From Microcella frigidaquae (GTDB lineage Bacteria > Actinomycetota > Actinomycetes > Actinomycetales > Microbacteriaceae): DNA of 64,000 nt. Of the stretch, positions 1-64,000 are shown piece after piece. The stretch covers positions 1,178,001 to 1,242,000 of the forward strand of contig NZ_JACHBS010000001.1 in assembly GCF_014200395.1 (NCBI RefSeq), written 5' to 3'. Every line of letters begins with the position of its first letter. Position 1 is the stretch's first letter. The notes under the pieces were generated by a model. That model was not told the origin of the DNA, did not search any database, and saw only the letters and a program-made list of their open reading frames with translations. The position numbers and the translations under genes were made by a program.

Positions 1-1045
<1,045 letters not shown>

Positions 1046-1061
1046 TCACGTGCGGTAGCTG

Positions 1062-1088
1062 TTGGCACTCACAGAGCATGAGTGCTAA
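1062..1088 (-). promoter_or_regulatory. CIRCE operator 1 (HrcA site) of groEL
   Basis: TTGGCACTC, nine bases, then GAGTGCTAA. This matches the CIRCE consensus (TTAGCACTC-N9-GAGTGCTAA) with one mismatch. It lies in the 5' leader, about 40 bases before the groEL start. Confidence 0.95.
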
Positions 1089-1091
1089 ATG

Positions 1092-1120
1092 ATTCTGGCA
1101 CTCGGAGCAGGCGAGTGCAA
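1092..1120 (-). promoter_or_regulatory. groEL promoter
   Basis: Reading the minus strand, TTGCAC (1120-1115), a 17-base spacer and CAGAAT (1097-1092) form a plausible housekeeping-type -35/-10 pair. CIRCE 2 overlaps it, and CIRCE 1 lies at or just past the start site. Confidence 0.7.
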
Positions 1121-1121
1121 G
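1095..1121 (-). promoter_or_regulatory. CIRCE operator 2 (HrcA site) of groEL, overlapping the promoter
   Basis: CTGGCACTC, nine bases, then GAGTGCAAG: a second, weaker CIRCE with the correct 9-base spacer, six bases from the first. It covers both the -35 and the -10 boxes of the groEL promoter. Confidence 0.85.
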
Positions 1122-1198
1122 CCGCGCGGGCGGCATCCGCACCGGGGCGGGGCGGCGGCAGCACCCGGCTCGCTGCGCCGGGCGCGGCGACGGATGCT

Positions 1199-2245
1199 CT
1201 ACCGGAAGGTGGCCGACCCGTCGAGCGGTACGAGCTCGACCCAGGTGTTGCCCGGCGCGAGCCGCACGGCGACACCATGCCGGTCGAGGATGCGGATCGG
1301 CGCGGTCATCGAGGCCTTCGACCACGTCGCGCGGACGGTTGCGCCGCCCGTGGAGATCCAGGCCTCGCCCCTGCCGATGAGTTTCGTGGTCGGGATGCCC
1401 GAGATGACCTGCACGGGCACGCGGAGCACGACGACGTTGACGGCACTGAGCTGATCGCCCTGGGCATCCGTATCGGCCGCCCCGCCGGTCTGGAAGCGCA
1501 CCCAGCGCTCCGTTTCGGCCTTCCATCGCCACGAGGGGGTGCTCCAGCCGCCGAAGACCAGGTCGATGCGGCTCGTCGGCGAGCCCTCCTTGGTGGCGGT
1601 GGCCGAGGCGATGCTCTCGGAGAACGCGAACTGCTGCGCGGGCGGCTTGAGCTCGCTGTGCTGGGCGATCACCTGGGGCGCGCGCACGAGCACGTTGTGC
1701 GGGGCGAATGCGTTGTCGCCCCGAAAGAAGGTGTCGGCAGTGTCGGCCTGGCCGTGGATGGCGTTGACGACGGGAGCGGCGCGCATCATCTCGACGAAGC
1801 GGTACTGGCCGCCCGAATAGGCGACGATGCCGCCCAGCGGAGAGATGATGTCCGGGTCCATCGGACGGATCGACCGCACCGGTCCGATGAGGTCGGGAAC
1901 GTCCGAGTGCCAGACCGCGACGTACCGGGTGAGGCCGCCCTCGACGAGCTCCTCGTACACGATGTCGGTGCGCTCGAGCCCGATCTGCGGGCGCGCGGCG
2001 GGATGGTTGTCGACCTTCGCGGCCAGTGAGGGCTCGGTGAGGCTGCCGACGGCGACCTGCTCGCCGGTGAGCGGCGCGATGTCGTACGGCTCGGGCGGCA
2101 CGTAGGTCGAGACGTACGTCTCGGTGGGTGAGGGGCTCGGCATCGGCGGCGGCTCAGTGGCGCACCCCGTGACGGCGACGACCACGGCCCCGACGACCAC
2201 GACCGACCGCGCCCATCGACGGCTGCGGGCTGCGCTCCGGCTCAT
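1199..2245 (-). CDS. DUF3048 (YerB-like) lipoprotein
   Basis: 348-residue predicted lipoprotein. The signal peptide ends in a lipobox (VTGC, Cys28), followed by a Pro/Ser-rich stretch. The rest matches the DUF3048/YerB family: typical pieces are VDNHPAARPQIGLERTDIVYEE, ESGLTRY-like EGGLTRYVAVWHSD and GPVRSIRPMD. The function of the family is unknown; an extracytoplasmic role is inferred. The ATG at 2245 has no ribosome site but has TACAGT ending 7 bases upstream, a leaderless arrangement. It is separated from groEL by the groEL control region. Confidence 0.88.
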   Translation of the reverse strand: MSRSAARSRRWARSVVVVGAVVVAVTGCATEPPPMPSPSPTETYVSTYVPPEPYDIAPLTGEQVAVGSLTEPSLAAKVDNHPAARPQIGLERTDIVYEELVEGGLTRYVAVWHSDVPDLIGPVRSIRPMDPDIISPLGGIVAYSGGQYRFVEMMRAAPVVNAIHGQADTADTFFRGDNAFAPHNVLVRAPQVIAQHSELKPPAQQFAFSESIASATATKEGSPTSRIDLVFGGWSTPSWRWKAETERWVRFQTGGAADTDAQGDQLSAVNVVVLRVPVQVISGIPTTKLIGRGEAWISTGGATVRATWSKASMTAPIRILDRHGVAVRLAPGNTWVELVPLDGSATFR

Positions 2246-2297
2246 GTCGGCCACTGTAACCCCCGGCCTGCGTCCTGCGGTCGAACGCGGCGGAGCG

Positions 2298-2501
2298 TCA
2301 GGCGACCTGAACGCCCTCAGCCTGCGGCCCCTTGGAGCCGGTTCCGATCTCGAAGGTGACCGTCTGGCCCTCCTCGAGCACCTTGTAGCCGGGCATATCG
2401 ATGCCGCTGTAGTGGACGAAGACGTCGCCTTCGCCGTCGGCACGGGTGATGAAGCCGAAGCCCTTCTCGGCATTGAACCACTTGACGGTCCCCTGGGGCA
2501 T
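2298..2501 (-). CDS. cspA: Cold-shock protein (CspA family)
   Basis: 67-residue single cold-shock domain, the usual family length. It begins [19 protein letters not shown], and both RNA-binding motifs are present (KGFGFI, and DVFVHY in place of the usual VFVH). It binds single-stranded nucleic acid as an RNA chaperone or transcription antiterminator. The upstream leader is about 90 bases long, and an inverted repeat at 2589-2617 sits in the probable promoter. A GGAGCT ribosome site lies a few bases before the ATG. Confidence 0.95.
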
Positions 2502-2588
2502 GGTGGAGCTCCTCGCAGAACGGTTGTGCGGCGAGAATACGGGCGGCGGGCCGATCGGAGAAGGGCTCGGAGGCAGCGTGAACAGACT

Positions 2589-2617
2589 CGTTACGACCCC
2601 GAAACGCGGGCGTAACG
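2589..2617. promoter_or_regulatory. Inverted repeat in the cspA upstream region
   Basis: CGTTACG and CGTAACG arms separated by 15 bases. On the minus strand the arms coincide with TTACGC and TAACGA, spaced 16 bases apart, which could be the -35 and -10 boxes. It could therefore be an operator or simply a promoter with symmetric boxes. Confidence 0.35.
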
Positions 2618-2641
2618 CGCGGACCGCATCCGGGCCCGCAC

Positions 2642-2661
2642 CTCCCCGCCGCGGCGGGGAG
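2642..2661 (-). terminator. Perfect palindrome downstream of the LytR_C gene
   Basis: A 20-base perfect GC-rich palindrome (CTCCCCGCCG and its complement) lies 30 bases past the stop of the 2691-3272 gene. It has no U-tract, as is common for actinobacterial terminators. Termination is inferred. Confidence 0.45.
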
Positions 2662-2690
2662 ACCTCGCTCCGACGCCGATCAGCCGCCGA

Positions 2691-3272
2691 TCAACCGCCG
2701 GCGACGGCGGCGAAGTCGGCACCCAGCACGATCGTGATGGGGGCGCCCGGGAACGCATCGGACTGCTCGATCGTGCCCGCTCCGAGCAGCGCCACCATGC
2801 CGGCGGCCACTCGCTCGAGCGCGGGGTCGTTGTAGAACACGACCGTCTCCTCGATGTCGGTCTGCGCGGCGGCCGTGACCGTGCCGACGCGCCAGCCGGG
2901 GTCCACGATGAGCCCGCGAGCCGTGGCGCCGAGGCCGTCGACCGCGGTGCCGTTGAGCACCGTGATCGTGAAGCCGTCGGGCAGCTCGGCCTCGGCCGGG
3001 TCGATGATCGGCTCGATGGTCGCGGTCGGCGAGGGCGTCGCAGTCGGGGTGGGCATGGGCTCGGCCGTGCCGAAGCCGGGGATCTCGAACGTCACCCGGT
3101 CGGTGATCGTGGAGAGCAGGTAAAGCCCGAGCACGACGAGCAGTCCGCTGGCGAGGGCGGCCCAGGCCGTGGCGACCCATGCGCCGCGGCGCGAGCGCGG
3201 GGCGCGGTGGGCGCCGACGCGCCCCAGGGATGCGGGGACCTCGTCGAAGCGGTCGCGGGGGAACTCGGCCAT
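2691..3272 (-). CDS. LytR C-terminal domain (LytR_C) membrane protein
   Basis: 193 residues: a cytoplasmic basic N-terminus, one membrane helix (~36-57), a Pro/Thr-rich spacer (~72-90), then an extracytoplasmic LytR_C domain (~100-190) with the motif ITVLNGTAVDGLG. LytR_C domains are found alone or attached to LytR-CpsA-Psr enzymes; their role in the cell envelope is not well defined. The gene lies 30 bases downstream of the DUF3263 gene and probably shares its transcript. Confidence 0.85.
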   Translation of the reverse strand: MAEFPRDRFDEVPASLGRVGAHRAPRSRRGAWVATAWAALASGLLVVLGLYLLSTITDRVTFEIPGFGTAEPMPTPTATPSPTATIEPIIDPAEAELPDGFTITVLNGTAVDGLGATARGLIVDPGWRVGTVTAAAQTDIEETVVFYNDPALERVAAGMVALLGAGTIEQSDAFPGAPITIVLGADFAAVAGG

Positions 3273-3302
3273 CGTGATGATGCCTTCCAGAGGAGGGTGG
3301 TC

Positions 3303-3575
3303 TCAGGCAGCGCCGGAGGCGCCCGCACGTCGGGTGCGGCGCCGCTGCGCGCGATCGTCGCGCACGTCGCGCAGCCGCCCCACGAGAACGGGGTCGTACC
3401 GCACGGCGACTTCGGTGTCGATCACGGCGTTCAGAACCTGATAGTAGCGGGCCGCGGTCCACCCGAACTCGCGGCGGATGCCGAGCTCCTTCGCGCCGCT
3501 GTGGCCCCACCACGCGCGCTCGAACTCGAGCACGCGCTGCGCGCGCTCGTCGAGGGACTCGGCAGGGGCATCCAC
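3303..3575 (-). CDS. DUF3263 protein
   Basis: 90-residue protein matching the actinobacterial DUF3263 family across its length: VLEFERAWWGHSGAKE, then TAARYYQVLNAVID, then a basic Arg-rich tail. It looks like a small helix-turn-helix-type protein, but no function is known. I chose the GTG at 3575 because TACCCT ends exactly 7 bases upstream (leaderless pattern) and the family homology starts soon after. An in-frame GTG at 3662 would add 29 unconserved residues. Confidence 0.82.
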   Translation of the reverse strand: MDAPAESLDERAQRVLEFERAWWGHSGAKELGIRREFGWTAARYYQVLNAVIDTEVAVRYDPVLVGRLRDVRDDRAQRRRTRRAGASGAA

Positions 3576-3670
3576 AGCGTCGAGGGTACGCGGCCAGGAC
3601 CTTCGGCCCTGGACGGCTCGCGGCGGCTCGGGCAGGCTCGCAAGGGCGCACATCCTCCCCACAGGGGAGC

Positions 3671-3689
3671 AGGTTAGGCTTGCCTAACT
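3671..3689 (+). promoter_or_regulatory. Iron box (DtxR/IdeR-type operator) upstream of the hmuT-like gene
   Basis: AGGTTAGGCTTGCCTAACT is a 19-base partial palindrome matching the DtxR/IdeR consensus TTAGGTTAGGCTAACCTAA in its core. It ends about 65 bases before the ATG at 3753, where repression by iron-loaded regulator would block transcription. Confidence 0.88.
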
Positions 3690-3752
3690 CTCCGAGCACG
3701 CCCTGTGCCGCTCCCCACGCCGCCGAGCGGCGCACCGACCGACCGGACTCCG

Positions 3753-4853
3753 ATGACCCGCCGCACCACTCTCGCCCTGCCCGCAGCCCTCGCGCTCGTC
3801 GCACTGCTCGCCGGGTGCGCCGTCGCCGCACCGGAATCGACGAGCGAGCCCACCGCGCCGATCGGCCCGCGGGTGCCGCTGAGCGAGCTCGTGGTGAGCG
3901 ACGACCCCCGATCGCTGACCGGACCCTCGACGGCTCTCATCGCCGACGCGGCGATCGAGCCCATCACGACCGACCCCGCCCAGAGCCTGCCCGCGACCGT
4001 CGTCTCGCGCGACCTCGACGGCGACCGCGAGATCACCGTCACCGACACCAGCCGGATCCTGCCGCTGGACATCGCCGGCTCGATCGCCGCGACCGTCTTC
4101 GCTCTCGGGTTCGGCGACTCCGTCATCGGTCGCGACATCTCGACAACCTTCCCCGAGGCCGAGGGTCTGCCGATCGTCACCAGCAGCGGTCACGCGATCA
4201 ACAGCGAGGCCGTGCTGGCCCTGCGGCCCTCGATCGTCATCACCGACGGCACCGTCGGGCCGACCGACGTGGTGCTGCAGCTGCGCGACGCCGGCGTGAC
4301 GGTGGTCTACGTGGATGCGGAGCCGGGGCTCGCCGCCCCCGCCGAGCTAGCCCGCCAGGTGTCGGCCGCGCTCGGCGCCCCCGAGGCCGGCGAGCTGCTC
4401 GCCGAGCGGCTCGACGGTGAGATCGACGACGTCGTGACCGCGATCGAGGGCATCCGCCCGGAGGACCCGGCCGACCGCGTGCGCATCCTGTTCCTCTACC
4501 TGCGCGGCGCCTCCGGCATCTACTACCTGTTCGGCGAGGAGTCGGGAGCGGACGAGCTGATCACGGCCCTCGGCGGCATCGACGTGGCCGGCGAGATCGG
4601 CTGGCAGGGCCTGCGGCCGATGACCGATGAGGCGCTGATCGCCGCGAATCCCGACCTGATCCTCGTGATGACCGCGGGTCTCGAGAGCGTCGGCGGCGTC
4701 GACGGGCTGCTCGCCGAGAAGCCCGCCGTGGCGCTCACCCGCGCCGGCGAGGCGCGCCGCTTCGTCGACATGGCCGACGGCGAGGTGCTGAGCTTCGGGC
4801 CGCGCACGCCCGCGGTGCTCGACGCACTGGCTAGAGCGATCTACGCTCCCTGA
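3753..4853 (+). CDS. hmuT: Haem ABC transporter substrate-binding lipoprotein (HmuT-like)
   Basis: 366 residues. A lipoprotein signal ends in LLAGC (Cys22). The mature part is a periplasmic-binding-protein fold of the haem/cobalamin type: RILPLDIAGSIAATVFALG, FPEAEGLPIV and a C-terminal section around residues 250-330. It should capture haem at the outer membrane face and pass it to a permease. No hmuU or hmuV follows, so the permease and ATPase must be elsewhere. The iron box and the HtaA genes nearby support the haem assignment. The ATG at 3753 is chosen for the signal peptide; there is no ribosome site, and a GTG at 3705 is also in frame. Confidence 0.88.
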   Translation: MTRRTTLALPAALALVALLAGCAVAAPESTSEPTAPIGPRVPLSELVVSDDPRSLTGPSTALIADAAIEPITTDPAQSLPATVVSRDLDGDREITVTDTSRILPLDIAGSIAATVFALGFGDSVIGRDISTTFPEAEGLPIVTSSGHAINSEAVLALRPSIVITDGTVGPTDVVLQLRDAGVTVVYVDAEPGLAAPAELARQVSAALGAPEAGELLAERLDGEIDDVVTAIEGIRPEDPADRVRILFLYLRGASGIYYLFGEESGADELITALGGIDVAGEIGWQGLRPMTDEALIAANPDLILVMTAGLESVGGVDGLLAEKPAVALTRAGEARRFVDMADGEVLSFGPRTPAVLDALARAIYAP

Positions 4854-5817
4854 CCCAACGGTCGATGCGCTCCCCGTGCGGCGAGACCACGCCGAGCGGC
4901 TCCCCGTCGCGGCTGAGCAGGAAGTCCCCGTCGTCGCCCGGCAGACTGACGTCGGCGGCAGCGCGCAGGTCGGGCAGCACGGTGCGGCCGTCGAGCGAGA
5001 TCCAGTGGTGGGCGAGCTCGCCGACCGCGGAGACGAAGCGCGCGCGGTCGGCCGGGCTCAGGTAGACGAGCACCGCCGGGCTCGCGACGACGAGCGTCGC
5101 CCCGGCCGGGGCTTGCGCGCAGGCGCTCGCGAGCCCGTCGACGGCATCGCCGGTGACGACCCGCACCGGATGCTCGCGGGCGACGGCGATCGCGCGGTCG
5201 AGCTGCACCGCCCGTTCCCGCTCCTCCGGCCAGATCAGGGTTCGCAGCCAGCGCTCGTCCTCGGCGTCGTCGAGCCGGACGGGCTTTCGCTCGAGGCCGA
5301 GGCGCCACACGATGTCGGGCATGGCGGTCGGCACGGGCACGCCCGGCCCGAGGCGGCACTCCAGCTCGAGGGGCGAGCGGCCGTCGGCGGGGTCGACGCG
5401 GTGCGGGCATCCGTCGGCGTCGATGTAGACGTGGCTGTAGCGGTCGACCAGCAGGCCGAGGCCGGCGGAGGCCCCGACCTCGAGGAGCGCGATCGGCCCC
5501 GGGATGCCCTGCAGGGCGGCGAGCAGCGCCGAGGTGCGCCGCGGATCGTTGGTCTGGGTGGCGCGCTCCCGGGCGATGGCCGCCACGGCGTCCCACTCGG
5601 CCTCGAGCCAGGGCACGATGTCGCCGCCGCGGGGGAGACCGGAGAAGCGCGCGGCGGTCAGCACGAGAACGGGCTGCCGGTCGGCGACGGGCAGCGTGTC
5701 GATGAGGGCGAGGCACTCGTCGTTCTCGGCGACGGCGCGCGCCCAGGCCGCGTAGCTCGGCGAGCGCTCGCGCGCCTCGCGGGCGAAGCGGTGGTACCGC
5801 TCAGCGGTGGTGCTCAC
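4831..5817 (-). CDS. DUF2332 family protein
   Basis: 328 residues, full family length. Characteristic parts are YHRFAREARERSPSYAAW at the N-terminus and LLEVGASAGLGLLVDRY near residue 115, then a C-terminal half with VVASPAVLVYLSP. The glycine-rich EVGASAGL segment resembles a methyltransferase nucleotide loop, but that is only a suggestion; family function is unknown. It is convergent with the hmuT-like gene, and the two 3' ends overlap by 23 bases. Confidence 0.85.
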   Translation of the reverse strand: MSTTAERYHRFAREARERSPSYAAWARAVAENDECLALIDTLPVADRQPVLVLTAARFSGLPRGGDIVPWLEAEWDAVAAIARERATQTNDPRRTSALLAALQGIPGPIALLEVGASAGLGLLVDRYSHVYIDADGCPHRVDPADGRSPLELECRLGPGVPVPTAMPDIVWRLGLERKPVRLDDAEDERWLRTLIWPEERERAVQLDRAIAVAREHPVRVVTGDAVDGLASACAQAPAGATLVVASPAVLVYLSPADRARFVSAVGELAHHWISLDGRTVLPDLRAAADVSLPGDDGDFLLSRDGEPLGVVSPHGERIDRWVRERRSL

Positions 5818-5887
5818 GGGCCCATTGTTCCAGGGCCCGCGAGCACCACCGCGGTGGCCGCCGCGGCGCGGCGGGTCGGGATGCGGA

Positions 5888-8515
5888 TCAGACCGCGCGG
5901 CGGCGGAGCACCAGCGCGACCAGCACGCCGATCACGGCGAGCAGACCGGCGATCAGCGCCCACACCCAGGCGGGCACGCCCGCCTCGGTCGCGGCGACCG
6001 GCGCCGCGGCGCCCGTCTCGACGGCCGCGGGTGCTCCGCAGTCGTCGGCGAGGCTCGCCGTGAGCGTGATCGGGTCGAGGGTCTCCCCGGCCGGGTAGGT
6101 GCCGAAGGCCTCCGCGCCGGTCGCCGTCAGCGTGGCGGGTGCCCCCGCGATGACGAGGCGGCCCTGCTCGGCCGAGCGCTCGGCGGCGCCGAGGTCGACA
6201 TCGGCGAACACGACGCCCTCGGCCGCGACCGCATCGCCCGCCTGCGTGGTGCCCGTCACGTCGAGCACCAGCTGCGCAGTGTCGGCGTCGAGCATCACCA
6301 GGCGCGGGTTCGCGAGGGTGGTGTCGAGCATCTGCCCGTGACCGGTGAACCGCATCCCGCCGGCGAAGACGATCTCGCCCTCCCCCGTGCCCGGCTCGAG
6401 AGCGCCCGCGCCGCTGAAGCGGAAGGTCGGCGTCTCGTAGACGGCACCGTCGAGCGCCTCCCACTCGCCGCGCGCGATCGCCCCGCTCACATAGGCCCGG
6501 AAGGACTCCTTGAAGCCCCACCCGAGCTCCGCATCCTGCAGCTGGCAGGCGCCCGCGATCGAGACGGTGGCGGCCAATTCGCGGATCGTGACCACGATGC
6601 CGCGGTCGACGCTGCCCTGCAGGGTGAGGGTGTGCACACCGACGAGGTCGGCCGGCAGGGTGCCCGACCAGGTCGCGACGCCGTTCGCGTCGGCGACGAC
6701 GGTCTCGCTGAGCACCGTCGGATCGCTGTAGGCGACGACGTCGATGCCCGTCTCGCCCGCACCGAACCCGTCGGCGCTGAGCGTCACGCGCTGACCGGGC
6801 TGCAGGGCGCTCGGCTCGGCCCCGACGACCGACAGGCCGGTCGTGGCGGGCGGCGAGCTCGGGATGCTGCGCTCGACGAACGCGCCGACGAGGCGGCTGC
6901 CCGCGCGCGCCTCGGAGGGCGCCCCGATGGTGAACGTCACGGGGTCGAGCGCCGTGCCGGGCGCGTAGAAGGCATTGCCCTGGTAGCTGAACACGGGAGC
7001 TCCCGCCGCGGTGAGCGTCGCGGGAACTCCGGCCCAGCGCACCGAGCCGTCAGGCAGCTCGCTGCGGGAGCCGCGGTCGAGCGCGAGGCTCGCGAGCACG
7101 ACGCGGGTGCCGTTCACGGCGGCGACGAGCTCGCCGCGGGCGTCGGAGACGAGGCGCACCGTGGGGTTCGCGATGGTCACGTCGAGGGTGCCGTCGTGGC
7201 CGAGGTAGCGCACCGCGCCGCGGAAGGCGACGGTGCCGGTGGTTCCCGCCGGCGAGCTCTGCGGGAACACGACGACGGAGCCCTGGGCGCTCGCACCCGA
7301 CACGGTGATCGTGCCCTGAGCGATCGGGCCGACGACGTAGTCGTCGAACGACTGCTTGACGCCCCAGCGGAGGCTGCCGGCCGTCGAGGGGTCGGCGGGC
7401 GGCGGCGTCACGTCCGGGGTCGGGGTGGGGGTCGGGGTCGGCGTCGGGGTGGGGGTCGGCGTGGGCGTCGGCTCGGGGGCTCCGACGCTGAGCGGCGTCG
7501 CGGTCTCGAAGGGCGCGTAGACCACCCCGCCACCGGCGTAGGTGTAGACACCGAGGGTGCCATCGGCCAGCATCCCGGCGAACTCGTCGGTGACCGTCAG
7601 CTGGACCTCGAACGAGCCGTCGGGGTTGATCGCGACACCGCCGCGGCTCGCACCGCCGATCGTGGCGACGTTCTCGGGGTTCACGACCCACTTGGTCTGG
7701 CCGGGCGCCCCGACGCGGGCCGAGGAGGGCGCGCCCTCGCTGGGCTTCCACGTGCTCGCGAACGCGCCGAACACGACGTAGACGCCGCCGAACTGGCCGG
7801 CCAGCGGCGGGCGCGATGCCGTGGTCGCGGGCGGCTGCGGGCCGAAGTTCGCACCGGTGACGGTCACGGTATCGCCGGGCTGCAGGCCCTCGGTCGGCGT
7901 CACGGTGATGCTCGGAGGGGGCGGCGCGAAGGTGACCGGCGTGGCCGTCTCGAAGGGCGCGTAGACCACGCCGCCGCCCGCGAAGGTGTAGACGCCGAGG
8001 GTTCCGTCGGCGAGCATCCCGGTGAACTCGTCGGTCACCGTCAGTTCGACCGTGAACGAGCCGTCGGGGTTGATCGCGACGCCGCCGCGGCTCGCGCCGC
8101 CGATCGTGGCCACGTTCTCGGGGTTCACGACCCACCGGGTCTGGCCCGGGGCGCCCACGCGGGCGGAGGAGGGCGCGCCCTCGCTCGGCTTCCAGGTGCT
8201 GGCGAACGCGCCGAAGACGACATACACGCCGCCGAACTGGCCGGCGAGCGGCGGGCGCGATGCCGTGGTCGCGGGCGGCTGCGGGCCGAAGCCGGTGCCC
8301 GTCACCGTGACGACATCACCGGGCTCGAGGCCCGTGCTGGGCGTGACGGTGACGGTCGGAACCGCCGTCTCGGCCGCCGTCACGGTGGCCGCGGCCGCGG
8401 TCGGCGGTGCGGTTCCGACGACGAGGAGCGAGGGGGCGAGCACCGCGAGAGCGGCGGTCAGAGCGACGAGCGACGCGCGCAGGCGCGAGCGTCGCCGGGG
8501 TGGTGCAATGGGCAC
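5888..8515 (-). CDS. Large HtaA-domain haem-acquisition surface protein
   Basis: 875 residues, exported and membrane-anchored. Order: signal peptide (1-44), two nearly identical ~148-residue Ig-like repeats (~55-198 and ~203-346), a (Pro-Thr)n linker (~352-372), HtaA domain 1 (~385-550, LRWGVKQSFDDYV), a third Ig-like domain (~575-665), HtaA domain 2 (~680-835, LGWGFKESFRAYV), one membrane helix (~848-869) and a basic tail. HtaA domains bind haem at the cell surface in corynebacteria, through a conserved Tyr. The GTG at 8515 has a GGGAG ribosome site. An iron box lies just upstream, so expression should rise when iron is scarce. Confidence 0.9.
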   Translation of the reverse strand: MPIAPPRRRSRLRASLVALTAALAVLAPSLLVVGTAPPTAAAATVTAAETAVPTVTVTPSTGLEPGDVVTVTGTGFGPQPPATTASRPPLAGQFGGVYVVFGAFASTWKPSEGAPSSARVGAPGQTRWVVNPENVATIGGASRGGVAINPDGSFTVELTVTDEFTGMLADGTLGVYTFAGGGVVYAPFETATPVTFAPPPPSITVTPTEGLQPGDTVTVTGANFGPQPPATTASRPPLAGQFGGVYVVFGAFASTWKPSEGAPSSARVGAPGQTKWVVNPENVATIGGASRGGVAINPDGSFEVQLTVTDEFAGMLADGTLGVYTYAGGGVVYAPFETATPLSVGAPEPTPTPTPTPTPTPTPTPTPDVTPPPADPSTAGSLRWGVKQSFDDYVVGPIAQGTITVSGASAQGSVVVFPQSSPAGTTGTVAFRGAVRYLGHDGTLDVTIANPTVRLVSDARGELVAAVNGTRVVLASLALDRGSRSELPDGSVRWAGVPATLTAAGAPVFSYQGNAFYAPGTALDPVTFTIGAPSEARAGSRLVGAFVERSIPSSPPATTGLSVVGAEPSALQPGQRVTLSADGFGAGETGIDVVAYSDPTVLSETVVADANGVATWSGTLPADLVGVHTLTLQGSVDRGIVVTIRELAATVSIAGACQLQDAELGWGFKESFRAYVSGAIARGEWEALDGAVYETPTFRFSGAGALEPGTGEGEIVFAGGMRFTGHGQMLDTTLANPRLVMLDADTAQLVLDVTGTTQAGDAVAAEGVVFADVDLGAAERSAEQGRLVIAGAPATLTATGAEAFGTYPAGETLDPITLTASLADDCGAPAAVETGAAAPVAATEAGVPAWVWALIAGLLAVIGVLVALVLRRRAV
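7480..8370 (-). repeat. 444-base tandem duplication inside the HtaA gene
   Basis: Two copies with a 444-base period encode the two Ig-like repeats. For example, the block at 7571 recurs at 8015, and long runs such as the segment coding PPLAGQFGGVYVVFGAF are kept almost unchanged at DNA level. Boundaries are approximate. Confidence 0.85.
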
Positions 8516-8540
8516 AGAGGACTCCCGGGTCGAGAAAAAG

Positions 8541-8559
8541 TAAGGTTAGGCTTACCTTA
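8541..8559 (-). promoter_or_regulatory. Iron box (DtxR/IdeR-type operator) upstream of the large HtaA gene
   Basis: TAAGGTTAGGCTTACCTTA, a 19-base palindrome-like match to the DtxR/IdeR consensus, in the 55-base gap between the two HtaA genes. It shares the GGTTAGGCTT core with the box at 3671-3689. Confidence 0.9.
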
Positions 8560-8570
8560 TCCCGTGAAAA

Positions 8571-9299
8571 TCATTCGTCCTGAATGTTCACCGTGTGTGA
8601 ACGGCGCTTCGCGGCGCGGAGCCGCAGGTGCACGACGACCGAGGCTGCGACCCCGATCAGCACGACGCCGACGATCAGCAGCGGCGCGAGCATCCCCGCC
8701 CCCGACTGCCGGGCGGCGATCGCCTGCTCGGCGCAGTCCGCGGTCGTCGTCAGGCGCAGGTCGAGGGGGTCGAGGGCCTCGCCGGCCGGGTAGGTGCCGA
8801 ACGCCTCGGCCCCCTGCTCGGTGAGCGTCAGCGGAATGCCCGCGATGAGCAGCCCGTCGTCCCCTGCCGTCCACGCGGCGGCCGCCAGGTCGCCCGTGGC
8901 GAAGAGCACGTCAGCGGTGTCGACCTCGACGAACTCCTGCGTTGTGCCGCGCAGGTCGACGACGAGCTCGAGCCGCTGACCGTCGACGAGCCCGAGCCGC
9001 ACATTCGAGATCGTCGTGTCGAGGATTCCCTCGTGACCGGTGAAGCGCATCGCGCCGTCAACGGCGAGCTCGCCGCTCAGCGGGGCCAGTGCGAGGTCGC
9101 CCTCGAGCGCGTCGGTCGTGAAGACCGGGGTCTCGTAGCCGATGCCGCCCTCGGTGGTCCACGCGCCGTTCGCGATCGAGCCGCTCAGGTAGGCGCGGAA
9201 GGACTCCTTGAAGCCCCAGTCGAATCCGCCCTCGGTGGCGACGCAGGCCGATGCCGGCGCGGCCACCAACGAGGCGGTGAGAGCGAGCGCGGCGAGCAT
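8571..9299 (-). CDS. Small HtaA-domain membrane-anchored protein
   Basis: 242 residues: signal peptide (1-18), one HtaA domain (~25-190, starting FDWGFKESFRAYLSG, very close to HtaA domain 2 of the neighbouring large protein), a membrane helix (~203-226) and a basic cytoplasmic tail. This is the HtaA/HtaB-type architecture that relays haem at the cell surface. The ATG at 9299 is 7 bases past the stop of the acetyltransferase gene, so it is probably co-transcribed with it. The iron box lies downstream of this gene, so this one may also be read from further upstream. Confidence 0.88.
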   Translation of the reverse strand: MLAALALTASLVAAPASACVATEGGFDWGFKESFRAYLSGSIANGAWTTEGGIGYETPVFTTDALEGDLALAPLSGELAVDGAMRFTGHEGILDTTISNVRLGLVDGQRLELVVDLRGTTQEFVEVDTADVLFATGDLAAAAWTAGDDGLLIAGIPLTLTEQGAEAFGTYPAGEALDPLDLRLTTTADCAEQAIAARQSGAGMLAPLLIVGVVLIGVAASVVVHLRLRAAKRRSHTVNIQDE

Positions 9300-9306
9300 G
9301 ATGCTG

Positions 9307-9807
9307 TCAGCGTACGCGGCGGGGCTGAATGCCGATCGAGGGTGTCGCGGCCGCGCGATACATGCCGATGTGCGGGATGCCCGCCTCGAGGTACTCGTCG
9401 CCATAGGCCTCGAACCCGACGCCGGCGTACAGCGGCTGCGCGTAGACCTGCGCGTGGAGCGCGAGCGGCTCATGACCGTGCTGCTCGACGACGTGCGCGA
9501 GCAGGCGGCGCGCGAGACCCTCGCCGCGGCGGTCGGCGCGGGTGACGACGCGGCCGATCAGGGTGCGGGCATCCCGATTGCCCGGCTGCGGGGTGTCGTC
9601 GACGACGACGCGCAGATAGGTCGCGGGGCCGTGCTCGTCGGCGATCCACCAGTGCTCGGTGGTCGCCTCGCGGTCTCGGGCGTCGAGCTCGGGCTCGTCG
9701 ATGCGCTGCTCGAGGAAGAAGATCTCGGTGCGCAGGGCGGCGATGTCGAAGAACTCGTCGAGAGTCAGGTCGCTCCAGGTTCGGCGCACCGGGGAAGAGT
9801 CGACCAC
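9307..9807 (-). CDS. GNAT acetyltransferase, ElaA type
   Basis: 166 residues matching the ElaA branch of GNAT enzymes: WSDLTLDEFFDIAALRTEIFFLEQ at the N-terminus, and an acetyl-CoA loop around RVVTRADRRGEGLARRLL. It transfers acetyl groups from acetyl-CoA; its substrate is unknown. The GTG at 9807 has TAAACT ending 7 bases upstream, so the mRNA is probably leaderless. Confidence 0.85.
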   Translation of the reverse strand: MVDSSPVRRTWSDLTLDEFFDIAALRTEIFFLEQRIDEPELDARDREATTEHWWIADEHGPATYLRVVVDDTPQPGNRDARTLIGRVVTRADRRGEGLARRLLAHVVEQHGHEPLALHAQVYAQPLYAGVGFEAYGDEYLEAGIPHIGMYRAAATPSIGIQPRRVR

Positions 9808-9864
9808 GTTTGCGAGTTTAATGGGGGGAGGATCAACCGCTCGCGGGCGGGGAGAAGAGGAACG

Positions 9865-10296
9865 ATGGGCCACAACCCGGCAGCCGACGACAAGACCTAC
9901 GCGGTGCAGAAGACCGAGGAGCAGTGGCGCGCCGAGCTCGGCGAGGAGCGCTACCAGGTGCTGCGCCAGGCGGGCACCGAGCGCGCCTGGACGGGCGAGC
10001 TGCTCGACGAGAGCCGTGCCGGCCTCTACACCTGCGGCGCGTGCGGCGCCGAGCTCTTCCAGGCGGGCACCAAGTTCGACTCGGGGTGCGGCTGGCCGAG
10101 CTTCTACGAGTCGGTGCGGCCGGAGGCGGTCGAGCTGCTCGAGGACACCTCGCTCGGCATGGTGCGCACCGAGGTGCGCTGCGCCACCTGCGGCTCGCAC
10201 CTGGGCCACGTCTTCCCCGACGGCTTCGGCACGCCCACCGGCGACCGCTACTGCATGAACTCGCTGGCGCTGAACTTCACTCCCGAGAGCGAGTAG
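9865..10296 (+). CDS. msrB: Peptide-methionine (R)-S-oxide reductase
   Basis: 143 residues, cytosolic. MsrB reduces the R form of methionine sulfoxide in proteins. Zinc is bound by two CxxC pairs (CGACG near residue 53 and CATCG near residue 111). The catalytic cysteine is in RYCMNSLALNF near the C-terminus, and the GCGWPSF motif is present. A GGGGAGAAGAGG ribosome site lies before the ATG. Its 3' end overlaps the convergent transporter gene by 20 bases. Confidence 0.96.
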   Translation: MGHNPAADDKTYAVQKTEEQWRAELGEERYQVLRQAGTERAWTGELLDESRAGLYTCGACGAELFQAGTKFDSGCGWPSFYESVRPEAVELLEDTSLGMVRTEVRCATCGSHLGHVFPDGFGTPTGDRYCMNSLALNFTPESE

Positions 10297-11284
10297 CACC
10301 GCCCGGGCGCGGACCCGCGGCACGCCGCGGCAGCGCCGCGATCGTCACCCCGGCGAGCGTGAGCGTCACGGCGAGCGCGGTCGAGCCCGTCGTGGGCACC
10401 CCGATCGGGGCCACGAGGTCGTAGAGCAGCGCCCCGGCCAGCTGCCCGGCGACGAGGCTCAGCCCGAGCACGAGCACGCCGATGCGCGCCACCGTCACCG
10501 TCTGGATAGCGATGAAGATCGCGCCGACCGCGCCGCCCAGGTAGAGCCACGGCTCGCTCGGCGGCGTCGCGGGCAGGCCGACGATGAGCAGGTGCGCCCC
10601 GGTCGCCACGACGAGGGCCGCCGTGCCGATCGCGAAGTTGAGGGTGGTGGCGGCGAGTGCCGAGTCGGCGTCGCGGCGCACCCGGCCGTTCACGGCCTGC
10701 TGCAGACCGATCGCGAGACCGGCGACGAGGGGCAGGATGATCGCCGCGACCGGCACGTCGGTCGCGAGCCGCGGCCCCACCGCGACGGCGACCGCGCTGA
10801 GCGTGAGCACTGCCCCGAGCACGCGCTGGGCCGTCACGGGCGTGCGCCCCATGCCCGCGAACCCGGTGGCGTCGGCGATCATGCCGCTGACGGTCTGCCC
10901 GGTGACTGACGCGATGGTGAAGATCGCGACGCCCAGGATGCCCGCCACCAGCCCCTGCGAGAGCACCAGCACGGCGCCCCCGAGCCCGCCGAGGAGCAGC
11001 CACCACGGCAGTCGCCCGGCCCGCACCTCGGTGCGGAGGGCGCGGAGGCCGCGCTGCCCGCGCGGCGACACGGCGAGCACGGCCATGAGCAGCAGCCAGC
11101 CGCTGCCGAACGAGATGAGCGCGGCGGTGAATCCGTCGTCGAGGCGCTGCCCGAGCTCGCCGTTGACGCGATGCTGGGTGGCGACGAGCACGCCGGCGCC
11201 GATGGTCGCAGCGATCGCGGCGGCGGTCACCAGGCGCGGGTGCCGGGCCGGCTCCGAGGGGTTGACGGGCATCGGGTCAGTCAT
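10277..11284 (-). CDS. DMT-superfamily transporter (DUF606/YdcZ-like)
   Basis: 335 residues with about ten membrane helices arranged as two repeated halves, each of the YdcZ/DUF606 kind (GAGVLVATQHRVNGELGQRL and GLAIGLQQAVNGRVRRD mark the two halves). The substrate is unknown. The ATG at 11284 overlaps the stop of the upstream cation transporter (ATGA), so the two genes form an operon. Confidence 0.85.
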   Translation of the reverse strand: MTDPMPVNPSEPARHPRLVTAAAIAATIGAGVLVATQHRVNGELGQRLDDGFTAALISFGSGWLLLMAVLAVSPRGQRGLRALRTEVRAGRLPWWLLLGGLGGAVLVLSQGLVAGILGVAIFTIASVTGQTVSGMIADATGFAGMGRTPVTAQRVLGAVLTLSAVAVAVGPRLATDVPVAAIILPLVAGLAIGLQQAVNGRVRRDADSALAATTLNFAIGTAALVVATGAHLLIVGLPATPPSEPWLYLGGAVGAIFIAIQTVTVARIGVLVLGLSLVAGQLAGALLYDLVAPIGVPTTGSTALAVTLTLAGVTIAALPRRAAGPRPGGATRSRE

Positions 11285-11969
11285 CGTCGAGGTCCTCCCC
11301 CGCGAGCGCGCGGGCCGCGAGGCTCTCCTCGCCCGCAAGTCGCCAGACGAGGAGCGCGGCGCGCCCGTTGAGCACGATGATGAGAACGCCGAGCACGATG
11401 TCGGGCCAGCCGGTGCCGACGAGGAGCGTCAGGAACCCCATCGCGATGATGGCGAGGTTGATGATCACGTCGTTACGGGCCGCGTACCAGGCGGCGCCCA
11501 CCATCGAGCCTCCGGCGGCGCGGATGCGAGCCAGGAGCAGCGCGCACACCAGGTTGACCAGCGCGGCCCCGGCGGCCGCGAGCACGAGTGGTGCCACCGC
11601 GGGCGCCTCGGGGTCGCCGACCTTCAGCACGACCTGCACGACGACGGCGGCCGCCGGCAGCAGGATCACCAGGGCCAGCACCCGCCCGACCCGCGCCCGC
11701 GCGGCGAGCGACCAGCCGAGCGCGAGCGCGATCAGCAGGTTGACCGCCGTGTCCTCGAGGAAGTCGACGCTGTCGGCGAGCAGCGCGACGGAGCCGATGG
11801 CGAGCGCCACCGCGACCTCGACGACGAAGTAGGCGGCGTTGATCGCGGCGACGACGAGAACGGTTCGCCGCAGTGCCGTGGTCGCGCCGGCCTGCGCCGC
11901 AGCGGGCGTCCCAGAACCGAACTGCGTCGAGCCGGACCGCTCAGGGGTTGAGTCCATCGGCATCAGCAT
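11277..11969 (-). CDS. Short cation diffusion facilitator (CDF) transporter
   Basis: 230 residues with six predicted membrane helices and no cytoplasmic C-terminal domain, so it is shorter than the usual ~300-residue CDF. The membrane metal-site motifs are recognisable: ADSVDFLED in helix 2 and ARNDVIINL in helix 5. It probably exports a divalent metal by proton antiport; the metal is not predictable. Three in-frame ATGs (11969, 11963, 11957) are close together; I use the first. It is the first gene of a two-gene operon with the DMT transporter. Confidence 0.82.
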   Translation of the reverse strand: MLMPMDSTPERSGSTQFGSGTPAAAQAGATTALRRTVLVVAAINAAYFVVEVAVALAIGSVALLADSVDFLEDTAVNLLIALALGWSLAARARVGRVLALVILLPAAAVVVQVVLKVGDPEAPAVAPLVLAAAGAALVNLVCALLLARIRAAGGSMVGAAWYAARNDVIINLAIIAMGFLTLLVGTGWPDIVLGVLIIVLNGRAALLVWRLAGEESLAARALAGEDLDDD

Positions 11970-12106
11970 CCCACGCCGCGCAGGGGTGATCTCCACTGCA
12001 GATGGCCGTTCAACACGGTCGCCGCCCAGCCCGGACCCAACCCCTCGCACGGTTAGCGGCTGGTACGCGTCAAGGGTAGCGCCGCGACATTCGAGCGAAA
12101 CAGTTG

Positions 12107-12385
12107 TCAATCGTCGGGTCGTGATCTCCAGAACTCGCTCGCAGCCAGCAAGAGAGTGCCGATTGCACCTATAGCGAGTACTGCGATACCAAGCCCAACT
12201 CCCCAACCGCGGGCTGAGTCCCATGGCGGCGCAAGAACGCCCCAAACGAGCAACGGCGAGGCCACCAGAGCGGTCAACCACGAGTAGATGGAAATGACTG
12301 CAAGAGTTCGAACGGCTCTCGTCGTCCTGTTCTGGGCCTCTACTTGGGCCTTCAGGAGTTTCACGATCTCATCGGAGAGCTCCAA
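12107..12385 (-). CDS. Small hypothetical membrane protein
   Basis: 92 residues with two predicted membrane helices (~28-50 and ~62-82) after an amphipathic N-terminus (MELSDEIVKLLKAQVEAQN). No family is recognised. It starts at TTG, supported by an AGAAGGGAG ribosome site 7 bases upstream. The local base composition is visibly less GC-rich than the flanking genes, as in the neighbouring NERD gene, so it may have come in with it. Confidence 0.65.
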   Translation of the reverse strand: MELSDEIVKLLKAQVEAQNRTTRAVRTLAVISIYSWLTALVASPLLVWGVLAPPWDSARGWGVGLGIAVLAIGAIGTLLLAASEFWRSRPDD

Positions 12386-12745
12386 TTTTGACTCCCTTCT
12401 GGTTTCTAGGGACAGCGGGCTTGGTGTGAACTCAACCGATCACGAGTCCGGTGAAGTCACCTAACCGTTGCACGGTCCACGCTCAACGATTGCAGGATCC
12501 CGAGGGTCTCTGGAGCCATTGCGCAAGAACGGTCGAGCGACTTGCTGTGCATCAGCGCCCAGTTGGCGGTCGCCATCGGCGAGAGAGCCGCTAATGGTCA
12601 CGATGGCGCTCACTGGATACCGCAACATTCGAGCCGGTCTAGTCATAGACTCGGCGGCGTGCCGCGCGGAACGGGATTCTCATGAGGCAGCATTCAGCAG
12701 GCACATGGCTGATATGTAGAGAGCCGCTCTCTAAACCCTCCCAAA
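12386..12745. other. 360-base stretch without a convincing gene
   Basis: Open frames exist on both strands here (for example 12461-12646 minus and 12468-12719 plus), but none has a family match, a good start site or the GC-rich third-position pattern. It may hold degraded genes of the adjacent low-GC patch. A 17-base perfect inverted repeat at 12717-12733 lies just past the NERD gene stop. Confidence 0.4.
12717..12733 (-). terminator. Inverted repeat after the NERD gene
   Basis: TAGAGAGC, one base, GCTCTCTA: a perfect 8-bp arm hairpin starting 12 bases past the stop codon of the NERD-domain gene. It is a likely transcription terminator, though no long U-run follows. Confidence 0.5.
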
Positions 12746-14164
12746 CTAGTCGATCACGTCGATTTGCGCGGTGTCTCTCACCTCGACTTGAGGCCGACCA
12801 TCACCCTCGTACACGCTGAACTCTCCGCGGACCTCGAGCGTCCTGTCGAGGTACTCGGTTCGTGCCGTCTCTTCAGTGATGTACTCGCTCGAGGGGATGT
12901 AGATCTTGAATCCTTCCCCTTCTGCTTCCTCGATGAAGACCTGCTCACCGTTCGAATAGACGTTGGTAGCGAAGAAGCTGACGCAGACGTTCTCAAGAGA
13001 TTCCACTCCGTCGGCCTCGTTGGCTGTGACAAAACTGGCCATTTCGGCGGCCTCGACACATTCACTCCCGGCGCGCTGATCTGAAAGGGTCTGACTCTCC
13101 GAGTTCGACGAATTGGAGATTGCCCAGACGGCTGTCGCGATGAGGGCAGAAACTGCAAGAAGACCAGCACCGACGATTAGTGGGCGACTCACTCCGCTGG
13201 GCACCGTTACTGCGGCATTGGCCCGCAACCTTGCTGACTCCGCAGCGACTTCCAGCTCTCGTTGCTTCGTGCGCTCGCGCTCGATCTCGAGTGCGAGCTG
13301 CATTCGTTCTGTCTCCAACTTCTGGGTCAGCCTTGCCACCCGCTCGCTCGCGAGCCTCTCAGTCTCCCGGAGCGACTCAAGTTCCGCTGCGAGATCGCGC
13401 AACTCGGAGACACCAGTACCAGCCCGGATCTTTTCCTCCAATTCCGTCACGCGGGTCTGCAAGTCAACAAGCCCGGTCGCCTGCTTGGAGGCCTCCTGGC
13501 TGACTTCGCCCACCTCTCGAGCCTTCTGCAGGCTCATGGCCGAAAGTGGGCTGAGATCCCGGAGCTCAGATACTTCGAAGAACGGAAGAACGGCATCGAG
13601 ATCAAGAGCAGCCTCTAGACCTCGGGTGTTGATGAGGTCGTGCAGAACGTTCAAGTAGTCATCCGAATTGGCTATCCAGAAGTACCGCTGAAGTTGACCA
13701 GGTACCTTCCCGACAATCTGCGCGCCGCCGTGAAAGAGAACGCAACCGTAGACCGGGACCTCCACGCCAACGCGATCAACAAGGATGTCCTTCACCAGGC
13801 TGCTCTGGCGATGTAGCTGCTGACATGGGTTGACGCTCTTGCCACCCTTGACCTCGAACGACTTGCCGCTCCTGTCGGTCGCCATCCAACGGCCCCTACG
13901 GAACTCACCAGAGTCTCGTGGCAGGTACACCGTTGCATCTTCAGAGATGTTCTTGAAGTCAATGACCACCACGCAATGAGGAAGCACAAGAAGGACGTCG
14001 GGTTGAAGGCGCGGGGTCTCTCGTGCACGGGGATGACCAAGCAGGACGCCATCCAGGTTCTGCTGCTCAAACATCGCGGAGACACCCGCCGCGAACTTCC
14101 GGAAGAAACTCAGTTCGTACGGAGCAGAGGCCTGCCGAGAGCCTTGGAATACACGGAGTCCCAT
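12746..14164 (-). CDS. NERD-domain (nuclease-related) single-span membrane protein
   Basis: 472 residues. The N-terminal NERD domain (~18-150) carries restriction-endonuclease-like residues: Asp56 in LQPDV and Asp69-Phe-Lys71 in VVVIDFKN. Then come a middle region (~150-215), a coiled coil (~225-320, rich in Glu/Arg/Leu), one membrane helix (~331-352) and an exposed C-terminal domain (~365-472) that looks like a small beta-barrel or OB-type fold. NERD domains are predicted to process DNA, but few have been tested. Base composition is less GC-rich than neighbours and a tRNA-Thr lies directly upstream, which suggests acquisition by transfer. Confidence 0.8.
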   Translation of the reverse strand: MGLRVFQGSRQASAPYELSFFRKFAAGVSAMFEQQNLDGVLLGHPRARETPRLQPDVLLVLPHCVVVIDFKNISEDATVYLPRDSGEFRRGRWMATDRSGKSFEVKGGKSVNPCQQLHRQSSLVKDILVDRVGVEVPVYGCVLFHGGAQIVGKVPGQLQRYFWIANSDDYLNVLHDLINTRGLEAALDLDAVLPFFEVSELRDLSPLSAMSLQKAREVGEVSQEASKQATGLVDLQTRVTELEEKIRAGTGVSELRDLAAELESLRETERLASERVARLTQKLETERMQLALEIERERTKQRELEVAAESARLRANAAVTVPSGVSRPLIVGAGLLAVSALIATAVWAISNSSNSESQTLSDQRAGSECVEAAEMASFVTANEADGVESLENVCVSFFATNVYSNGEQVFIEEAEGEGFKIYIPSSEYITEETARTEYLDRTLEVRGEFSVYEGDGRPQVEVRDTAQIDVID

Positions 14165-14213
14165 GTTGAGGACGCTACAGGTGAGCGCGTCAACTTTGTA
14201 GAAGGGGAATCGG

Positions 14214-14286
14214 AGCCGCCTAAGGGAATCGAACCCTTGACCTATTCATTACGAGTGAATCGCTCTGCCGACTGAGCTAAGGCGGC
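14214..14286 (-). tRNA. tRNA-Thr (anticodon CGT)
   Basis: 73 bases without CCA. The 7-bp acceptor stem GCCGCCT/AGGCGGC, D-arm TAGCTCAGTCGGCAGAGC, anticodon loop with CGT, and T-arm with GGTTCGATTCC are all intact. Discriminator base U. It flanks the low-GC NERD patch. Confidence 0.96.
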
Positions 14287-14375
14287 GCGCGCGGCGAGCC
14301 GCGGCACGGTGTGAAAGCTTAGCCGATTCCGCCTGTGTGCGCCGACGCGTCCTGTGCTGTCCGAAGACGCGAGAG

Positions 14376-15986
14376 TCAGCCCTGACAGACGAGCCCATCG
14401 ACGGGCACGGTGCCCGAGATGAAGTACGCGTCGACCGCGTCGACGATGCACGGGTCGCCCTCGTCGTAGGCGATGTGTCCCTCGCCCACGTAGGTCAGCA
14501 GCACGCCGCTCTCGAGTTGCTCGGCCAGGGCCTCCGCCCACTGATACGGCGTCGCCGGGTCGCCCGTCGTGCCGACGACGAGAATCGGCGCGGCGCCCGT
14601 GCCGCTCACCGGGCCGAGCTCGCCCTCGAACTGGTACGGCCAGTTGGCGCACAGCACGTCACCGAGCGGCGAGGGGTCGGCCGTGGTCGGCGCGACGGCA
14701 CGGATCTGCTCGTTCTGCTCGGCGATCACCGCACGGTCGGTCTCGACCGGGTAGTCGAGGCAGTTGATGGCGATGAAGGCCTCGAGGGAGTTGTCGATGT
14801 ACTCGCCGTTCTCGCGCCCGTAGTAGAAGTCGGCCAGCAGGAAGCCCGTGTCGACGATGCCCGTCCGCAGCTCGGTGAACATCTGGCTGAGGAAGGACCA
14901 GGAGCCCTCGTCGTACAGGGCCGTGGCGATGGCGATGTCGAGCACGGCGCCGTCGAAGAACCGTCCGTCGTCAGCGGGGATCGGGTCGGCATCGAGCCGG
15001 TCGTACAGCGCGCGGACCAGTACGAGGCTCTCGTCGACCGAGCCGGGGAAGGGGCAGGCATCGGTCTCGGGGCACGCCTCGAGGTAGGCGCGCAGCGCGT
15101 TCTCGAAACCCTCCGACTGCGCGAGCACGACCTCGAAGGTGGTCGTCGTCGGGTCGGTCGCTCCGTCGAGCACGAGCCGCCCGACCTTCTCGGGGAACCG
15201 GTCGGCGTAGCGCGCGCCGATGTCGGTGCCGTAGGAGTATCCGAGGTAGTTCAGCTGGGCATCCCCCACGATCGCCCGCAGCATGTCGAGATCGCGCACG
15301 GTGCTGTTCGTGTCGACGAACTCGAGCAGCGGGCCTGTGTTCTCGGCGCAGGCCTCGGCAAAGGCGATGGAGCTCTCGGTGACCTCGGCCTCCCACTCCG
15401 GCGTGCCGAACTCCGCCTCGGGGATGCCGAAGATGAACTGGTCGAGATCGGCGGGGTCGGTGTAGCAGGCGACCGCGCTCGAGCGGCCGACGCCACGAGG
15501 GTCCCACCCGACGATGTCGAACTCGCGCTGCAGGTCGGCGCTGACCGCGAAGTCGACGCTGTCGCGCACGAAGTCGACGCCCGACGCGCCGGGGCCTCCG
15601 GGGTTGATGAACAGCGAGCCCTGCGACTGTCCCCCCGTCGCCGGGTGCCGCACGAGGGCCAGATCGATGTCGTCGCCCGCGCCGGGGTTCTCCCAGTCCA
15701 GCGGGGCCGTGGCCGTCGCGCACTGCGCACCCCCGCCGCAGTCCGTCCAGGTGAGCACCTGCGTGTAGTACGGCCGCAGCTCCTCGGCGACCTCCTCGCC
15801 GGTGGGGGTCGAGGTCTCGCCGCCGTTCACCAGGCCCTGCAGCCACGCCGGCACGCACGCGCTGAGCAGCAGGGCGGGCACGAGCACGAGCGCGGCGAGG
15901 GCAGCGGCCCGGCGGCCGGGCGCCACGCGGCAGCGCGAGGGACGGCGCGAGGGACGAAGGGCGGTGGGTCGGTCGGCTCCGGTCAC
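14376..15986 (-). CDS. Exported alpha/beta-hydrolase lipoprotein (tripeptidyl aminopeptidase-like)
   Basis: 536 residues. Lipoprotein signal with lipobox LLSAC (Cys44). The alpha/beta-hydrolase core has the oxyanion motif NPGGPGASG, the nucleophile elbow GYSYG, an acid in the C-terminal TAP-like domain (VVGTTGDPATPY) and a late catalytic His in GEGHIAY. This is the layout of the SlpD/SlpE/TAP secreted peptidases of actinobacteria. It probably removes short peptides from protein N-termini outside the cell. The GTG at 15986 has TAGGCT ending 7 bases upstream. The stop of holB overlaps its start by 4 bases. Confidence 0.9.
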   Translation of the reverse strand: MTGADRPTALRPSRRPSRCRVAPGRRAAALAALVLVPALLLSACVPAWLQGLVNGGETSTPTGEEVAEELRPYYTQVLTWTDCGGGAQCATATAPLDWENPGAGDDIDLALVRHPATGGQSQGSLFINPGGPGASGVDFVRDSVDFAVSADLQREFDIVGWDPRGVGRSSAVACYTDPADLDQFIFGIPEAEFGTPEWEAEVTESSIAFAEACAENTGPLLEFVDTNSTVRDLDMLRAIVGDAQLNYLGYSYGTDIGARYADRFPEKVGRLVLDGATDPTTTTFEVVLAQSEGFENALRAYLEACPETDACPFPGSVDESLVLVRALYDRLDADPIPADDGRFFDGAVLDIAIATALYDEGSWSFLSQMFTELRTGIVDTGFLLADFYYGRENGEYIDNSLEAFIAINCLDYPVETDRAVIAEQNEQIRAVAPTTADPSPLGDVLCANWPYQFEGELGPVSGTGAAPILVVGTTGDPATPYQWAEALAEQLESGVLLTYVGEGHIAYDEGDPCIVDAVDAYFISGTVPVDGLVCQG

Positions 15987-17161
15987 GGGGCAGAGCCTAG
16001 CGCCGGCACCCTTCCCGCCGCCGTGATGAGCATCGCCTCGAGGGCCAGCTGCGGGGGCGTGTTGCCCTCGATGCGACGGCGGGCGACGGCGATCGCGTCG
16101 AGCGCCGCGAGCGAGCGCTCGGCGCTGCCGGCGCGGGACGCGAGCTCGAGGTCGCCGCGCACCGCCTCGTTGACCAGTTCGAGCCCGGAGCCGAGCTGCA
16201 GCATCAGCAGGTCGCGGTAGAGCGACATGAGGTCGACGAGCACGCGGTCGATGCCGTCGCGCACCGAGCGGGTCGCCCGGCGCTTCTGGTCGTCCTCCAG
16301 CGCTCGGAGGCTCGCGCGCAGCGCGGGCGGCACCGTCGCGCCCGGCTCGAGCCCCAGCGAGCGGAGGGCGGCGCTGCGCTCCTCCTCGTCGCGCTCGGCG
16401 GTCAGAGCCTTGGCGTCCTCGGTGGCGATCGCGACCAGTTGCTCGGCCGCGGCGACGGCACCGCTGACGCTCTGCACGCCGAGGGCGAGCTGCAGGGTGC
16501 GGGCGCGGCGCTCGCGCGCTTCGGGGTCGGTCGCCAGGCGCAGCGCCATGCCGATGTGCGTCTGCGCCTCACGGGCGGCGCGCTCGGCGAGCGCCGGCTC
16601 GATGCCGTCACGGCGCACGAGCAGCTCGGCGACCTCGGCGACGCTCGGCACGCGCAGCCGCACGACGCGCACGCGCGAGCGGATCGTCGGGATCAGATCG
16701 GCGGCGCTCGGTGCGCACAGCACCCAGACCGTGCGCGGCGGCGGCTCCTCCAGCGCCTTCAGCAGCACGTTCGACGTGCGCTCGGTCATGCGGTCGGCAT
16801 CCTCGATGATGATGACGCGGTACGGGGCGATGCTCGGCGAGAACTGGCTCTGCGCGACGAGCTGCCGCACCTCCTCGATCGTGATGACGACCCGGTCGGT
16901 CGCGAGAACGGCGAGGTCGGGATGCGTGCGGGCCGCGACCTGCGCCGCGGTGCGCGCAGCCGCTGCGTGGTCGCCATCGGGCCCGCTGGAGGATCCCTGC
17001 AGCAGCGCGGTGGCGAAGGCGAACGCGAGGTTCGAGCGGCCCGAGCCGGGCGGGCCCGTGATCAGCCAGGAGTGGGTCATCGCCTCGGGGTCCGCAGCAG
17101 CATCCCGCAGCGCCGCGATGGCGGCCTCCTGGCCGGTCAGCTCCTCCCAGGCGGTCGTCAT
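15983..17161 (-). CDS. holB: DNA polymerase III subunit delta'
   Basis: 392 residues, part of the clamp-loader complex that opens the sliding clamp. The AAA+ core has the Walker A-like GPPGSGRSN (Arg in place of Lys, as in non-hydrolysing delta' subunits), IIEDADRMTERTSNVLLK as Walker B region, and the SRC-equivalent TIRSRVRVV. The four cysteines of the usual zinc module after Walker A are absent. The tmk gene ends 9 bases upstream, the usual tmk-holB order. The ATG at 17161 has TAGGGT ending 6 bases upstream, a possible internal leaderless promoter. Confidence 0.93.
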   Translation of the reverse strand: MTTAWEELTGQEAAIAALRDAAADPEAMTHSWLITGPPGSGRSNLAFAFATALLQGSSSGPDGDHAAAARTAAQVAARTHPDLAVLATDRVVITIEEVRQLVAQSQFSPSIAPYRVIIIEDADRMTERTSNVLLKALEEPPPRTVWVLCAPSAADLIPTIRSRVRVVRLRVPSVAEVAELLVRRDGIEPALAERAAREAQTHIGMALRLATDPEARERRARTLQLALGVQSVSGAVAAAEQLVAIATEDAKALTAERDEEERSAALRSLGLEPGATVPPALRASLRALEDDQKRRATRSVRDGIDRVLVDLMSLYRDLLMLQLGSGLELVNEAVRGDLELASRAGSAERSLAALDAIAVARRRIEGNTPPQLALEAMLITAAGRVPALGSAP

Positions 17162-17170
17162 GCGGCCACC

Positions 17171-17803
17171 CTAACCGAGCAGGGCCGACACCCGGTCGCG
17201 GATGCTCGCCTGCAGCTCGTCGACCGGCCGGCTCGCCTCGAGCACGAGGAACCGCGCGGGCTCGGCGTCGGCCAGAGCGCGGTAGGCGTCGCGCACGCGC
17301 TCGTGGAACTCGCTCTGCTCGGCCTCGAGACGGTCGTACCGCGTGCGGCTGGAGTCGAGCCGTGCACGCCCGACCGCGGGGTCGAGGTCGAGCAGCACGG
17401 TGAGGTCGGGCAGCAGACCTTCGGTGGCCCATAGCGAGATGTCGCGCACCTCCCCGGGCTCGAGCACGCGGCCCGCGCCCTGGTAGGCGACGGAGGAGTC
17501 GAGGTAGCGGTCTTGCAGCACGACCTCGCCGCGCGCGAGCGCGGGGCGCACGAGCGTGGCGATGTGGTGCGCGCGGTCGGCGGCGTAGAGCAGGGCTTCA
17601 GCGCGCGGGGCGATGTAGCCGCGGCGGTGCAGGATGATCTCGCGCAGCTCGACCCCGAGGTCGGTACCGCCCGGTTCGCGCGTCTGCACGACCGTGCGGC
17701 CGCGCTCCTGCAGCCAGGCGGCGAGCGCCGCCATCTGCGTGGTCTTGCCCGAGCCGTCACCACCCTCGAGGGTGATGAACAGGCCGGGCGACGCCGCACT
17801 CAC
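17171..17803 (-). CDS. tmk: Thymidylate kinase
   Basis: 210 residues, standard length. Phosphorylates dTMP to dTDP with ATP. P-loop GGDGSGKTTQ near residue 15; the DRX motif is DRYLDSSVAYQG; the lid region is RLDSSRTRYDRLE. The GTG start has AAGGAG upstream. It sits between topA and holB, probably in one transcript. Confidence 0.96.
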   Translation of the reverse strand: MSAASPGLFITLEGGDGSGKTTQMAALAAWLQERGRTVVQTREPGGTDLGVELREIILHRRGYIAPRAEALLYAADRAHHIATLVRPALARGEVVLQDRYLDSSVAYQGAGRVLEPGEVRDISLWATEGLLPDLTVLLDLDPAVGRARLDSSRTRYDRLEAEQSEFHERVRDAYRALADAEPARFLVLEASRPVDELQASIRDRVSALLG

Positions 17804-17841
17804 GCCACTCCTTCCGCGTCGCCGCTCATCGGTCGTCGCCC

Positions 17842-20628
17842 TTACTTCTTCGTCGTCCGCTTCGCCGGCGCCTTCGTGGCCCCGGCGGCCGGAGCACGCT
17901 TGACGGGCTTCTTGGCCGGGCCCTTGGCGCGCTTGTCGGCGAGCAGCTGCACGGCGCGGTCGAAGTCGATCTCCATCGGGTCCTCCCCGCGCGGCACGGT
18001 GGCGTTCGTCTCGCCATCGGTGACGTAGGGGCCGAAGCGGCCGTCTTTGAGCTTGATCGGCTTGCCGCTGACCGGGTCGGCGTCGAACTCCTTGAGCGCG
18101 CTCGACGCTTTGCGGGCACCGTACTTCGGCTCGGCGAACCGGGCGAGCGCCCCCGCGAGGTCGATGTCGAAGATCAGCTGCTCGCTGTCGAGCGATCGCG
18201 TGTCGGTTCCCTTCTTCAGGTACGGGCCGTAGCGGCCGTTCTGCGCGGTGATCGGCTCGCCGCTCTCGGGGTCGTCGCCGACGACGCGCGGCAGGTCGAG
18301 AAGCCGCAGGGCGGTCTCGAGGTCGACCTCAGCGGGCGACATCTCCTTGAAGAGGGATGCGGTGCGCGGCTTCTCGACGGGAGGCTTCTTGGCCGCGCGC
18401 TTCTTCGGTGCGGACAGCACTTCGCCCGTGGCGGGGTCGACCTGCTCGGCGGCGGGCTCGGTAGGAGCATCCGGCGCAGGCTCGGGGTCGACCTCAGTGA
18501 CGTAGGGCCCAAAGCGGCCGTCTTTGACCACGACGTTCTTGCCGTTCGCGGGGTTCACACCCAGAACGCGGTCGCCGACGACCGGGGCGTTGACGAGCTC
18601 GATCGCCTTGGCGGGCGTGAGCTCGTCGGGCGCGAGATCCTGCGGCAGGTTGACGCGACGCGGCGTCGGGGCACCATCGGGCCCGGGCGCGGCGTCGGGC
18701 TCGACGACCTCGAGGTAGGGGCCGTACTTTCCGATGCGCAGCGTGATCGTGTCGGTGATCGGCATCGAGTTGAGGGCGCGGGCGTCGATCTCGCCCAGGT
18801 TGTCGACGACGGGCCGCAGACCCGGCTGGTGGTCGTCGCCGAAGTAGAAGCCCTTCAGCCACTCGGTGCGGTCGGCCTCCCCGTTGGCGATGCGGTCGAG
18901 GTCGGCCTCCATCTCGGCGGTGAAGTCGTACTCGACGAGGTCGGCGAAGTTCTCCTCCAGCAGGCGCACGACCGAGAAGGCGATCCAGTTCGGCACGAGG
19001 GCCGAGCCGCGCGGGGTCACGTAGCCGCGGTCGACGATGGTGGAGATGATCGCGGCGTAGGTGCTGGGGCGGCCGATGCCGCGCTCCTCCAGCGCCTTGA
19101 CGAGGCTCGCCTCGGTGTAGCGCGCGGGCGGGCTCGTCTCGTGGCCCTTCGGCTCGACGTCGACGACGCTCAGCGTCTGGCCGACGATGAGCGGCGGCAG
19201 CTTGGCCTCCTCCGGCTCGGTCGACTCGGCGTCGCGCGCCTCGTCCTGGCCCTCCTCGTAGGCGGCGAGGAAGCCGCGGAAGGTGATGACGGTGCCGCTC
19301 GCGGCGAACTCGGCGGTCGTGTTCGCGGGCGTCGCGGCCTGCCCGGTGGGGCCGGCCTGGATGCTCACCGACGCGGTCTGCCCGCGAGCATCCGCCATCT
19401 GACTGGCGACGGTGCGCTTCCAGATCAGGTCGTAGAGCTTCCAGTCGTTGCCGCGCAGCGTGCCCTCGAGCTCGGCGGGAGTGCGGAAGACGTCGCCCGC
19501 CGGGCGCACGGCCTCGTGGGCCTCCTGCGCGTTCTTCGACTTGCTGGCGTAGACGCGGGGGCTGTCGGGAATGCTGTCGGCGCCGTAGAGCGCGGCGGCC
19601 TGGGAGCGGGCGGCGTCGACGGCCTGCTGCGACAGGGTCGTCGAGTCGGTGCGCATGTAGGTGATGTAGCCGTTCTCGTAGAGCGACTGCGCGATCGACA
19701 TCGTCTGCCGTGCGGTGAAGCGCAGCTTGCGGCCGGCCTCCTGCTGCAGGGTCGAGGTGGTGAACGGGGCAGCGGGTCGGCGCGTGTAGGGCTTCGACTC
19801 GACGCTCGTGACGGTGACGGCGAGGGCCGGGTCGCGCAGCGCCTCGGCGAGCGAAGTCGCGAGGTGCTGGTCGAGGGCGATCGCGTCCGCGGCCTTCAGC
19901 TCGCCGCGGTCGGTGAAGTCGCGACCGGTGGCCACCTTCTTGCCGTCCAGGCGGGCGAGGCGCGCGGTGAACGGCGTGCTCGCGCCGGCAGGGGTGAGGG
20001 TCGTGTCGAGGTCCCAGTAGCTCGCGCTGACGAAGGCCAGGCGCTCGCGCTCGCGATCGACGACCAGGCGGGTCGCGGCCGACTGCACGCGGCCAGCGCT
20101 GAGGCCGGGGCCGACCTTGCGCCACAGCACGGGACTGACCTCGTAGCCGTACAGCCGGTCGAGGATGCGCCGGGTCTCCTGCGCGTCGACGAGCGCGGTG
20201 TCGAGCTCCCGGGTGGCGTCGACGGCGCGCTGGATCGCCTCCTGGGTGATCTCGTGGAACACCATCCGCTTGACCGGCACCTTCGGCTTCAGCACCTCGA
20301 GCAGATGCCACGCGATGGCCTCGCCCTCGCGGTCTTCATCGGTGGCGAGCCAGAGCTCGTCGGCCTCCTTGAGCGCGCGCTTCAGCTCGGCGACCGTCTT
20401 CTTCTTGGCGTCGGAGACGACGTAGTACGGCTCGAAGCCGTTGTCGACGTCGATGGAGAACTTGCCGAGCGGGCCCTTCTTGAGCTCCGGCGGCAGGTTC
20501 TTCGGCTCGACGAGGTCGCGGATGTGGCCGACCGATGCCTGCACCTCGTACTCGTCCCCGAGGTACTTGCCGATCGTCTTCGCCTTGGCAGGCGACTCGA
20601 CGATCACCAGCTTCTTGCCCTGCGGCAT
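17842..20628 (-). CDS. topA: DNA topoisomerase I (type IA)
   Basis: 928 residues. Relaxes negative supercoils. N-terminal TOPRIM domain (KLVIVESPAKAKTIGKYLG, then DEDREGEAIAWHL), catalytic Tyr in YITYMRTDST near residue 333, and a C-terminal half with four zinc-free topoisomerase repeats marked by GKYGPYLEV, GRFGPYVTEV, GRYGPYLKKG and GRFGPYVTDG. A Lys/Ala-rich tail ends in TKK. This is the actinobacterial form, with repeats in place of zinc ribbons. The ATG at 20628 has AAGAGGAG upstream; longer in-frame starts add unconserved residues. Confidence 0.97.
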   Translation of the reverse strand: MPQGKKLVIVESPAKAKTIGKYLGDEYEVQASVGHIRDLVEPKNLPPELKKGPLGKFSIDVDNGFEPYYVVSDAKKKTVAELKRALKEADELWLATDEDREGEAIAWHLLEVLKPKVPVKRMVFHEITQEAIQRAVDATRELDTALVDAQETRRILDRLYGYEVSPVLWRKVGPGLSAGRVQSAATRLVVDRERERLAFVSASYWDLDTTLTPAGASTPFTARLARLDGKKVATGRDFTDRGELKAADAIALDQHLATSLAEALRDPALAVTVTSVESKPYTRRPAAPFTTSTLQQEAGRKLRFTARQTMSIAQSLYENGYITYMRTDSTTLSQQAVDAARSQAAALYGADSIPDSPRVYASKSKNAQEAHEAVRPAGDVFRTPAELEGTLRGNDWKLYDLIWKRTVASQMADARGQTASVSIQAGPTGQAATPANTTAEFAASGTVITFRGFLAAYEEGQDEARDAESTEPEEAKLPPLIVGQTLSVVDVEPKGHETSPPARYTEASLVKALEERGIGRPSTYAAIISTIVDRGYVTPRGSALVPNWIAFSVVRLLEENFADLVEYDFTAEMEADLDRIANGEADRTEWLKGFYFGDDHQPGLRPVVDNLGEIDARALNSMPITDTITLRIGKYGPYLEVVEPDAAPGPDGAPTPRRVNLPQDLAPDELTPAKAIELVNAPVVGDRVLGVNPANGKNVVVKDGRFGPYVTEVDPEPAPDAPTEPAAEQVDPATGEVLSAPKKRAAKKPPVEKPRTASLFKEMSPAEVDLETALRLLDLPRVVGDDPESGEPITAQNGRYGPYLKKGTDTRSLDSEQLIFDIDLAGALARFAEPKYGARKASSALKEFDADPVSGKPIKLKDGRFGPYVTDGETNATVPRGEDPMEIDFDRAVQLLADKRAKGPAKKPVKRAPAAGATKAPAKRTTKK

Positions 20629-20765
20629 CGTGCTCCTCTTAATGCGCCGATTCGACGCTGCTCGGTACATCCCTGTCTGTGTGGCGGGGGGATCGCATCC
20701 GCACCCCGACCGGTGCGCGGCCGATGCCGCGGTGAGCCACACGATACACAGGATTCACCGCACGT

Positions 20766-21140
20766 CTACTCCGCGAGGTCGGCGGCGCCCGCGCGCGCCG
20801 ACCGTTCGACGGCGATGCCCAGGATGCTCGCACCGACCCGCACGGTCACCGCGAGCCCCTCGCTCGAGCAGTCGAGAAGCCGCGCGGAGTGCGCCGCGGC
20901 GACCCGCGCCGCCGCCGCGCACGGCTCCCCCGGAACCCAGCCGAGCAGCACGTCGCCGGCGGCGAGCGCGGCCGCATCCGCGGCGGCGGAGAGCTGCTGC
21001 CCGCGCGCCAGTGCGACGCCCGCGCCGACCAGCGCCAGTCCCGCGGCGAGCAGCACGGCGACCAGTCCGACGATGAGCACCGTGCCCGCCCCGTGGTCGG
21101 GGGGAGCCGGTGCGACCGGACGAGCGGGGATGCTCACCAT
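20766..21140 (-). CDS. TadE-like protein of the helicase/secretion neighbourhood (Rv3660c region type)
   Basis: 124 residues: one N-terminal membrane helix (~15-37, GAGTVLIVGLVAVLLAAGLAL) followed by a TadE/TadG-like short domain (LSAAADAAALAAGD). Such proteins are predicted minor pilins of the Tad system. The start ATG at 21140 overlaps the stop of the upstream TadE gene. It is the last gene of the Tad operon. Confidence 0.78.
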   Translation of the reverse strand: MVSIPARPVAPAPPDHGAGTVLIVGLVAVLLAAGLALVGAGVALARGQQLSAAADAAALAAGDVLLGWVPGEPCAAAARVAAAHSARLLDCSSEGLAVTVRVGASILGIAVERSARAGAADLAE

Positions 21141-21541
21141 CCCGCGTCGAGCGCGCACGATCGCCCGCTGACGATGATCGGAACGAGCAGCACGCGCTGC
21201 TCGACCGCGACGCTCGCGCAGATGAGCTCGTCGGGCCGCGAGACGGCGAGGCGCCCGCCGGGCACGGTGCGCTCGACGACGCGCTCGGCGCTCGCCACCG
21301 TTTCGCCCCGCCCGAGCAGTCGCGCAGCATCGGCGGCCGCGTCATGCGCGCGAAGCTGTGCGGTGGCCGCCCCGAGCCCGCCGAGGCAGGCCCCGAGCAC
21401 GAGCACGACGACCGGCAGCCCGACCGCCAGCTCGGCCGTCACTGCGCCGATATCGGCGCGGTGCCCACCAGCACAGCCTGCGCCGGTATCGGCGCAGTGC
21501 CCACCAGCACAGCCTGCGCCGCGCCCGCCGCGACCTCTCAC
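21134..21541 (-). CDS. TadE-family pilus assembly protein
   Basis: 135 residues with the TadE signature GAVTAELAVGLPVVVLVLGACLGG, which is a type IV prepilin-like membrane helix, then a short exported domain. The N-terminal ~30 residues come from a 36-base DNA duplication and are Gly/Ala/Cys-rich, which is unusual. The GTG at 21541 is 2 bases past the DUF4244 stop; a GTG at 21442 is a possible shorter start. Overlaps the next gene. Confidence 0.75.
   Translation of the reverse strand: MRGRGGRGAGCAGGHCADTGAGCAGGHRADIGAVTAELAVGLPVVVLVLGACLGGLGAATAQLRAHDAAADAARLLGRGETVASAERVVERTVPGGRLAVSRPDELICASVAVEQRVLLVPIIVSGRSCALDAGW
21451..21522. repeat. 36-base direct tandem repeat, two copies
   Basis: TATCGGCGC... 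at 21451 recurs at 21487 with very few changes over 36 bases. A perfect 16-base palindrome, GCGCCGATATCGGCGC, sits at the junction with the left copy (21446-21461). It lies in the 5' part of the TadE gene and keeps the reading frame. Confidence 0.85.
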
Positions 21542-21543
21542 GC

Positions 21544-21768
21544 TCAGCCGCCGACGGTGAGGGCGGTGCGCACGAGGTCGGTGAGGATGCCCCGCACCTC
21601 GTCGCTCTGCATGATGACCACGAGCAGGCTCGCGAAGCCGACCGCGGCCATGGTGGCGATCGCGTACTCGGCAGTCGCGGCCCCACGGTCGTCGGCGGTC
21701 GGGCGGAGGCGCGGCAGCAGGCGCTGCGCGCGACGGAAGGGGGTGGAGGGGGTGGTCGTGCGGGTCAT
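21544..21768 (-). CDS. DUF4244 protein, Flp-pilin-like
   Basis: 74 residues. A basic leader precedes DRGAATAEYAIATMAAVGFASLLVV, a prepilin-type helix with the Glu at position 5 of the mature part (Gly-Ala-Ala-Thr-Ala-Glu-Tyr). DUF4244 proteins are the probable major pilin of actinobacterial Tad loci. It lies between the TadC-like and TadE genes. Confidence 0.85.
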   Translation of the reverse strand: MTRTTTPSTPFRRAQRLLPRLRPTADDRGAATAEYAIATMAAVGFASLLVVIMQSDEVRGILTDLVRTALTVGG

Positions 21769-21883
21769 GGCTCGTCCGTTCGATCGAGCCCCCGAGGGGG
21801 CGGGATGGGCGGCACGAACGGTTCGATGATGCCGCGATCCCGCATCCGTCGGGAGCAAGCCGGAGGATGGGCGGCGGCCCGTG

Positions 21884-22879
21884 TCACGGCGCGCCCGCTG
21901 TGGAGGACAGCAGCCCGATGAGCATCGGCACGACGCCGATCAGCAGGAACGCGGGCAGGATGCACGCGCCGAGCGGCAGCATGAGCCGCACGCCGAGCGC
22001 CTCGGCCGTCTCGCGGGCGGCCGCCCGGGCGCGCGCCCGCAGCTCGGCGGCCTCGGTACGGGCGAGCTCGCCGAGGGGTGCGCCCGCGCGGCGTGAGAAC
22101 GCGGCCAGGTCAGCGATGGCGGCGAGGTCGGGGTCGAGAGCGCCGCCCGCGGCGAGCTCGGGATGCGCGGCCCGCAGCTCCGCGGCGACGAGGGCGACCG
22201 CGCGCTCGGGCGAGGCTCCCCCGCCGGCGGCGACGGCGAGCAGGTCGAGCGCCAGGCCCGTGGTCGGCGCGGGTGGCTCGGCGGCGCGCAGGAGGCGCCG
22301 CATCCAGCGCCGGGCGACGACCACGAGCGCGCCGCCCGCGACGAGCGCGGCCGCGCCGAGCGGAGAGGCGAGCGCGCCGACCAGGTCGACACCCATGAGC
22401 AGGGCCAGCAGGAGCGCGATCGCCGGCAGCAGCAGCACGATCGATGCCGTCGAGCGCGGCCCGGCGAGCGCGATGCGGATGTCGCGGCGGGCCGCCTCCC
22501 GATCGCGCAACCCCTCGGCGAACGCACGCAGGGCCGGCGCGAGCGGGGCGCCGCTCGTCTCCGCCACCCGCCAGGCGGCGGCGGTCGAGCGCCAGGCGGC
22601 CAGCCCATCGGCGCCCGCGACGGTTGCGCGGCGCGAGCGCGACGCGACGACCCTCAGCGCGACCTCGACCAGCGCGACCGGCACGGCGTCACCCTGGGCG
22701 ACGCGCGCCCCCACGGCGGCGACCGTCGCGTCGGCGGAGGCCTCCCCGACGTGCGCCCACGCGGTGCGCGGTGAGAGCCCCGCCCCGATCAGCACGGCGA
22801 CGCGCTGCAGCGCCGCGGCGAGCGCGGCCTCGGGCTCGGCGCCCGCGTCAGCGCCGGCCTCAGCGCCGGCCTCCGTCAT
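21884..22879 (-). CDS. Tad type II secretion F-family membrane protein (TadB/TadC-like)
   Basis: 331 residues with about four membrane helices and two GspF-type cytoplasmic regions (QRVAVLIGAGLSPRTAWAHVG; ETSGAPLAPALRAFAEGL; LLAVAAGGGASPERAVALV; SRRAGAPLGELARTEA). It is the membrane platform of the Tad pilus. TadB- and TadC-like parts are apparently fused, since only one such gene is present. The ATG at 22879 overlaps the ATPase stop (ATGA). Confidence 0.83.
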   Translation of the reverse strand: MTEAGAEAGADAGAEPEAALAAALQRVAVLIGAGLSPRTAWAHVGEASADATVAAVGARVAQGDAVPVALVEVALRVVASRSRRATVAGADGLAAWRSTAAAWRVAETSGAPLAPALRAFAEGLRDREAARRDIRIALAGPRSTASIVLLLPAIALLLALLMGVDLVGALASPLGAAALVAGGALVVVARRWMRRLLRAAEPPAPTTGLALDLLAVAAGGGASPERAVALVAAELRAAHPELAAGGALDPDLAAIADLAAFSRRAGAPLGELARTEAAELRARARAAARETAEALGVRLMLPLGACILPAFLLIGVVPMLIGLLSSTAGAP

Positions 22880-23856
22880 CCCTGCTCCCCCTCGGCGGGG
22901 ACGACGACGAGCCGTTCCCGCGCGTCGAGCACGAAGCGCCCGATCGCGGCGGTGCGACGGCCGTCGGCTCCGCGGGCGAGATGCACCACGAGATCGATGG
23001 CGCTCAGCACCTGCCGCGCGAGCGCGGCGGGAGGCAGCCCGGCGATGAGGCCGATCGCCTCGAGCCGGGCGGCGACATCGGTGAGCGAGTTGGCGTGCAG
23101 GGTGCCCGCTCCCCCGCGGTGGCCGGTGTTGAGGGCGGCGAGGAACTCGCGCACCTCCGCCCCGCGGCACTCGCCGACGACCAGTCGATCGGGCCGCATC
23201 CGCAGCGCCTCGCGCACCAGGCGCGCGAGGTCGACACCACCGGCGCCCTCGATGTTCGGCTGCCGGCACTCGAGCCCGACGACGTGCGGATGCTCGACCG
23301 GCGCCTCGGCGACGTCCTCGATGAGCACGATGCGGTCGGTGGGCGGCGCGGCGCTCAGCCAGGCCGCCATGAGGGTGGTCTTGCCGCTGCCGGTGGCGCC
23401 GGCGAACAGCACGGTGCGCCGCTCGAGCAGGGCGCCGTGCAGTGCGGCGAGCACCGCAGGCTCGAGCCCCCAGCCCGCCAGGGTGACCCGGTCGACGCGC
23501 GGCAGCCGCAGCGAGATCGCGGTGCCCGCCCACGCGACCGGGGGCAGAACGACGTGCGCCCGGATGCCCGCGCCCAGCCGCACGTCGGCGCTCGGGCTCG
23601 CCTCGTCGACGTGGCGGCCGCCCGCGGCGATGATGCCGACGGCCAGGGCTCGCGCGGCCTCGGGGAGCAGCCGCAGGCCCGGCTCGCGCTCGACGCCCGC
23701 ACCGCGGTCGGCCCAGACGCCGCCGTCAGGTGTCACGAACACGTCGGTCGCCACCGGGTCGGCAGCGAGCGCGGCGAGCGGCCCGAGCGCCGCGCGCACC
23801 GGCGGCGCGAGGGGCCGCTCGCGCGGCACGCCGGCGACGGGCACGAAGGGCTGCAC
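22876..23856 (-). CDS. tadA: Tad pilus assembly ATPase (TadA/CpaF family)
   Basis: About 326 residues. Secretion ATPase powering pilin assembly: Walker A GATGSGKTTL near residue 180, Walker B-type LVVGECRGAEV, Asp box RIVLIEDVAE and His box GTLHANSL. It is shorter than many CpaF proteins. The GTG at 23856 is chosen because a small RNA with its own terminator occupies 23914-24054; a longer frame reaching 23997 would run through that RNA. It heads the Tad operon. Confidence 0.87.
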   Translation of the reverse strand: MQPFVPVAGVPRERPLAPPVRAALGPLAALAADPVATDVFVTPDGGVWADRGAGVEREPGLRLLPEAARALAVGIIAAGGRHVDEASPSADVRLGAGIRAHVVLPPVAWAGTAISLRLPRVDRVTLAGWGLEPAVLAALHGALLERRTVLFAGATGSGKTTLMAAWLSAAPPTDRIVLIEDVAEAPVEHPHVVGLECRQPNIEGAGGVDLARLVREALRMRPDRLVVGECRGAEVREFLAALNTGHRGGAGTLHANSLTDVAARLEAIGLIAGLPPAALARQVLSAIDLVVHLARGADGRRTAAIGRFVLDARERLVVVPAEGEQG

Positions 23857-23913
23857 GACCGCAGGGTCGCGCGGGAGAGTCCGGTGCCGAGGGCGCGCCC
23901 CGCTTCCGGGGCC

Positions 23914-24054
23914 GGAAACACCGACGGCCCCTCGTGGGGAGGGGCCGTCGGGACGTCGGGGGCGGTGCCCGCATTGGGGGGAATCGGGCACCGCCACAGC
24001 AACACGTGATTGGGGGGAATCGGTCGTGCTGCCAAAGTCAGGCTTGCTGCTGAC
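23914..24054 (-). ncRNA. 6C small RNA
   Basis: On the minus strand there are two successive stem-loops, each showing a loop with six C residues in the context CGATTCCCCCCAAT. The second has a perfect 11-bp stem (23961-23971 with 23985-23995); the first is weaker (about 23996-24030). A strong 12-bp terminator hairpin follows (23921-23951), then GTTT. This is the defining structure of the actinobacterial 6C RNA, which is also found near the Tad/helicase-secretion locus in mycobacteria. 5' and 3' ends are estimates from the promoter and terminator. Confidence 0.9.
23921..23951 (-). terminator. Terminator of the 6C RNA
   Basis: CCGACGGCCCCT pairs perfectly with AGGGGCCGTCGG across a 7-base loop; the minus strand then reads TGTTTCC. 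It isolates the small RNA from the Tad genes. Confidence 0.8.
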
Positions 24055-24060
24055 AGGTCA

Positions 24061-24088
24061 AGTGTAGGGCGGGGAAATCTCAGGTCAA
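24061..24088 (-). promoter_or_regulatory. Promoter of the 6C RNA
   Basis: Minus strand: TTGACC (24088-24083), a 16-base spacer, TACACT (24066-24061). The predicted start lies near 24054. Confidence 0.7.
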
Positions 24089-24109
24089 GCGAATTCGCCC
24101 CCCCAGAAT

Positions 24110-24156
24110 GTCCTCCATAGGGAGGACTCAGCAAAATGTCCCCCGGCGGGGGGACA
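24110..24156. promoter_or_regulatory. Two adjacent inverted repeats upstream of acs
   Basis: GTCCTCC-ATAG-GGAGGAC (24110-24127) and TGTCCCCC-GGCG-GGGGGACA (24137-24156). Both have a 4-base centre and share an AATGTCC context; the centres are 28 bases apart. They lie upstream of TATGCT (24191), a possible -10 for acs. They could be paired operators or RNA hairpins; no known consensus is matched. Confidence 0.45.
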
Positions 24157-24261
24157 GAATCGCGGGTCGAACACCGCACCGGCGGCCCCCTATGCTTATG
24201 CCACCTCTGTTTCGAAGTCGGCAGACCAGGCCAGTCCGCTTCACATCGACCAAGGATGACG

Positions 24262-26226
<1,965 letters not shown>

Positions 26227-26258
26227 GCCGCCGCCGCTCCGAGAGGGACGCCTCCGAA

Positions 26259-26293
26259 GCGAACACCCCCGGCCTCGGGCCGGGGCTGTTCGC
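26259..26293. terminator. Bidirectional terminator between acs and ridA-like gene
   Basis: GCGAACACCCCCGGCC and GGCCGGGGCTGTTCGC form a 16-bp stem with one mismatch and a 3-base loop, between two convergent genes. Confidence 0.75.
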
Positions 26294-26331
26294 GCGTGCA
26301 GAAGGGGGAGACGCGAGCGGAGGGACGCGCG

Positions 26332-26793
26332 CTAGGCGAACTCGACGATCAGCTCGACCTCGACCGGAGCATCCAGCGGCAACACCGCGACACCGACGGC
26401 GCTGCGCGCGTGCTGGCCGCGCTCGTCGAAGATCTCCCCGAGAACGGTCGACGCGCCGTTCGCGACCGCCGGCTGGCCGGTGAAATCCGGTTCCGAGGCG
26501 ACGAAGACGACGACCTTGACGATGCGGGTGACGCGGTCGAGCGAGCCGATGGCGCCCTGCACGGCGGCGAGGGCGTTGAGCACGGCGGTGCGCGCGTACC
26601 CCGCGGCGTCCTCGGCCGCGACCTCCGCGCCGACCTTGCCGGTCGCCGGCAGCGCGCCGTCGACGAAGGGCAGCTGCCCCGCCGTCATGACGAGATTGCC
26701 GGTCGCGACGGCGGGGACGTAGGCGGCGACGGGCTTCGTCACCGGGGGGATGCTGATGCCGAGCTCGCTCAAGCGAGCTTCGATCGCGCTCAC
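26332..26793 (-). CDS. RidA-family (YjgF/YER057c/UK114) protein
   Basis: 153 residues. The RidA fold is recognisable by VTKPVAAYVPAVATGNLVMTAGQLP and the C-terminal RSAVGVAVLPLDAPVEVELIVEFA. RidA proteins hydrolyse reactive enamine/imine intermediates, but this longer, divergent member lacks the classic catalytic Arg context (the position reads RSAVGVA), so its activity is uncertain. The GTG at 26793 overlaps the stop of the DUF4177 gene (GTGA), so the two are translationally coupled. Confidence 0.87.
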   Translation of the reverse strand: MSAIEARLSELGISIPPVTKPVAAYVPAVATGNLVMTAGQLPFVDGALPATGKVGAEVAAEDAAGYARTAVLNALAAVQGAIGSLDRVTRIVKVVVFVASEPDFTGQPAVANGASTVLGEIFDERGQHARSAVGVAVLPLDAPVEVELIVEFA

Positions 26794-26957
26794 GCCGAGA
26801 CCTCCTCGACCGGACGCTTCAGGTAGGCCACGAGCCCGCCCTCCGGGCCCTGGACGACCTGCACGAGCTCCCAGCCCTCGCTGCCCCAGTTGTTGAGGAT
26901 CGCCTGGGTCGTGTGGATCATGAGGGGGGTCGTCACGTACTCCCAACGGGTCACCAT
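26790..26957 (-). CDS. DUF4177 small protein
   Basis: 55 residues, read directly from the minus strand: begins MVTRWEYVTTPL and contains NNWGSEGWELVQVV, the DUF4177 signature, ending in EEVSA. Function unknown. GGAG lies a few bases before the ATG, and the stop overlaps the RidA-like start. It is short but has clear family similarity and coding-type composition. Confidence 0.85.
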   Translation of the reverse strand: MVTRWEYVTTPLMIHTTQAILNNWGSEGWELVQVVQGPEGGLVAYLKRPVEEVSA

Positions 26958-27005
26958 AGGCTCCATTCAGGGGGGTCATAAGGGCAGTGGCGTACCCTTG
27001 ATCAT

Positions 27006-29558
27006 ATGTCTGCCCAGAATCAGAAGGTCACCGGTGTGCTCGGCGCGATCGCCGGCATGGTCGGTCTCAGCGCCGTCGCGGGTGTTCTCGTGACCGTCAT
27101 GGTCACTCCCGCGCTCGCTGTCACGGGGATGGCCGCGAGCAACACCATCGGCATCTTCGAGAGCCTGCCCGAGTATCTGCGGATCAACGAGCAGACGCAG
27201 CGCAACGTCCTCTACGCGCAGCGCACCTCCGACCCGGCCGACGGCTACCGCGCGATCGCCACCGTCTACGCGGAGAACCGCGAGGAGGTCGGCTGGGACG
27301 AGGTCTCGCAGTACATCAAGGACGCCACCGTCGCCGGCGAGGACCGCCGCTTCTACGAGCACAACGGCGTCGATGTCCAGTCGATCGTGCGCGCCGCCGT
27401 CGGCAACGCCGTCTCGGGCGGCATCGAGTCGGGCGCATCGACGCTCACCATGCAGCTGGTGAAGAACATCTTCATCACCGAGGCCCTCAAGGCCCCGACG
27501 CTTGAGAAGCGCGACGAGCTGATCGCGCAGGCGCAGGAGCAGACGCTCGAGCGCAAGCTGCAGGAGGCCAAGTTCGCGATCGGCCTCGAGAAGGACTACA
27601 CGAAGGACGAGATCCTCCTCGCGTACCTGAACATCGCCGGATTCGGCGGCAACACCTACGGCATCCAGGCAGCCGCGCAGCAGTACTTCGGCGTGCCGGC
27701 CTCCGAGGTGACCATCGCACAGGCGGCGAGCCTCATCGCGATCGTGCAGCAGCCCGGCGCCCGCTCGCTCGGCACGCCCGAGAACTACGCGGCCAACCAG
27801 AAGCGCCGCGACGTGATCCTCGGCTTCATGTACGGCGAGGGCTACATCACCGAGGCCGAGTACCGCGAGGCGATCGCGATCCCGGTCGACGAGGAGTTCG
27901 TGCAGATCAACCCGCCGCAGAGCGGCTGCTTCGCCGCGCACCCGCGCGCGAAGTTCTTCTGCGACTACGTCATCAACTCGGTCAAGGACTTCGAGGCGCT
28001 CGGTGCGACCGAGGAGGAGCGTCTCGAGGCATGGCACCTGGGCGGCTACGACGTGTACACCACCCTCAACCTCTCGCTGCAGAACGCGACGCAGGAGCGC
28101 ATGTGGGAGGTCGTCCCGGCGAACGTCTCCCAGACCAACCTCGGCGGCGTCGCCGTGCAGGTCGAGAACGGCACGGGCCGCGTGCTGTCGATGGCGATCA
28201 ACAAGCGCTTCGACAACCGCAGCCCCGACTTCGGGGGCGGCAAGCCCGGCACAACGGCCGTGAACTACGCGACCGACCGCGACTACGGCGGGTCGAGCGG
28301 CTTCCAGGTCGGATCGACCTACAAGATCTTCACGCTGCTCGAGTGGCTCGAGCAGAACCGGGGCCTGCGCGAGGTCGTCGACACGACGCGCAACCGGCTG
28401 CAGAACAGCGCGTTCCGGGACACCTGTGAAGATGGTGGCGGCCCCCACGGCGGCCCCTGGAACGTCGGCAACTTCGGACCGGCGGCCCCCGCGCTCTCCG
28501 TCTGGGATGCCACGGTGCAGTCGGTGAACACGGCGTTCGCCGCGATGGCCGAGCAGCTCGACCTGTGCGAGATCCGCCGGACGGCGGAGGCGATGGGCGT
28601 GCACCGCGCCGACGGCGATCCCCTGCAGACGAACCCCTCGGCGATCCTCGGCACTAACGAGATCGCTCCGCTCACGATGGCCGCGGCCTACGCGGCGATC
28701 GGCAGCGGCGGAATCTTCTGCGAGCCGATCATCGTCGACCGCTTCATCGACCGCGACGGCAAGGAGCTGAAGGGTCAGGAGCAGGAGTGCCGGCGTGCGC
28801 TCTCGGAGGAGGTGGCCGCAGCCGCCACCGGCCCGATGCGCGATGTCTTCGGCCTCGGAACCGCCCGGACCTCCGTCGTCGGCGACGGGATCCCCCTAAT
28901 CGGCAAGACCGGAACCACCGACGCCGCCGTCCACACCTGGATGGCGGGCGGCAGCACCAAGGTCACGACGGTCGTGTGGGTCGGCAATGTGGTCGGGCAG
29001 TACAACATCACGTTCCTTCCCGCCGGCACCCTGATGCGCCACAACGTGTTCCGCATCGCGCAGGCGGAGGCCAACCGGCAGTATGGCGGCGGGCAGTTCC
29101 CGGCCGTTCCGGCACGGCTGCTCAACGGGTCGGGCGTGACCCTGCCGGACGTCGCCGGACTCACCGCCGAGCAGGCGAAGGACCTCCTGGAGGGCCTCGG
29201 CTTCCGCTTCGAGATCGGCAAGCGGGTCGACTCCGATCTGGCCGAGGGCCTCATCGTCACCTCCTCGCCGAAGCCGGGTACCCTGCTGGCCCGCGGCCAG
29301 ACCGTGAAGGTCTCGATCAGCCGCGGCAACCTCATCGTGGTCCCGACCGTGTCGAGAGGCGATCTGACCGCGCCCGACGCGATCGCCGCCCTCAACGCGG
29401 CCGGGTTCCTCACGATCAGCGAGATCTGCCAGGAGCTCCCGGCGGACTCGCCGCCGGAGAAGGACAACATCGTGGTCGACCAGACGCCGAAGGGCGGGGC
29501 GAAGGTGAAGTTCGGCACGGCCGTCACCATCACCGTCGAACGCCTGGACTGCGGATGA
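27006..29558 (+). CDS. ponA: Class A penicillin-binding protein with PASTA domains
   Basis: 850 residues. Bifunctional peptidoglycan glycosyltransferase/transpeptidase. A short cytoplasmic part and one membrane helix (~10-40) are followed by GT51 (EDRRFYEHNGVD near 105, STLTMQLVKN near 142), then the transpeptidase (SxxK in GSTYKIF near 436, SxN in QSVNTAF, KTGTT near 634), then two PASTA domains (~715-780 and ~781-850). The cytoplasmic N-terminus is very short compared with mycobacterial PonA1. The ATG has TACCCT ending 7 bases upstream, a leaderless start. It is followed directly by the phosphoesterase gene. Confidence 0.96.
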   Translation: MSAQNQKVTGVLGAIAGMVGLSAVAGVLVTVMVTPALAVTGMAASNTIGIFESLPEYLRINEQTQRNVLYAQRTSDPADGYRAIATVYAENREEVGWDEVSQYIKDATVAGEDRRFYEHNGVDVQSIVRAAVGNAVSGGIESGASTLTMQLVKNIFITEALKAPTLEKRDELIAQAQEQTLERKLQEAKFAIGLEKDYTKDEILLAYLNIAGFGGNTYGIQAAAQQYFGVPASEVTIAQAASLIAIVQQPGARSLGTPENYAANQKRRDVILGFMYGEGYITEAEYREAIAIPVDEEFVQINPPQSGCFAAHPRAKFFCDYVINSVKDFEALGATEEERLEAWHLGGYDVYTTLNLSLQNATQERMWEVVPANVSQTNLGGVAVQVENGTGRVLSMAINKRFDNRSPDFGGGKPGTTAVNYATDRDYGGSSGFQVGSTYKIFTLLEWLEQNRGLREVVDTTRNRLQNSAFRDTCEDGGGPHGGPWNVGNFGPAAPALSVWDATVQSVNTAFAAMAEQLDLCEIRRTAEAMGVHRADGDPLQTNPSAILGTNEIAPLTMAAAYAAIGSGGIFCEPIIVDRFIDRDGKELKGQEQECRRALSEEVAAAATGPMRDVFGLGTARTSVVGDGIPLIGKTGTTDAAVHTWMAGGSTKVTTVVWVGNVVGQYNITFLPAGTLMRHNVFRIAQAEANRQYGGGQFPAVPARLLNGSGVTLPDVAGLTAEQAKDLLEGLGFRFEIGKRVDSDLAEGLIVTSSPKPGTLLARGQTVKVSISRGNLIVVPTVSRGDLTAPDAIAALNAAGFLTISEICQELPADSPPEKDNIVVDQTPKGGAKVKFGTAVTITVERLDCG

Positions 29559-30505
29559 GTCGAGCAGTCCGGGCCGCGGCCGTCGCCTCCCTCGGGATCG
29601 CGGCGGCCGCGGCCGTCTACGGGACGCTGATCGAGCGGAAGGCGTACCGGGTGCGCCGCGAGGTCGTGCCCGTCCTCTCCCCCGGCGCCGACCCGATCCG
29701 CGTGCTCCACCTCAGCGACCTCCACCTCGCACCGTGGCAGCGGGACAAGATCGAGTGGGTGCGCTCGCTCGCCGACCTGAAGCCCGATCTGGTGATCGAC
29801 ACGGGCGACAATCTGGGGCATCCGGATGCCCTGCCGGCGCTCGCGGAGGCACTCAGCGCCTTCGACGGCGTGCCCGGTGCTTTCGTGCACGGGTCGAACG
29901 ACTACTTCGCCCCCACCCCGAAGAACCCGCTCGCCTACCTGACCGGGCCGTCGAAGGGCGAGACCGCCACCGCGACGCGGCTCGACATCGAGGCGCTCGA
30001 GGCTCTGCTGCGCGACCGGCTCGGCTGGATCCCGCTCAACAACGCGGTCGGGCAGCTCACCGTCAACGGCACGATCCTCGACCTGATGGGCACCAACGAC
30101 GCCCACCGCGGCTGGGACCGCCTCGACCGCCTGCCGGCGATGATGGATGCCCTGCGCGAGCTCGACGAGGACGACACCGATGACCCGGCCGTGGTCCTCG
30201 GGGTGACGCACGCGCCGTACCAGCGTGTGCTCAACGCCTTCACCACCCAGCGCGCCGACGTGATCTTCGCCGGGCACACCCACGGCGGCCAGGTCTGTGT
30301 TCCCGGAGTGGGAGCGCTGGTCACCAACTGCGACCTGCCGCGCGACCGCGCCCGTGGGCTGTCGGTGTGGCACCACGCCCATCAGGCCTCGTACCTGAAC
30401 GTCTCGGCGGGGCTCGGCACATCGATCTACGCGCCCATCCGGTTCGCCTGCCCGCCCGAGGCGGTGCTCGTGACACTGGTGGGCGACGACATCGGCTATT
30501 CTTGA
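29555..30505 (+). CDS. Metallophosphoesterase (membrane-anchored)
   Basis: 316 residues. One N-terminal membrane helix (~5-22) and a calcineurin-type phosphoesterase with LSDLHL, DTGDNLG, GSNDYFAP and the C-terminal GHTHGGQ, which bind two metals. Like YkuE-type enzymes it may act on an envelope or lipid phosphate; the substrate is unknown. The ATG overlaps the PBP stop (ATGA). This PBP-phosphoesterase pair is common in actinobacteria. Confidence 0.92.
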   Translation: MSRAVRAAAVASLGIAAAAAVYGTLIERKAYRVRREVVPVLSPGADPIRVLHLSDLHLAPWQRDKIEWVRSLADLKPDLVIDTGDNLGHPDALPALAEALSAFDGVPGAFVHGSNDYFAPTPKNPLAYLTGPSKGETATATRLDIEALEALLRDRLGWIPLNNAVGQLTVNGTILDLMGTNDAHRGWDRLDRLPAMMDALRELDEDDTDDPAVVLGVTHAPYQRVLNAFTTQRADVIFAGHTHGGQVCVPGVGALVTNCDLPRDRARGLSVWHHAHQASYLNVSAGLGTSIYAPIRFACPPEAVLVTLVGDDIGYS

Positions 30506-30511
30506 CGGGTT

Positions 30512-30529
30512 GCCCGCTCTCGAGCGGGC
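30512..30529 (+). terminator. Hairpin between the phosphoesterase gene and tRNA-Pro
   Basis: GCCCGCTC-TC-GAGCGGGC, a perfect 8-bp stem, starts 7 bases past the stop codon and 6 bases before tRNA-Pro. It is either a terminator or part of the tRNA leader. Confidence 0.45.
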
Positions 30530-30534
30530 GGCAC

Positions 30535-30608
30535 CGGGGTATGGCGCAGCTTGGTAGCGCGCGTCGTTCGGGACGACGAGGCCGCAGGTTCAAATCCTGT
30601 TACCCCGA
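30535..30608 (+). tRNA. tRNA-Pro (anticodon CGG)
   Basis: 74 bases without CCA. Acceptor stem CGGGGTA/TACCCCG, D-arm GGCGCAGCTTGGTAGCGC, anticodon loop TTCGGGA, and T-arm with GGTTCAAATCC are intact. The discriminator is A. An IS481 element begins 3 bases beyond the 3' end. Confidence 0.97.
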
Positions 30609-30611
30609 CAC
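30597..30611. repeat. Target-site duplication, left copy
   Basis: The 15 bases CTGTTACCCCGACAC directly before the left end of the IS recur exactly at 31949-31963. The copy includes the last 12 bases of tRNA-Pro. Confidence 0.92.
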
Positions 30612-30644
30612 TGTCCTGTCTCAGGACATAGGAAACCCTCGAAC

Positions 30645-31880
<1,236 letters not shown>

Positions 31881-31948
31881 GTCCTTGAGGGTGTCGGGAT
31901 GTTTCCTATGTCGTGAGACAGGGGTTTCCTATGTCCTGAAACTAGACA

Positions 31949-31963
31949 CTGTTACCCCGACAC
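31949..31963. repeat. Target-site duplication, right copy
   Basis: Exact copy of 30597-30611. It leaves a duplicate of the 3' end of tRNA-Pro, and the original downstream hairpin follows immediately. Confidence 0.92.
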
Positions 31964-32000
31964 GAGAAATGGGACCGCCTTCGGCGGTCCCATTTCTCGT
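31962..32000 (+). terminator. Strong terminator hairpin, originally of tRNA-Pro
   Basis: ACGAGAAATGGGACCGCC pairs perfectly with its complement across a TTC loop (18-bp stem). Without the IS it would lie directly behind the tRNA. It can also close the tdk transcript from the other side. Confidence 0.85.
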
Positions 32001-32066
32001 TGGTGCCTTGGGCATCCGGAGCGCAAGCGCTCCGACCGCGGAGGCGGCTCGCGACGGCGGCCCGCG

Positions 32067-32738
32067 TCAGCTGAAGTCGGGGTCGGGACCGAGCTCGAGG
32101 CCCGCATCCAGGGGCACCGCCGAACGGCGGCCGGTCGCGAGGGTGTCTCCCGACTCATCGAGGTAGCACGCGGCGCACAGCGACTCGTAGGTGACGTCGA
32201 CGCCGTCGATCGCGACCTGGTCGCCGTCGAACACGAACCGGCCGTCCACCGAGCGGCCGTTGAACACGGCCTTGCGGCCGCACCGGCAGATCGTCTTGAG
32301 CTCCTCGAGCGAGTGGGCGATCTCGAGCAACCGGCGGCTGCCCGGGAAGGCGACCGTCTGGAAATCGGTGCGGATGCCGTAGGCCAGCACCGGCACGTCC
32401 TCCCGAACCGCGATGCGGAGCAGGTCGTCCACCTGCTGGGTGCTCAGGAACTGCGCCTCGTCGACGAGCAGGCACGAGACGTCGCGGCTGGTGTCACGGA
32501 TCGCCGCCGCACGATGGGCCTGGAAGCGCGTGTAGATGTCGTCGTCGAGGTCGACCGTGAAGTCGACAGGCCGCGTCACGCCGAGCCGGGACACGATCGT
32601 CTGGTCGCCCTTCGTGTCGATGCGCGGCTTGGCCAGCACGATGAGCTGCCCGCGCTCCTCGTAGTTGTAGGCGGCCTGCAGCAGCGCCGTGCTCTTGCCG
32701 CTGTTCATCGCGCCGTATCGGAAGTAGAGCTTCGCCAT
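32067..32738 (-). CDS. tdk: Thymidine kinase
   Basis: 223 residues. Salvages thymidine to dTMP. Type II kinase fold: P-loop YGAMNSGKST near residue 8, LLVDEAQFL, and a C-terminal zinc lasso with Cys pairs (CRCG and CAAC). The substrate loop reads YESLC. The ATG overlaps the stop of the response-regulator gene (TAATG), so it lies at the end of that operon. Confidence 0.95.
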   Translation of the reverse strand: MAKLYFRYGAMNSGKSTALLQAAYNYEERGQLIVLAKPRIDTKGDQTIVSRLGVTRPVDFTVDLDDDIYTRFQAHRAAAIRDTSRDVSCLLVDEAQFLSTQQVDDLLRIAVREDVPVLAYGIRTDFQTVAFPGSRRLLEIAHSLEELKTICRCGRKAVFNGRSVDGRFVFDGDQVAIDGVDVTYESLCAACYLDESGDTLATGRRSAVPLDAGLELGPDPDFS

Positions 32739-33400
32739 TACTGCAGGTACCCGTCCTCTGCGGCCCGACGGATCAGGTCGGCCTTCGTGCTCGCGGGCCG
32801 ACCGGCCCGGGCGTACTTCTCGCGCGTGCGGCGCAGATAGGTCTTCGCCGTCTCGTACTGCACGTTCATCTGGCTGGCAACCTCGCTCATGCTCGAGCCA
32901 CCCGCATAGAGCACGAGCGCCTCGCGCTCGCTCGTGGAGAGCTTCGGGCGCGCGGGGTGCTGGGCACCCTTCGGCAGCGGCCGCCAGTCGCGAACGGGCG
33001 TGCCGGTCGACTCCATGCCCATGACGCGGCGCGCGGTCTCCATGACCTCGCTGAGCGGCATCGTCTTCGAGAGGAAGGCCGAGGCGCCCGCATCGAAGGC
33101 GCGGTCGCGAGCCTCCGCGGTGTCGAGGCTGGTGAGCACGATCACCTTCGCCCCGGCGGCACGGCAGGTGCGCACGCGCGCCTCGATCGAGACGGGCTCC
33201 TGGAGTTGGAAGTCCAGCAGGACGAGGTCGGTCGGGAACTGGTCGCTCTGCACCAGCTCGAACCAGGTGGGCGCCGTCAGCACGAGCTCGAAGTCGCGAG
33301 CGTGCGCCGCGACCCAGGAAGAGAGGCTGTCGAGAAGCAGCTCGTGATCGTCGAGGATCGCCAGACGTACTCGACGAGCCGTCTGCGCCTCAGTATCCAT
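32738..33400 (-). CDS. LuxR/NarL-family response regulator
   Basis: 220 residues. Receiver domain (~10-125) with acidic pocket DDHE, phospho-acceptor Asp in LVLLDFQ, Thr in VLTSLD and Lys in FLSKTM. LuxR-type helix-turn-helix (~150-215) is LSTSEREALVLYAGGSSMSEVA. The ATG at 33400 overlaps the end of the upstream gene by 11 bases. It should be phosphorylated by the sensor kinase encoded at 34565-35824; its targets are unknown. Confidence 0.92.
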   Translation of the reverse strand: MDTEAQTARRVRLAILDDHELLLDSLSSWVAAHARDFELVLTAPTWFELVQSDQFPTDLVLLDFQLQEPVSIEARVRTCRAAGAKVIVLTSLDTAEARDRAFDAGASAFLSKTMPLSEVMETARRVMGMESTGTPVRDWRPLPKGAQHPARPKLSTSEREALVLYAGGSSMSEVASQMNVQYETAKTYLRRTREKYARAGRPASTKADLIRRAAEDGYLQ

Positions 33401-34568
33401 ACTCAAACTCTAGAACCAGACGACCATCGGTCTCACGCAGGGACGACCGCCGCGTGAGCCCGCGGATCAGCTCGAGCATCGAGCGCAGCGCGCGGCGGGC
33501 ATCCGCCACCGACCACGCGGTCGTGATCTCCCACTCGACGGAGAGGCGCCCCTCGTGCGCCTGGAGGCGCAGCACGATCTCGGAGGCGTCGAGCGTCTCG
33601 ATGGCGACCACCGCGAGAGCCCGCAGCAGCGTGCGGCGCTCGAGGGCGGCCCGGCGCCCGAGGTCGTCGGGGTCATCGGCGGTGGCATCGACCGCCCGGC
33701 GCGGGTGACGGGCGACGACATCGTCGAGCATCTGCTGAGCCCAGCCCCGCTCGACGTCCGCGACCAGCAGTGCACGGATGCTCTGCGCGAGCCGCCGTGC
33801 CTCCTCACGATCGGCCGGGGTCACCTCGTCGGCCTCCGCGATGCGCTGGAGAGTCGGCACCGCCTCCAGATTGAGCACGGTGATGCGCTGCTGCTGCACC
33901 GACCGCGCGACCCCCGTGCGGTGCTCGCGCGAAACCGCGGCGGCCGACTGCCAGGCACGCTCCTGCCAGAGCCGCGTCGAGGTGTTGAGCGAGTGCGCAT
34001 AGGCTGCGGCGGCCAGGCCGAGCAGCGCGACGATGAAGGAGCCGGTGATCGCGTAGGTGACGGTGGGCACATCGCTGACGGCGGTGGGTGCCTGCGCGAT
34101 GCCGAGGCCGGCGCAGAACAGCGTATGCAGGGCCGTCCAGACGACGATCTCGCGCGCGGGCCGGTACGGGGTGCTCGCGAGCAGGAGTATGCCGATCACC
34201 AGTGGCGGCCAGTCGTCGCGGAGGCGCTCATTCGCCCCTGCCGTCGAGAGCGCGCTGGTGACCGCGGTCGCCATGAGCAGCAGCTGGAACACCTGGGCAG
34301 AGGGTGCCTGCCAGACCGGCCGCGTTGGCCGCGAGCGGTCGAGGAGGAGAACGCAGGCCGCCACGACCAGGAGGTAGGAGATCACGAACCACAGCGGCTG
34401 CACGATCTCGGACGGGCGTGTCACGGCGACGAGCAGGGGAACGGTTCCGGCAAGCAGGGCTGCCCCGGTGGTCACGGGGCGGGCTGCGGCCGCCGACAAG
34501 GGGTCGAGGCGCTCGAGGGTGATCTCCGCCGCGGGGAGCCGCGCAGGCAGCGGCGCGGGCCGCGTCAT
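33390..34568 (-). CDS. Degenerate histidine-kinase-like membrane protein
   Basis: 392 residues. About six membrane helices (~40-220), then a cytoplasmic part. The region that should hold the phospho-accepting His reads REHRTGVARSVQQQRITVLN and lacks the HD box; the ATPase N-box reads LLRALAVVAIETLDASEI and the G boxes are not visible. It therefore looks like a catalytically dead kinase paralogue that may modulate the true kinase next to it. The ATG overlaps the kinase stop (ATGA) and its own end overlaps the regulator start. Confidence 0.75.
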   Translation of the reverse strand: MTRPAPLPARLPAAEITLERLDPLSAAAARPVTTGAALLAGTVPLLVAVTRPSEIVQPLWFVISYLLVVAACVLLLDRSRPTRPVWQAPSAQVFQLLLMATAVTSALSTAGANERLRDDWPPLVIGILLLASTPYRPAREIVVWTALHTLFCAGLGIAQAPTAVSDVPTVTYAITGSFIVALLGLAAAAYAHSLNTSTRLWQERAWQSAAAVSREHRTGVARSVQQQRITVLNLEAVPTLQRIAEADEVTPADREEARRLAQSIRALLVADVERGWAQQMLDDVVARHPRRAVDATADDPDDLGRRAALERRTLLRALAVVAIETLDASEIVLRLQAHEGRLSVEWEITTAWSVADARRALRSMLELIRGLTRRSSLRETDGRLVLEFEYGY

Positions 34569-35824
34569 CGCTCCCCCTCGCCGGTATCGCCTCGGGCACC
34601 GGTCGGCACCCGGAGCAGCACCGAGGTGCCGCGACCTGGCTGCGACCACACCGTGGCCGAGCCGCCGACCGTCTCCAGTCGCCCGACGATGCTGGTGCCG
34701 ACGCCGAGGCGGCTGTCGGTGCGCGCATCGAGCGCGAAGCCGCGCCCGGCGTCGACCACCATCGCCGACACCTCGTGCGGCGAGCCGCCGAGCACGACAT
34801 CGGCGGTGTCGGTGCCGGCGTGCCGCCGCACGTTCGCGATGCACTGGGCGACGGCGCGGCTGAACTGGTCGAAGGCCTCCCCGTCGAGGGCGTCGAGCAC
34901 GGCCGGGTCGCCCTCGATGGCCACCGTGACCGCCCCGGCGGCAGCCTCATCGACGACCCGGCGCAGCCGATCACCCCGGGTCGCGCGCAGCATGCCCTCC
35001 GGCAGCTCGAGGTCATCGACGGGGTCCTCCTCGAGACCGAACCACTCGTGCCCGACGATGAGCTCGAGGTCGTTGCGGATGCTCTCCCGCGCCGCGGGCG
35101 GGAGCGACCCGCTCGTGGTCGTGATCACGGCGAGCTGGTTCAGCACCGTGTCGTGCAGGAGCGCGGTCGCGCGCTGCTCGAACCCGCGGCGGACATCCGC
35201 GAGCATCTCCTCCCGTGCAGCGCGGTAGAGCTCCGTCTGCGCATGCCGACCGCTGAGCAGGTCAGCACGGAGCACCGCGAGGAGGCCGACCACGATGAAC
35301 CAGGCGGCGAACGACACGGCGTCGAAGGTCCACGGCGACCCGAGCCAGATGATCGCGGCCGCCGACGCGGCCTCCCCGACGAGATAGCCGGCGGTCGTCC
35401 ACCCGATCGAGGTGCCGATGCCGGGCCCCACCCCGATGACGAGGATCAGCGCGATCTTGAGCAGCACGATCGTGAAGTCGTCGTTGGCGACCGGGGTGTC
35501 GAGCTGCGTGGAGGTGATCAGCGAGTACCACACCACGCACAGGCCGCCGATGACGAGGTAGCTCGCGGCGATGAAGGCCGAGGGGCTGCGCTCGAGGAGC
35601 GCGAGGAGCACGATCATCGGGATCAGCACCACGACGGCGGGCCAGAGCAGCACCTGCGGCACGGAGGCCTGGATCGAGAGCACGACGAGGCCGACCGCGG
35701 TGAGGCAGACGGCAGCCGCTGCGTGACCGGCCCGGGCGACGGCCGTGCTCGTCGTGCGGGCGGCGAGGTGCGGCGGAAGACCGAGCGGCACCGCGCTGCC
35801 TCCCCCCTCTCCATGCGGGCGCAT
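34565..35824 (-). CDS. Two-component sensor histidine kinase (HisKA_3 type)
   Basis: 419 residues. Seven or so membrane helices (~35-205), then a DHp helix with ALLHDTVLNQLAVI carrying the phospho-accepting His, then a HATPase_c domain with N-box QCIANVRRHAG and G-box VVDAGRGF, and GRGTSVLLRVP at the end. It is the NarL-type partner of the regulator at 32738-33400. The ATG at 35824 has GGAG upstream; an in-frame ATG at 35866 would add 14 residues. The stimulus is unknown. Confidence 0.88.
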   Translation of the reverse strand: MRPHGEGGGSAVPLGLPPHLAARTTSTAVARAGHAAAAVCLTAVGLVVLSIQASVPQVLLWPAVVVLIPMIVLLALLERSPSAFIAASYLVIGGLCVVWYSLITSTQLDTPVANDDFTIVLLKIALILVIGVGPGIGTSIGWTTAGYLVGEAASAAAIIWLGSPWTFDAVSFAAWFIVVGLLAVLRADLLSGRHAQTELYRAAREEMLADVRRGFEQRATALLHDTVLNQLAVITTTSGSLPPAARESIRNDLELIVGHEWFGLEEDPVDDLELPEGMLRATRGDRLRRVVDEAAAGAVTVAIEGDPAVLDALDGEAFDQFSRAVAQCIANVRRHAGTDTADVVLGGSPHEVSAMVVDAGRGFALDARTDSRLGVGTSIVGRLETVGGSATVWSQPGRGTSVLLRVPTGARGDTGEGER

Positions 35825-35999
35825 GGAGTCGGCTCCATTCTGACCCAGTGCACCGTCCTCGACCATCCCTCACCTGGGGGGTGCCGACCCGGCAGCTGCC
35901 GGAGCGGGTGCGAGCGGCGGGCCGGTAGATGACCCGTGGAGCAGGCCAAGATGCTGGCCCTGTCGATGTGTCTGGCTTCCGTGCCATTACTCTCGCAGG

Positions 36000-38150
36000 A
36001 TGAGAATCGCGGTGTTTACTGACGGTCTAGAGAACACGCGTCAGTACCACGCAGACAATGGCGCGGCGATCACGGATGCGGCGGAAGGCCTGACCATCGG
36101 TGGCCGTCCCGTCCATGTCGATGTCCTCGCGGACTCGATGGGCGCTAGCGTTCTTGGAAGGCTAGACGAGACCGACTACGCGGCCGCTGTGTTTGCGTCT
36201 AATGCGCTCCGCCATCCGGAGAGCGACATTGTCACGGCGGTCCGCGAGAGTGCCACTGAGGTCGGACGGTTTCTTTCGGGCGGTCGAGGCATAGTCTTCC
36301 TCCACCAGTACCGCGAAGGGCCTATCGGGCTTCGCTTGCCCAATGGCGCATGGCCTGCTCTGCGATTCAGATCACGGCAACCCCTCACCCCACTTCTTGA
36401 TCCCGGCCGGCCAGACCACGCTGTTCTGAATTTCCCGCATCGCATCGAGCCCGACGCCATAACGAGCTCATCTGAGGGCCAGCTTGCCTCCGTGTTGTCG
36501 TGGATGCGGATCGAATCGGACTCGGCCGAAGGATTCGAACCCCTCATCACAAGTGCTGCCGGTGATTGGCTCGTTGCACAGTCGAAAGAAGTTTTCCCGT
36601 GGCGCGTGGCACTTAGCGCAATTCCCCTCGACTGGCACAGGTCGATGCCTCTTCTGAGGAACCTCCTTCGATATGCGGCGGTCGGCGCCCCCCAAGTGGC
36701 GTTGTGGGCACACGGAGAGCGCCCCTCCGCCTCTCGCTACGTTTCACCTTCGATCCGGAGCCTTCCCGGGAGCGTCACAGTTGCAGCACGAGCCGAGGAG
36801 GAATCACTCCGAGAGTGGCTACTCCGCCGAGAGATGCTGCACATTTTCGAGGAATCGGCCGCGATGGTGACCACCGTTGGTCAATGCACGGATGGCGGCG
36901 CAGGTTTCCGAGGCATTGCGCTTTCTTTTGATCGAGGGCCCCACGCCACGATTTCCTCTATCTCAGGACTTGCTGGGGACAGCCGACCTGAGCTTGCGCG
37001 CCGATTCTTCGAGTCACTTGCAGCGATCAGCGATCGCGCCATCCAACAACGCGAACCGTACCCTCGACGAAACGTCATTACGGCGATCTCGTACTTTCAC
37101 CGCGAGTTCCCCACACCCGGATTGTCATTGAGCGCCCGTGAATTCGCACCAGGTCTGCTTGCACCGGAGGAGCACTTCTTCGAGGGAATGACCGTGACTT
37201 CGGTGCTTGCCAGCGTGCAGACCATCATCGCCTTCAACGGCTCTGACGACCTTCGACGTCAGGCCCAGAAGGAACTGGAGAGACTGGCGGATGACTCCGC
37301 CGCATCCCGGTTCGCGGCGTTCTGCCTGTCCGCAAGTTCCGGCGCAGGCGAGGAGATACCCCTAAGCGCAATCGTGGGAAAGGAGGACTTGACTTCCGCC
37401 GAAGCGATTCGCGTGCTTGATTGGCTTGGTTTCGCGACTCACATTCAGGGACTGAGTATCTCAACTGACGAGGCTGGTGCCGTCGTTCACCGACTGTTGT
37501 CCGCGGCGGAATCGGCCGAGCGGAATGGAATCTGGATGAGCCTGGAGGGCAGCGCCAATGTCGTCATGGGGGTGAGCGCGGCTCTGGACGGTCGTGACTC
37601 CCAAGCTCTTTACCCTCGAATCGGGCGGGCCGTGACAGTTCTGCGATCCCACATCGACGGGTCGCGGGTCGAAGAAGGCCGGAGCGTTGACGCCCGAGTG
37701 TTTCTGGCACTCGCGACGGTCGAGAGCAGATTGCCTTCCGTGCTCAACCGATTGGCACAAGAATTGCCGCGAAGTGTGGAGAGCCGCACTGGTGAAACTA
37801 GAACCGGCTCGACCATCGAGCAGTCCCAGTTGGCCAATCGGAATGTGGAGCTTCGAAATCGCCTTAGATCGATCGAGGCCGAACTTCAAGAGCGAACCCC
37901 GTTGGTTCGACTCGGAACGCTGTTTGCCTGGTTGCTCTTCGCGGCGGTGCTTACCGGAGGGGTGTTCCTGGCATGGTGGACAATTTCCATCCTCCCGGGC
38001 GAGCTAGCCTTCCTATCCGCCGCCGTCGCGGGAGGCTGGGTCTACATCCTGACTGGAGGTCTCCGCGTGATGGACACGCTCCATATCCTGCCGAACGTTA
38101 TTGGAAGACCTCTCCGAGCCCTCCCGCTTCTCGGCAAACGCTCGGCGTGA
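36000..38150 (+). CDS. Orphan membrane protein with an amidotransferase/ThuA-like N-terminal domain
   Basis: 716 residues, not recognised as a named family. N-terminal ~225 residues look like a Rossmann-type glutamine-amidotransferase or ThuA-like fold: RIAVFTDGLEN, DYAAAVFASN, GRGIVFLHQY. No catalytic Cys is seen in the expected elbow, where the motif reads VFLHQYREG. The middle (~330-600) is mostly alpha-helical, with repeated helix pairs and a Ser/Glu-rich style reminiscent of alpha/alpha-toroid proteins. A basic coiled segment (~605-635) precedes two membrane helices (~640-665 and ~672-695). Base composition is less GC-rich than all neighbours. The ATG has TACTCT ending 6 bases upstream (leaderless). 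Confidence 0.72.
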   Translation: MRIAVFTDGLENTRQYHADNGAAITDAAEGLTIGGRPVHVDVLADSMGASVLGRLDETDYAAAVFASNALRHPESDIVTAVRESATEVGRFLSGGRGIVFLHQYREGPIGLRLPNGAWPALRFRSRQPLTPLLDPGRPDHAVLNFPHRIEPDAITSSSEGQLASVLSWMRIESDSAEGFEPLITSAAGDWLVAQSKEVFPWRVALSAIPLDWHRSMPLLRNLLRYAAVGAPQVALWAHGERPSASRYVSPSIRSLPGSVTVAARAEEESLREWLLRREMLHIFEESAAMVTTVGQCTDGGAGFRGIALSFDRGPHATISSISGLAGDSRPELARRFFESLAAISDRAIQQREPYPRRNVITAISYFHREFPTPGLSLSAREFAPGLLAPEEHFFEGMTVTSVLASVQTIIAFNGSDDLRRQAQKELERLADDSAASRFAAFCLSASSGAGEEIPLSAIVGKEDLTSAEAIRVLDWLGFATHIQGLSISTDEAGAVVHRLLSAAESAERNGIWMSLEGSANVVMGVSAALDGRDSQALYPRIGRAVTVLRSHIDGSRVEEGRSVDARVFLALATVESRLPSVLNRLAQELPRSVESRTGETRTGSTIEQSQLANRNVELRNRLRSIEAELQERTPLVRLGTLFAWLLFAAVLTGGVFLAWWTISILPGELAFLSAAVAGGWVYILTGGLRVMDTLHILPNVIGRPLRALPLLGKRSA

Positions 38151-38230
38151 TGCTCGGAGGGTTGCGGCGCGTGCTCGCCACATGAGGAGATCGCGTAGCC
38201 CAGGAGCTCGCCGCCAGGGGGAAGACCGGG

Positions 38231-39121
38231 TCAGCCGGCCTGGCGCTCCGCGGTCTCGACGACGTTGGCCAGTAGCAGAGCCCGCGTCATCGGCCCGACC
38301 CCGCCGGGGTTGGGCGAGATCCACGAGGCCACGGTCGCCACGTCGTCGGCCACGTCTCCCGCGATGCGCGAGACCCCGGTGTCGGGGTCGACGAGCCGTG
38401 AGACGCCCACGTCGAGCACGATCGCACCCGGCTTCACGTCGGCCGCCCGCACGATGCCCGGCACGCCCGCCGCGGCGACGATCACGTCGGCGCGCCGCAG
38501 GTGCTCGCCGAGGTCGCGCGTGCCCGTGTGGGTGAGGGTGACGGTCGCGTTGTACTCGCGCCGCGTCAGCAGCGAGCCGATGGCGCGCCCGACGGTCACA
38601 CCGCGACCGATGACGACGACATCCTTGCCCGCCCACGACAGCCCGTGCCGCTCGACGAGCTCGATGACCCCGCGCGGCGTGCACGGCAGCGGGGTGTCGA
38701 TCGGGCGGTCGACCCGCAGCACGAGGCGCCCGAGGTTGGTCGGGTGCAGCCCGTCGGCATCCTTGTCGGGATGCACGCGCTCGAGGATCGCGTCGGTGTC
38801 GAGGTGCTTCGGCAGCGGCAGCTGCACGATGAACCCCGTCACCGCCGGTTCGGCGTTCAGCTCGTCGATGACGGATTCCAGCTCGGCCTGCGTCGTCGTG
38901 GCCGGCAGGTCGCGGCGGATGGACGCGATGCCCACCTCGGCGCAGTCCTTGTGCTTGCCAGCCACGTACCACTGCGAGCCCGGGTCGTCGCCGACGAGCA
39001 CGGTCGCCAACCCGGGCACGATGCCGCGCGCGCGCAGGGCGGCGACCCGCTCGCGCAGCTCGGCCTTGATGGTCGCGGCGGTCGCGGTGCCGTCGAGCTT
39101 CTGCGCGGTCGAACCGCTCAT
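38231..39121 (-). CDS. folD: Methylenetetrahydrofolate dehydrogenase/cyclohydrolase
   Basis: 296 residues. Interconverts 5,10-methylene-, methenyl- and 10-formyl-tetrahydrofolate using NADP. Catalytic [13 protein letters not shown] (Lys), QLPLPKHLD, and the nucleotide loop [14 protein letters not shown] are present; the usual SxxVGxP reads GVTVGRA. The ATG at 39121 is 2 bases past the glyA stop, so glyA-folD is one operon controlled by the upstream ZTP riboswitch. Confidence 0.95.
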
Positions 39122-39123
39122 GC

Positions 39124-40401
39124 CTACAGCCCCGGGTAGAGCGGGAACGCGGTCGTGAGGGCCTCGACGCGGCCGCGGAGCGCGGCGATGTCGGGGTTCG
39201 GCATGAGGGCGTGCGCAATGATGTCGGCCACCTCACCAAACTCGGCGTCGGCGAAGCCGCGGGTCGCGAGGGCCGGGGTTCCGATGCGCACGCCACTGGT
39301 CACCATCGGCGGGCGCGGGTCGAAGGGCACGCCGTTGCGGTTGACGGTGATGCCGACCTCGTGCAGCACGTTCTCGGCCTCGAGGCCGTTGAGGGGGGAC
39401 TCGCGCAGGTCGACGAGCGCGAGGTGGACATCCGTGCCGCCGGTGAGCACGTTGATGCCCGCCCCGGTGGCGTCGCTCTGCGTGAGCCGCTCGGCGAGAA
39501 TCTGGGCGCCGCGGATGGTGCGCTGCTGGCGCTCGACGAACTCCGGCATGGCGGCGAGCTTGAAGGCGACGGCCTTGGCGGCGATGACGTGCATGAGCGG
39601 GCCGCCCTGCTGGCCCGGGAACACCGCCGAGTTGAGCTTCTTGAACAGCGACTCGTCGTTGCTGAGGATGATGCCCGAGCGCGGACCCGCGAGGGTCTTG
39701 TGCACGGTCGACGACACGACGTGCGCGTGCGGCAGCGGCGAGGGGTGCAGGCCCGCCGCGACGAGACCGGCGAAGTGCGCCATGTCGACCCAAAGCTTGG
39801 CACCCACCTCGTCGGCGATCGCGCGGAAGGCCGCGAAGTCGAGGTGGCGCGAGTAGGCCGACCAGCCGGCGATGATGACGGCCGGCTTGACCTCGTGGGC
39901 CTTGGCGCGCACGACGTCCATGTCGACGAGCATCGTCTCGGGGTCGACGCCGTAGCTGGTGGCGTTGTAGACCTTGCCCGAGAAGTTGAGCTTCATGCCG
40001 TGCGTGAGGTGGCCGCCGTGGGCGAGCTCGAGGCCGAGGATGGTGTCGCCCGGGTTGGCGAGGGCGTGCAGCACCGCGGCGCTCGCCTGCGCGCCCGAGT
40101 GGGGCTGCACGTTGGCGAACTCGGCGCCGAACAGGCTCTTGGCGCGCTCGATGGCAAGGTTCTCGGCGATGTCGACGAACTCGCAGCCGCCGTAGTAGCG
40201 CTTGCCGGGGTAGCCCTCGGCGTACTTGTTGGTGAGCACCGAGCCCTGCGCCTCGAGGATGGCGCGCGAGACGAAGTTCTCGCTCGCGATCATCTCGAGC
40301 GTGTGGCGCTGGCGGCTGAGCTCCTGGTCGAGCACGGCAGCGATCTCGGGGTCGACCGTCGCGAGCGGGTCGTTGAAGGTCGAGGGCAGCTTGTCAGACA
40401 C
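39124..40401 (-). CDS. glyA: Serine hydroxymethyltransferase
   Basis: 425 residues, standard length. Converts serine and tetrahydrofolate to glycine and methylene-THF. PLP lysine in [13 protein letters not shown]; other motifs [17 protein letters not shown] and [17 protein letters not shown]. The GTG at 40401 has AAGGAGAT 8 bases upstream. First gene of the glyA-folD operon; a ZTP riboswitch lies in its leader. Confidence 0.97.
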
Positions 40402-40447
40402 GGGGGATCTCCTTCGAGGGTCTGCCGGGCGCGCCGGCGGGGGCGTG

Positions 40448-40530
40448 CAGGGGGCCCAGGCGTACGGCCCCACTCCGTGTCGGTCGCTCCCTGATGGTGA
40501 CCCATCCGAACGCCAGTCGCGACAGCGCCA
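40448..40530 (-). ncRNA. ZTP (pfl) riboswitch in the glyA-folD leader
   Basis: The minus strand shows CGCGACTGGCG (40521-40511), a middle hairpin with GGGTCACC, then AGGGAGCG, and the 3' signature CCGTACGCCTGGGC (about 40467-40454). These are the conserved blocks of the pfl RNA in the right order. ZTP (AICAR triphosphate) builds up when 10-formyl-THF is short; binding should then raise glyA-folD expression. The expression platform was not resolved. A -10-like TAGACT sits just upstream (40535-40530). Confidence 0.88.
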
Positions 40531-40603
40531 GTCTAACCCTCGCGCCCGCCTCGCGCGCGGTGCGCGATGGCGGTGCGGATGCGCGCCCTCGCCGCGCGAC
40601 CCG

Positions 40604-41836
40604 CTACGGCGATTCGGCCTCGACGATGGTGATCGGCCGCGTCGTGAGCGGCACGCCGCGGGCGCGGCGGCGCGACTCCATGATGAGCAGGGCGACGATG
40701 GCGAGCGCGATCGAGCCGGCCTCGATCCACGGCAGCCAGGTGGTGCCGGTGCGGGCGAAGATGACGGCGCCGATCGCCGCGCCGCCGCCGATGCCGATGT
40801 TGAACGACGTGGTCAGCAGGGCCGCGCCGACGTCGCGCACGTTGGGCGAGGCGATCTTCAGCAGCCGCGTCTGCAGCAGGGTCGGGATGCCCCCGAAGGC
40901 CGCCCCCCACACGACGAAGGCGACGACAACCACGAGCGGCACCCCGGCGAAGAGCGCCAGCACGCTGACGGCGAGGATGACGGTGGCGAGCATCCCGTAC
41001 AGGCCGCCGCGGGGGTAGCGACTGCCGACCACGCCCGCGAGCACGAGGCCGATGGCTCCGGCCCCGCCGTAGAGGAACAGCAGGATGCTCAGCGCTTCGG
41101 GATCGAAGCCCGCGGTGTCGAGCACGAAGGGCGCGATGTACGTGTAGAAGACGTTGTGCCCGGTGACGATGATCACCACGAGCAGGCAGATGAACAGCAC
41201 GCCCGGCATGGTCGGGTCGCGGCGGGCCGGGATGCGGATCTCGCCGGTCGTCAGCGGCACGCGGTGCTCGACCGCGGGCAGAAATTTGATGACGAGCAGC
41301 ACCAGCACGACCACGGTCGCGGCGATCACGCCGAACGCCGCGCGCCAGCCGACGGCGAGGCCGAGCGCGGTGCCGAGCGGCACGCCGAGCACGAACGCGG
41401 CGGTGCCTCCCGCGCTGGTGACGGCGACGGCCCGGGCCAGCTGCTGGCGCGGGACGAGGTAGCTGGCGTAGGCGCCGGCCACCGCCCAGAACAGTCCGTG
41501 GGCGAGGCCGCCGAGCACGCGGGCGCCGACGAGCAGCTCATAGCTCGGCGCGATGGCCGCGAGCACATTGGCGAGGGCGAAGACCACGAGCACGATGAGC
41601 AGCAGGCTCTTGCGCGGGTAGTGGCGGGTGAGGGCGGCGAGCGGGGCCGCCGAGACGACGACGGTGCCCGCGAAGATCGAGATGAGCAGGCCGACCTGCG
41701 ACTCGGTGACGGCAAGGTCGTCGGCCATCGCCGACAGCAGGCCCGTGGGCAGGAACTCGCTGGTCACCAGGAAGAAGATGGCGACGGCGAGGGTGATGAG
41801 CCCGACCCAGGGGAACGGGCGGTCGTGCTGAGACAT
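40604..41836 (-). CDS. MFS transporter (DHA1 family)
   Basis: 410 residues with twelve predicted membrane helices. The start carries [16 protein letters not shown], typical of the AraJ/PbuE-like drug/purine or sugar efflux group, and the A-motif region reads [12 protein letters not shown]. The substrate is not predictable; the purine-efflux relatives (PbuE) and the folate/purine setting make a purine-like substrate one option only. It lies upstream of glyA on the same strand, with the riboswitch between. Confidence 0.88.
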
Positions 41837-41943
41837 GACGTGGCGGTGCTTTCACGGCCAGCGAAGCGCCGCTGACGGGAACGGGGATCCCGGAACGGGT
41901 TTCCGCGTCCAGGCTACCGTCCGCCGCGCATAGGCTTGCTCGG

Positions 41944-42801
41944 GTGAGCGAGACCCCCCACCACTGGATCGTGACGCTGGTTTGCGACGACCGCCCCGGC
42001 ATCGTGCACGCGGTGACCGGCGCGATCGTCGAGGCCGAGGGCAACATCACCGAGCTGCAGCAGTTCTCGAGCCTCGGCTCGGGCCGGTTCTTCCTGCGCC
42101 TGCAGACCGAGACGCACGCCGACCACGACGCACTGCTCGCCGCCCTGCAGCCGGTCATCGACCGCTACGGCGCCGAGTGCCGCATCGACGCGGTCGGGCG
42201 ACCGCTGCGCACGCTCGTGCTCGTGTCGAAGGCGGGCCACTGCCTCAACGACCTGCTCTTCCGCCAGCGCAGCGGCACGCTGCCGATCGAGGTTCCGCTG
42301 GTGCTGGGCAACCACCCCGACCTCGGCGAGCTGGCCGCGTTCTACGGGGTGCCGTTCGCATCGCATCCGGTGACGGATGCGGAGCAGAAGGCGGCCATGG
42401 AGGCGCGCATCCTCGCCGCGGTCGACGAGCACGACATCGAGCTGGTGGTGCTCGCCCGCTACATGCAGATCTTCTCCCCCGAGCTGTGCGCGGCGCTCGC
42501 CGGGCGGGCGATCAACATCCACCACTCCTTCCTGCCCGGCTTCAAGGGCGCGAACCCCTACGCCCGCGCCCACGCCCGCGGCGTGAAGCTCATCGGCGCG
42601 ACCGCGCACTTCGTCACCAGCGACCTCGACGAGGGCCCGATCATCGAGCAGAACGTCACGCGCGTCGACCACTCGCGCTCGCCGGAGGAGCTCGTGGTGA
42701 TCGGCCGCGACATCGAGAGCCGCACGCTCAGCCAGGCCGTGCGCTGGTTCGCGGAGGATCGCGTGCTGCTCGACGGCCAGCGCACCGTGATCTTCACCTA
42801 G
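41944..42801 (+). CDS. purU: Formyltetrahydrofolate deformylase
   Basis: 285 residues. Hydrolyses 10-formyl-THF to formate and THF, balancing the one-carbon pool. N-terminal ACT domain (~8-80, VTLVCDDRPGIVHAVTG) and formyltransferase-like catalytic domain with INIHHSFLPGFKGANPY (Asn and His) and TSDLDEGPIIEQ (Asp). The GTG has TAGGCT ending 7 bases upstream (leaderless). It is near glyA and folD and so completes a folate block. Confidence 0.96.
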   Translation: MSETPHHWIVTLVCDDRPGIVHAVTGAIVEAEGNITELQQFSSLGSGRFFLRLQTETHADHDALLAALQPVIDRYGAECRIDAVGRPLRTLVLVSKAGHCLNDLLFRQRSGTLPIEVPLVLGNHPDLGELAAFYGVPFASHPVTDAEQKAAMEARILAAVDEHDIELVVLARYMQIFSPELCAALAGRAINIHHSFLPGFKGANPYARAHARGVKLIGATAHFVTSDLDEGPIIEQNVTRVDHSRSPEELVVIGRDIESRTLSQAVRWFAEDRVLLDGQRTVIFT

Positions 42802-42917
42802 CGGCGGCGGCTCGCGGCAAACCCTTCAGGCCAGTACAGCGAATATCCATCGAGCGCCGACAGGATGATGTCCGTCGGCTGGATGCCGCCTGAACCCTGC
42901 GACGCCCTGGAGAGACG

Positions 42918-43361
42918 ATGACCCGCATGATGACCGGCCGCGCCCGCACGACCGCTGCGCGCGTCACCGCCCCGATCGGCGCCACCGCCGCCCTACTCGG
43001 CACGCTGACCGGCTGCGCGACGGCGGCCGCCGAGGCCGAGGTGCAGACCCCGGTCGACGCGAGCTACCGCGACGGCACCTATCAGGCGAACGGCACCTAC
43101 GAGTCGCCGAACGGCAGCGAGAACATCATCGTGCTCATCGAGCTCGAGAACGACATCGTCACCGACGTCGAGATCACCACCAACCCCAACAACCCCACCA
43201 CCGCCAACTACCAGGGCCAGTTCGCCTCCGGCATCGCGGATCTGGTCGTCGGGCGCGACATCGATCAGCTCGATGTCACCGTCGTCGCCGGCTCGTCCCT
43301 GACCAGCAACGGCTTCCGCGAGGCGCTGACGGCCATCAAGGCCGACGCCGTCGAGAGCTGA
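42918..43361 (+). CDS. FMN-binding domain lipoprotein (RnfG/NqrC-like carrier)
   Basis: 147 residues. Lipobox LTGC (Cys33), a short spacer and an FMN-binding domain (~50-145) with YRDGTYQANGTY. The likely flavinylation site is AGSSLTS (Thr129), which corresponds to the SGAxxT motif of covalently FMN-loaded proteins. It should be anchored outside the membrane and carry electrons through a phosphoester-linked FMN. Directly followed, 13 bases on, by the apbE gene whose product attaches the flavin. Confidence 0.87.
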   Translation: MTRMMTGRARTTAARVTAPIGATAALLGTLTGCATAAAEAEVQTPVDASYRDGTYQANGTYESPNGSENIIVLIELENDIVTDVEITTNPNNPTTANYQGQFASGIADLVVGRDIDQLDVTVVAGSSLTSNGFREALTAIKADAVES

Positions 43362-43374
43362 GCCGGCACCGCGC

Positions 43375-44283
43375 GTGACGCAGACCGGCCCGACCGCGTT
43401 CGAGGCGATCGGCACTGCCTGGCGCATCGGTCTGGGCGGCTCCGGCACGCCGACCTCCTCCCTCGGCGCCGCGCTGAGCGAGGACGATAGGGAGGCCGTG
43501 CTCGCCCGCATCGCGCAGTTCGATCGCGACTGGTCGCGCTTCCGCGACGACTCCCTCGTCTCCCGCATCGCCCGGGAGCCCGGGTCGTGGACCCTTCCGG
43601 CCGACGCCGAGCCCCTGCTCGACCTCTACGAACGCCTGCACGCGGCGACGGATGCCCGCCTGAGCCCCCTCGTCGGCGCCAGTCTCGAACGGCTCGGCTA
43701 CGACGCCGCCTACCGCCTGCAACCCGCCGGCGACCCGCTGCCGGCACCCCGCTGGCAGGATTCGCTCTCCCTGCGCCGCACCGCCGACGGCCTGGTGCTC
43801 GACACGGCGACGCCGCTCCTGCTCGATGTGGGAGCGGCCGGCAAGGGGTACCTCGTCGACCTGGTGGGCGAGCTACTCGTGCAGCGCGGGCTGCCCGACA
43901 CGGTGGTCGACGCGAGCGGCGACGTGCGCGTGCGGGGGGAGCGCAGCATCCGCGTGGCCCTCGAGAACCCGTTCGACCCCTCGAAGGCGCTCGGCGTCGT
44001 CGAGCTGCGCGATCAGGCCCTGTGCGCCTCGGCGACGACGCGGCGGGCCTGGGGCGAGGGGCTGCACCACATCATCGACGCGATCACCGGCCGCCCGGTC
44101 GACGCCGTCGTCGCGACCTGGGTCATCGCCGACTCCGCGCTCGTGGCCGATGGCGTCGCGACGGCGATGTTCCTGGCCGACCCGGCGCGTCTGTGCAGGG
44201 TTTTCGCGGTGGAATGGGTTCGACTGATGGCTGACGGGCGGCTCGAGGCGAGCGCCGGTCTTCGAGGGGAGCTGTTCGCATGA
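43375..44283 (+). CDS. apbE: FAD:protein FMN transferase (ApbE)
   Basis: 302 residues. Transfers FMN from FAD to a Thr on target proteins, using Mg2+. Conserved blocks: LLDVGAAGKGYLVDLVG, VVDASGDVRVRG and HHIIDAITGRPVDAVVATW, then ADGVATAMF. There is no evident signal peptide or lipobox, unlike many ApbE proteins, so the enzyme may act before or during export, or the start may be further upstream. Its expected target is the FMN-binding lipoprotein just before it, and possibly the membrane protein after it. Confidence 0.93.
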   Translation: MTQTGPTAFEAIGTAWRIGLGGSGTPTSSLGAALSEDDREAVLARIAQFDRDWSRFRDDSLVSRIAREPGSWTLPADAEPLLDLYERLHAATDARLSPLVGASLERLGYDAAYRLQPAGDPLPAPRWQDSLSLRRTADGLVLDTATPLLLDVGAAGKGYLVDLVGELLVQRGLPDTVVDASGDVRVRGERSIRVALENPFDPSKALGVVELRDQALCASATTRRAWGEGLHHIIDAITGRPVDAVVATWVIADSALVADGVATAMFLADPARLCRVFAVEWVRLMADGRLEASAGLRGELFA

Positions 44284-45764
44284 GGGCACGCATCGACGCA
44301 CTGACCGGCCGGGTCAGCATGTACCGGCTGGCGACGATCACGCTCGCGATCGTGCTCGCGCAGGCCGTGCTGTTCGCCTTCCTCGACGTCATCGGGCCCG
44401 ACCCGTACGCGATCCTCGGCACGCTCGGCGTCGTGATCGTCGCGACGCTCGGCGCGAACGAGATCGCGGCGCGGCTCGCGCGCGTCGTTCCGCACCGCGA
44501 GTCGAGCGTCATCACGGCGCTCATCGTCACGTGCATCGTGCAGCCGAGCCTCACGATGCCGGGCCTCGTCGCGGCCGCCGGCGCGGGCGTTCTCGCCGCG
44601 CTGTCGAAATACCTGGTCGTCTGGCGCGGGCGGCACCTGCTCAACCCCGCCGCGACCGGCGTGTGGGTCGCGGGGCTCATTGGCTACGGCTTCGGTCAGG
44701 GCGTCGGTTTCTGGTGGGTGGCGACGCCCGCCCTGCTGCCGGCGGTCGCGGTCGGTGCCCTTCTGCTGCTCGACCGCACGCGGCGCCTCGACGTGGGTCT
44801 GGTCTTCGTGCTGCTCACGATCGTCATCATCGGCGCACGGCTCGTGGCCACGGGCACGGCACCGCTTGGTGCGGTGACGACGGTGCTGCAGCTGTTCCCG
44901 GTCGTCTTCCTCGCCGGCTTCATGCTGAGCGAGCCGCTGACCCTGCCGCCGCGCCGCTGGCAGCAGTGGCTGACCGCCGCCGTCACCGCGGTGGCCTTCT
45001 CGATCCCGTTCGGGTTCGGCCCGATCTACACTTCCCCCGAGCTCGCGCTCGTGCTCGGCAACATCGTCGCCTTCGCGGTCTCGCGCCGCGGCGGTGTCTC
45101 ACTGCGGCTCGTCGAGCGCGCTCCGCTCTCCGACCACGCCACCGAGTACCGCTTCGAGCCCTCCCGCCGGTTCGCCTTCGAGGCCGGGCAATACCTCGAG
45201 CTGCACCTGCCGCACCGCGCCGACATCCGCGGCACGCGCCGCACGTTCTCGATCGCGTCGGCGCCCGAGCTGGCCGCGACCGAGCAGTCGCGCGTCGCGA
45301 TCGGCATGCGGACCCCCGAGGGGGGCAGCTCGTTCAAGGCGGCGCTCGCCCAGCTCGAACCCGGCACCCCCGTCGCCGTGACCCAGGTGGCGGGCGACTT
45401 CCTGCTGCCCCGCGACCCGGCGGTTTCGCTGCTGATGGTCGCCGGGGGCATCGGCATGACGCCGTTCGCGAGCCAGCTCGCGAGCCTCGCCGCGCGGGGC
45501 GACCAGCGCGACATCGTGCTGCTCGTCGTCAGCTCGAACCCCGGCGAGGTGCTCTACCGCGAGGCGGCCGAGGCCGCGGGAGCCCGCATCGTCGAGGCCT
45601 CCCCCGACCAGCTGACACCGGATGCCCTCCCCGAGCTCGTGCCCGACCTCGCCTCCCGGCGCGGGTTCGTCTCCGGCGCGCCGTCGCTCGTCGCCACGGC
45701 CCGCACGGCCCTGCGGCGCGCGGGAGTCCGCCGCGTGCACACCGACTACTTCGCCGGGTACTAG
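44280..45764 (+). CDS. RnfD/NqrB-like membrane domain fused to a ferredoxin-NADP-reductase-like domain
   Basis: 494 residues. N-terminal ~275 residues contain about eight or nine membrane helices with RnfD/NqrB features, including HLLNPAATGVWVAG. C-terminal ~215 residues are an FNR-type flavoprotein: FAD motif RRTFSIASA near residue 320 (RxxS type), NAD-binding GGIGMTPFASQL near 385, and a C-terminal aromatic ending DYFAGY. The protein should pass electrons from NAD(P)H through FAD across the membrane to the FMN lipoprotein. The iron-sulfur ferredoxin domain of NqrF is missing. ATGA overlap with apbE. Confidence 0.85.
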   Translation: MRARIDALTGRVSMYRLATITLAIVLAQAVLFAFLDVIGPDPYAILGTLGVVIVATLGANEIAARLARVVPHRESSVITALIVTCIVQPSLTMPGLVAAAGAGVLAALSKYLVVWRGRHLLNPAATGVWVAGLIGYGFGQGVGFWWVATPALLPAVAVGALLLLDRTRRLDVGLVFVLLTIVIIGARLVATGTAPLGAVTTVLQLFPVVFLAGFMLSEPLTLPPRRWQQWLTAAVTAVAFSIPFGFGPIYTSPELALVLGNIVAFAVSRRGGVSLRLVERAPLSDHATEYRFEPSRRFAFEAGQYLELHLPHRADIRGTRRTFSIASAPELAATEQSRVAIGMRTPEGGSSFKAALAQLEPGTPVAVTQVAGDFLLPRDPAVSLLMVAGGIGMTPFASQLASLAARGDQRDIVLLVVSSNPGEVLYREAAEAAGARIVEASPDQLTPDALPELVPDLASRRGFVSGAPSLVATARTALRRAGVRRVHTDYFAGY

Positions 45765-45843
45765 GTCGCACGCGACACCCAGCGCGCACCGCGTCAACGG
45801 TCCAGAAGCACCGCTGACCAGGCATTTCGCTGTGCGCGAAAGT

Positions 45844-45870
45844 CTGGCACTCGCATAGTGAGAGTGCTAA
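45844..45870 (+). promoter_or_regulatory. CIRCE operator upstream of hsp20
   Basis: CTGGCACTC, nine bases, GAGTGCTAA. Same element as at groEL, so HrcA probably controls both. It overlaps a possible promoter ending in TAATCT (45868-45873). Confidence 0.9.
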
Positions 45871-45880
45871 TCTCGTCGTA

Positions 45881-45901
45881 GTTGAGTCGACCTGACTCAA
45901 C
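45881..45901 (+). promoter_or_regulatory. HAIR operator (HspR site) upstream of hsp20
   Basis: GTTGAGT-N7-ACTCAAC, an almost perfect match to the HspR consensus CTTGAGT-N7-ACTCAAG, 10 bases beyond the CIRCE and 51 bases before the ATG. Confidence 0.9.
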
Positions 45902-45952
45902 TCCAGAACCAGCGCAGCCGCCCACTCGGCGGCACCGAGAAGGGAGACCGAG

Positions 45953-46375
45953 ATGATGATGAGCCTCGACCCGTTCCGCGAGCTCGACCGCATGGCCGCG
46001 ACGCTGCTCGACCGACGCGACACGCCGCGCATCATGCCGATCGACCTCTACCGCGACGCCGACCACTTCGTGCTGACGGCCGAGCTGCCGGGCGTCGACC
46101 CGGGCAGCGTCGACGTCGATGTCGACGGACAGCTGCTCACGATCCGCGCCGAGCGCACGCCGCGCTCGCAGGAGGGCGTGCAGTGGCTCGCCCGCGAGCG
46201 CGCCGCGGGGGCGTTCCAGCGTCAGCTCACCCTCGGCCGCGACATCGACACCGAGGGCATCTCTGCCCACTACGAGAACGGCGTGCTGAGCGTGATGATC
46301 CCGGTGGCCGAGAAGGCCAAGCCGCGCAAGATCGCCATCGCCACGGCGAGCGACCGCGCCGAGGTGACCGCCTAG
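45953..46375 (+). CDS. hsp20: Hsp20 family small heat-shock protein
   Basis: 140 residues. N-terminal arm MMMSLDPFRELDRM, alpha-crystallin domain (~30-120) with AELPGVDPGSVDVDVDG and the closing GVLSVMIPV motif, and a C-terminal extension without a clear IxI. ATP-independent holdase. The ATG at 45953 follows GAAGGGAGA. Two heat-shock operators, CIRCE and HAIR, lie upstream, so HrcA and HspR both probably repress it. Confidence 0.95.
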   Translation: MMMSLDPFRELDRMAATLLDRRDTPRIMPIDLYRDADHFVLTAELPGVDPGSVDVDVDGQLLTIRAERTPRSQEGVQWLARERAAGAFQRQLTLGRDIDTEGISAHYENGVLSVMIPVAEKAKPRKIAIATASDRAEVTA

Positions 46376-46387
46376 GCGCGGTCGCCG

Positions 46388-48331
46388 TCACCGGTCGACC
46401 AGCGGCCCTGCGGGCCCCGTGCCGAGCGACGCCTCCGCGTCGGGCACGGGGCCCGTCGTCGTGCGGGACGACCGCGGCGCAGCATCCAGCCCCGCGACCG
46501 GGGCGACGCCGGCGCGCACGGCGCGCAGCGCCCCGAGGATGGCGATGAGGTCGACGACCTCCTGCAGCGTCGCGCCGACGATGGCGGGCAGCAGTCCGAC
46601 GGCCGCGACGAGCATGAGGCCGACCGAGATGACGATGCCGAGCCAGATGCTCTGCAGGGCGATGCGCACCGTGCGGCGGCCGATCGCGACCGCGCGGGCG
46701 ACGCGGGCGATGTCGTCGAGCAGGATCACGACGTCGGCCGACTCGCTCGCCGCCGTCGAGCCCTTGGCGCCCATCGCGATGCCGACGTCGCTCACAGCCA
46801 GCACGGGAGCGTCATTGACGCCGTCGCCGACCATGACGACCGGGCGCGGCTGCGCCTCGCGGATAATGCGCACCTTGTCGTCGGGCAGGCACTCGGCGTG
46901 CAGCTCGGTGATGCCGAGCGACGCGGCGATCGGCCCGGCCGTCGCCGCGACATCGCCGGTGACCATGAGGATGCGCTCGGCTCCGAGCCCGCGCAGGGCG
47001 ACGAGCGTGTCGGCGGCGTCGTCGCGCACCGCATCCCGCAGCACGATGACGCCGGCGAAGCGGCCGTCGACCGCCGCGTAGACCACGGCCGCGCCGCTCT
47101 CGGCCGCGTGCGGCACGAGGTCGGCCGCGTGCTCGGCGACGAAAGCGGGCTTGCCGACCCGCACCCGCCGACCGTCGATGGTCGCCTCGACACCGAAGGT
47201 CGCGACCTCGCGCGCGTCGGTGGACGGGCTGAGGCTGCCCGCACGGTCGAGCGCCGCCTGCTGGATCGACGCGGCGAGCACGTGCGAGGAGTACTGCTCG
47301 GCCGAGCCCATGAGGTGCAGCAGCTCGCGCTCGTCGAACCCGGGCTGCGGGTGCACGCCGACGACGGCGGGGCGCCCCTGCGTCAGCGTGCCCGTCTTGT
47401 CGAACGCGACCGTGCGCACGCGGGCGAGCTTCTCGAGCGAGGCAGCGCTCTTCATGACGATGCCGCGCTTCGCCGCACTGCTCATGCCGCCCATGAAGGC
47501 CACCGGCGCCGCGATGAGCAGCGGGCACGGCGTGGCGACGACGAGCACCTCGGCGAAGCGCACCGGGTCGCCGCTGACCGCCCACGCGACGCCCGCGATC
47601 GCGAGGGAGACGCCGGTGAACGGCAGGGCATAGCGGTCGGCGAGCCGCACGAGGGGGGCCTTGCTGCTCGAGGCCTCGCGCACGAGCTCGACGATGCGCT
47701 GATACTGGGAATCGGCGGCGACGGCGGTCGCCACGATCTCGATCGCGGTCGGGCCGTTGACCGAGCCGCTCAGCACCGGGTCGCCGATGGCTTTGTCGAC
47801 CGGCAGGCTCTCGCCGGTGAGCGACGACTCGTCGAGGCTCGCGAGCCCGCTGGCGAGGTCGCCGTCGACGGGCAGGATCTCGGCCGGACGCACGAGGAGC
47901 CGGTCGCCGACCCGCACCTGGTCGACGGCGATATCGGCGACCGAGCCGTCGGCCTCGATGCGGTGCGCCTGCTGTGGCACGCGGTCGAGCAGCGCCCGCA
48001 GCTCGCGCTGGGCCCGGCCCGCGGCAGCGACCTCCAGCGCCTCGCCGCCGGCGAGCATGAAGACGATGATCAGGCTGGCCCAGTACTCGCCCACGACGAC
48101 CGTGCTGACGATGGCCGTGACGGCGAGGATGTCGAGGCCGAACTGCTGGGCGAGCAGGCCGCGCACCATGCTGACCGCCTCCATCACGGCGATGCCGAGC
48201 GCGTAGAGCGAGACGAGCCAGCGGGCAGCGGGCTCGAGGCCGTTGAGTGCGAGCGCGCCGGCGATGATCGCGACCAGCACGGTCAGCGCGACGAGGGGGA
48301 AGCGGCGCACGAGCGCGACGAGGCGGGTCAC
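46388..48331 (-). CDS. Heavy-metal P1B-type ATPase with TPC motif
   Basis: 647 residues. Exports or imports a metal using ATP. Actuator TGES, ion-site TPCPL in helix 6 (rather than CPC), phosphorylation DKTGT near 315, and hinge GDGVNDAP are present. The usual SEHPLA loop reads SSHVLA. There is no N-terminal metal-binding CxxC domain. The TPC motif places it away from standard Cu(I) or Zn(II) pumps; the metal is uncertain. It lies 54 bases downstream of the tiny Cys-rich gene, both probably under the CsoR-like operator at 48553-48568. Confidence 0.92.
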   Translation of the reverse strand: MTRLVALVRRFPLVALTVLVAIIAGALALNGLEPAARWLVSLYALGIAVMEAVSMVRGLLAQQFGLDILAVTAIVSTVVVGEYWASLIIVFMLAGGEALEVAAAGRAQRELRALLDRVPQQAHRIEADGSVADIAVDQVRVGDRLLVRPAEILPVDGDLASGLASLDESSLTGESLPVDKAIGDPVLSGSVNGPTAIEIVATAVAADSQYQRIVELVREASSSKAPLVRLADRYALPFTGVSLAIAGVAWAVSGDPVRFAEVLVVATPCPLLIAAPVAFMGGMSSAAKRGIVMKSAASLEKLARVRTVAFDKTGTLTQGRPAVVGVHPQPGFDERELLHLMGSAEQYSSHVLAASIQQAALDRAGSLSPSTDAREVATFGVEATIDGRRVRVGKPAFVAEHAADLVPHAAESGAAVVYAAVDGRFAGVIVLRDAVRDDAADTLVALRGLGAERILMVTGDVAATAGPIAASLGITELHAECLPDDKVRIIREAQPRPVVMVGDGVNDAPVLAVSDVGIAMGAKGSTAASESADVVILLDDIARVARAVAIGRRTVRIALQSIWLGIVISVGLMLVAAVGLLPAIVGATLQEVVDLIAILGALRAVRAGVAPVAGLDAAPRSSRTTTGPVPDAEASLGTGPAGPLVDR

Positions 48332-48385
48332 GCTGTCGTGTCTACCCGCTTGCCGCGCCGTTGACCAGCACGCGCACGGCGCGAC

Positions 48386-48502
48386 CTAGCCGCAGGTGCA
48401 GCGCTCGGCCTGGGGCACGCCCTCGAGCGCCTGCTCGATGTGCTGGCCGCAGCCGGTCCAGGTGACCTTGCCGCAGGCGGAGCAACGGGCGGGTGAGCAC
48501 AT
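48386..48502 (-). CDS. Tiny Cys-rich protein (possible zinc or copper ligand)
   Basis: 38 residues read from the minus strand: MCSPARCSACGKVTWTGCG, then QHIEQALEGVPQAERCTCG. Six of them are Cys (positions 2, 7, 10, 18, 35, 37), so it should bind a metal. Similar tiny proteins occur widely in actinobacteria and fungi, with no known function. AAAGGA ribosome site 7 bases before the ATG. It is in line with the metal ATPase. Confidence 0.88.
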   Translation of the reverse strand: MCSPARCSACGKVTWTGCGQHIEQALEGVPQAERCTCG

Positions 48503-48552
48503 GGCGGTTCCTTTCAATGGATGCTGCGCCCCGGTCGGCGCGCGCTCCCAGC

Positions 48553-48568
48553 ATACCCCTGGGGGTAT
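48553..48568 (-). promoter_or_regulatory. CsoR-like operator
   Basis: ATACCCCTGGGGGTAT: perfect ATACCCC/GGGGTAT arms around TG, the usual G/C-tract palindrome bound by CsoR/RcnR-family repressors. It lies 51 bases before the tiny Cys-rich gene, so metal (possibly copper) induction of that gene and the ATPase is likely. Confidence 0.72.
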
Positions 48569-48599
48569 CTTCCCTGCAACACCGGGCCCGGCCGAGACG

Positions 48600-48634
48600 A
48601 CGGATGCCCGAGGCGCACGGCCCCGGGCATCCGT
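48600..48634 (-). terminator. icd terminator
   Basis: ACGGATGCCCG pairs perfectly with CGGGCATCCGT, 14 bases past the icd stop on the minus strand. Confidence 0.7.
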
Positions 48635-48647
48635 TGTAGAGCGGCCC

Positions 48648-49862
48648 CTAAGCGAGTCGCGCTTTCAGGTTCTCGTCGAGCGCCGCGAGGAAGTCCTCCG
48701 TGGTCAGGTAGGCCTGCTCGGGGCTGATGAGGATCGCGAGGTCCTTCGTCATCTTGCCGCTCTCGACGGTGGTGATGACGACGTCCTCGAGGGTCTCGGC
48801 GAAGTCGATGAGGGCCTGGTTGCCGTCGAGCTTGCCGCGGTGCATGAGGCCGCGGGTCCACGCGAAGATCGAGGCGATCGGGTTGGTCGAGGTCGGCTTG
48901 CCCTGCTGGTGCATCCGGTAGTGACGGGTGACCGTGCCGTGGGCCGCCTCGGCCTCGACGACCTTGCCGTCGGGGCTCGTCAGCACGCTCGTCATCAGAC
49001 CGAGCGAGCCGAAGCCCTGCGCGACGGTGTCGCTCTGCACATCGCCGTCGTAGTTCTTGCAGGCCCAGACGTAGCCGCCCTCCCACTTCATGGCCGAGGC
49101 GACCATGTCGTCGATGAGGCGGTGCTCGTAGGTGATGCCGGCGGCCTCGAACTGGGCCTTGAACTCGTTCTCGAAGACCTCCTCGAAGAGATCCTTGAAG
49201 CGGCCGTCGTAGGCCTTCAGGATGGTGTTTTTTGTCGAGAGGTAGACGGGGTAGTTGCGGGCGAGGCCGTAGTTGAGCGAGGCGCGGGCGAAGTCGCGGA
49301 TCGACTCGTCGAGGTTGTACTGCACCTGGGCGACACCGCTGCCCGGCGACTGGTACACCTCGAACTTCATGGGCTCCGAGCCGTCCTCGGGCGTGAACTC
49401 GACGGTCAGCGTGCCCTTGCCCTGGAAGCGGAAGTCGGTGGCGCGGTACTGGTCGCCGAAGGCGTGACGGCCGATGATGATCGGCTTGTTCCAGCCGGGC
49501 ACGAGACGCGGGATGTTCGAGATGACGATCGGCTCGCGGAAGATGACGCCGCCGATGATGTTGCGGATCGTGCCGTTCGGGCTCTTCCACATCTTCTTGA
49601 GGCCGAACTCCTCGACGCGGGCCTCGTCGGGCGTGATCGTGGCGCACTTGACGCCGACGCCGTGCTTGATGATCGCGTGCGCGGCGTCGATGGTGACCTG
49701 GTCGTCGGTCGCGTCGCGGTTCTCGATGCCGAGGTCGTAGTACTCGAGCGTGACGTCGAGGTAGGGGTGGATCAGGCGGTCCTTGATGAACTGCCAGATG
49801 ATGCGGGTCATCTCGTCGCCGTCGAGCTCGACGACCGTGCCTTCGACCTTGATCTTCTCCAC
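48648..49862 (-). CDS. icd: NADP-dependent isocitrate dehydrogenase (dimeric)
   Basis: 404 residues, the eukaryote-like dimeric subfamily length. Oxidatively decarboxylates isocitrate to 2-oxoglutarate. Substrate-binding motifs: [26 protein letters not shown], and metal-binding [18 protein letters not shown]; the C-terminal HGTVTRHYR binds NADP. I chose the GTG at 49862 ([10 protein letters not shown]...), which has GAAAGG upstream and fits the family start; the ATG at 49880 adds six residues. Confidence 0.95.
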
Positions 49863-50006
49863 TGCGGGGCGCCTTTCCATCGGTGATGTGCCGCCTGCCA
49901 GCCTAGCGGCTCGCCCGGGTTGTCTCGATATCGAGATACATGGCGGAGGTCCTCCGCCAGGGATCTTCCCCTCCGCGGTCGCCGCCCACCGTCTACCCTG
50001 GGTGGC

Positions 50007-50459
50007 ATGGACGCGCTGAGACTCGAGGAACTGTCGGCCCGCACGATCGTCGCGGCGAACGGACTCACGCTCCGTCCGGGTCAGGAGCAGTTCGTCACGC
50101 CGGTGTCGTACTCCGCCGCCGACGCCTACGTGAACCCGACGACCACCTGGGCCCGCGTGGTGCTCGACGGCGACGACGTCGTCGGCTTCATCCGCGGCAA
50201 CTTCGACCCCGACAACCCGCGCCCGGAGTTCCGCAGCTGCATCTGGCGCATCAACGTGGACGCCACCGCGCAGGGCCGCGGCATCGGAAAGTTCGCCGTG
50301 CACGCCCTCGCCGACGAGGCGCGGCAGCGCGGCTTCGACACCGTCACCGTCATCTGGGAGACCGGCGAGGAGGGTCCCGGCGAGTTCTTCCGGCGCATCG
50401 GCTTTGTCGAGATCGGCGAGACCGAGTACGGCGAGAAGATCGGCGCCCTGCACGTCTGA
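50007..50459 (+). CDS. GNAT family N-acetyltransferase
   Basis: 150 residues with the acetyl-CoA loop around [16 protein letters not shown]-terminal part [21 protein letters not shown] resembles the BltD/PaiA-type diamine acetyltransferase branch, so a polyamine-like substrate is possible but unproven. TACCCT ends 7 bases before the ATG (leaderless pattern). It is followed by the alkyltransferase-like gene 25 bases on. Confidence 0.88.
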
Positions 50460-50484
50460 CGACGGCGCCCCGAACGATCGCCGG

Positions 50485-50853
50485 ATGCCCTCCACCCCCG
50501 AGCCCGTCGTCGACGGCGTCGTCCTCGACTTCGGCGGCGCCGTGCTGCAGGTGGTCGACGGCATCCCGCCCGGGCACGTGATGACGTACGGCGACGTGGC
50601 CGCCGAGCTCGGCTCGCGCGGTGCGCGCGCCGTCGGGCGGGTGATGGCGCTCGAGGGCTCGAGCGTGCCGTGGTGGCGCGTCGTCCGCGCCGACGGGCGC
50701 CCGCCCGCCGGGCACGAGGCCGAGGCTCTCGAGCACTACCGGGCGGAGGGAACCCCGCTGCTCGCACCCCGCACCGACTCCCCCTCCACCGCGGACACCG
50801 ACGCGCTGGCGTACCGCCTCGACCTGCGCGCGGCGCGCTGGCGACCGTTCTAG
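50485..50853 (+). CDS. Alkyltransferase-like protein (MGMT-fold, no catalytic Cys)
   Basis: 122 residues. Winged-helix MGMT domain with [23 protein letters not shown] and a Trp in place of the Cys-His pair: the active-site motif reads PWWRV where MGMT has PCHRV and Atl proteins have PWHRV. It should bind alkylated guanine and flag it for nucleotide-excision repair, not repair it directly. Near the GNAT gene on the same strand. Confidence 0.88.
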
Positions 50854-50925
50854 ACCCTCGCCCGCAGCGGCGGTACTGTGCCGGGGTGCGGCGCGCGCCG
50901 CGCATCCCGACCACCGGAGGTTCTC

Positions 50926-51366
50926 GTGACCGACTCGCCCGCCCCGAAGCCCCGCGCCCGCACGGCCGCCGCGCCAGCCGCCGCACCCGAGCCGGTCGCC
51001 GCCGCGCCCGCGAGCGCCGCCCCGCAGACCCTCGCGATCGATGTCAGTGCCGTGCCGGGTTTCTTCCGCGCCCTCATCGACTTCAGGTTCGTCACCTTCG
51101 TGACCCGGCGCATCGCGGGCTTCATCTACGCGATCCTCCTGGTGAGCATCGTGCTCGCCGGGCTCGTCGCCTTCTTCGGCATCGTGGTCACGGGCGTGGG
51201 GCAGATGCTCGGCGGGCAGCCGGTCTCGGGCGTCCTGACCGTGCTGGGCGGCATCGTGCTCGCACCGATCGGCACGCTGGTCGCCGTCGTGCTGGCCCGC
51301 ATGATCGTCGAGGTCAACGTGGCGCTTGTCGCGATCGCCGAGAACACCGCCGCGATGCGGAAGTAG
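50926..51366 (+). CDS. DUF4282 membrane protein
   Basis: 146 residues. An Ala/Pro-rich cytoplasmic N-terminus (~1-40), then the DUF4282 domain (GFFRALIDFRFVTFVTRRIAGF) with two membrane helices. Function unknown. The GTG at 50926 has GGAGG 6 bases upstream. Confidence 0.88.
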   Translation: MTDSPAPKPRARTAAAPAAAPEPVAAAPASAAPQTLAIDVSAVPGFFRALIDFRFVTFVTRRIAGFIYAILLVSIVLAGLVAFFGIVVTGVGQMLGGQPVSGVLTVLGGIVLAPIGTLVAVVLARMIVEVNVALVAIAENTAAMRK

Positions 51367-51376
51367 CGCGCCGCGG

Positions 51377-52705
51377 TCAGAGCGCCGCGAGGAGCATCCC
51401 GCCGCTGGCACCGACGATCACGACCACCCAGGCGGGAACGCGCACGACGATGAGCAGCACCGCGCAGATGACGGCGAGGGCGACGGCGGGCACGTCGACT
51501 CCGGCCGTCATGGCGAGCGCCGGATCGAGCAGCGCGCTCGACGCCACCGGGTTGATGAGGGCGGCCGCGAGCACCCCGACGACGGCGGCGTTCGCGCCCC
51601 GCACGAGCGCGGCCACCGCGGGGCGGCCGCGGAGCACCTCCCAGAACGGCAGGACTCCGACCAAGAGAAGGAGGCCGGGCAGGAAGATCGCGACCAGCGC
51701 GATGCCGGCGAGAGCCAGACCCTCGACACCGGGTACGATCACCGCGCCGAGGTACGCCGCGAACGTGAACAGCGGGCCCGGCACGGCCTGCGCGGCGCCG
51801 TAGCCGGCGAGGAACTGCTCCGACGAGACGAGGCCCGGCTCGACGACAGCGGCCTCGAGCAGCGGCAGCACGACATGCCCGCCCCCGAAGACGAGTGCGC
51901 CGGCCCGCACGAATCCGTCGGCCACGGCGAGCGCCGTGCTGGGGACGAGCGCCGCCGCGACGGGAAGCCCGAGGAGCAGCGCGGCGACGACGGCCAGGCA
52001 CGCGGCGCCCGCGCGGCGCGAGACCGGGATGCGCAGCGCACCGTGCTCGGACGTCCCCGCCTGCGTCGAGCCAGCCGCCCCGGCCGGAACCCCGCCCGCG
52101 CGGCAGAGAAGCAGGCCGAGCCCGGCGCCGAGCGCGATGGCGAGCAGCGTCGCCCATCCGGTGCCGACGATCAGCACGAGAAGTCCGGCGCCGAGAGCGA
52201 TGGCCGCCCGGCGCAGGTCGGGCGCGAGCACGCGGGCCATCCCGATCACGGCGTGCAGCACGACGGCGACGGCGACGACCGTGAGCCCGCCGAAGAGCCC
52301 CGCCGCGAGCGGGGCTCCGAACGAGGAGGCCAGCTGCGGGGCTGCGAGCGCGGCCAGCACGAGCAGCACCGCGCTCGGCAGGGTGAAGGCCGTGACGGCG
52401 GCGAGGCCGCCGAGCAGCCCGGCCCGGTGCATCCCCAGGGCGAAGCCGACCTGGCTCGACGCGGGGCCGGGCAGGAACTGCGCGAGGGCGACGAGTTCGG
52501 CGTAGCCCTGGTCGGTGATCCAGCGGCGGCGGGTGACCAGCTCGTCGCGGAAGTATCCGAGGTGCGCGACCGGGCCGCCGAACGACGTCAGGCCGAGCCG
52601 GGTGAACGCGCCCAGCACCTCGCGCGCCGAGCCCTCCGGACCGCGGAGGGGCGACTCGGGGGCGTCGCCGGGCTCGGGCGCAGCATCCGCGGGCCGATCG
52701 GTCAC
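51377..52705 (-). CDS. chrA: Chromate transporter, two-domain form
   Basis: 442 residues made of two ChrA repeats, about ten to twelve helices. Repeat 1 has GLTSFGGPVAHLGYFR and QFLPGPASSQVGFALG; repeat 2 has GALVFGGGHVVLPLLE and GYGAAQAVPGPLFTFAAYLG. It exports chromate from the cytoplasm, though many family members have untested substrates. The GTG at 52705 has TAGGGT ending 7 bases upstream (leaderless). Confidence 0.93.
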   Translation of the reverse strand: MTDRPADAAPEPGDAPESPLRGPEGSAREVLGAFTRLGLTSFGGPVAHLGYFRDELVTRRRWITDQGYAELVALAQFLPGPASSQVGFALGMHRAGLLGGLAAVTAFTLPSAVLLVLAALAAPQLASSFGAPLAAGLFGGLTVVAVAVVLHAVIGMARVLAPDLRRAAIALGAGLLVLIVGTGWATLLAIALGAGLGLLLCRAGGVPAGAAGSTQAGTSEHGALRIPVSRRAGAACLAVVAALLLGLPVAAALVPSTALAVADGFVRAGALVFGGGHVVLPLLEAAVVEPGLVSSEQFLAGYGAAQAVPGPLFTFAAYLGAVIVPGVEGLALAGIALVAIFLPGLLLLVGVLPFWEVLRGRPAVAALVRGANAAVVGVLAAALINPVASSALLDPALAMTAGVDVPAVALAVICAVLLIVVRVPAWVVVIVGASGGMLLAAL

Positions 52706-52738
52706 ACGGCGAACCCTACCCAGCGTCGGTGAACGCGA

Positions 52739-54547
52739 TCAGACCAGCGACTCGCGCCAGGCCGCGTGCAGCTGAGCGAACTTGCCCGTACCGGCGATGA
52801 GTTCGGCAGGCGTGCCGTCTTCGATGATGCGACCGTGCTCCATGACGAGCACGCGGTCAGCGATCGCGACGGTCGAGAGGCGGTGCGCGATGATCACCGC
52901 CGTGCGGTCGGCGAGCAGGGTCTGCAGGCCGCGCTGCACGAGTCGCTCGCTCGGGATGTCGAGCGAGGCCGTCGCCTCGTCGAGAATCAGCACGGTCGGG
53001 TCGGCGAGAAAGGCGCGCGCGAACGAGATCAGCTGCCGCTGCCCGGCCGAGACGCGACCGCCGCGCTTGTTGACGTCGGTCTCGTAGCCCTGCGGCAGCG
53101 ACACGATGAAGTCGTGCGCCCCCACCGCCTTCGCGGCGGCCTCGATCTGCTCGCGACTCGCCTCGGGGTTGCCGAGCGCGATGTTGTCGGCGACGGTGCC
53201 CGAGAACAGGTACGCCTCCTGCGTGACCATCACGATCGCGCGTCGCAGGTCTTTCGGGTGCATCTTGCGCAGAGCGACGCCGTCGAGCGTCACCGCACCC
53301 TCGGTCGGGTCGTAGAACCGCGCGATGAGCTTGGCGAGCGTCGACTTGCCGGCGCCCGTCGTGCCGACGAGCGCGATCGTCTGGCCGGCCGGGATGCTCA
53401 GCTCGAGCTCGGGAAGCACGATCGTCTCGGGGTTATACGCGAACCGCACGCGGTCGAAGTGCACCGCACCCTTCGCCTTCCAGAGGTCGATGGGAGTCGT
53501 CGGATCGGGCACGGAGGGCTTCTCCTCCAGCACGCCCGAGATCTTTTCGAGCGCGGCCGCGGCCGACTGGTACGAGTTGTAGAACATCGCCATCTCCTCC
53601 GCCGGGTCGAAGAACCGGCGGGTGTAGAGCACGACGGCGAGCAGGGTGCCGATGAGCAGCTCGCCCTCGACGACCCGGAAGGCGCCGACCACGAGCACCC
53701 CGGCCACGGTCACGTTGCCAATGAGCACGAGCCCCGGGTCGAAGATGCCGAAGAGCTGGATCACCCGAGCGTTGGCATGGCGGTAATCCTCGACGTGCCC
53801 GGCGAACTGGGTCGCGTTGCGGGGCTCCTTGCGGAACGCCTTCACCGCCCGGATGCCCGTCATGGTCTCGACGAAGTGCACGATGAGGCGGGCCGAGGCC
53901 ACGCGGGTCTGGCGGAACAGCTTCTGCGAGCGGACCTGGAACCAGCGCGTGAGCAGCAGCAGCGGCACGAGCGACGCGGCGAGCACGATGCCCGAGGTGG
54001 GGTCGAGCAGCACGAGCGCCGCCGCCGTGAAGCCCATGTAGATGAGCCCCGACACGAGCTGGTTGAGGCCCGAGTCGAGCAGCTCGCGGATCGAGTCGAG
54101 GTCGCTCGTCTGGCGCGCGATGATGCGGCCCGAAGTGTACGACTCGTGGAACTCGAGCGACAGCCGCTGCGTGTGCAGGAAGACCCGTTTGCGCAGGTCG
54201 AGCAGGATCGCCTGACTGAGACGCGCGCTCATCACCTGGTACAGGGCGATGAGCGACGCCCCGGCGATGGCCGTGAAGAGGTAGGCCGCCACCGTCAGCG
54301 AGACGGGCATCCAGTCGTTCGAATTGAGCAGGGCGGGCAGGCCCTGGTTGATGCCGAGCGCGATGAGCGCCGGGCCGGCGACCTGCAGCGCGATCGACAC
54401 GACGATGATGGCCATGGTGGCCGCGATGCGCCCGCGCACCGGCCGCACGAGCGAGCCGAGCAGCCGCAGCGAGCGCGCGCGGATCTGCCGCGACTCGGCG
54501 CGCGTGTAGTTCGAGCGCTCTTCGCCCTCGACGCCGGTGACGCTCAT
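52739..54547 (-). CDS. ABC exporter subunit (heterodimer partner 2)
   Basis: 602 residues: six-helix transmembrane domain (~30-330), then ATPase domain (~350-600) with Walker [10 protein letters not shown], signature VSAGQRQLI and Walker [13 protein letters not shown] with the catalytic Glu. The signature is slightly altered (SAGQ). It overlaps the first subunit (ATGA), so the two form a heterodimeric multidrug/lipid-type exporter. The substrate is unknown. Confidence 0.93.
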
Positions 54548-56508
54548 CGGGCGGCCTCCCCTCGGGGTCCATCAGAAGCGGAGTCGATGACACGGGCCTC
54601 GCGGTCGATCGCATCGCGCCGTCGGCCCTCCTGCTCGGCGAGCTTGAGATCGCGCTCGACGCGCTCGGCTGCCGCGAGCTCCTCATCCTCCAGCGACGAG
54701 ATGACGTAGCGGTAGTGCTCGTTGCGCTTGAGCAGCTCGCTGTGCGTGCCGACGTCGGTGATGCGGCCCTCCTGCAGCAGCGCGACGCGGTCGGCCATCT
54801 GCACGGTCGAGGGCCGGTGCGCGACGATGAGGCCGGTGGTCGTCGCGAGCACGCGCCGCAGCGCCGCCTCGACGAGGGCCTCGGTGTCGACATCGAGCGC
54901 ACTGAGCGGGTCGTCGAGCACGAGCACGGCGGGGTTCGCCGCCACGGCGCGGGCGAGCGCGAGCCGCTGGCGCTGGCCGCCCGAGAGGCTCAGCCCCTCT
55001 TCGCCCACCGTCGTGTCGACGCCGTCGGGCAGGCTGTGCACGAAGTCGGCCTGCGCGATGTCGAGCGCCTCGGCGAGCACGCGCTCGGCCTCGGCCGCGT
55101 CGGCAGGGTCGTCGCTCTCGGTCAGGTCGGGGCGCCCGAGCAGAACGTTGTCGCGCACGCTCGCGGAGAACAAGGTCGCGTCTTCGAAGGCCATCGCGAT
55201 GTGGCGGCGCAGCTCCTCCCGCGTGAGGTCGCGGATGTCGACGCCGTCGAGCAGCACCCGCCCCTCGGTCACGTCGTAGAGCCGCGTCGCAAGGGCGGTC
55301 ATCGTGGTCTTGCCGCTGCCCGTGACACCGACGAGGGCCATGGTCTCGCCGGGCTCGAGCTCGAGGGTGACGCCGTCGAGCACTCCGGGCTGGTCGGCGG
55401 GAGCATCCTGGTACCGGAAGACCACGTTCTCGAACGTGAGCCGCCCGGTGGGCGCCTCGATGCTGACCGGCGCGGCGGGGTCGGTGATGGTGTTGACCTC
55501 GTCCATGACCTCGAAGAAGCGGTCGGTCGCCGCGCGCGTGTCGTAGGTCATCGCGAGCAGGAAGCCGATCGACTCGATCGGGAATCGCAGCACGGTCGCC
55601 GTCGCGAAGAACGCGAACAGCTCGCCGACGCTCAGCTCGCCGTTCGCCGCGAGCGCGACCCCGCCGAGCAGGCACAGCGCGAACGCGACGTCGGGGATCA
55701 GCACGAGCCAGAACCAGATGCCGGCGATGGCCTTCGCCTTGTCGATCTCGGTGGCGCGCAGCAGCTCGGCCTGCTCGGCGAACTTCAGCAGCGAGTGCGT
55801 GCCGCGGCCGAAGGCCTTGAGCACGCGGATGCCGTGCACGCTCTCCTCGACCGCCGTGGCGAGGTCGCCCTGCTGGTCTTGCGCGCGCCGCGCGATGACC
55901 GAGTACTTCTGCTCGAAGAGGTAGCCGTAGATCCACAGCGGCACGCTCACGACGAAGAACAGCAGGCCGAGCCACAGGCTCCAGCTGAACAGCACGACGA
56001 AGCCGATGACGATCGTGATGCCGTTGACGATCAGCAGCACGAAGCCGAACGACAGCCAGCGGCGGATCAGGTTGAGGTCGCTCACCGCGCGGCTCAGCAG
56101 CTGGCCCGACTGCCAGCGGTCGTGGAAGGCGACCGGCAGGTCTTGCAGCTGCGCGTAGAGCCCGTTGCGCATGCGCGCCTCGATGTGGGTGCCCGGCGTG
56201 AGCACGAAGAAGCGGCGGAGCGCGATGAAGACGGCTTCGAGGATGCCCAGCACGAGCACCGCGATCGCGGCCGGCCAGATCTGGCTCGGGTCGCCGGTGG
56301 CGAGCGGCCCGTCGACGAGGCTCTGCAGCACGAGCGGAATGGCGAGTGCGATGACCCCGGCGAGCAGGGCCGCGACCATGCCCGCGTAGATCCACGGCAT
56401 GGCCGGCTTCGCGTAGGGCAGGATGCGCGCCAGCGCCCGGGCGGTGCTCAGGCGCAGCGGCGCGGGCGCGGGGGCCGCGGCGGGCGGGGGTGGAGCGGTC
56501 GTCGACAT
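54544..56508 (-). CDS. ABC exporter subunit (heterodimer partner 1)
   Basis: 654 residues: six-helix domain (~30-340), then ATPase (~355-600) with Walker [10 protein letters not shown], intact signature LSGGQRQRL and Walker [13 protein letters not shown], where the catalytic Glu is replaced by Asp. It therefore carries the degenerate ATP site usual for heterodimeric exporters; the partner supplies the other site. A charged C-terminal tail follows. First gene of the pair. Confidence 0.93.
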
Positions 56509-56733
56509 GGTGCGTCCTCGATGGTCCGCGCTCGCTCGTGGCGGGCGCGGTGCAGTAATGGTGGCCGGAGTGCCGTGGCGCTGTGCTGCGGCACAGTGCT
56601 GCGGCGGAGTGGTGCGCGGCCTCCGGGGGTGGCCCGGGGCAGCCTTCCACCCTATGCCTCAGGTCATATGAATGAAGAACCGAGGGGGGATCGTGACGGT
56701 GCTGTTATCGCGCGCGCACGCCGACCGTGCCGC

Positions 56734-57933
56734 TCAGCGCACGAGCACGCTCAGGCAGGTGACGCAGCCCTCGAGCTTCTCGAACTCGGAGATGTCGACC
56801 GTCACCACCCGGTAGCCGAGCGAGCGCACGAGCTCGGCCGAGGCGGGCGCCGAGGTCGCCATGAGCACGGCGTCGTCGCCGAGCACGACGACGTGGCCGC
56901 CCTCCGCCTCGGGCATCGGCAGGAACGAGCGCCACATCGACGCGTCGTCGATCGTCGAGGGGTGGCCGATGACGGTGCCGTCGGGCAGGGCCGTGACCGC
57001 GCTCTTGAGGTGCAGCACCTTCGAGACGGGCACCGCGACGACCTCGCGCCCGAGGCGCCCGGCGATCGCGCGCAGCTGGCGGATGCCCTCCGCATTCGTA
57101 CGACCGCCACGGCCGACGTAGACGGTCGAGCCGATCTGCAGCACGTCGCCCCCGTCGAGCGTTCCGGGCTCGACGATGCGCTCGACGCGCAGGCCGAGAT
57201 CGCGGGCGGTCGGCGCGGCGTCGTCGATCTCGCGCGCCCGCGAGACGGCACCCGGGCGGGTGACGATCGCGGTGCCGTCGATGATCACGAGGGTGTCCTC
57301 GACGAACACCGAGTCGGGCAGCTCCTCGGCCGGCGGCACCTCGACGATGGTGAAGCCCTCCGCCCGCAGTGCGCCGACGTAGTCCTCCCACTGCCGCTCG
57401 GCGAGATCGAGGTCGACCGGCACGCGCTCCTGGTGGGTGAGCTCGCCGTCGGCGAGGCGCGAGCTGGGCATCCGCACGATCGCGATGCGGCGGGATGCGG
57501 AGGCCGCGGCCCGGCGCGCGGCCCAGATACGGCGGCCCACCAGCAGGGTCGCGAGCACCGCGACCACCTGGAACAGCAGGTTGAAGCCGAAGACGCTCAG
57601 CCAGAGGTAGTCGATGAGCGCACCGCTGATCGGGTTGCCGGCGGAGACGATGGCGAGCATCGCGCCGAGCCACGACGACACGAAGGCGGCGAGCAGGCCG
57701 ACCGCGAGGGTGATCCAGCGGTTGTCGAGTATGCCCGCCGTGCCGACGATGGCGAGGAAGACGAACAGCAGCATCGACGAGAAGCCGAAGACGCCGTTGA
57801 CCTGCACGAGCACCTCGAGCGTGGCGCCGTTGATCGCCGAGAACAGCACGACCGTCACGAAGTGGGTGACGATCGCGACCGCGGCGGCGGCGAGGGCGGA
57901 GTCGAGCAGGCGGCGCGAGAGGGGCTGAGTCAC
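56734..57933 (-). CDS. Membrane-anchored dimethylarginine dimethylaminohydrolase (DDAH) fusion
   Basis: 399 residues. N-terminal ~135 residues hold four or five membrane helices with no known family. C-terminal ~255 residues are a DDAH/pentein domain: substrate-binding VEDTLVI, LDGGDVLQIG, catalytic His in VLHLKSAVT and catalytic Cys393 in GCVTCLSVLVR. DDAH converts N-omega-methylated arginines to citrulline and methylamine. Most bacterial DDAHs are soluble and ~255 residues long, so the membrane part is an addition. GTG start; TAGCGT ends 6 bases upstream (leaderless). Confidence 0.86.
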   Translation of the reverse strand: MTQPLSRRLLDSALAAAAVAIVTHFVTVVLFSAINGATLEVLVQVNGVFGFSSMLLFVFLAIVGTAGILDNRWITLAVGLLAAFVSSWLGAMLAIVSAGNPISGALIDYLWLSVFGFNLLFQVVAVLATLLVGRRIWAARRAAASASRRIAIVRMPSSRLADGELTHQERVPVDLDLAERQWEDYVGALRAEGFTIVEVPPAEELPDSVFVEDTLVIIDGTAIVTRPGAVSRAREIDDAAPTARDLGLRVERIVEPGTLDGGDVLQIGSTVYVGRGGRTNAEGIRQLRAIAGRLGREVVAVPVSKVLHLKSAVTALPDGTVIGHPSTIDDASMWRSFLPMPEAEGGHVVVLGDDAVLMATSAPASAELVRSLGYRVVTVDISEFEKLEGCVTCLSVLVR

Positions 57934-57956
57934 CCGATAACGCTACCCGCCGCTCC

Positions 57957-58051
57957 GCGCGTCACAAATCACGGAGAATGCGGGCTCGCCGCCGCCCTTA
58001 CCGGCACGACGGAGACCGGGATGTGCCGGAAGTCCGTGATGTGTGACGCGC
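57957..58051. repeat. 95-base imperfect inverted repeat
   Basis: GCGCGTCACAAATCACGGA at 57957-57975 is mirrored at 58033-58051 with one mismatch in 19. Inside, CCGGCAC and GTGCCGG form a second stem. It lies between purNH and the DDAH gene. It may terminate purNH or be a small MITE-like element; no direct repeats flank it. Confidence 0.6.
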
Positions 58052-58088
58052 CGGGCGGACGGCGGGTGGACGGGCCCGTCGCGCCCGT

Positions 58089-60314
<2,226 letters not shown>

Positions 60315-60323
60315 CCGCCCAGG

Positions 60324-61565
60324 CTACCGGCTGGCGGCGGAGGCGAGCGGCCGGGGCAGGCGCGCACCCCCGGCGAGCAGACCCAGGGATGCTCCGATGA
60401 GGGTCTCGGTGAGCATCCAGAGCCCCACCGCCAGCGGGTCGGGTCCGACGACGGCGAGGCGTCCGGGCCCGGCCGCCCCCGCGGCGACGAAGGCGAGGAA
60501 CCCCATGGCGGCACCGGCGATGACGGCACTGACCGTCCCCACGCCGAGCGACCAGAGCCGCAGCGCCCCGCCCTCCACTCCCGCCGAGGCGGCGGCCGCC
60601 GCGAGGCGCGGGCGCACAGCGATGCCGGCGGCGAAAGCGGCGAGCACCGGCACGAGGAGGGTCAGGAACCCCAGCGGCGAGGGCTCGGTCGGCAGCGCGC
60701 CGAGCACCGGCACGGCGGGCAGCGGCCCGAGCGTCACCGCGATGGGGCTGACCGTCGACCCGGCGCCGACGGCGAAGCCGGGGCCGACGAGCCACGCGGA
60801 GGTCCAGACCACGAGGGTGGGAAGGAAGGCCAGCTGCGCCACCGTGAGCGCGATGCCGCCGAGCACGCCCGCCTGCACGCTCTCGTACAGCGCGATCACC
60901 TGCCCGTAGCCGGCCAGCAGCGCGGCGGCGGTCAGCAGCGCGGCGATCGCCGCGACGGTCGCGACCGTTCCCAGCCCGGCGCGCAGGGCGGCACCGCCCG
61001 CGGCGAGCCAGGGCTGCGGGCCCTCGGCGATCATGCGGCGCAGCCGCACGCGGGCCGGGTTGGTCGCCCCGATCGAGCCGATCGCGATGCCGAGGCCGAG
61101 GATCAGCGCCGGAAAGAGAACCGCCTGCCAGCGCGACGGCAGCACGCCCGGCACCCCGCTGACGGTGAGCAGCAGCACGGTCGAGAGCAGGACGACCGTC
61201 GCCAGGGCGACCAGCTCGCCGACGATGCGGTGCGGCTCGTGGCGCAGACGGCGGCCCACCGCGACCCCCGCCAGCGCCATGGCCAGCGTGAAGCCGGTGA
61301 GGGCGATCGAGACGAGGAAGGGCTCGCCGACCCCGAGCACGTCGAGCGCGAGCGCCGTCTGGGGGTCGAGTTGGAAGGTGACGTCGACGCCGTGGCCGAG
61401 CATCCAGATGATGACGGCCGCGCGCCAGAAGACGACCCAGTCGATCTGGAAGCCGAATTGGAGGGCCCACTGCAGGGTCAGGACGCTGAGCGGCACCGCG
61501 ATGCCGATCGCGACGATCAGCAGCGCCTCGAAGGCGCTCAGCACGGCGGTCAGGCGGCGGTTCAT
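60324..61565 (-). CDS. DUF6350 membrane protein
   Basis: 413 residues with about ten membrane helices; matches the actinobacterial DUF6350 family (FEALLIVAIGIAVPLSVLTLQW; GHGVDVTFQL). Its function is unknown. It lies 9 bases upstream of purNH, a conserved neighbour pair in actinobacteria. The ATG at 61565 is chosen; upstream codons add an unconserved Pro/Arg stretch. Confidence 0.86.
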   Translation of the reverse strand: MNRRLTAVLSAFEALLIVAIGIAVPLSVLTLQWALQFGFQIDWVVFWRAAVIIWMLGHGVDVTFQLDPQTALALDVLGVGEPFLVSIALTGFTLAMALAGVAVGRRLRHEPHRIVGELVALATVVLLSTVLLLTVSGVPGVLPSRWQAVLFPALILGLGIAIGSIGATNPARVRLRRMIAEGPQPWLAAGGAALRAGLGTVATVAAIAALLTAAALLAGYGQVIALYESVQAGVLGGIALTVAQLAFLPTLVVWTSAWLVGPGFAVGAGSTVSPIAVTLGPLPAVPVLGALPTEPSPLGFLTLLVPVLAAFAAGIAVRPRLAAAAASAGVEGGALRLWSLGVGTVSAVIAGAAMGFLAFVAAGAAGPGRLAVVGPDPLAVGLWMLTETLIGASLGLLAGGARLPRPLASAASR

Positions 61566-61629
61566 CTCGCGGGCGAGCCTAGCCGCGGTGCCCCGCGCCG
61601 ACCGCGGCGGCGCGCACACGCACCGGGCC

Positions 61630-64000
61630 TCACCCCAGCGCGGCGCGCGCGGCGGCCCGAGCGGCCAGCGGGTCGGGAGCGGCGCAGGAGGCGGCAGCCG
61701 CATCCCGGCACTGCGTGAGAGTCACGCCAGCGAGCCGGGCGCCGACGGTCGGGATCGCCCGGGCGACCATCGACAGGCTCGTCGCGCCCAGGCCGACGAG
61801 CACGGCGGCGAAGTCGGGGTCGGCCGCCGCCTCGCCGCAGAGCCCCATCGGGGTGCCGGTCGCCTCGGCGGCCTCCCCGACGATGCGGATCATGCGCAGC
61901 AGGGCGGGCTGCCACGGGTCGGCGAGCGGGGCGAGCGCCGCCGACATGCGGTCGGCGGCCATCGTGTACTGGGAGAGGTCGTTGGTGCCGACGCTGAGGA
62001 AGTCGACGGCCCCGCACAGCTCGATCGCGGTCAGCGCCGCCGCCGGCGTCTCGAGCATCACCCCGACGCTCCGGATGCCCGCCTCGCGCGCCCGGGCGGC
62101 GAACTCGCGCGTCTCGGCCAGCGTCGCGATCATCGGCGCCATGACCGCGACGTCAGCGCGCTCTGCGGCCGCGGCCTCGGCGATCGCCCGAAGCTGCCGC
62201 TCGAGCACGAGCGGGTCGCGGATCGCCGTGCGGACGCCGCGCAGCCCGAGCACCGGGTTCGGCTCGTGGATCGGCGTGAAGAACGGGAGCGGCTTGTCGC
62301 TGCCCGCATCGAGGGTGCGCACGATGACCCGCTGGTCGGGGAAGGCCGCGAAGACCTCGCGGTAGGCGGCCACCTGCTCGGCGACGCTCGGCTCGTCGGC
62401 CCGGTCGAGGAAGCAGAACTCGGTGCGGAACAGGCCCACTCCCTCGGCGCCGCGCTCGACCGCGCGGGCGATCTCGCGCGGGGCGCCGACGTTGGCGCTC
62501 AGCACGACCCGGTGCCCATCGGCGGTCGAACCCGGACCGCGGAACGGCGGCAGGGTGATGACGCCGGTCGCCGTCGCCTGGAGGCCGGGGTCGGGCTGCA
62601 CGATCACCTCGCCCGTCTCGCCGTCGACGAGCACGAGCGTGCCGTCGGCGATGCGGGTCGCGCCCTCCACCCCGACGACGGCGGGCAGGCCGAGCTCGCG
62701 GGCGATGATCGCCGTGTGCGAGGTGGGGCCGCCCCCCTCGGTGACCAGGGCGATGCAGGTCGCGGGGTCGAGCGAGACCGTGTCAGCGGGCGCGAGATCG
62801 TCGGCGACGAGCACGTAGGGCTCGCGGCGCTCGGGGAGCCCGGGCGGCTCGACGCCGGTCAGCCGCGCGATGACGCGGTCGCGCACGTCGTGCAGGTCGG
62901 TGATGCGGTCGAACAGCTCGCCGCCGGCGGCGCGGTACTGCTCGGCGACGTCTGCGATCGCCTCCCAGACGGCGCGCTCGGGCGTGAGGCCGCGGGCCCG
63001 GATCGCGCCGGCGGCCTCCTCGATCAGCTGCGGGTCGCCGGCCATGGCGGCCGTCGCCACGAGCACCTCGGCGCGATGACCGCTCGTCTCCTCCGCGCGG
63101 CGCCGGTAGTCGCGGGCGGTCGCCTCGAGGGCATCCCGCAGGATGCCCGCCGCGGCTGCGCGGGCGGGTGGGGCCAGCACGGCCGTCGCCGGGGGCTCGG
63201 CGATCGCGTGCACGAGCACCGCGACCGGCCCGATCACGCGACCGGCGCTGACCCCGAGAGGCCCGGTGCCGGGCCCGGTGCCGGACACCGGGGCGGGGGC
63301 GGCAGCGGCAATGCTGTCGTCGGCGCTGGTGGCAGTGGCGGTGCCGATGGCGGTGCCGGCGTCGGCGGGCTCGACGAGCTCGGCGATGAGCGGCTCGCCG
63401 AACCCGGTGGCGAGCAGCGCGACGAGGGCGTCGACGGCGGCGCGAGCATCCACCCCCGCCGCGTCGATGCGCACCGCGGTGCCCGCCGTGGCCGCGAGCA
63501 CGGCGATGGCGAGCGGGCTGCGGGCCGAGGCAGGCGGCTTGCCGTCGACGGTGAGCGTGAGCTCGGCGGTGAAGCCGGCGGCGAGCGCCGCGATCTCGGC
63601 GGCGGGGCGGGCGTGCAGCCCTCCCTCGTTGACGACGACCGCCGGAGCGCTCACGGTGAGAGCGTCATCGTCCGCGAGCTCGGCGGGCGGGCGGGCGGGC
63701 TCGCTCGGGCCGGGAGCGGGCCGCTGCAGCAGCGCGCTCTTGGGCGAGAGAGCGGCTTCGGCCTCGGCGGCGACCGTGTCGAGGTCGTCGCCGATGCCGG
63801 CGCGCACGGCTGCGGCCAGCAGGCCCTCGACGAAGGGAGCCGCGACGACGCGCACCGCGATGCGCCCGCCGAGCTGCTCCAGAGCCATGTCGGCACTGAG
63901 CACGGCCGAGCCGAGGTCGGTGATGACGACGACGCCGCGCCCCTGTGAGGCCTCGCTGATGGCGGCGGCGACGCGAGTCGCGTTGGTTCCGGTGCCACCG
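61630..64000 (-). CDS. dhaM: DhaM-HPr-EI multiphosphoryl transfer protein (N-terminus beyond the window)
   Basis: 790 residues visible. At the right edge the frame reads GGTGTNATRVAAAISEASQG, then VVVITDLGSAVLSADMALE, which is the second half of a DhaM-type EIIA domain; its active-site His lies outside. An HPr domain (~110-200 of the visible part) has GGLHARPAAEI with its His. Then comes a complete enzyme I: PEP-phosphorylated His in GGPTSHTAIIARE, and the PEP-binding C-terminal half (LRGVRTAIRD, SVGTNDLSQYTMAADR). It passes phosphate from PEP to EIIA for dihydroxyacetone kinase, or for general PTS use. Confidence 0.93.
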   Translation of the reverse strand, partial: GGTGTNATRVAAAISEASQGRGVVVITDLGSAVLSADMALEQLGGRIAVRVVAAPFVEGLLAAAVRAGIGDDLDTVAAEAEAALSPKSALLQRPAPGPSEPARPPAELADDDALTVSAPAVVVNEGGLHARPAAEIAALAAGFTAELTLTVDGKPPASARSPLAIAVLAATAGTAVRIDAAGVDARAAVDALVALLATGFGEPLIAELVEPADAGTAIGTATATSADDSIAAAAPAPVSGTGPGTGPLGVSAGRVIGPVAVLVHAIAEPPATAVLAPPARAAAAGILRDALEATARDYRRRAEETSGHRAEVLVATAAMAGDPQLIEEAAGAIRARGLTPERAVWEAIADVAEQYRAAGGELFDRITDLHDVRDRVIARLTGVEPPGLPERREPYVLVADDLAPADTVSLDPATCIALVTEGGGPTSHTAIIARELGLPAVVGVEGATRIADGTLVLVDGETGEVIVQPDPGLQATATGVITLPPFRGPGSTADGHRVVLSANVGAPREIARAVERGAEGVGLFRTEFCFLDRADEPSVAEQVAAYREVFAAFPDQRVIVRTLDAGSDKPLPFFTPIHEPNPVLGLRGVRTAIRDPLVLERQLRAIAEAAAAERADVAVMAPMIATLAETREFAARAREAGIRSVGVMLETPAAALTAIELCGAVDFLSVGTNDLSQYTMAADRMSAALAPLADPWQPALLRMIRIVGEAAEATGTPMGLCGEAAADPDFAAVLVGLGATSLSMVARAIPTVGARLAGVTLTQCRDAAAASCAAPDPLAARAAARAALG

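Follow-up and report, generated by a model that had tools for sequence, protein, structure and literature searches.

A Microcella frigidaquae operon of the NQR/RNF-like flavinylation system, with an ApbE that has no visible export signal

How does a protein that is exported receive a covalent flavin from an enzyme that has no visible means of leaving the cytosol? The question is raised by three adjacent genes within a 64,000-nucleotide stretch (the window) of the Microcella frigidaquae genome, which is a single contig of 2.55 Mb. All three are on the forward strand, between genes for a formyltetrahydrofolate deformylase (upstream) and an Hsp20 protein (downstream). The first encodes an FMN_bind-like lipoprotein of the NqrC/RnfG kind (42918..43361; 147 residues), the second an ApbE, or FAD:protein FMN transferase (43375..44283; 302 residues, GTG start), and the third a fusion of 494 residues (44280..45764) in which an NqrB/RnfD-like membrane domain (residues ∼1–267) is joined to an FAD/NAD(P)H reductase domain (residues ∼270–494). 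The lipoprotein and ApbE frames are separated by a 13-base gap, and the ApbE and fusion frames share an ATGA overlap. This layout is as given in the first-pass annotation of the sequence, and its reading of the domains is borne out by profile and fold comparisons.

The ApbE matches PF02424 with a score of 134.8 bits (cut-off 25.6). The lipoprotein scores 19.3 bits against FMN_bind (Pfam; curated cut-off 22) and has, by eye, an LTGC lipobox with Cys33 as its mark of export; ApbE is adjacent to it, in line with the published definition of the system, which asks for clustering with ApbE or an FMN-binding gene and for a signal or lipidation site on one of them. The C-terminus of the fusion aligns to NAD_binding_1 (PF00175) with 20.8 bits and an E-value of 6.4e-4, below the cut-off of 22, which we count as a match; the same family is found in 23 of the 29 aligned fusion proteins at E ≤ 0.01. 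By sequence the nearest relative of the reductase domain is GcoB (PDB entry 5ogx; E-value 7.4e-18), with NqrF at 2.3e-9. The profile search with PF03116, the RnfD/NqrB family, does not reach the window fusion; at E ≤ 0.01 it finds 17 of 23 N-terminal domains and nine of 29 full-length proteins (the window protein is included in both sets). It counts against the reading that the 50 matches Foldseek lists for the fusion comprise only soluble reductases and NADPH oxidase, and that RnfD and NqrB surface only on a second look using VIA-align. The similarity of the N-terminal half to NqrB/RnfD, on which the first-pass annotation had staked its interpretation, is present by both sequence profile and fold. 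The fusion reads TGTAPL at the position where SGATPL, which may be the type of motif flavinylated in the RnfD/NqrB membrane subunit, would be expected; the region lies outside the PDB profile alignment. Surveys of NQR/RNF-like systems that use Pfam cut-offs may overlook this lineage, as the proteins of the window fall short of the scores required for PF03116 and PF04205.

The distribution of the operon was searched in 199 genomes of the host's taxonomic family, including its own. There are 80 whole-length or nearly whole-length matches to the fusion in 79 of these genomes (G097 has two). Close database relatives for which a genus is given are chiefly Microcella, and also Chryseoglobus. Within the host genus 22 of 26 genomes have a copy; the remaining four are 71 to 86% complete. 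To these loci were added 27 named loci, which were drawn from 80 listed matches by leaving out a truncated locus (L029) and the reductase-only loci L031–L082. The order lipoprotein–ApbE–fusion, which had been proposed as a check in other genomes, recurs in 99 of the 107 loci (75 of 80 in the host family and 24 of 27 named), and this recurrence confirms that the operon is real and more than a chance arrangement. The exceptions in the host family are L180, L183 and L186, in which the lipoprotein directly precedes the fusion with no ApbE between them, and L120 and L090, which have no lipoprotein nearby (L090 is at a contig edge). Among the named loci, L003 has no lipoprotein and its contig starts inside ApbE, and L010 and L020 show neither gene. 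L180, L183 and L186 belong to one genus, and ApbE is found elsewhere in those genomes. At L163 ApbE and the fusion form a single open frame. Its fusion part lacks the first 41 model positions, and the linker resembles an out-of-frame reading, so the joined frame is most likely due to a frame break or an assembly artefact, and it was set aside.

The operon is a member of the already published NQR/RNF-like flavinylation system, and neither its architecture nor the model for its function is new. That system, described mainly from Actinobacteria and candidate phyla (PMC8238504, 2021), likewise has an exported FMN-binding subunit, a clustered ApbE, and NqrB/RnfD-like and PF00175 domains in one protein (PMC8238504, PMC11334425). 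A complex from Ktedonobacter has been modelled with AlphaFold-multimer, with the FMN site close to an apparent non-covalent flavin site (PMC11334425, 2024). With Rnf and Na+-NQR the operon shares RnfD/NqrB-like, RnfG/NqrC-like and NqrF-like domains; it differs from them in that the membrane subunit of the NQR/RNF-like family is reported to have lost its covalent FMN site (PMC11334425). It also differs in its missing parts. Pfam finds no 2Fe-2S domain in the fusion, and nothing in the complete genome matches PF02508, the iron–sulfur membrane pair (RnfA/E, NqrD/E), at E ≤ 0.001 (as a control, the search was positive in four of 14 named genomes), which agrees with the earlier statement that the ferredoxin domain of NqrF and the other Rnf/Nqr subunits are absent. 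The published descriptions, in the parts available, report no biochemistry for the subfamily, and the available text of an Rnf/Nqr review (PMC12174285) mentions neither ‘fusion’ nor ‘rnf-like’.

The electron chain drawn in the first-pass annotation, leading from NAD(P)H to FMN outside the membrane, agrees with the model already in print (PMC8238504, PMC11334425), and we consider it highly probable that the operon encodes an NQR/RNF-like system with this electron path. NAD(P)H would reduce the FAD in the C-terminal domain of the fusion, and the RnfD/NqrB-like domain would carry the electrons through the membrane, presumably via a non-covalent flavin, to an ester-linked FMN on Ser127 of the exported lipoprotein, from where they would pass to some outside acceptor; ApbE would be the enzyme that attaches the FMN to Ser127. 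The opposite direction, in which electrons gathered by the lipoprotein outside the cell are used by the fusion to reduce NAD(P)+ within it, is improbable: at the usual flavin potentials NAD(P)+ accepts electrons poorly, and the neighbourhood of the operon in the 107 loci has no conserved enzyme that could serve as an outside donor. It draws its support from the semicircular path of Nqr, which returns electrons from the outside FMN to the cytosolic side (PMC11334425), and from a direction of flow that is reversible in principle (PMC8238504).

By simple ORF picking, the 107 loci have neither a further gene nor an iron transporter that is conserved next to the operon, and the same holds for genes of iron reduction or redox repair, two uses suggested in the first-pass annotation. 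The biggest group of neighbouring ORFs (60 of 107 loci) reads the operon itself in antisense; the groups that follow cover at most 20 of the 107 loci and resemble shared synteny, and some of them are antisense as well. A P-type metal ATPase-like ORF lies downstream on the reverse strand (46388–48331), and related ORFs are found near the operon in 11 of the 107 loci, including the window; this is probably shared synteny.

The residue predicted to carry the flavin was originally given as Thr129. The alignment points instead to Ser127, two residues before it: Ktedonobacteria-type and candidate-phylum relatives have SGAT or TGAT at the place of A124-G125-S126-S127 (43287..43298, forward strand), and since AGSS thereby falls on [S/T]GA[S/T], Ser127 is the predicted site. 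The published substrate motif of ApbE is D-x-x-[S/T]-G-A-[S/T], in which the last residue is modified and threonine is preferred over serine (PMC12052999). The window lipoprotein has T-V-V-A-G-S-S, where only the Gly and the final Ser fit; Thr, Ala and Ser stand in place of the consensus D (−6), S/T (−3) and A (−1). Its AGSS also sets it apart from two Ktedonobacteria-type and most of the other non-actinobacterial loci aligned, which have SGAT or TGAT. These deviations, and a serine rather than the preferred and common threonine, count against the proposed mechanism. They could mean that the altered motif has lost its site and that FMN is absent or loosely bound, for which the FMN_bind score below the cut-off also speaks.

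A tally of the 99 loci in which both the motif and the type of ApbE are readable makes such a loss very unlikely. All 88 substrates next to an ApbE of the window's type (first strand of the F-x-[A/G/S]-[I/L]-G-x-x-W type) end in SS (AGSS in 69, SGSS in 16, GGSS in two and ASSS in one; 26 of the 88 have D at −6), and all 11 substrates next to an ApbE of the [M/W]-[G/N]-[M/T]-P type have GAT or GAS. We drew up both types as patterns with the data already in view, and most of the rows are related, which makes the pairing a correlation and no tally of independent events. ApbE is, in addition, kept adjacent in 75 of the 80 host-family loci, and serine sites are known (PMC8238504, PMC12052999). Two Uhrbacteria loci (L017 and L022) have the actinobacterial type of ApbE and the SGSS motif together, and the pair may have moved as a unit.

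If Ser127 is indeed flavinylated, the side of the membrane on which this happens becomes the main question. The sole in-frame ATG, GTG or TTG upstream in the window ApbE is eight residues before the first core strand. Export signals were sought with a plain hydropathy window (mean of 1.6 over 15 residues) rather than a dedicated signal predictor, across 60 open-frame residues preceding the core, regardless of start codon. Of 102 ApbEs adjoining a fusion, 99 were readable (L163 is frame-joined, and L003 and L090 are cut), and none of the 99 reaches 1.6, the frame being long enough in 82 and too short in 17; the highest are L017 (1.59) and L160 (1.58), just under the limit. For comparison, the ApbE Ftp of Escherichia coli has a value of 1.99, and the limit is passed by 101 of 120 listed lipoproteins and by 97 of 103 cluster substrates, the latter over a stretch of 110 residues, which is longer than that used for ApbE. 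The test misses some true signals, as the failure of 19 of the 120 lipoproteins and six of the 103 substrates indicates. In the host genus, 22 of 29 ApbE loci could be read from start to core, with a top hydropathy of 0.68. The other seven are L215, which is cut, and L001, L204, L205, L206, L230 and L231, which lie away from a fusion and are unreadable by pattern; no signal is seen by eye in L001, L204, L205 or L206. The first-pass annotation was right that ApbE has no visible export signal here, and it called this unusual; as far as hydropathy can tell, a signal-less ApbE is the rule for this system family and not a peculiarity of the locus.

We favour, tentatively, attachment of FMN in the cytosol, on the precursor and before export. 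This would be the most likely place because no export signal is visible in either ApbE of the genome, the one in the cluster or the second. A motif of seven residues is enough for ApbE (PMC12052999), which makes it plausible that an unfolded precursor is modified. The enzyme is described as periplasmic in the typical case, and an early study found that a cytosolic version did not complement (both in PMC12052999); these two points weigh against attachment before export. The same machine might also work with ApbE outside, having left the cell by a signal-less route or with a partner and flavinylating the lipoprotein there. The description of the family as typically membrane-anchored and periplasmic (PMC12052999) fits such an arrangement; the lack of a hydrophobic stretch in all 99 readable cluster ApbEs does not, and we regard it as unlikely. 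Judged by start codon, only 37 of the 99 can be scored at all: in 52 the farthest start within 70 residues leaves a segment of fewer than 15 residues, and in ten there is no ATG, GTG or TTG within that distance. An ApbE outside would presumably also require FAD outside the cell; in Listeria, transporter subunits are reported for the export of flavin to ApbE (PMC9973259). None of the titles and abstract openings found places ApbE in the cytosol while its substrate is exported; such a case may be shown in figure 4 of PMC8238504.

Two further routes were considered and rejected. A second, exported ApbE acting in trans does not fit the genome, in which the sole other PF02424 match (G000:C1:1526426–1527181) has no signal by eye, nor does it fit 14 of the 19 host-genus genomes that are at least 90% complete, where the ApbE beside the fusion is the single PF02424 match (all 14 are among the 22 read from start to core). 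Export of a folded, flavinylated substrate by Tat is not suggested by the window signal, which by eye has no RR pair; L117 and L133 are among the relatives that have one.

The second ApbE belongs to a locus of its own outside the window (L001; G000:C1:1524926–1528681), where, also signal-less, it precedes a ferric-reductase-type membrane protein with an FNR domain and a 2Fe-2S-like end. We read the membrane protein as MsrQ-like, making the locus a candidate copy of the MsrQ-like flavinylation system, which resembles the present operon as an actinobacterial transmembrane reductase with a clustered ApbE and differs in having a haem-binding MsrQ-type membrane protein instead of RnfD/NqrB (PMC8238504). 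An FMN_bind search of the genome at E 0.001 gave no match and also missed the window lipoprotein, so a missing substrate is not demonstrated for the genome.

The locus adds a puzzle that extends through the family: the flavin transferase seems to be inside and its substrate outside. It is possible, although we hold this with some doubt, that in NQR/RNF-like systems, and perhaps in actinobacterial flavinylation more generally, a precursor receives FMN on a short motif in the cytosol while it is still unfolded and is then exported with its FMN bound. If true, proteins would have a second route of flavinylation, one that precedes export and that here goes with a matching ApbE type and GSS motif. 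No FAD exporter would be needed, because the FMN would already be bound on export, and the precursor of a covalent flavoprotein would cross the membrane together with its cofactor, which would change the view of where extracytosolic flavoproteins are made.
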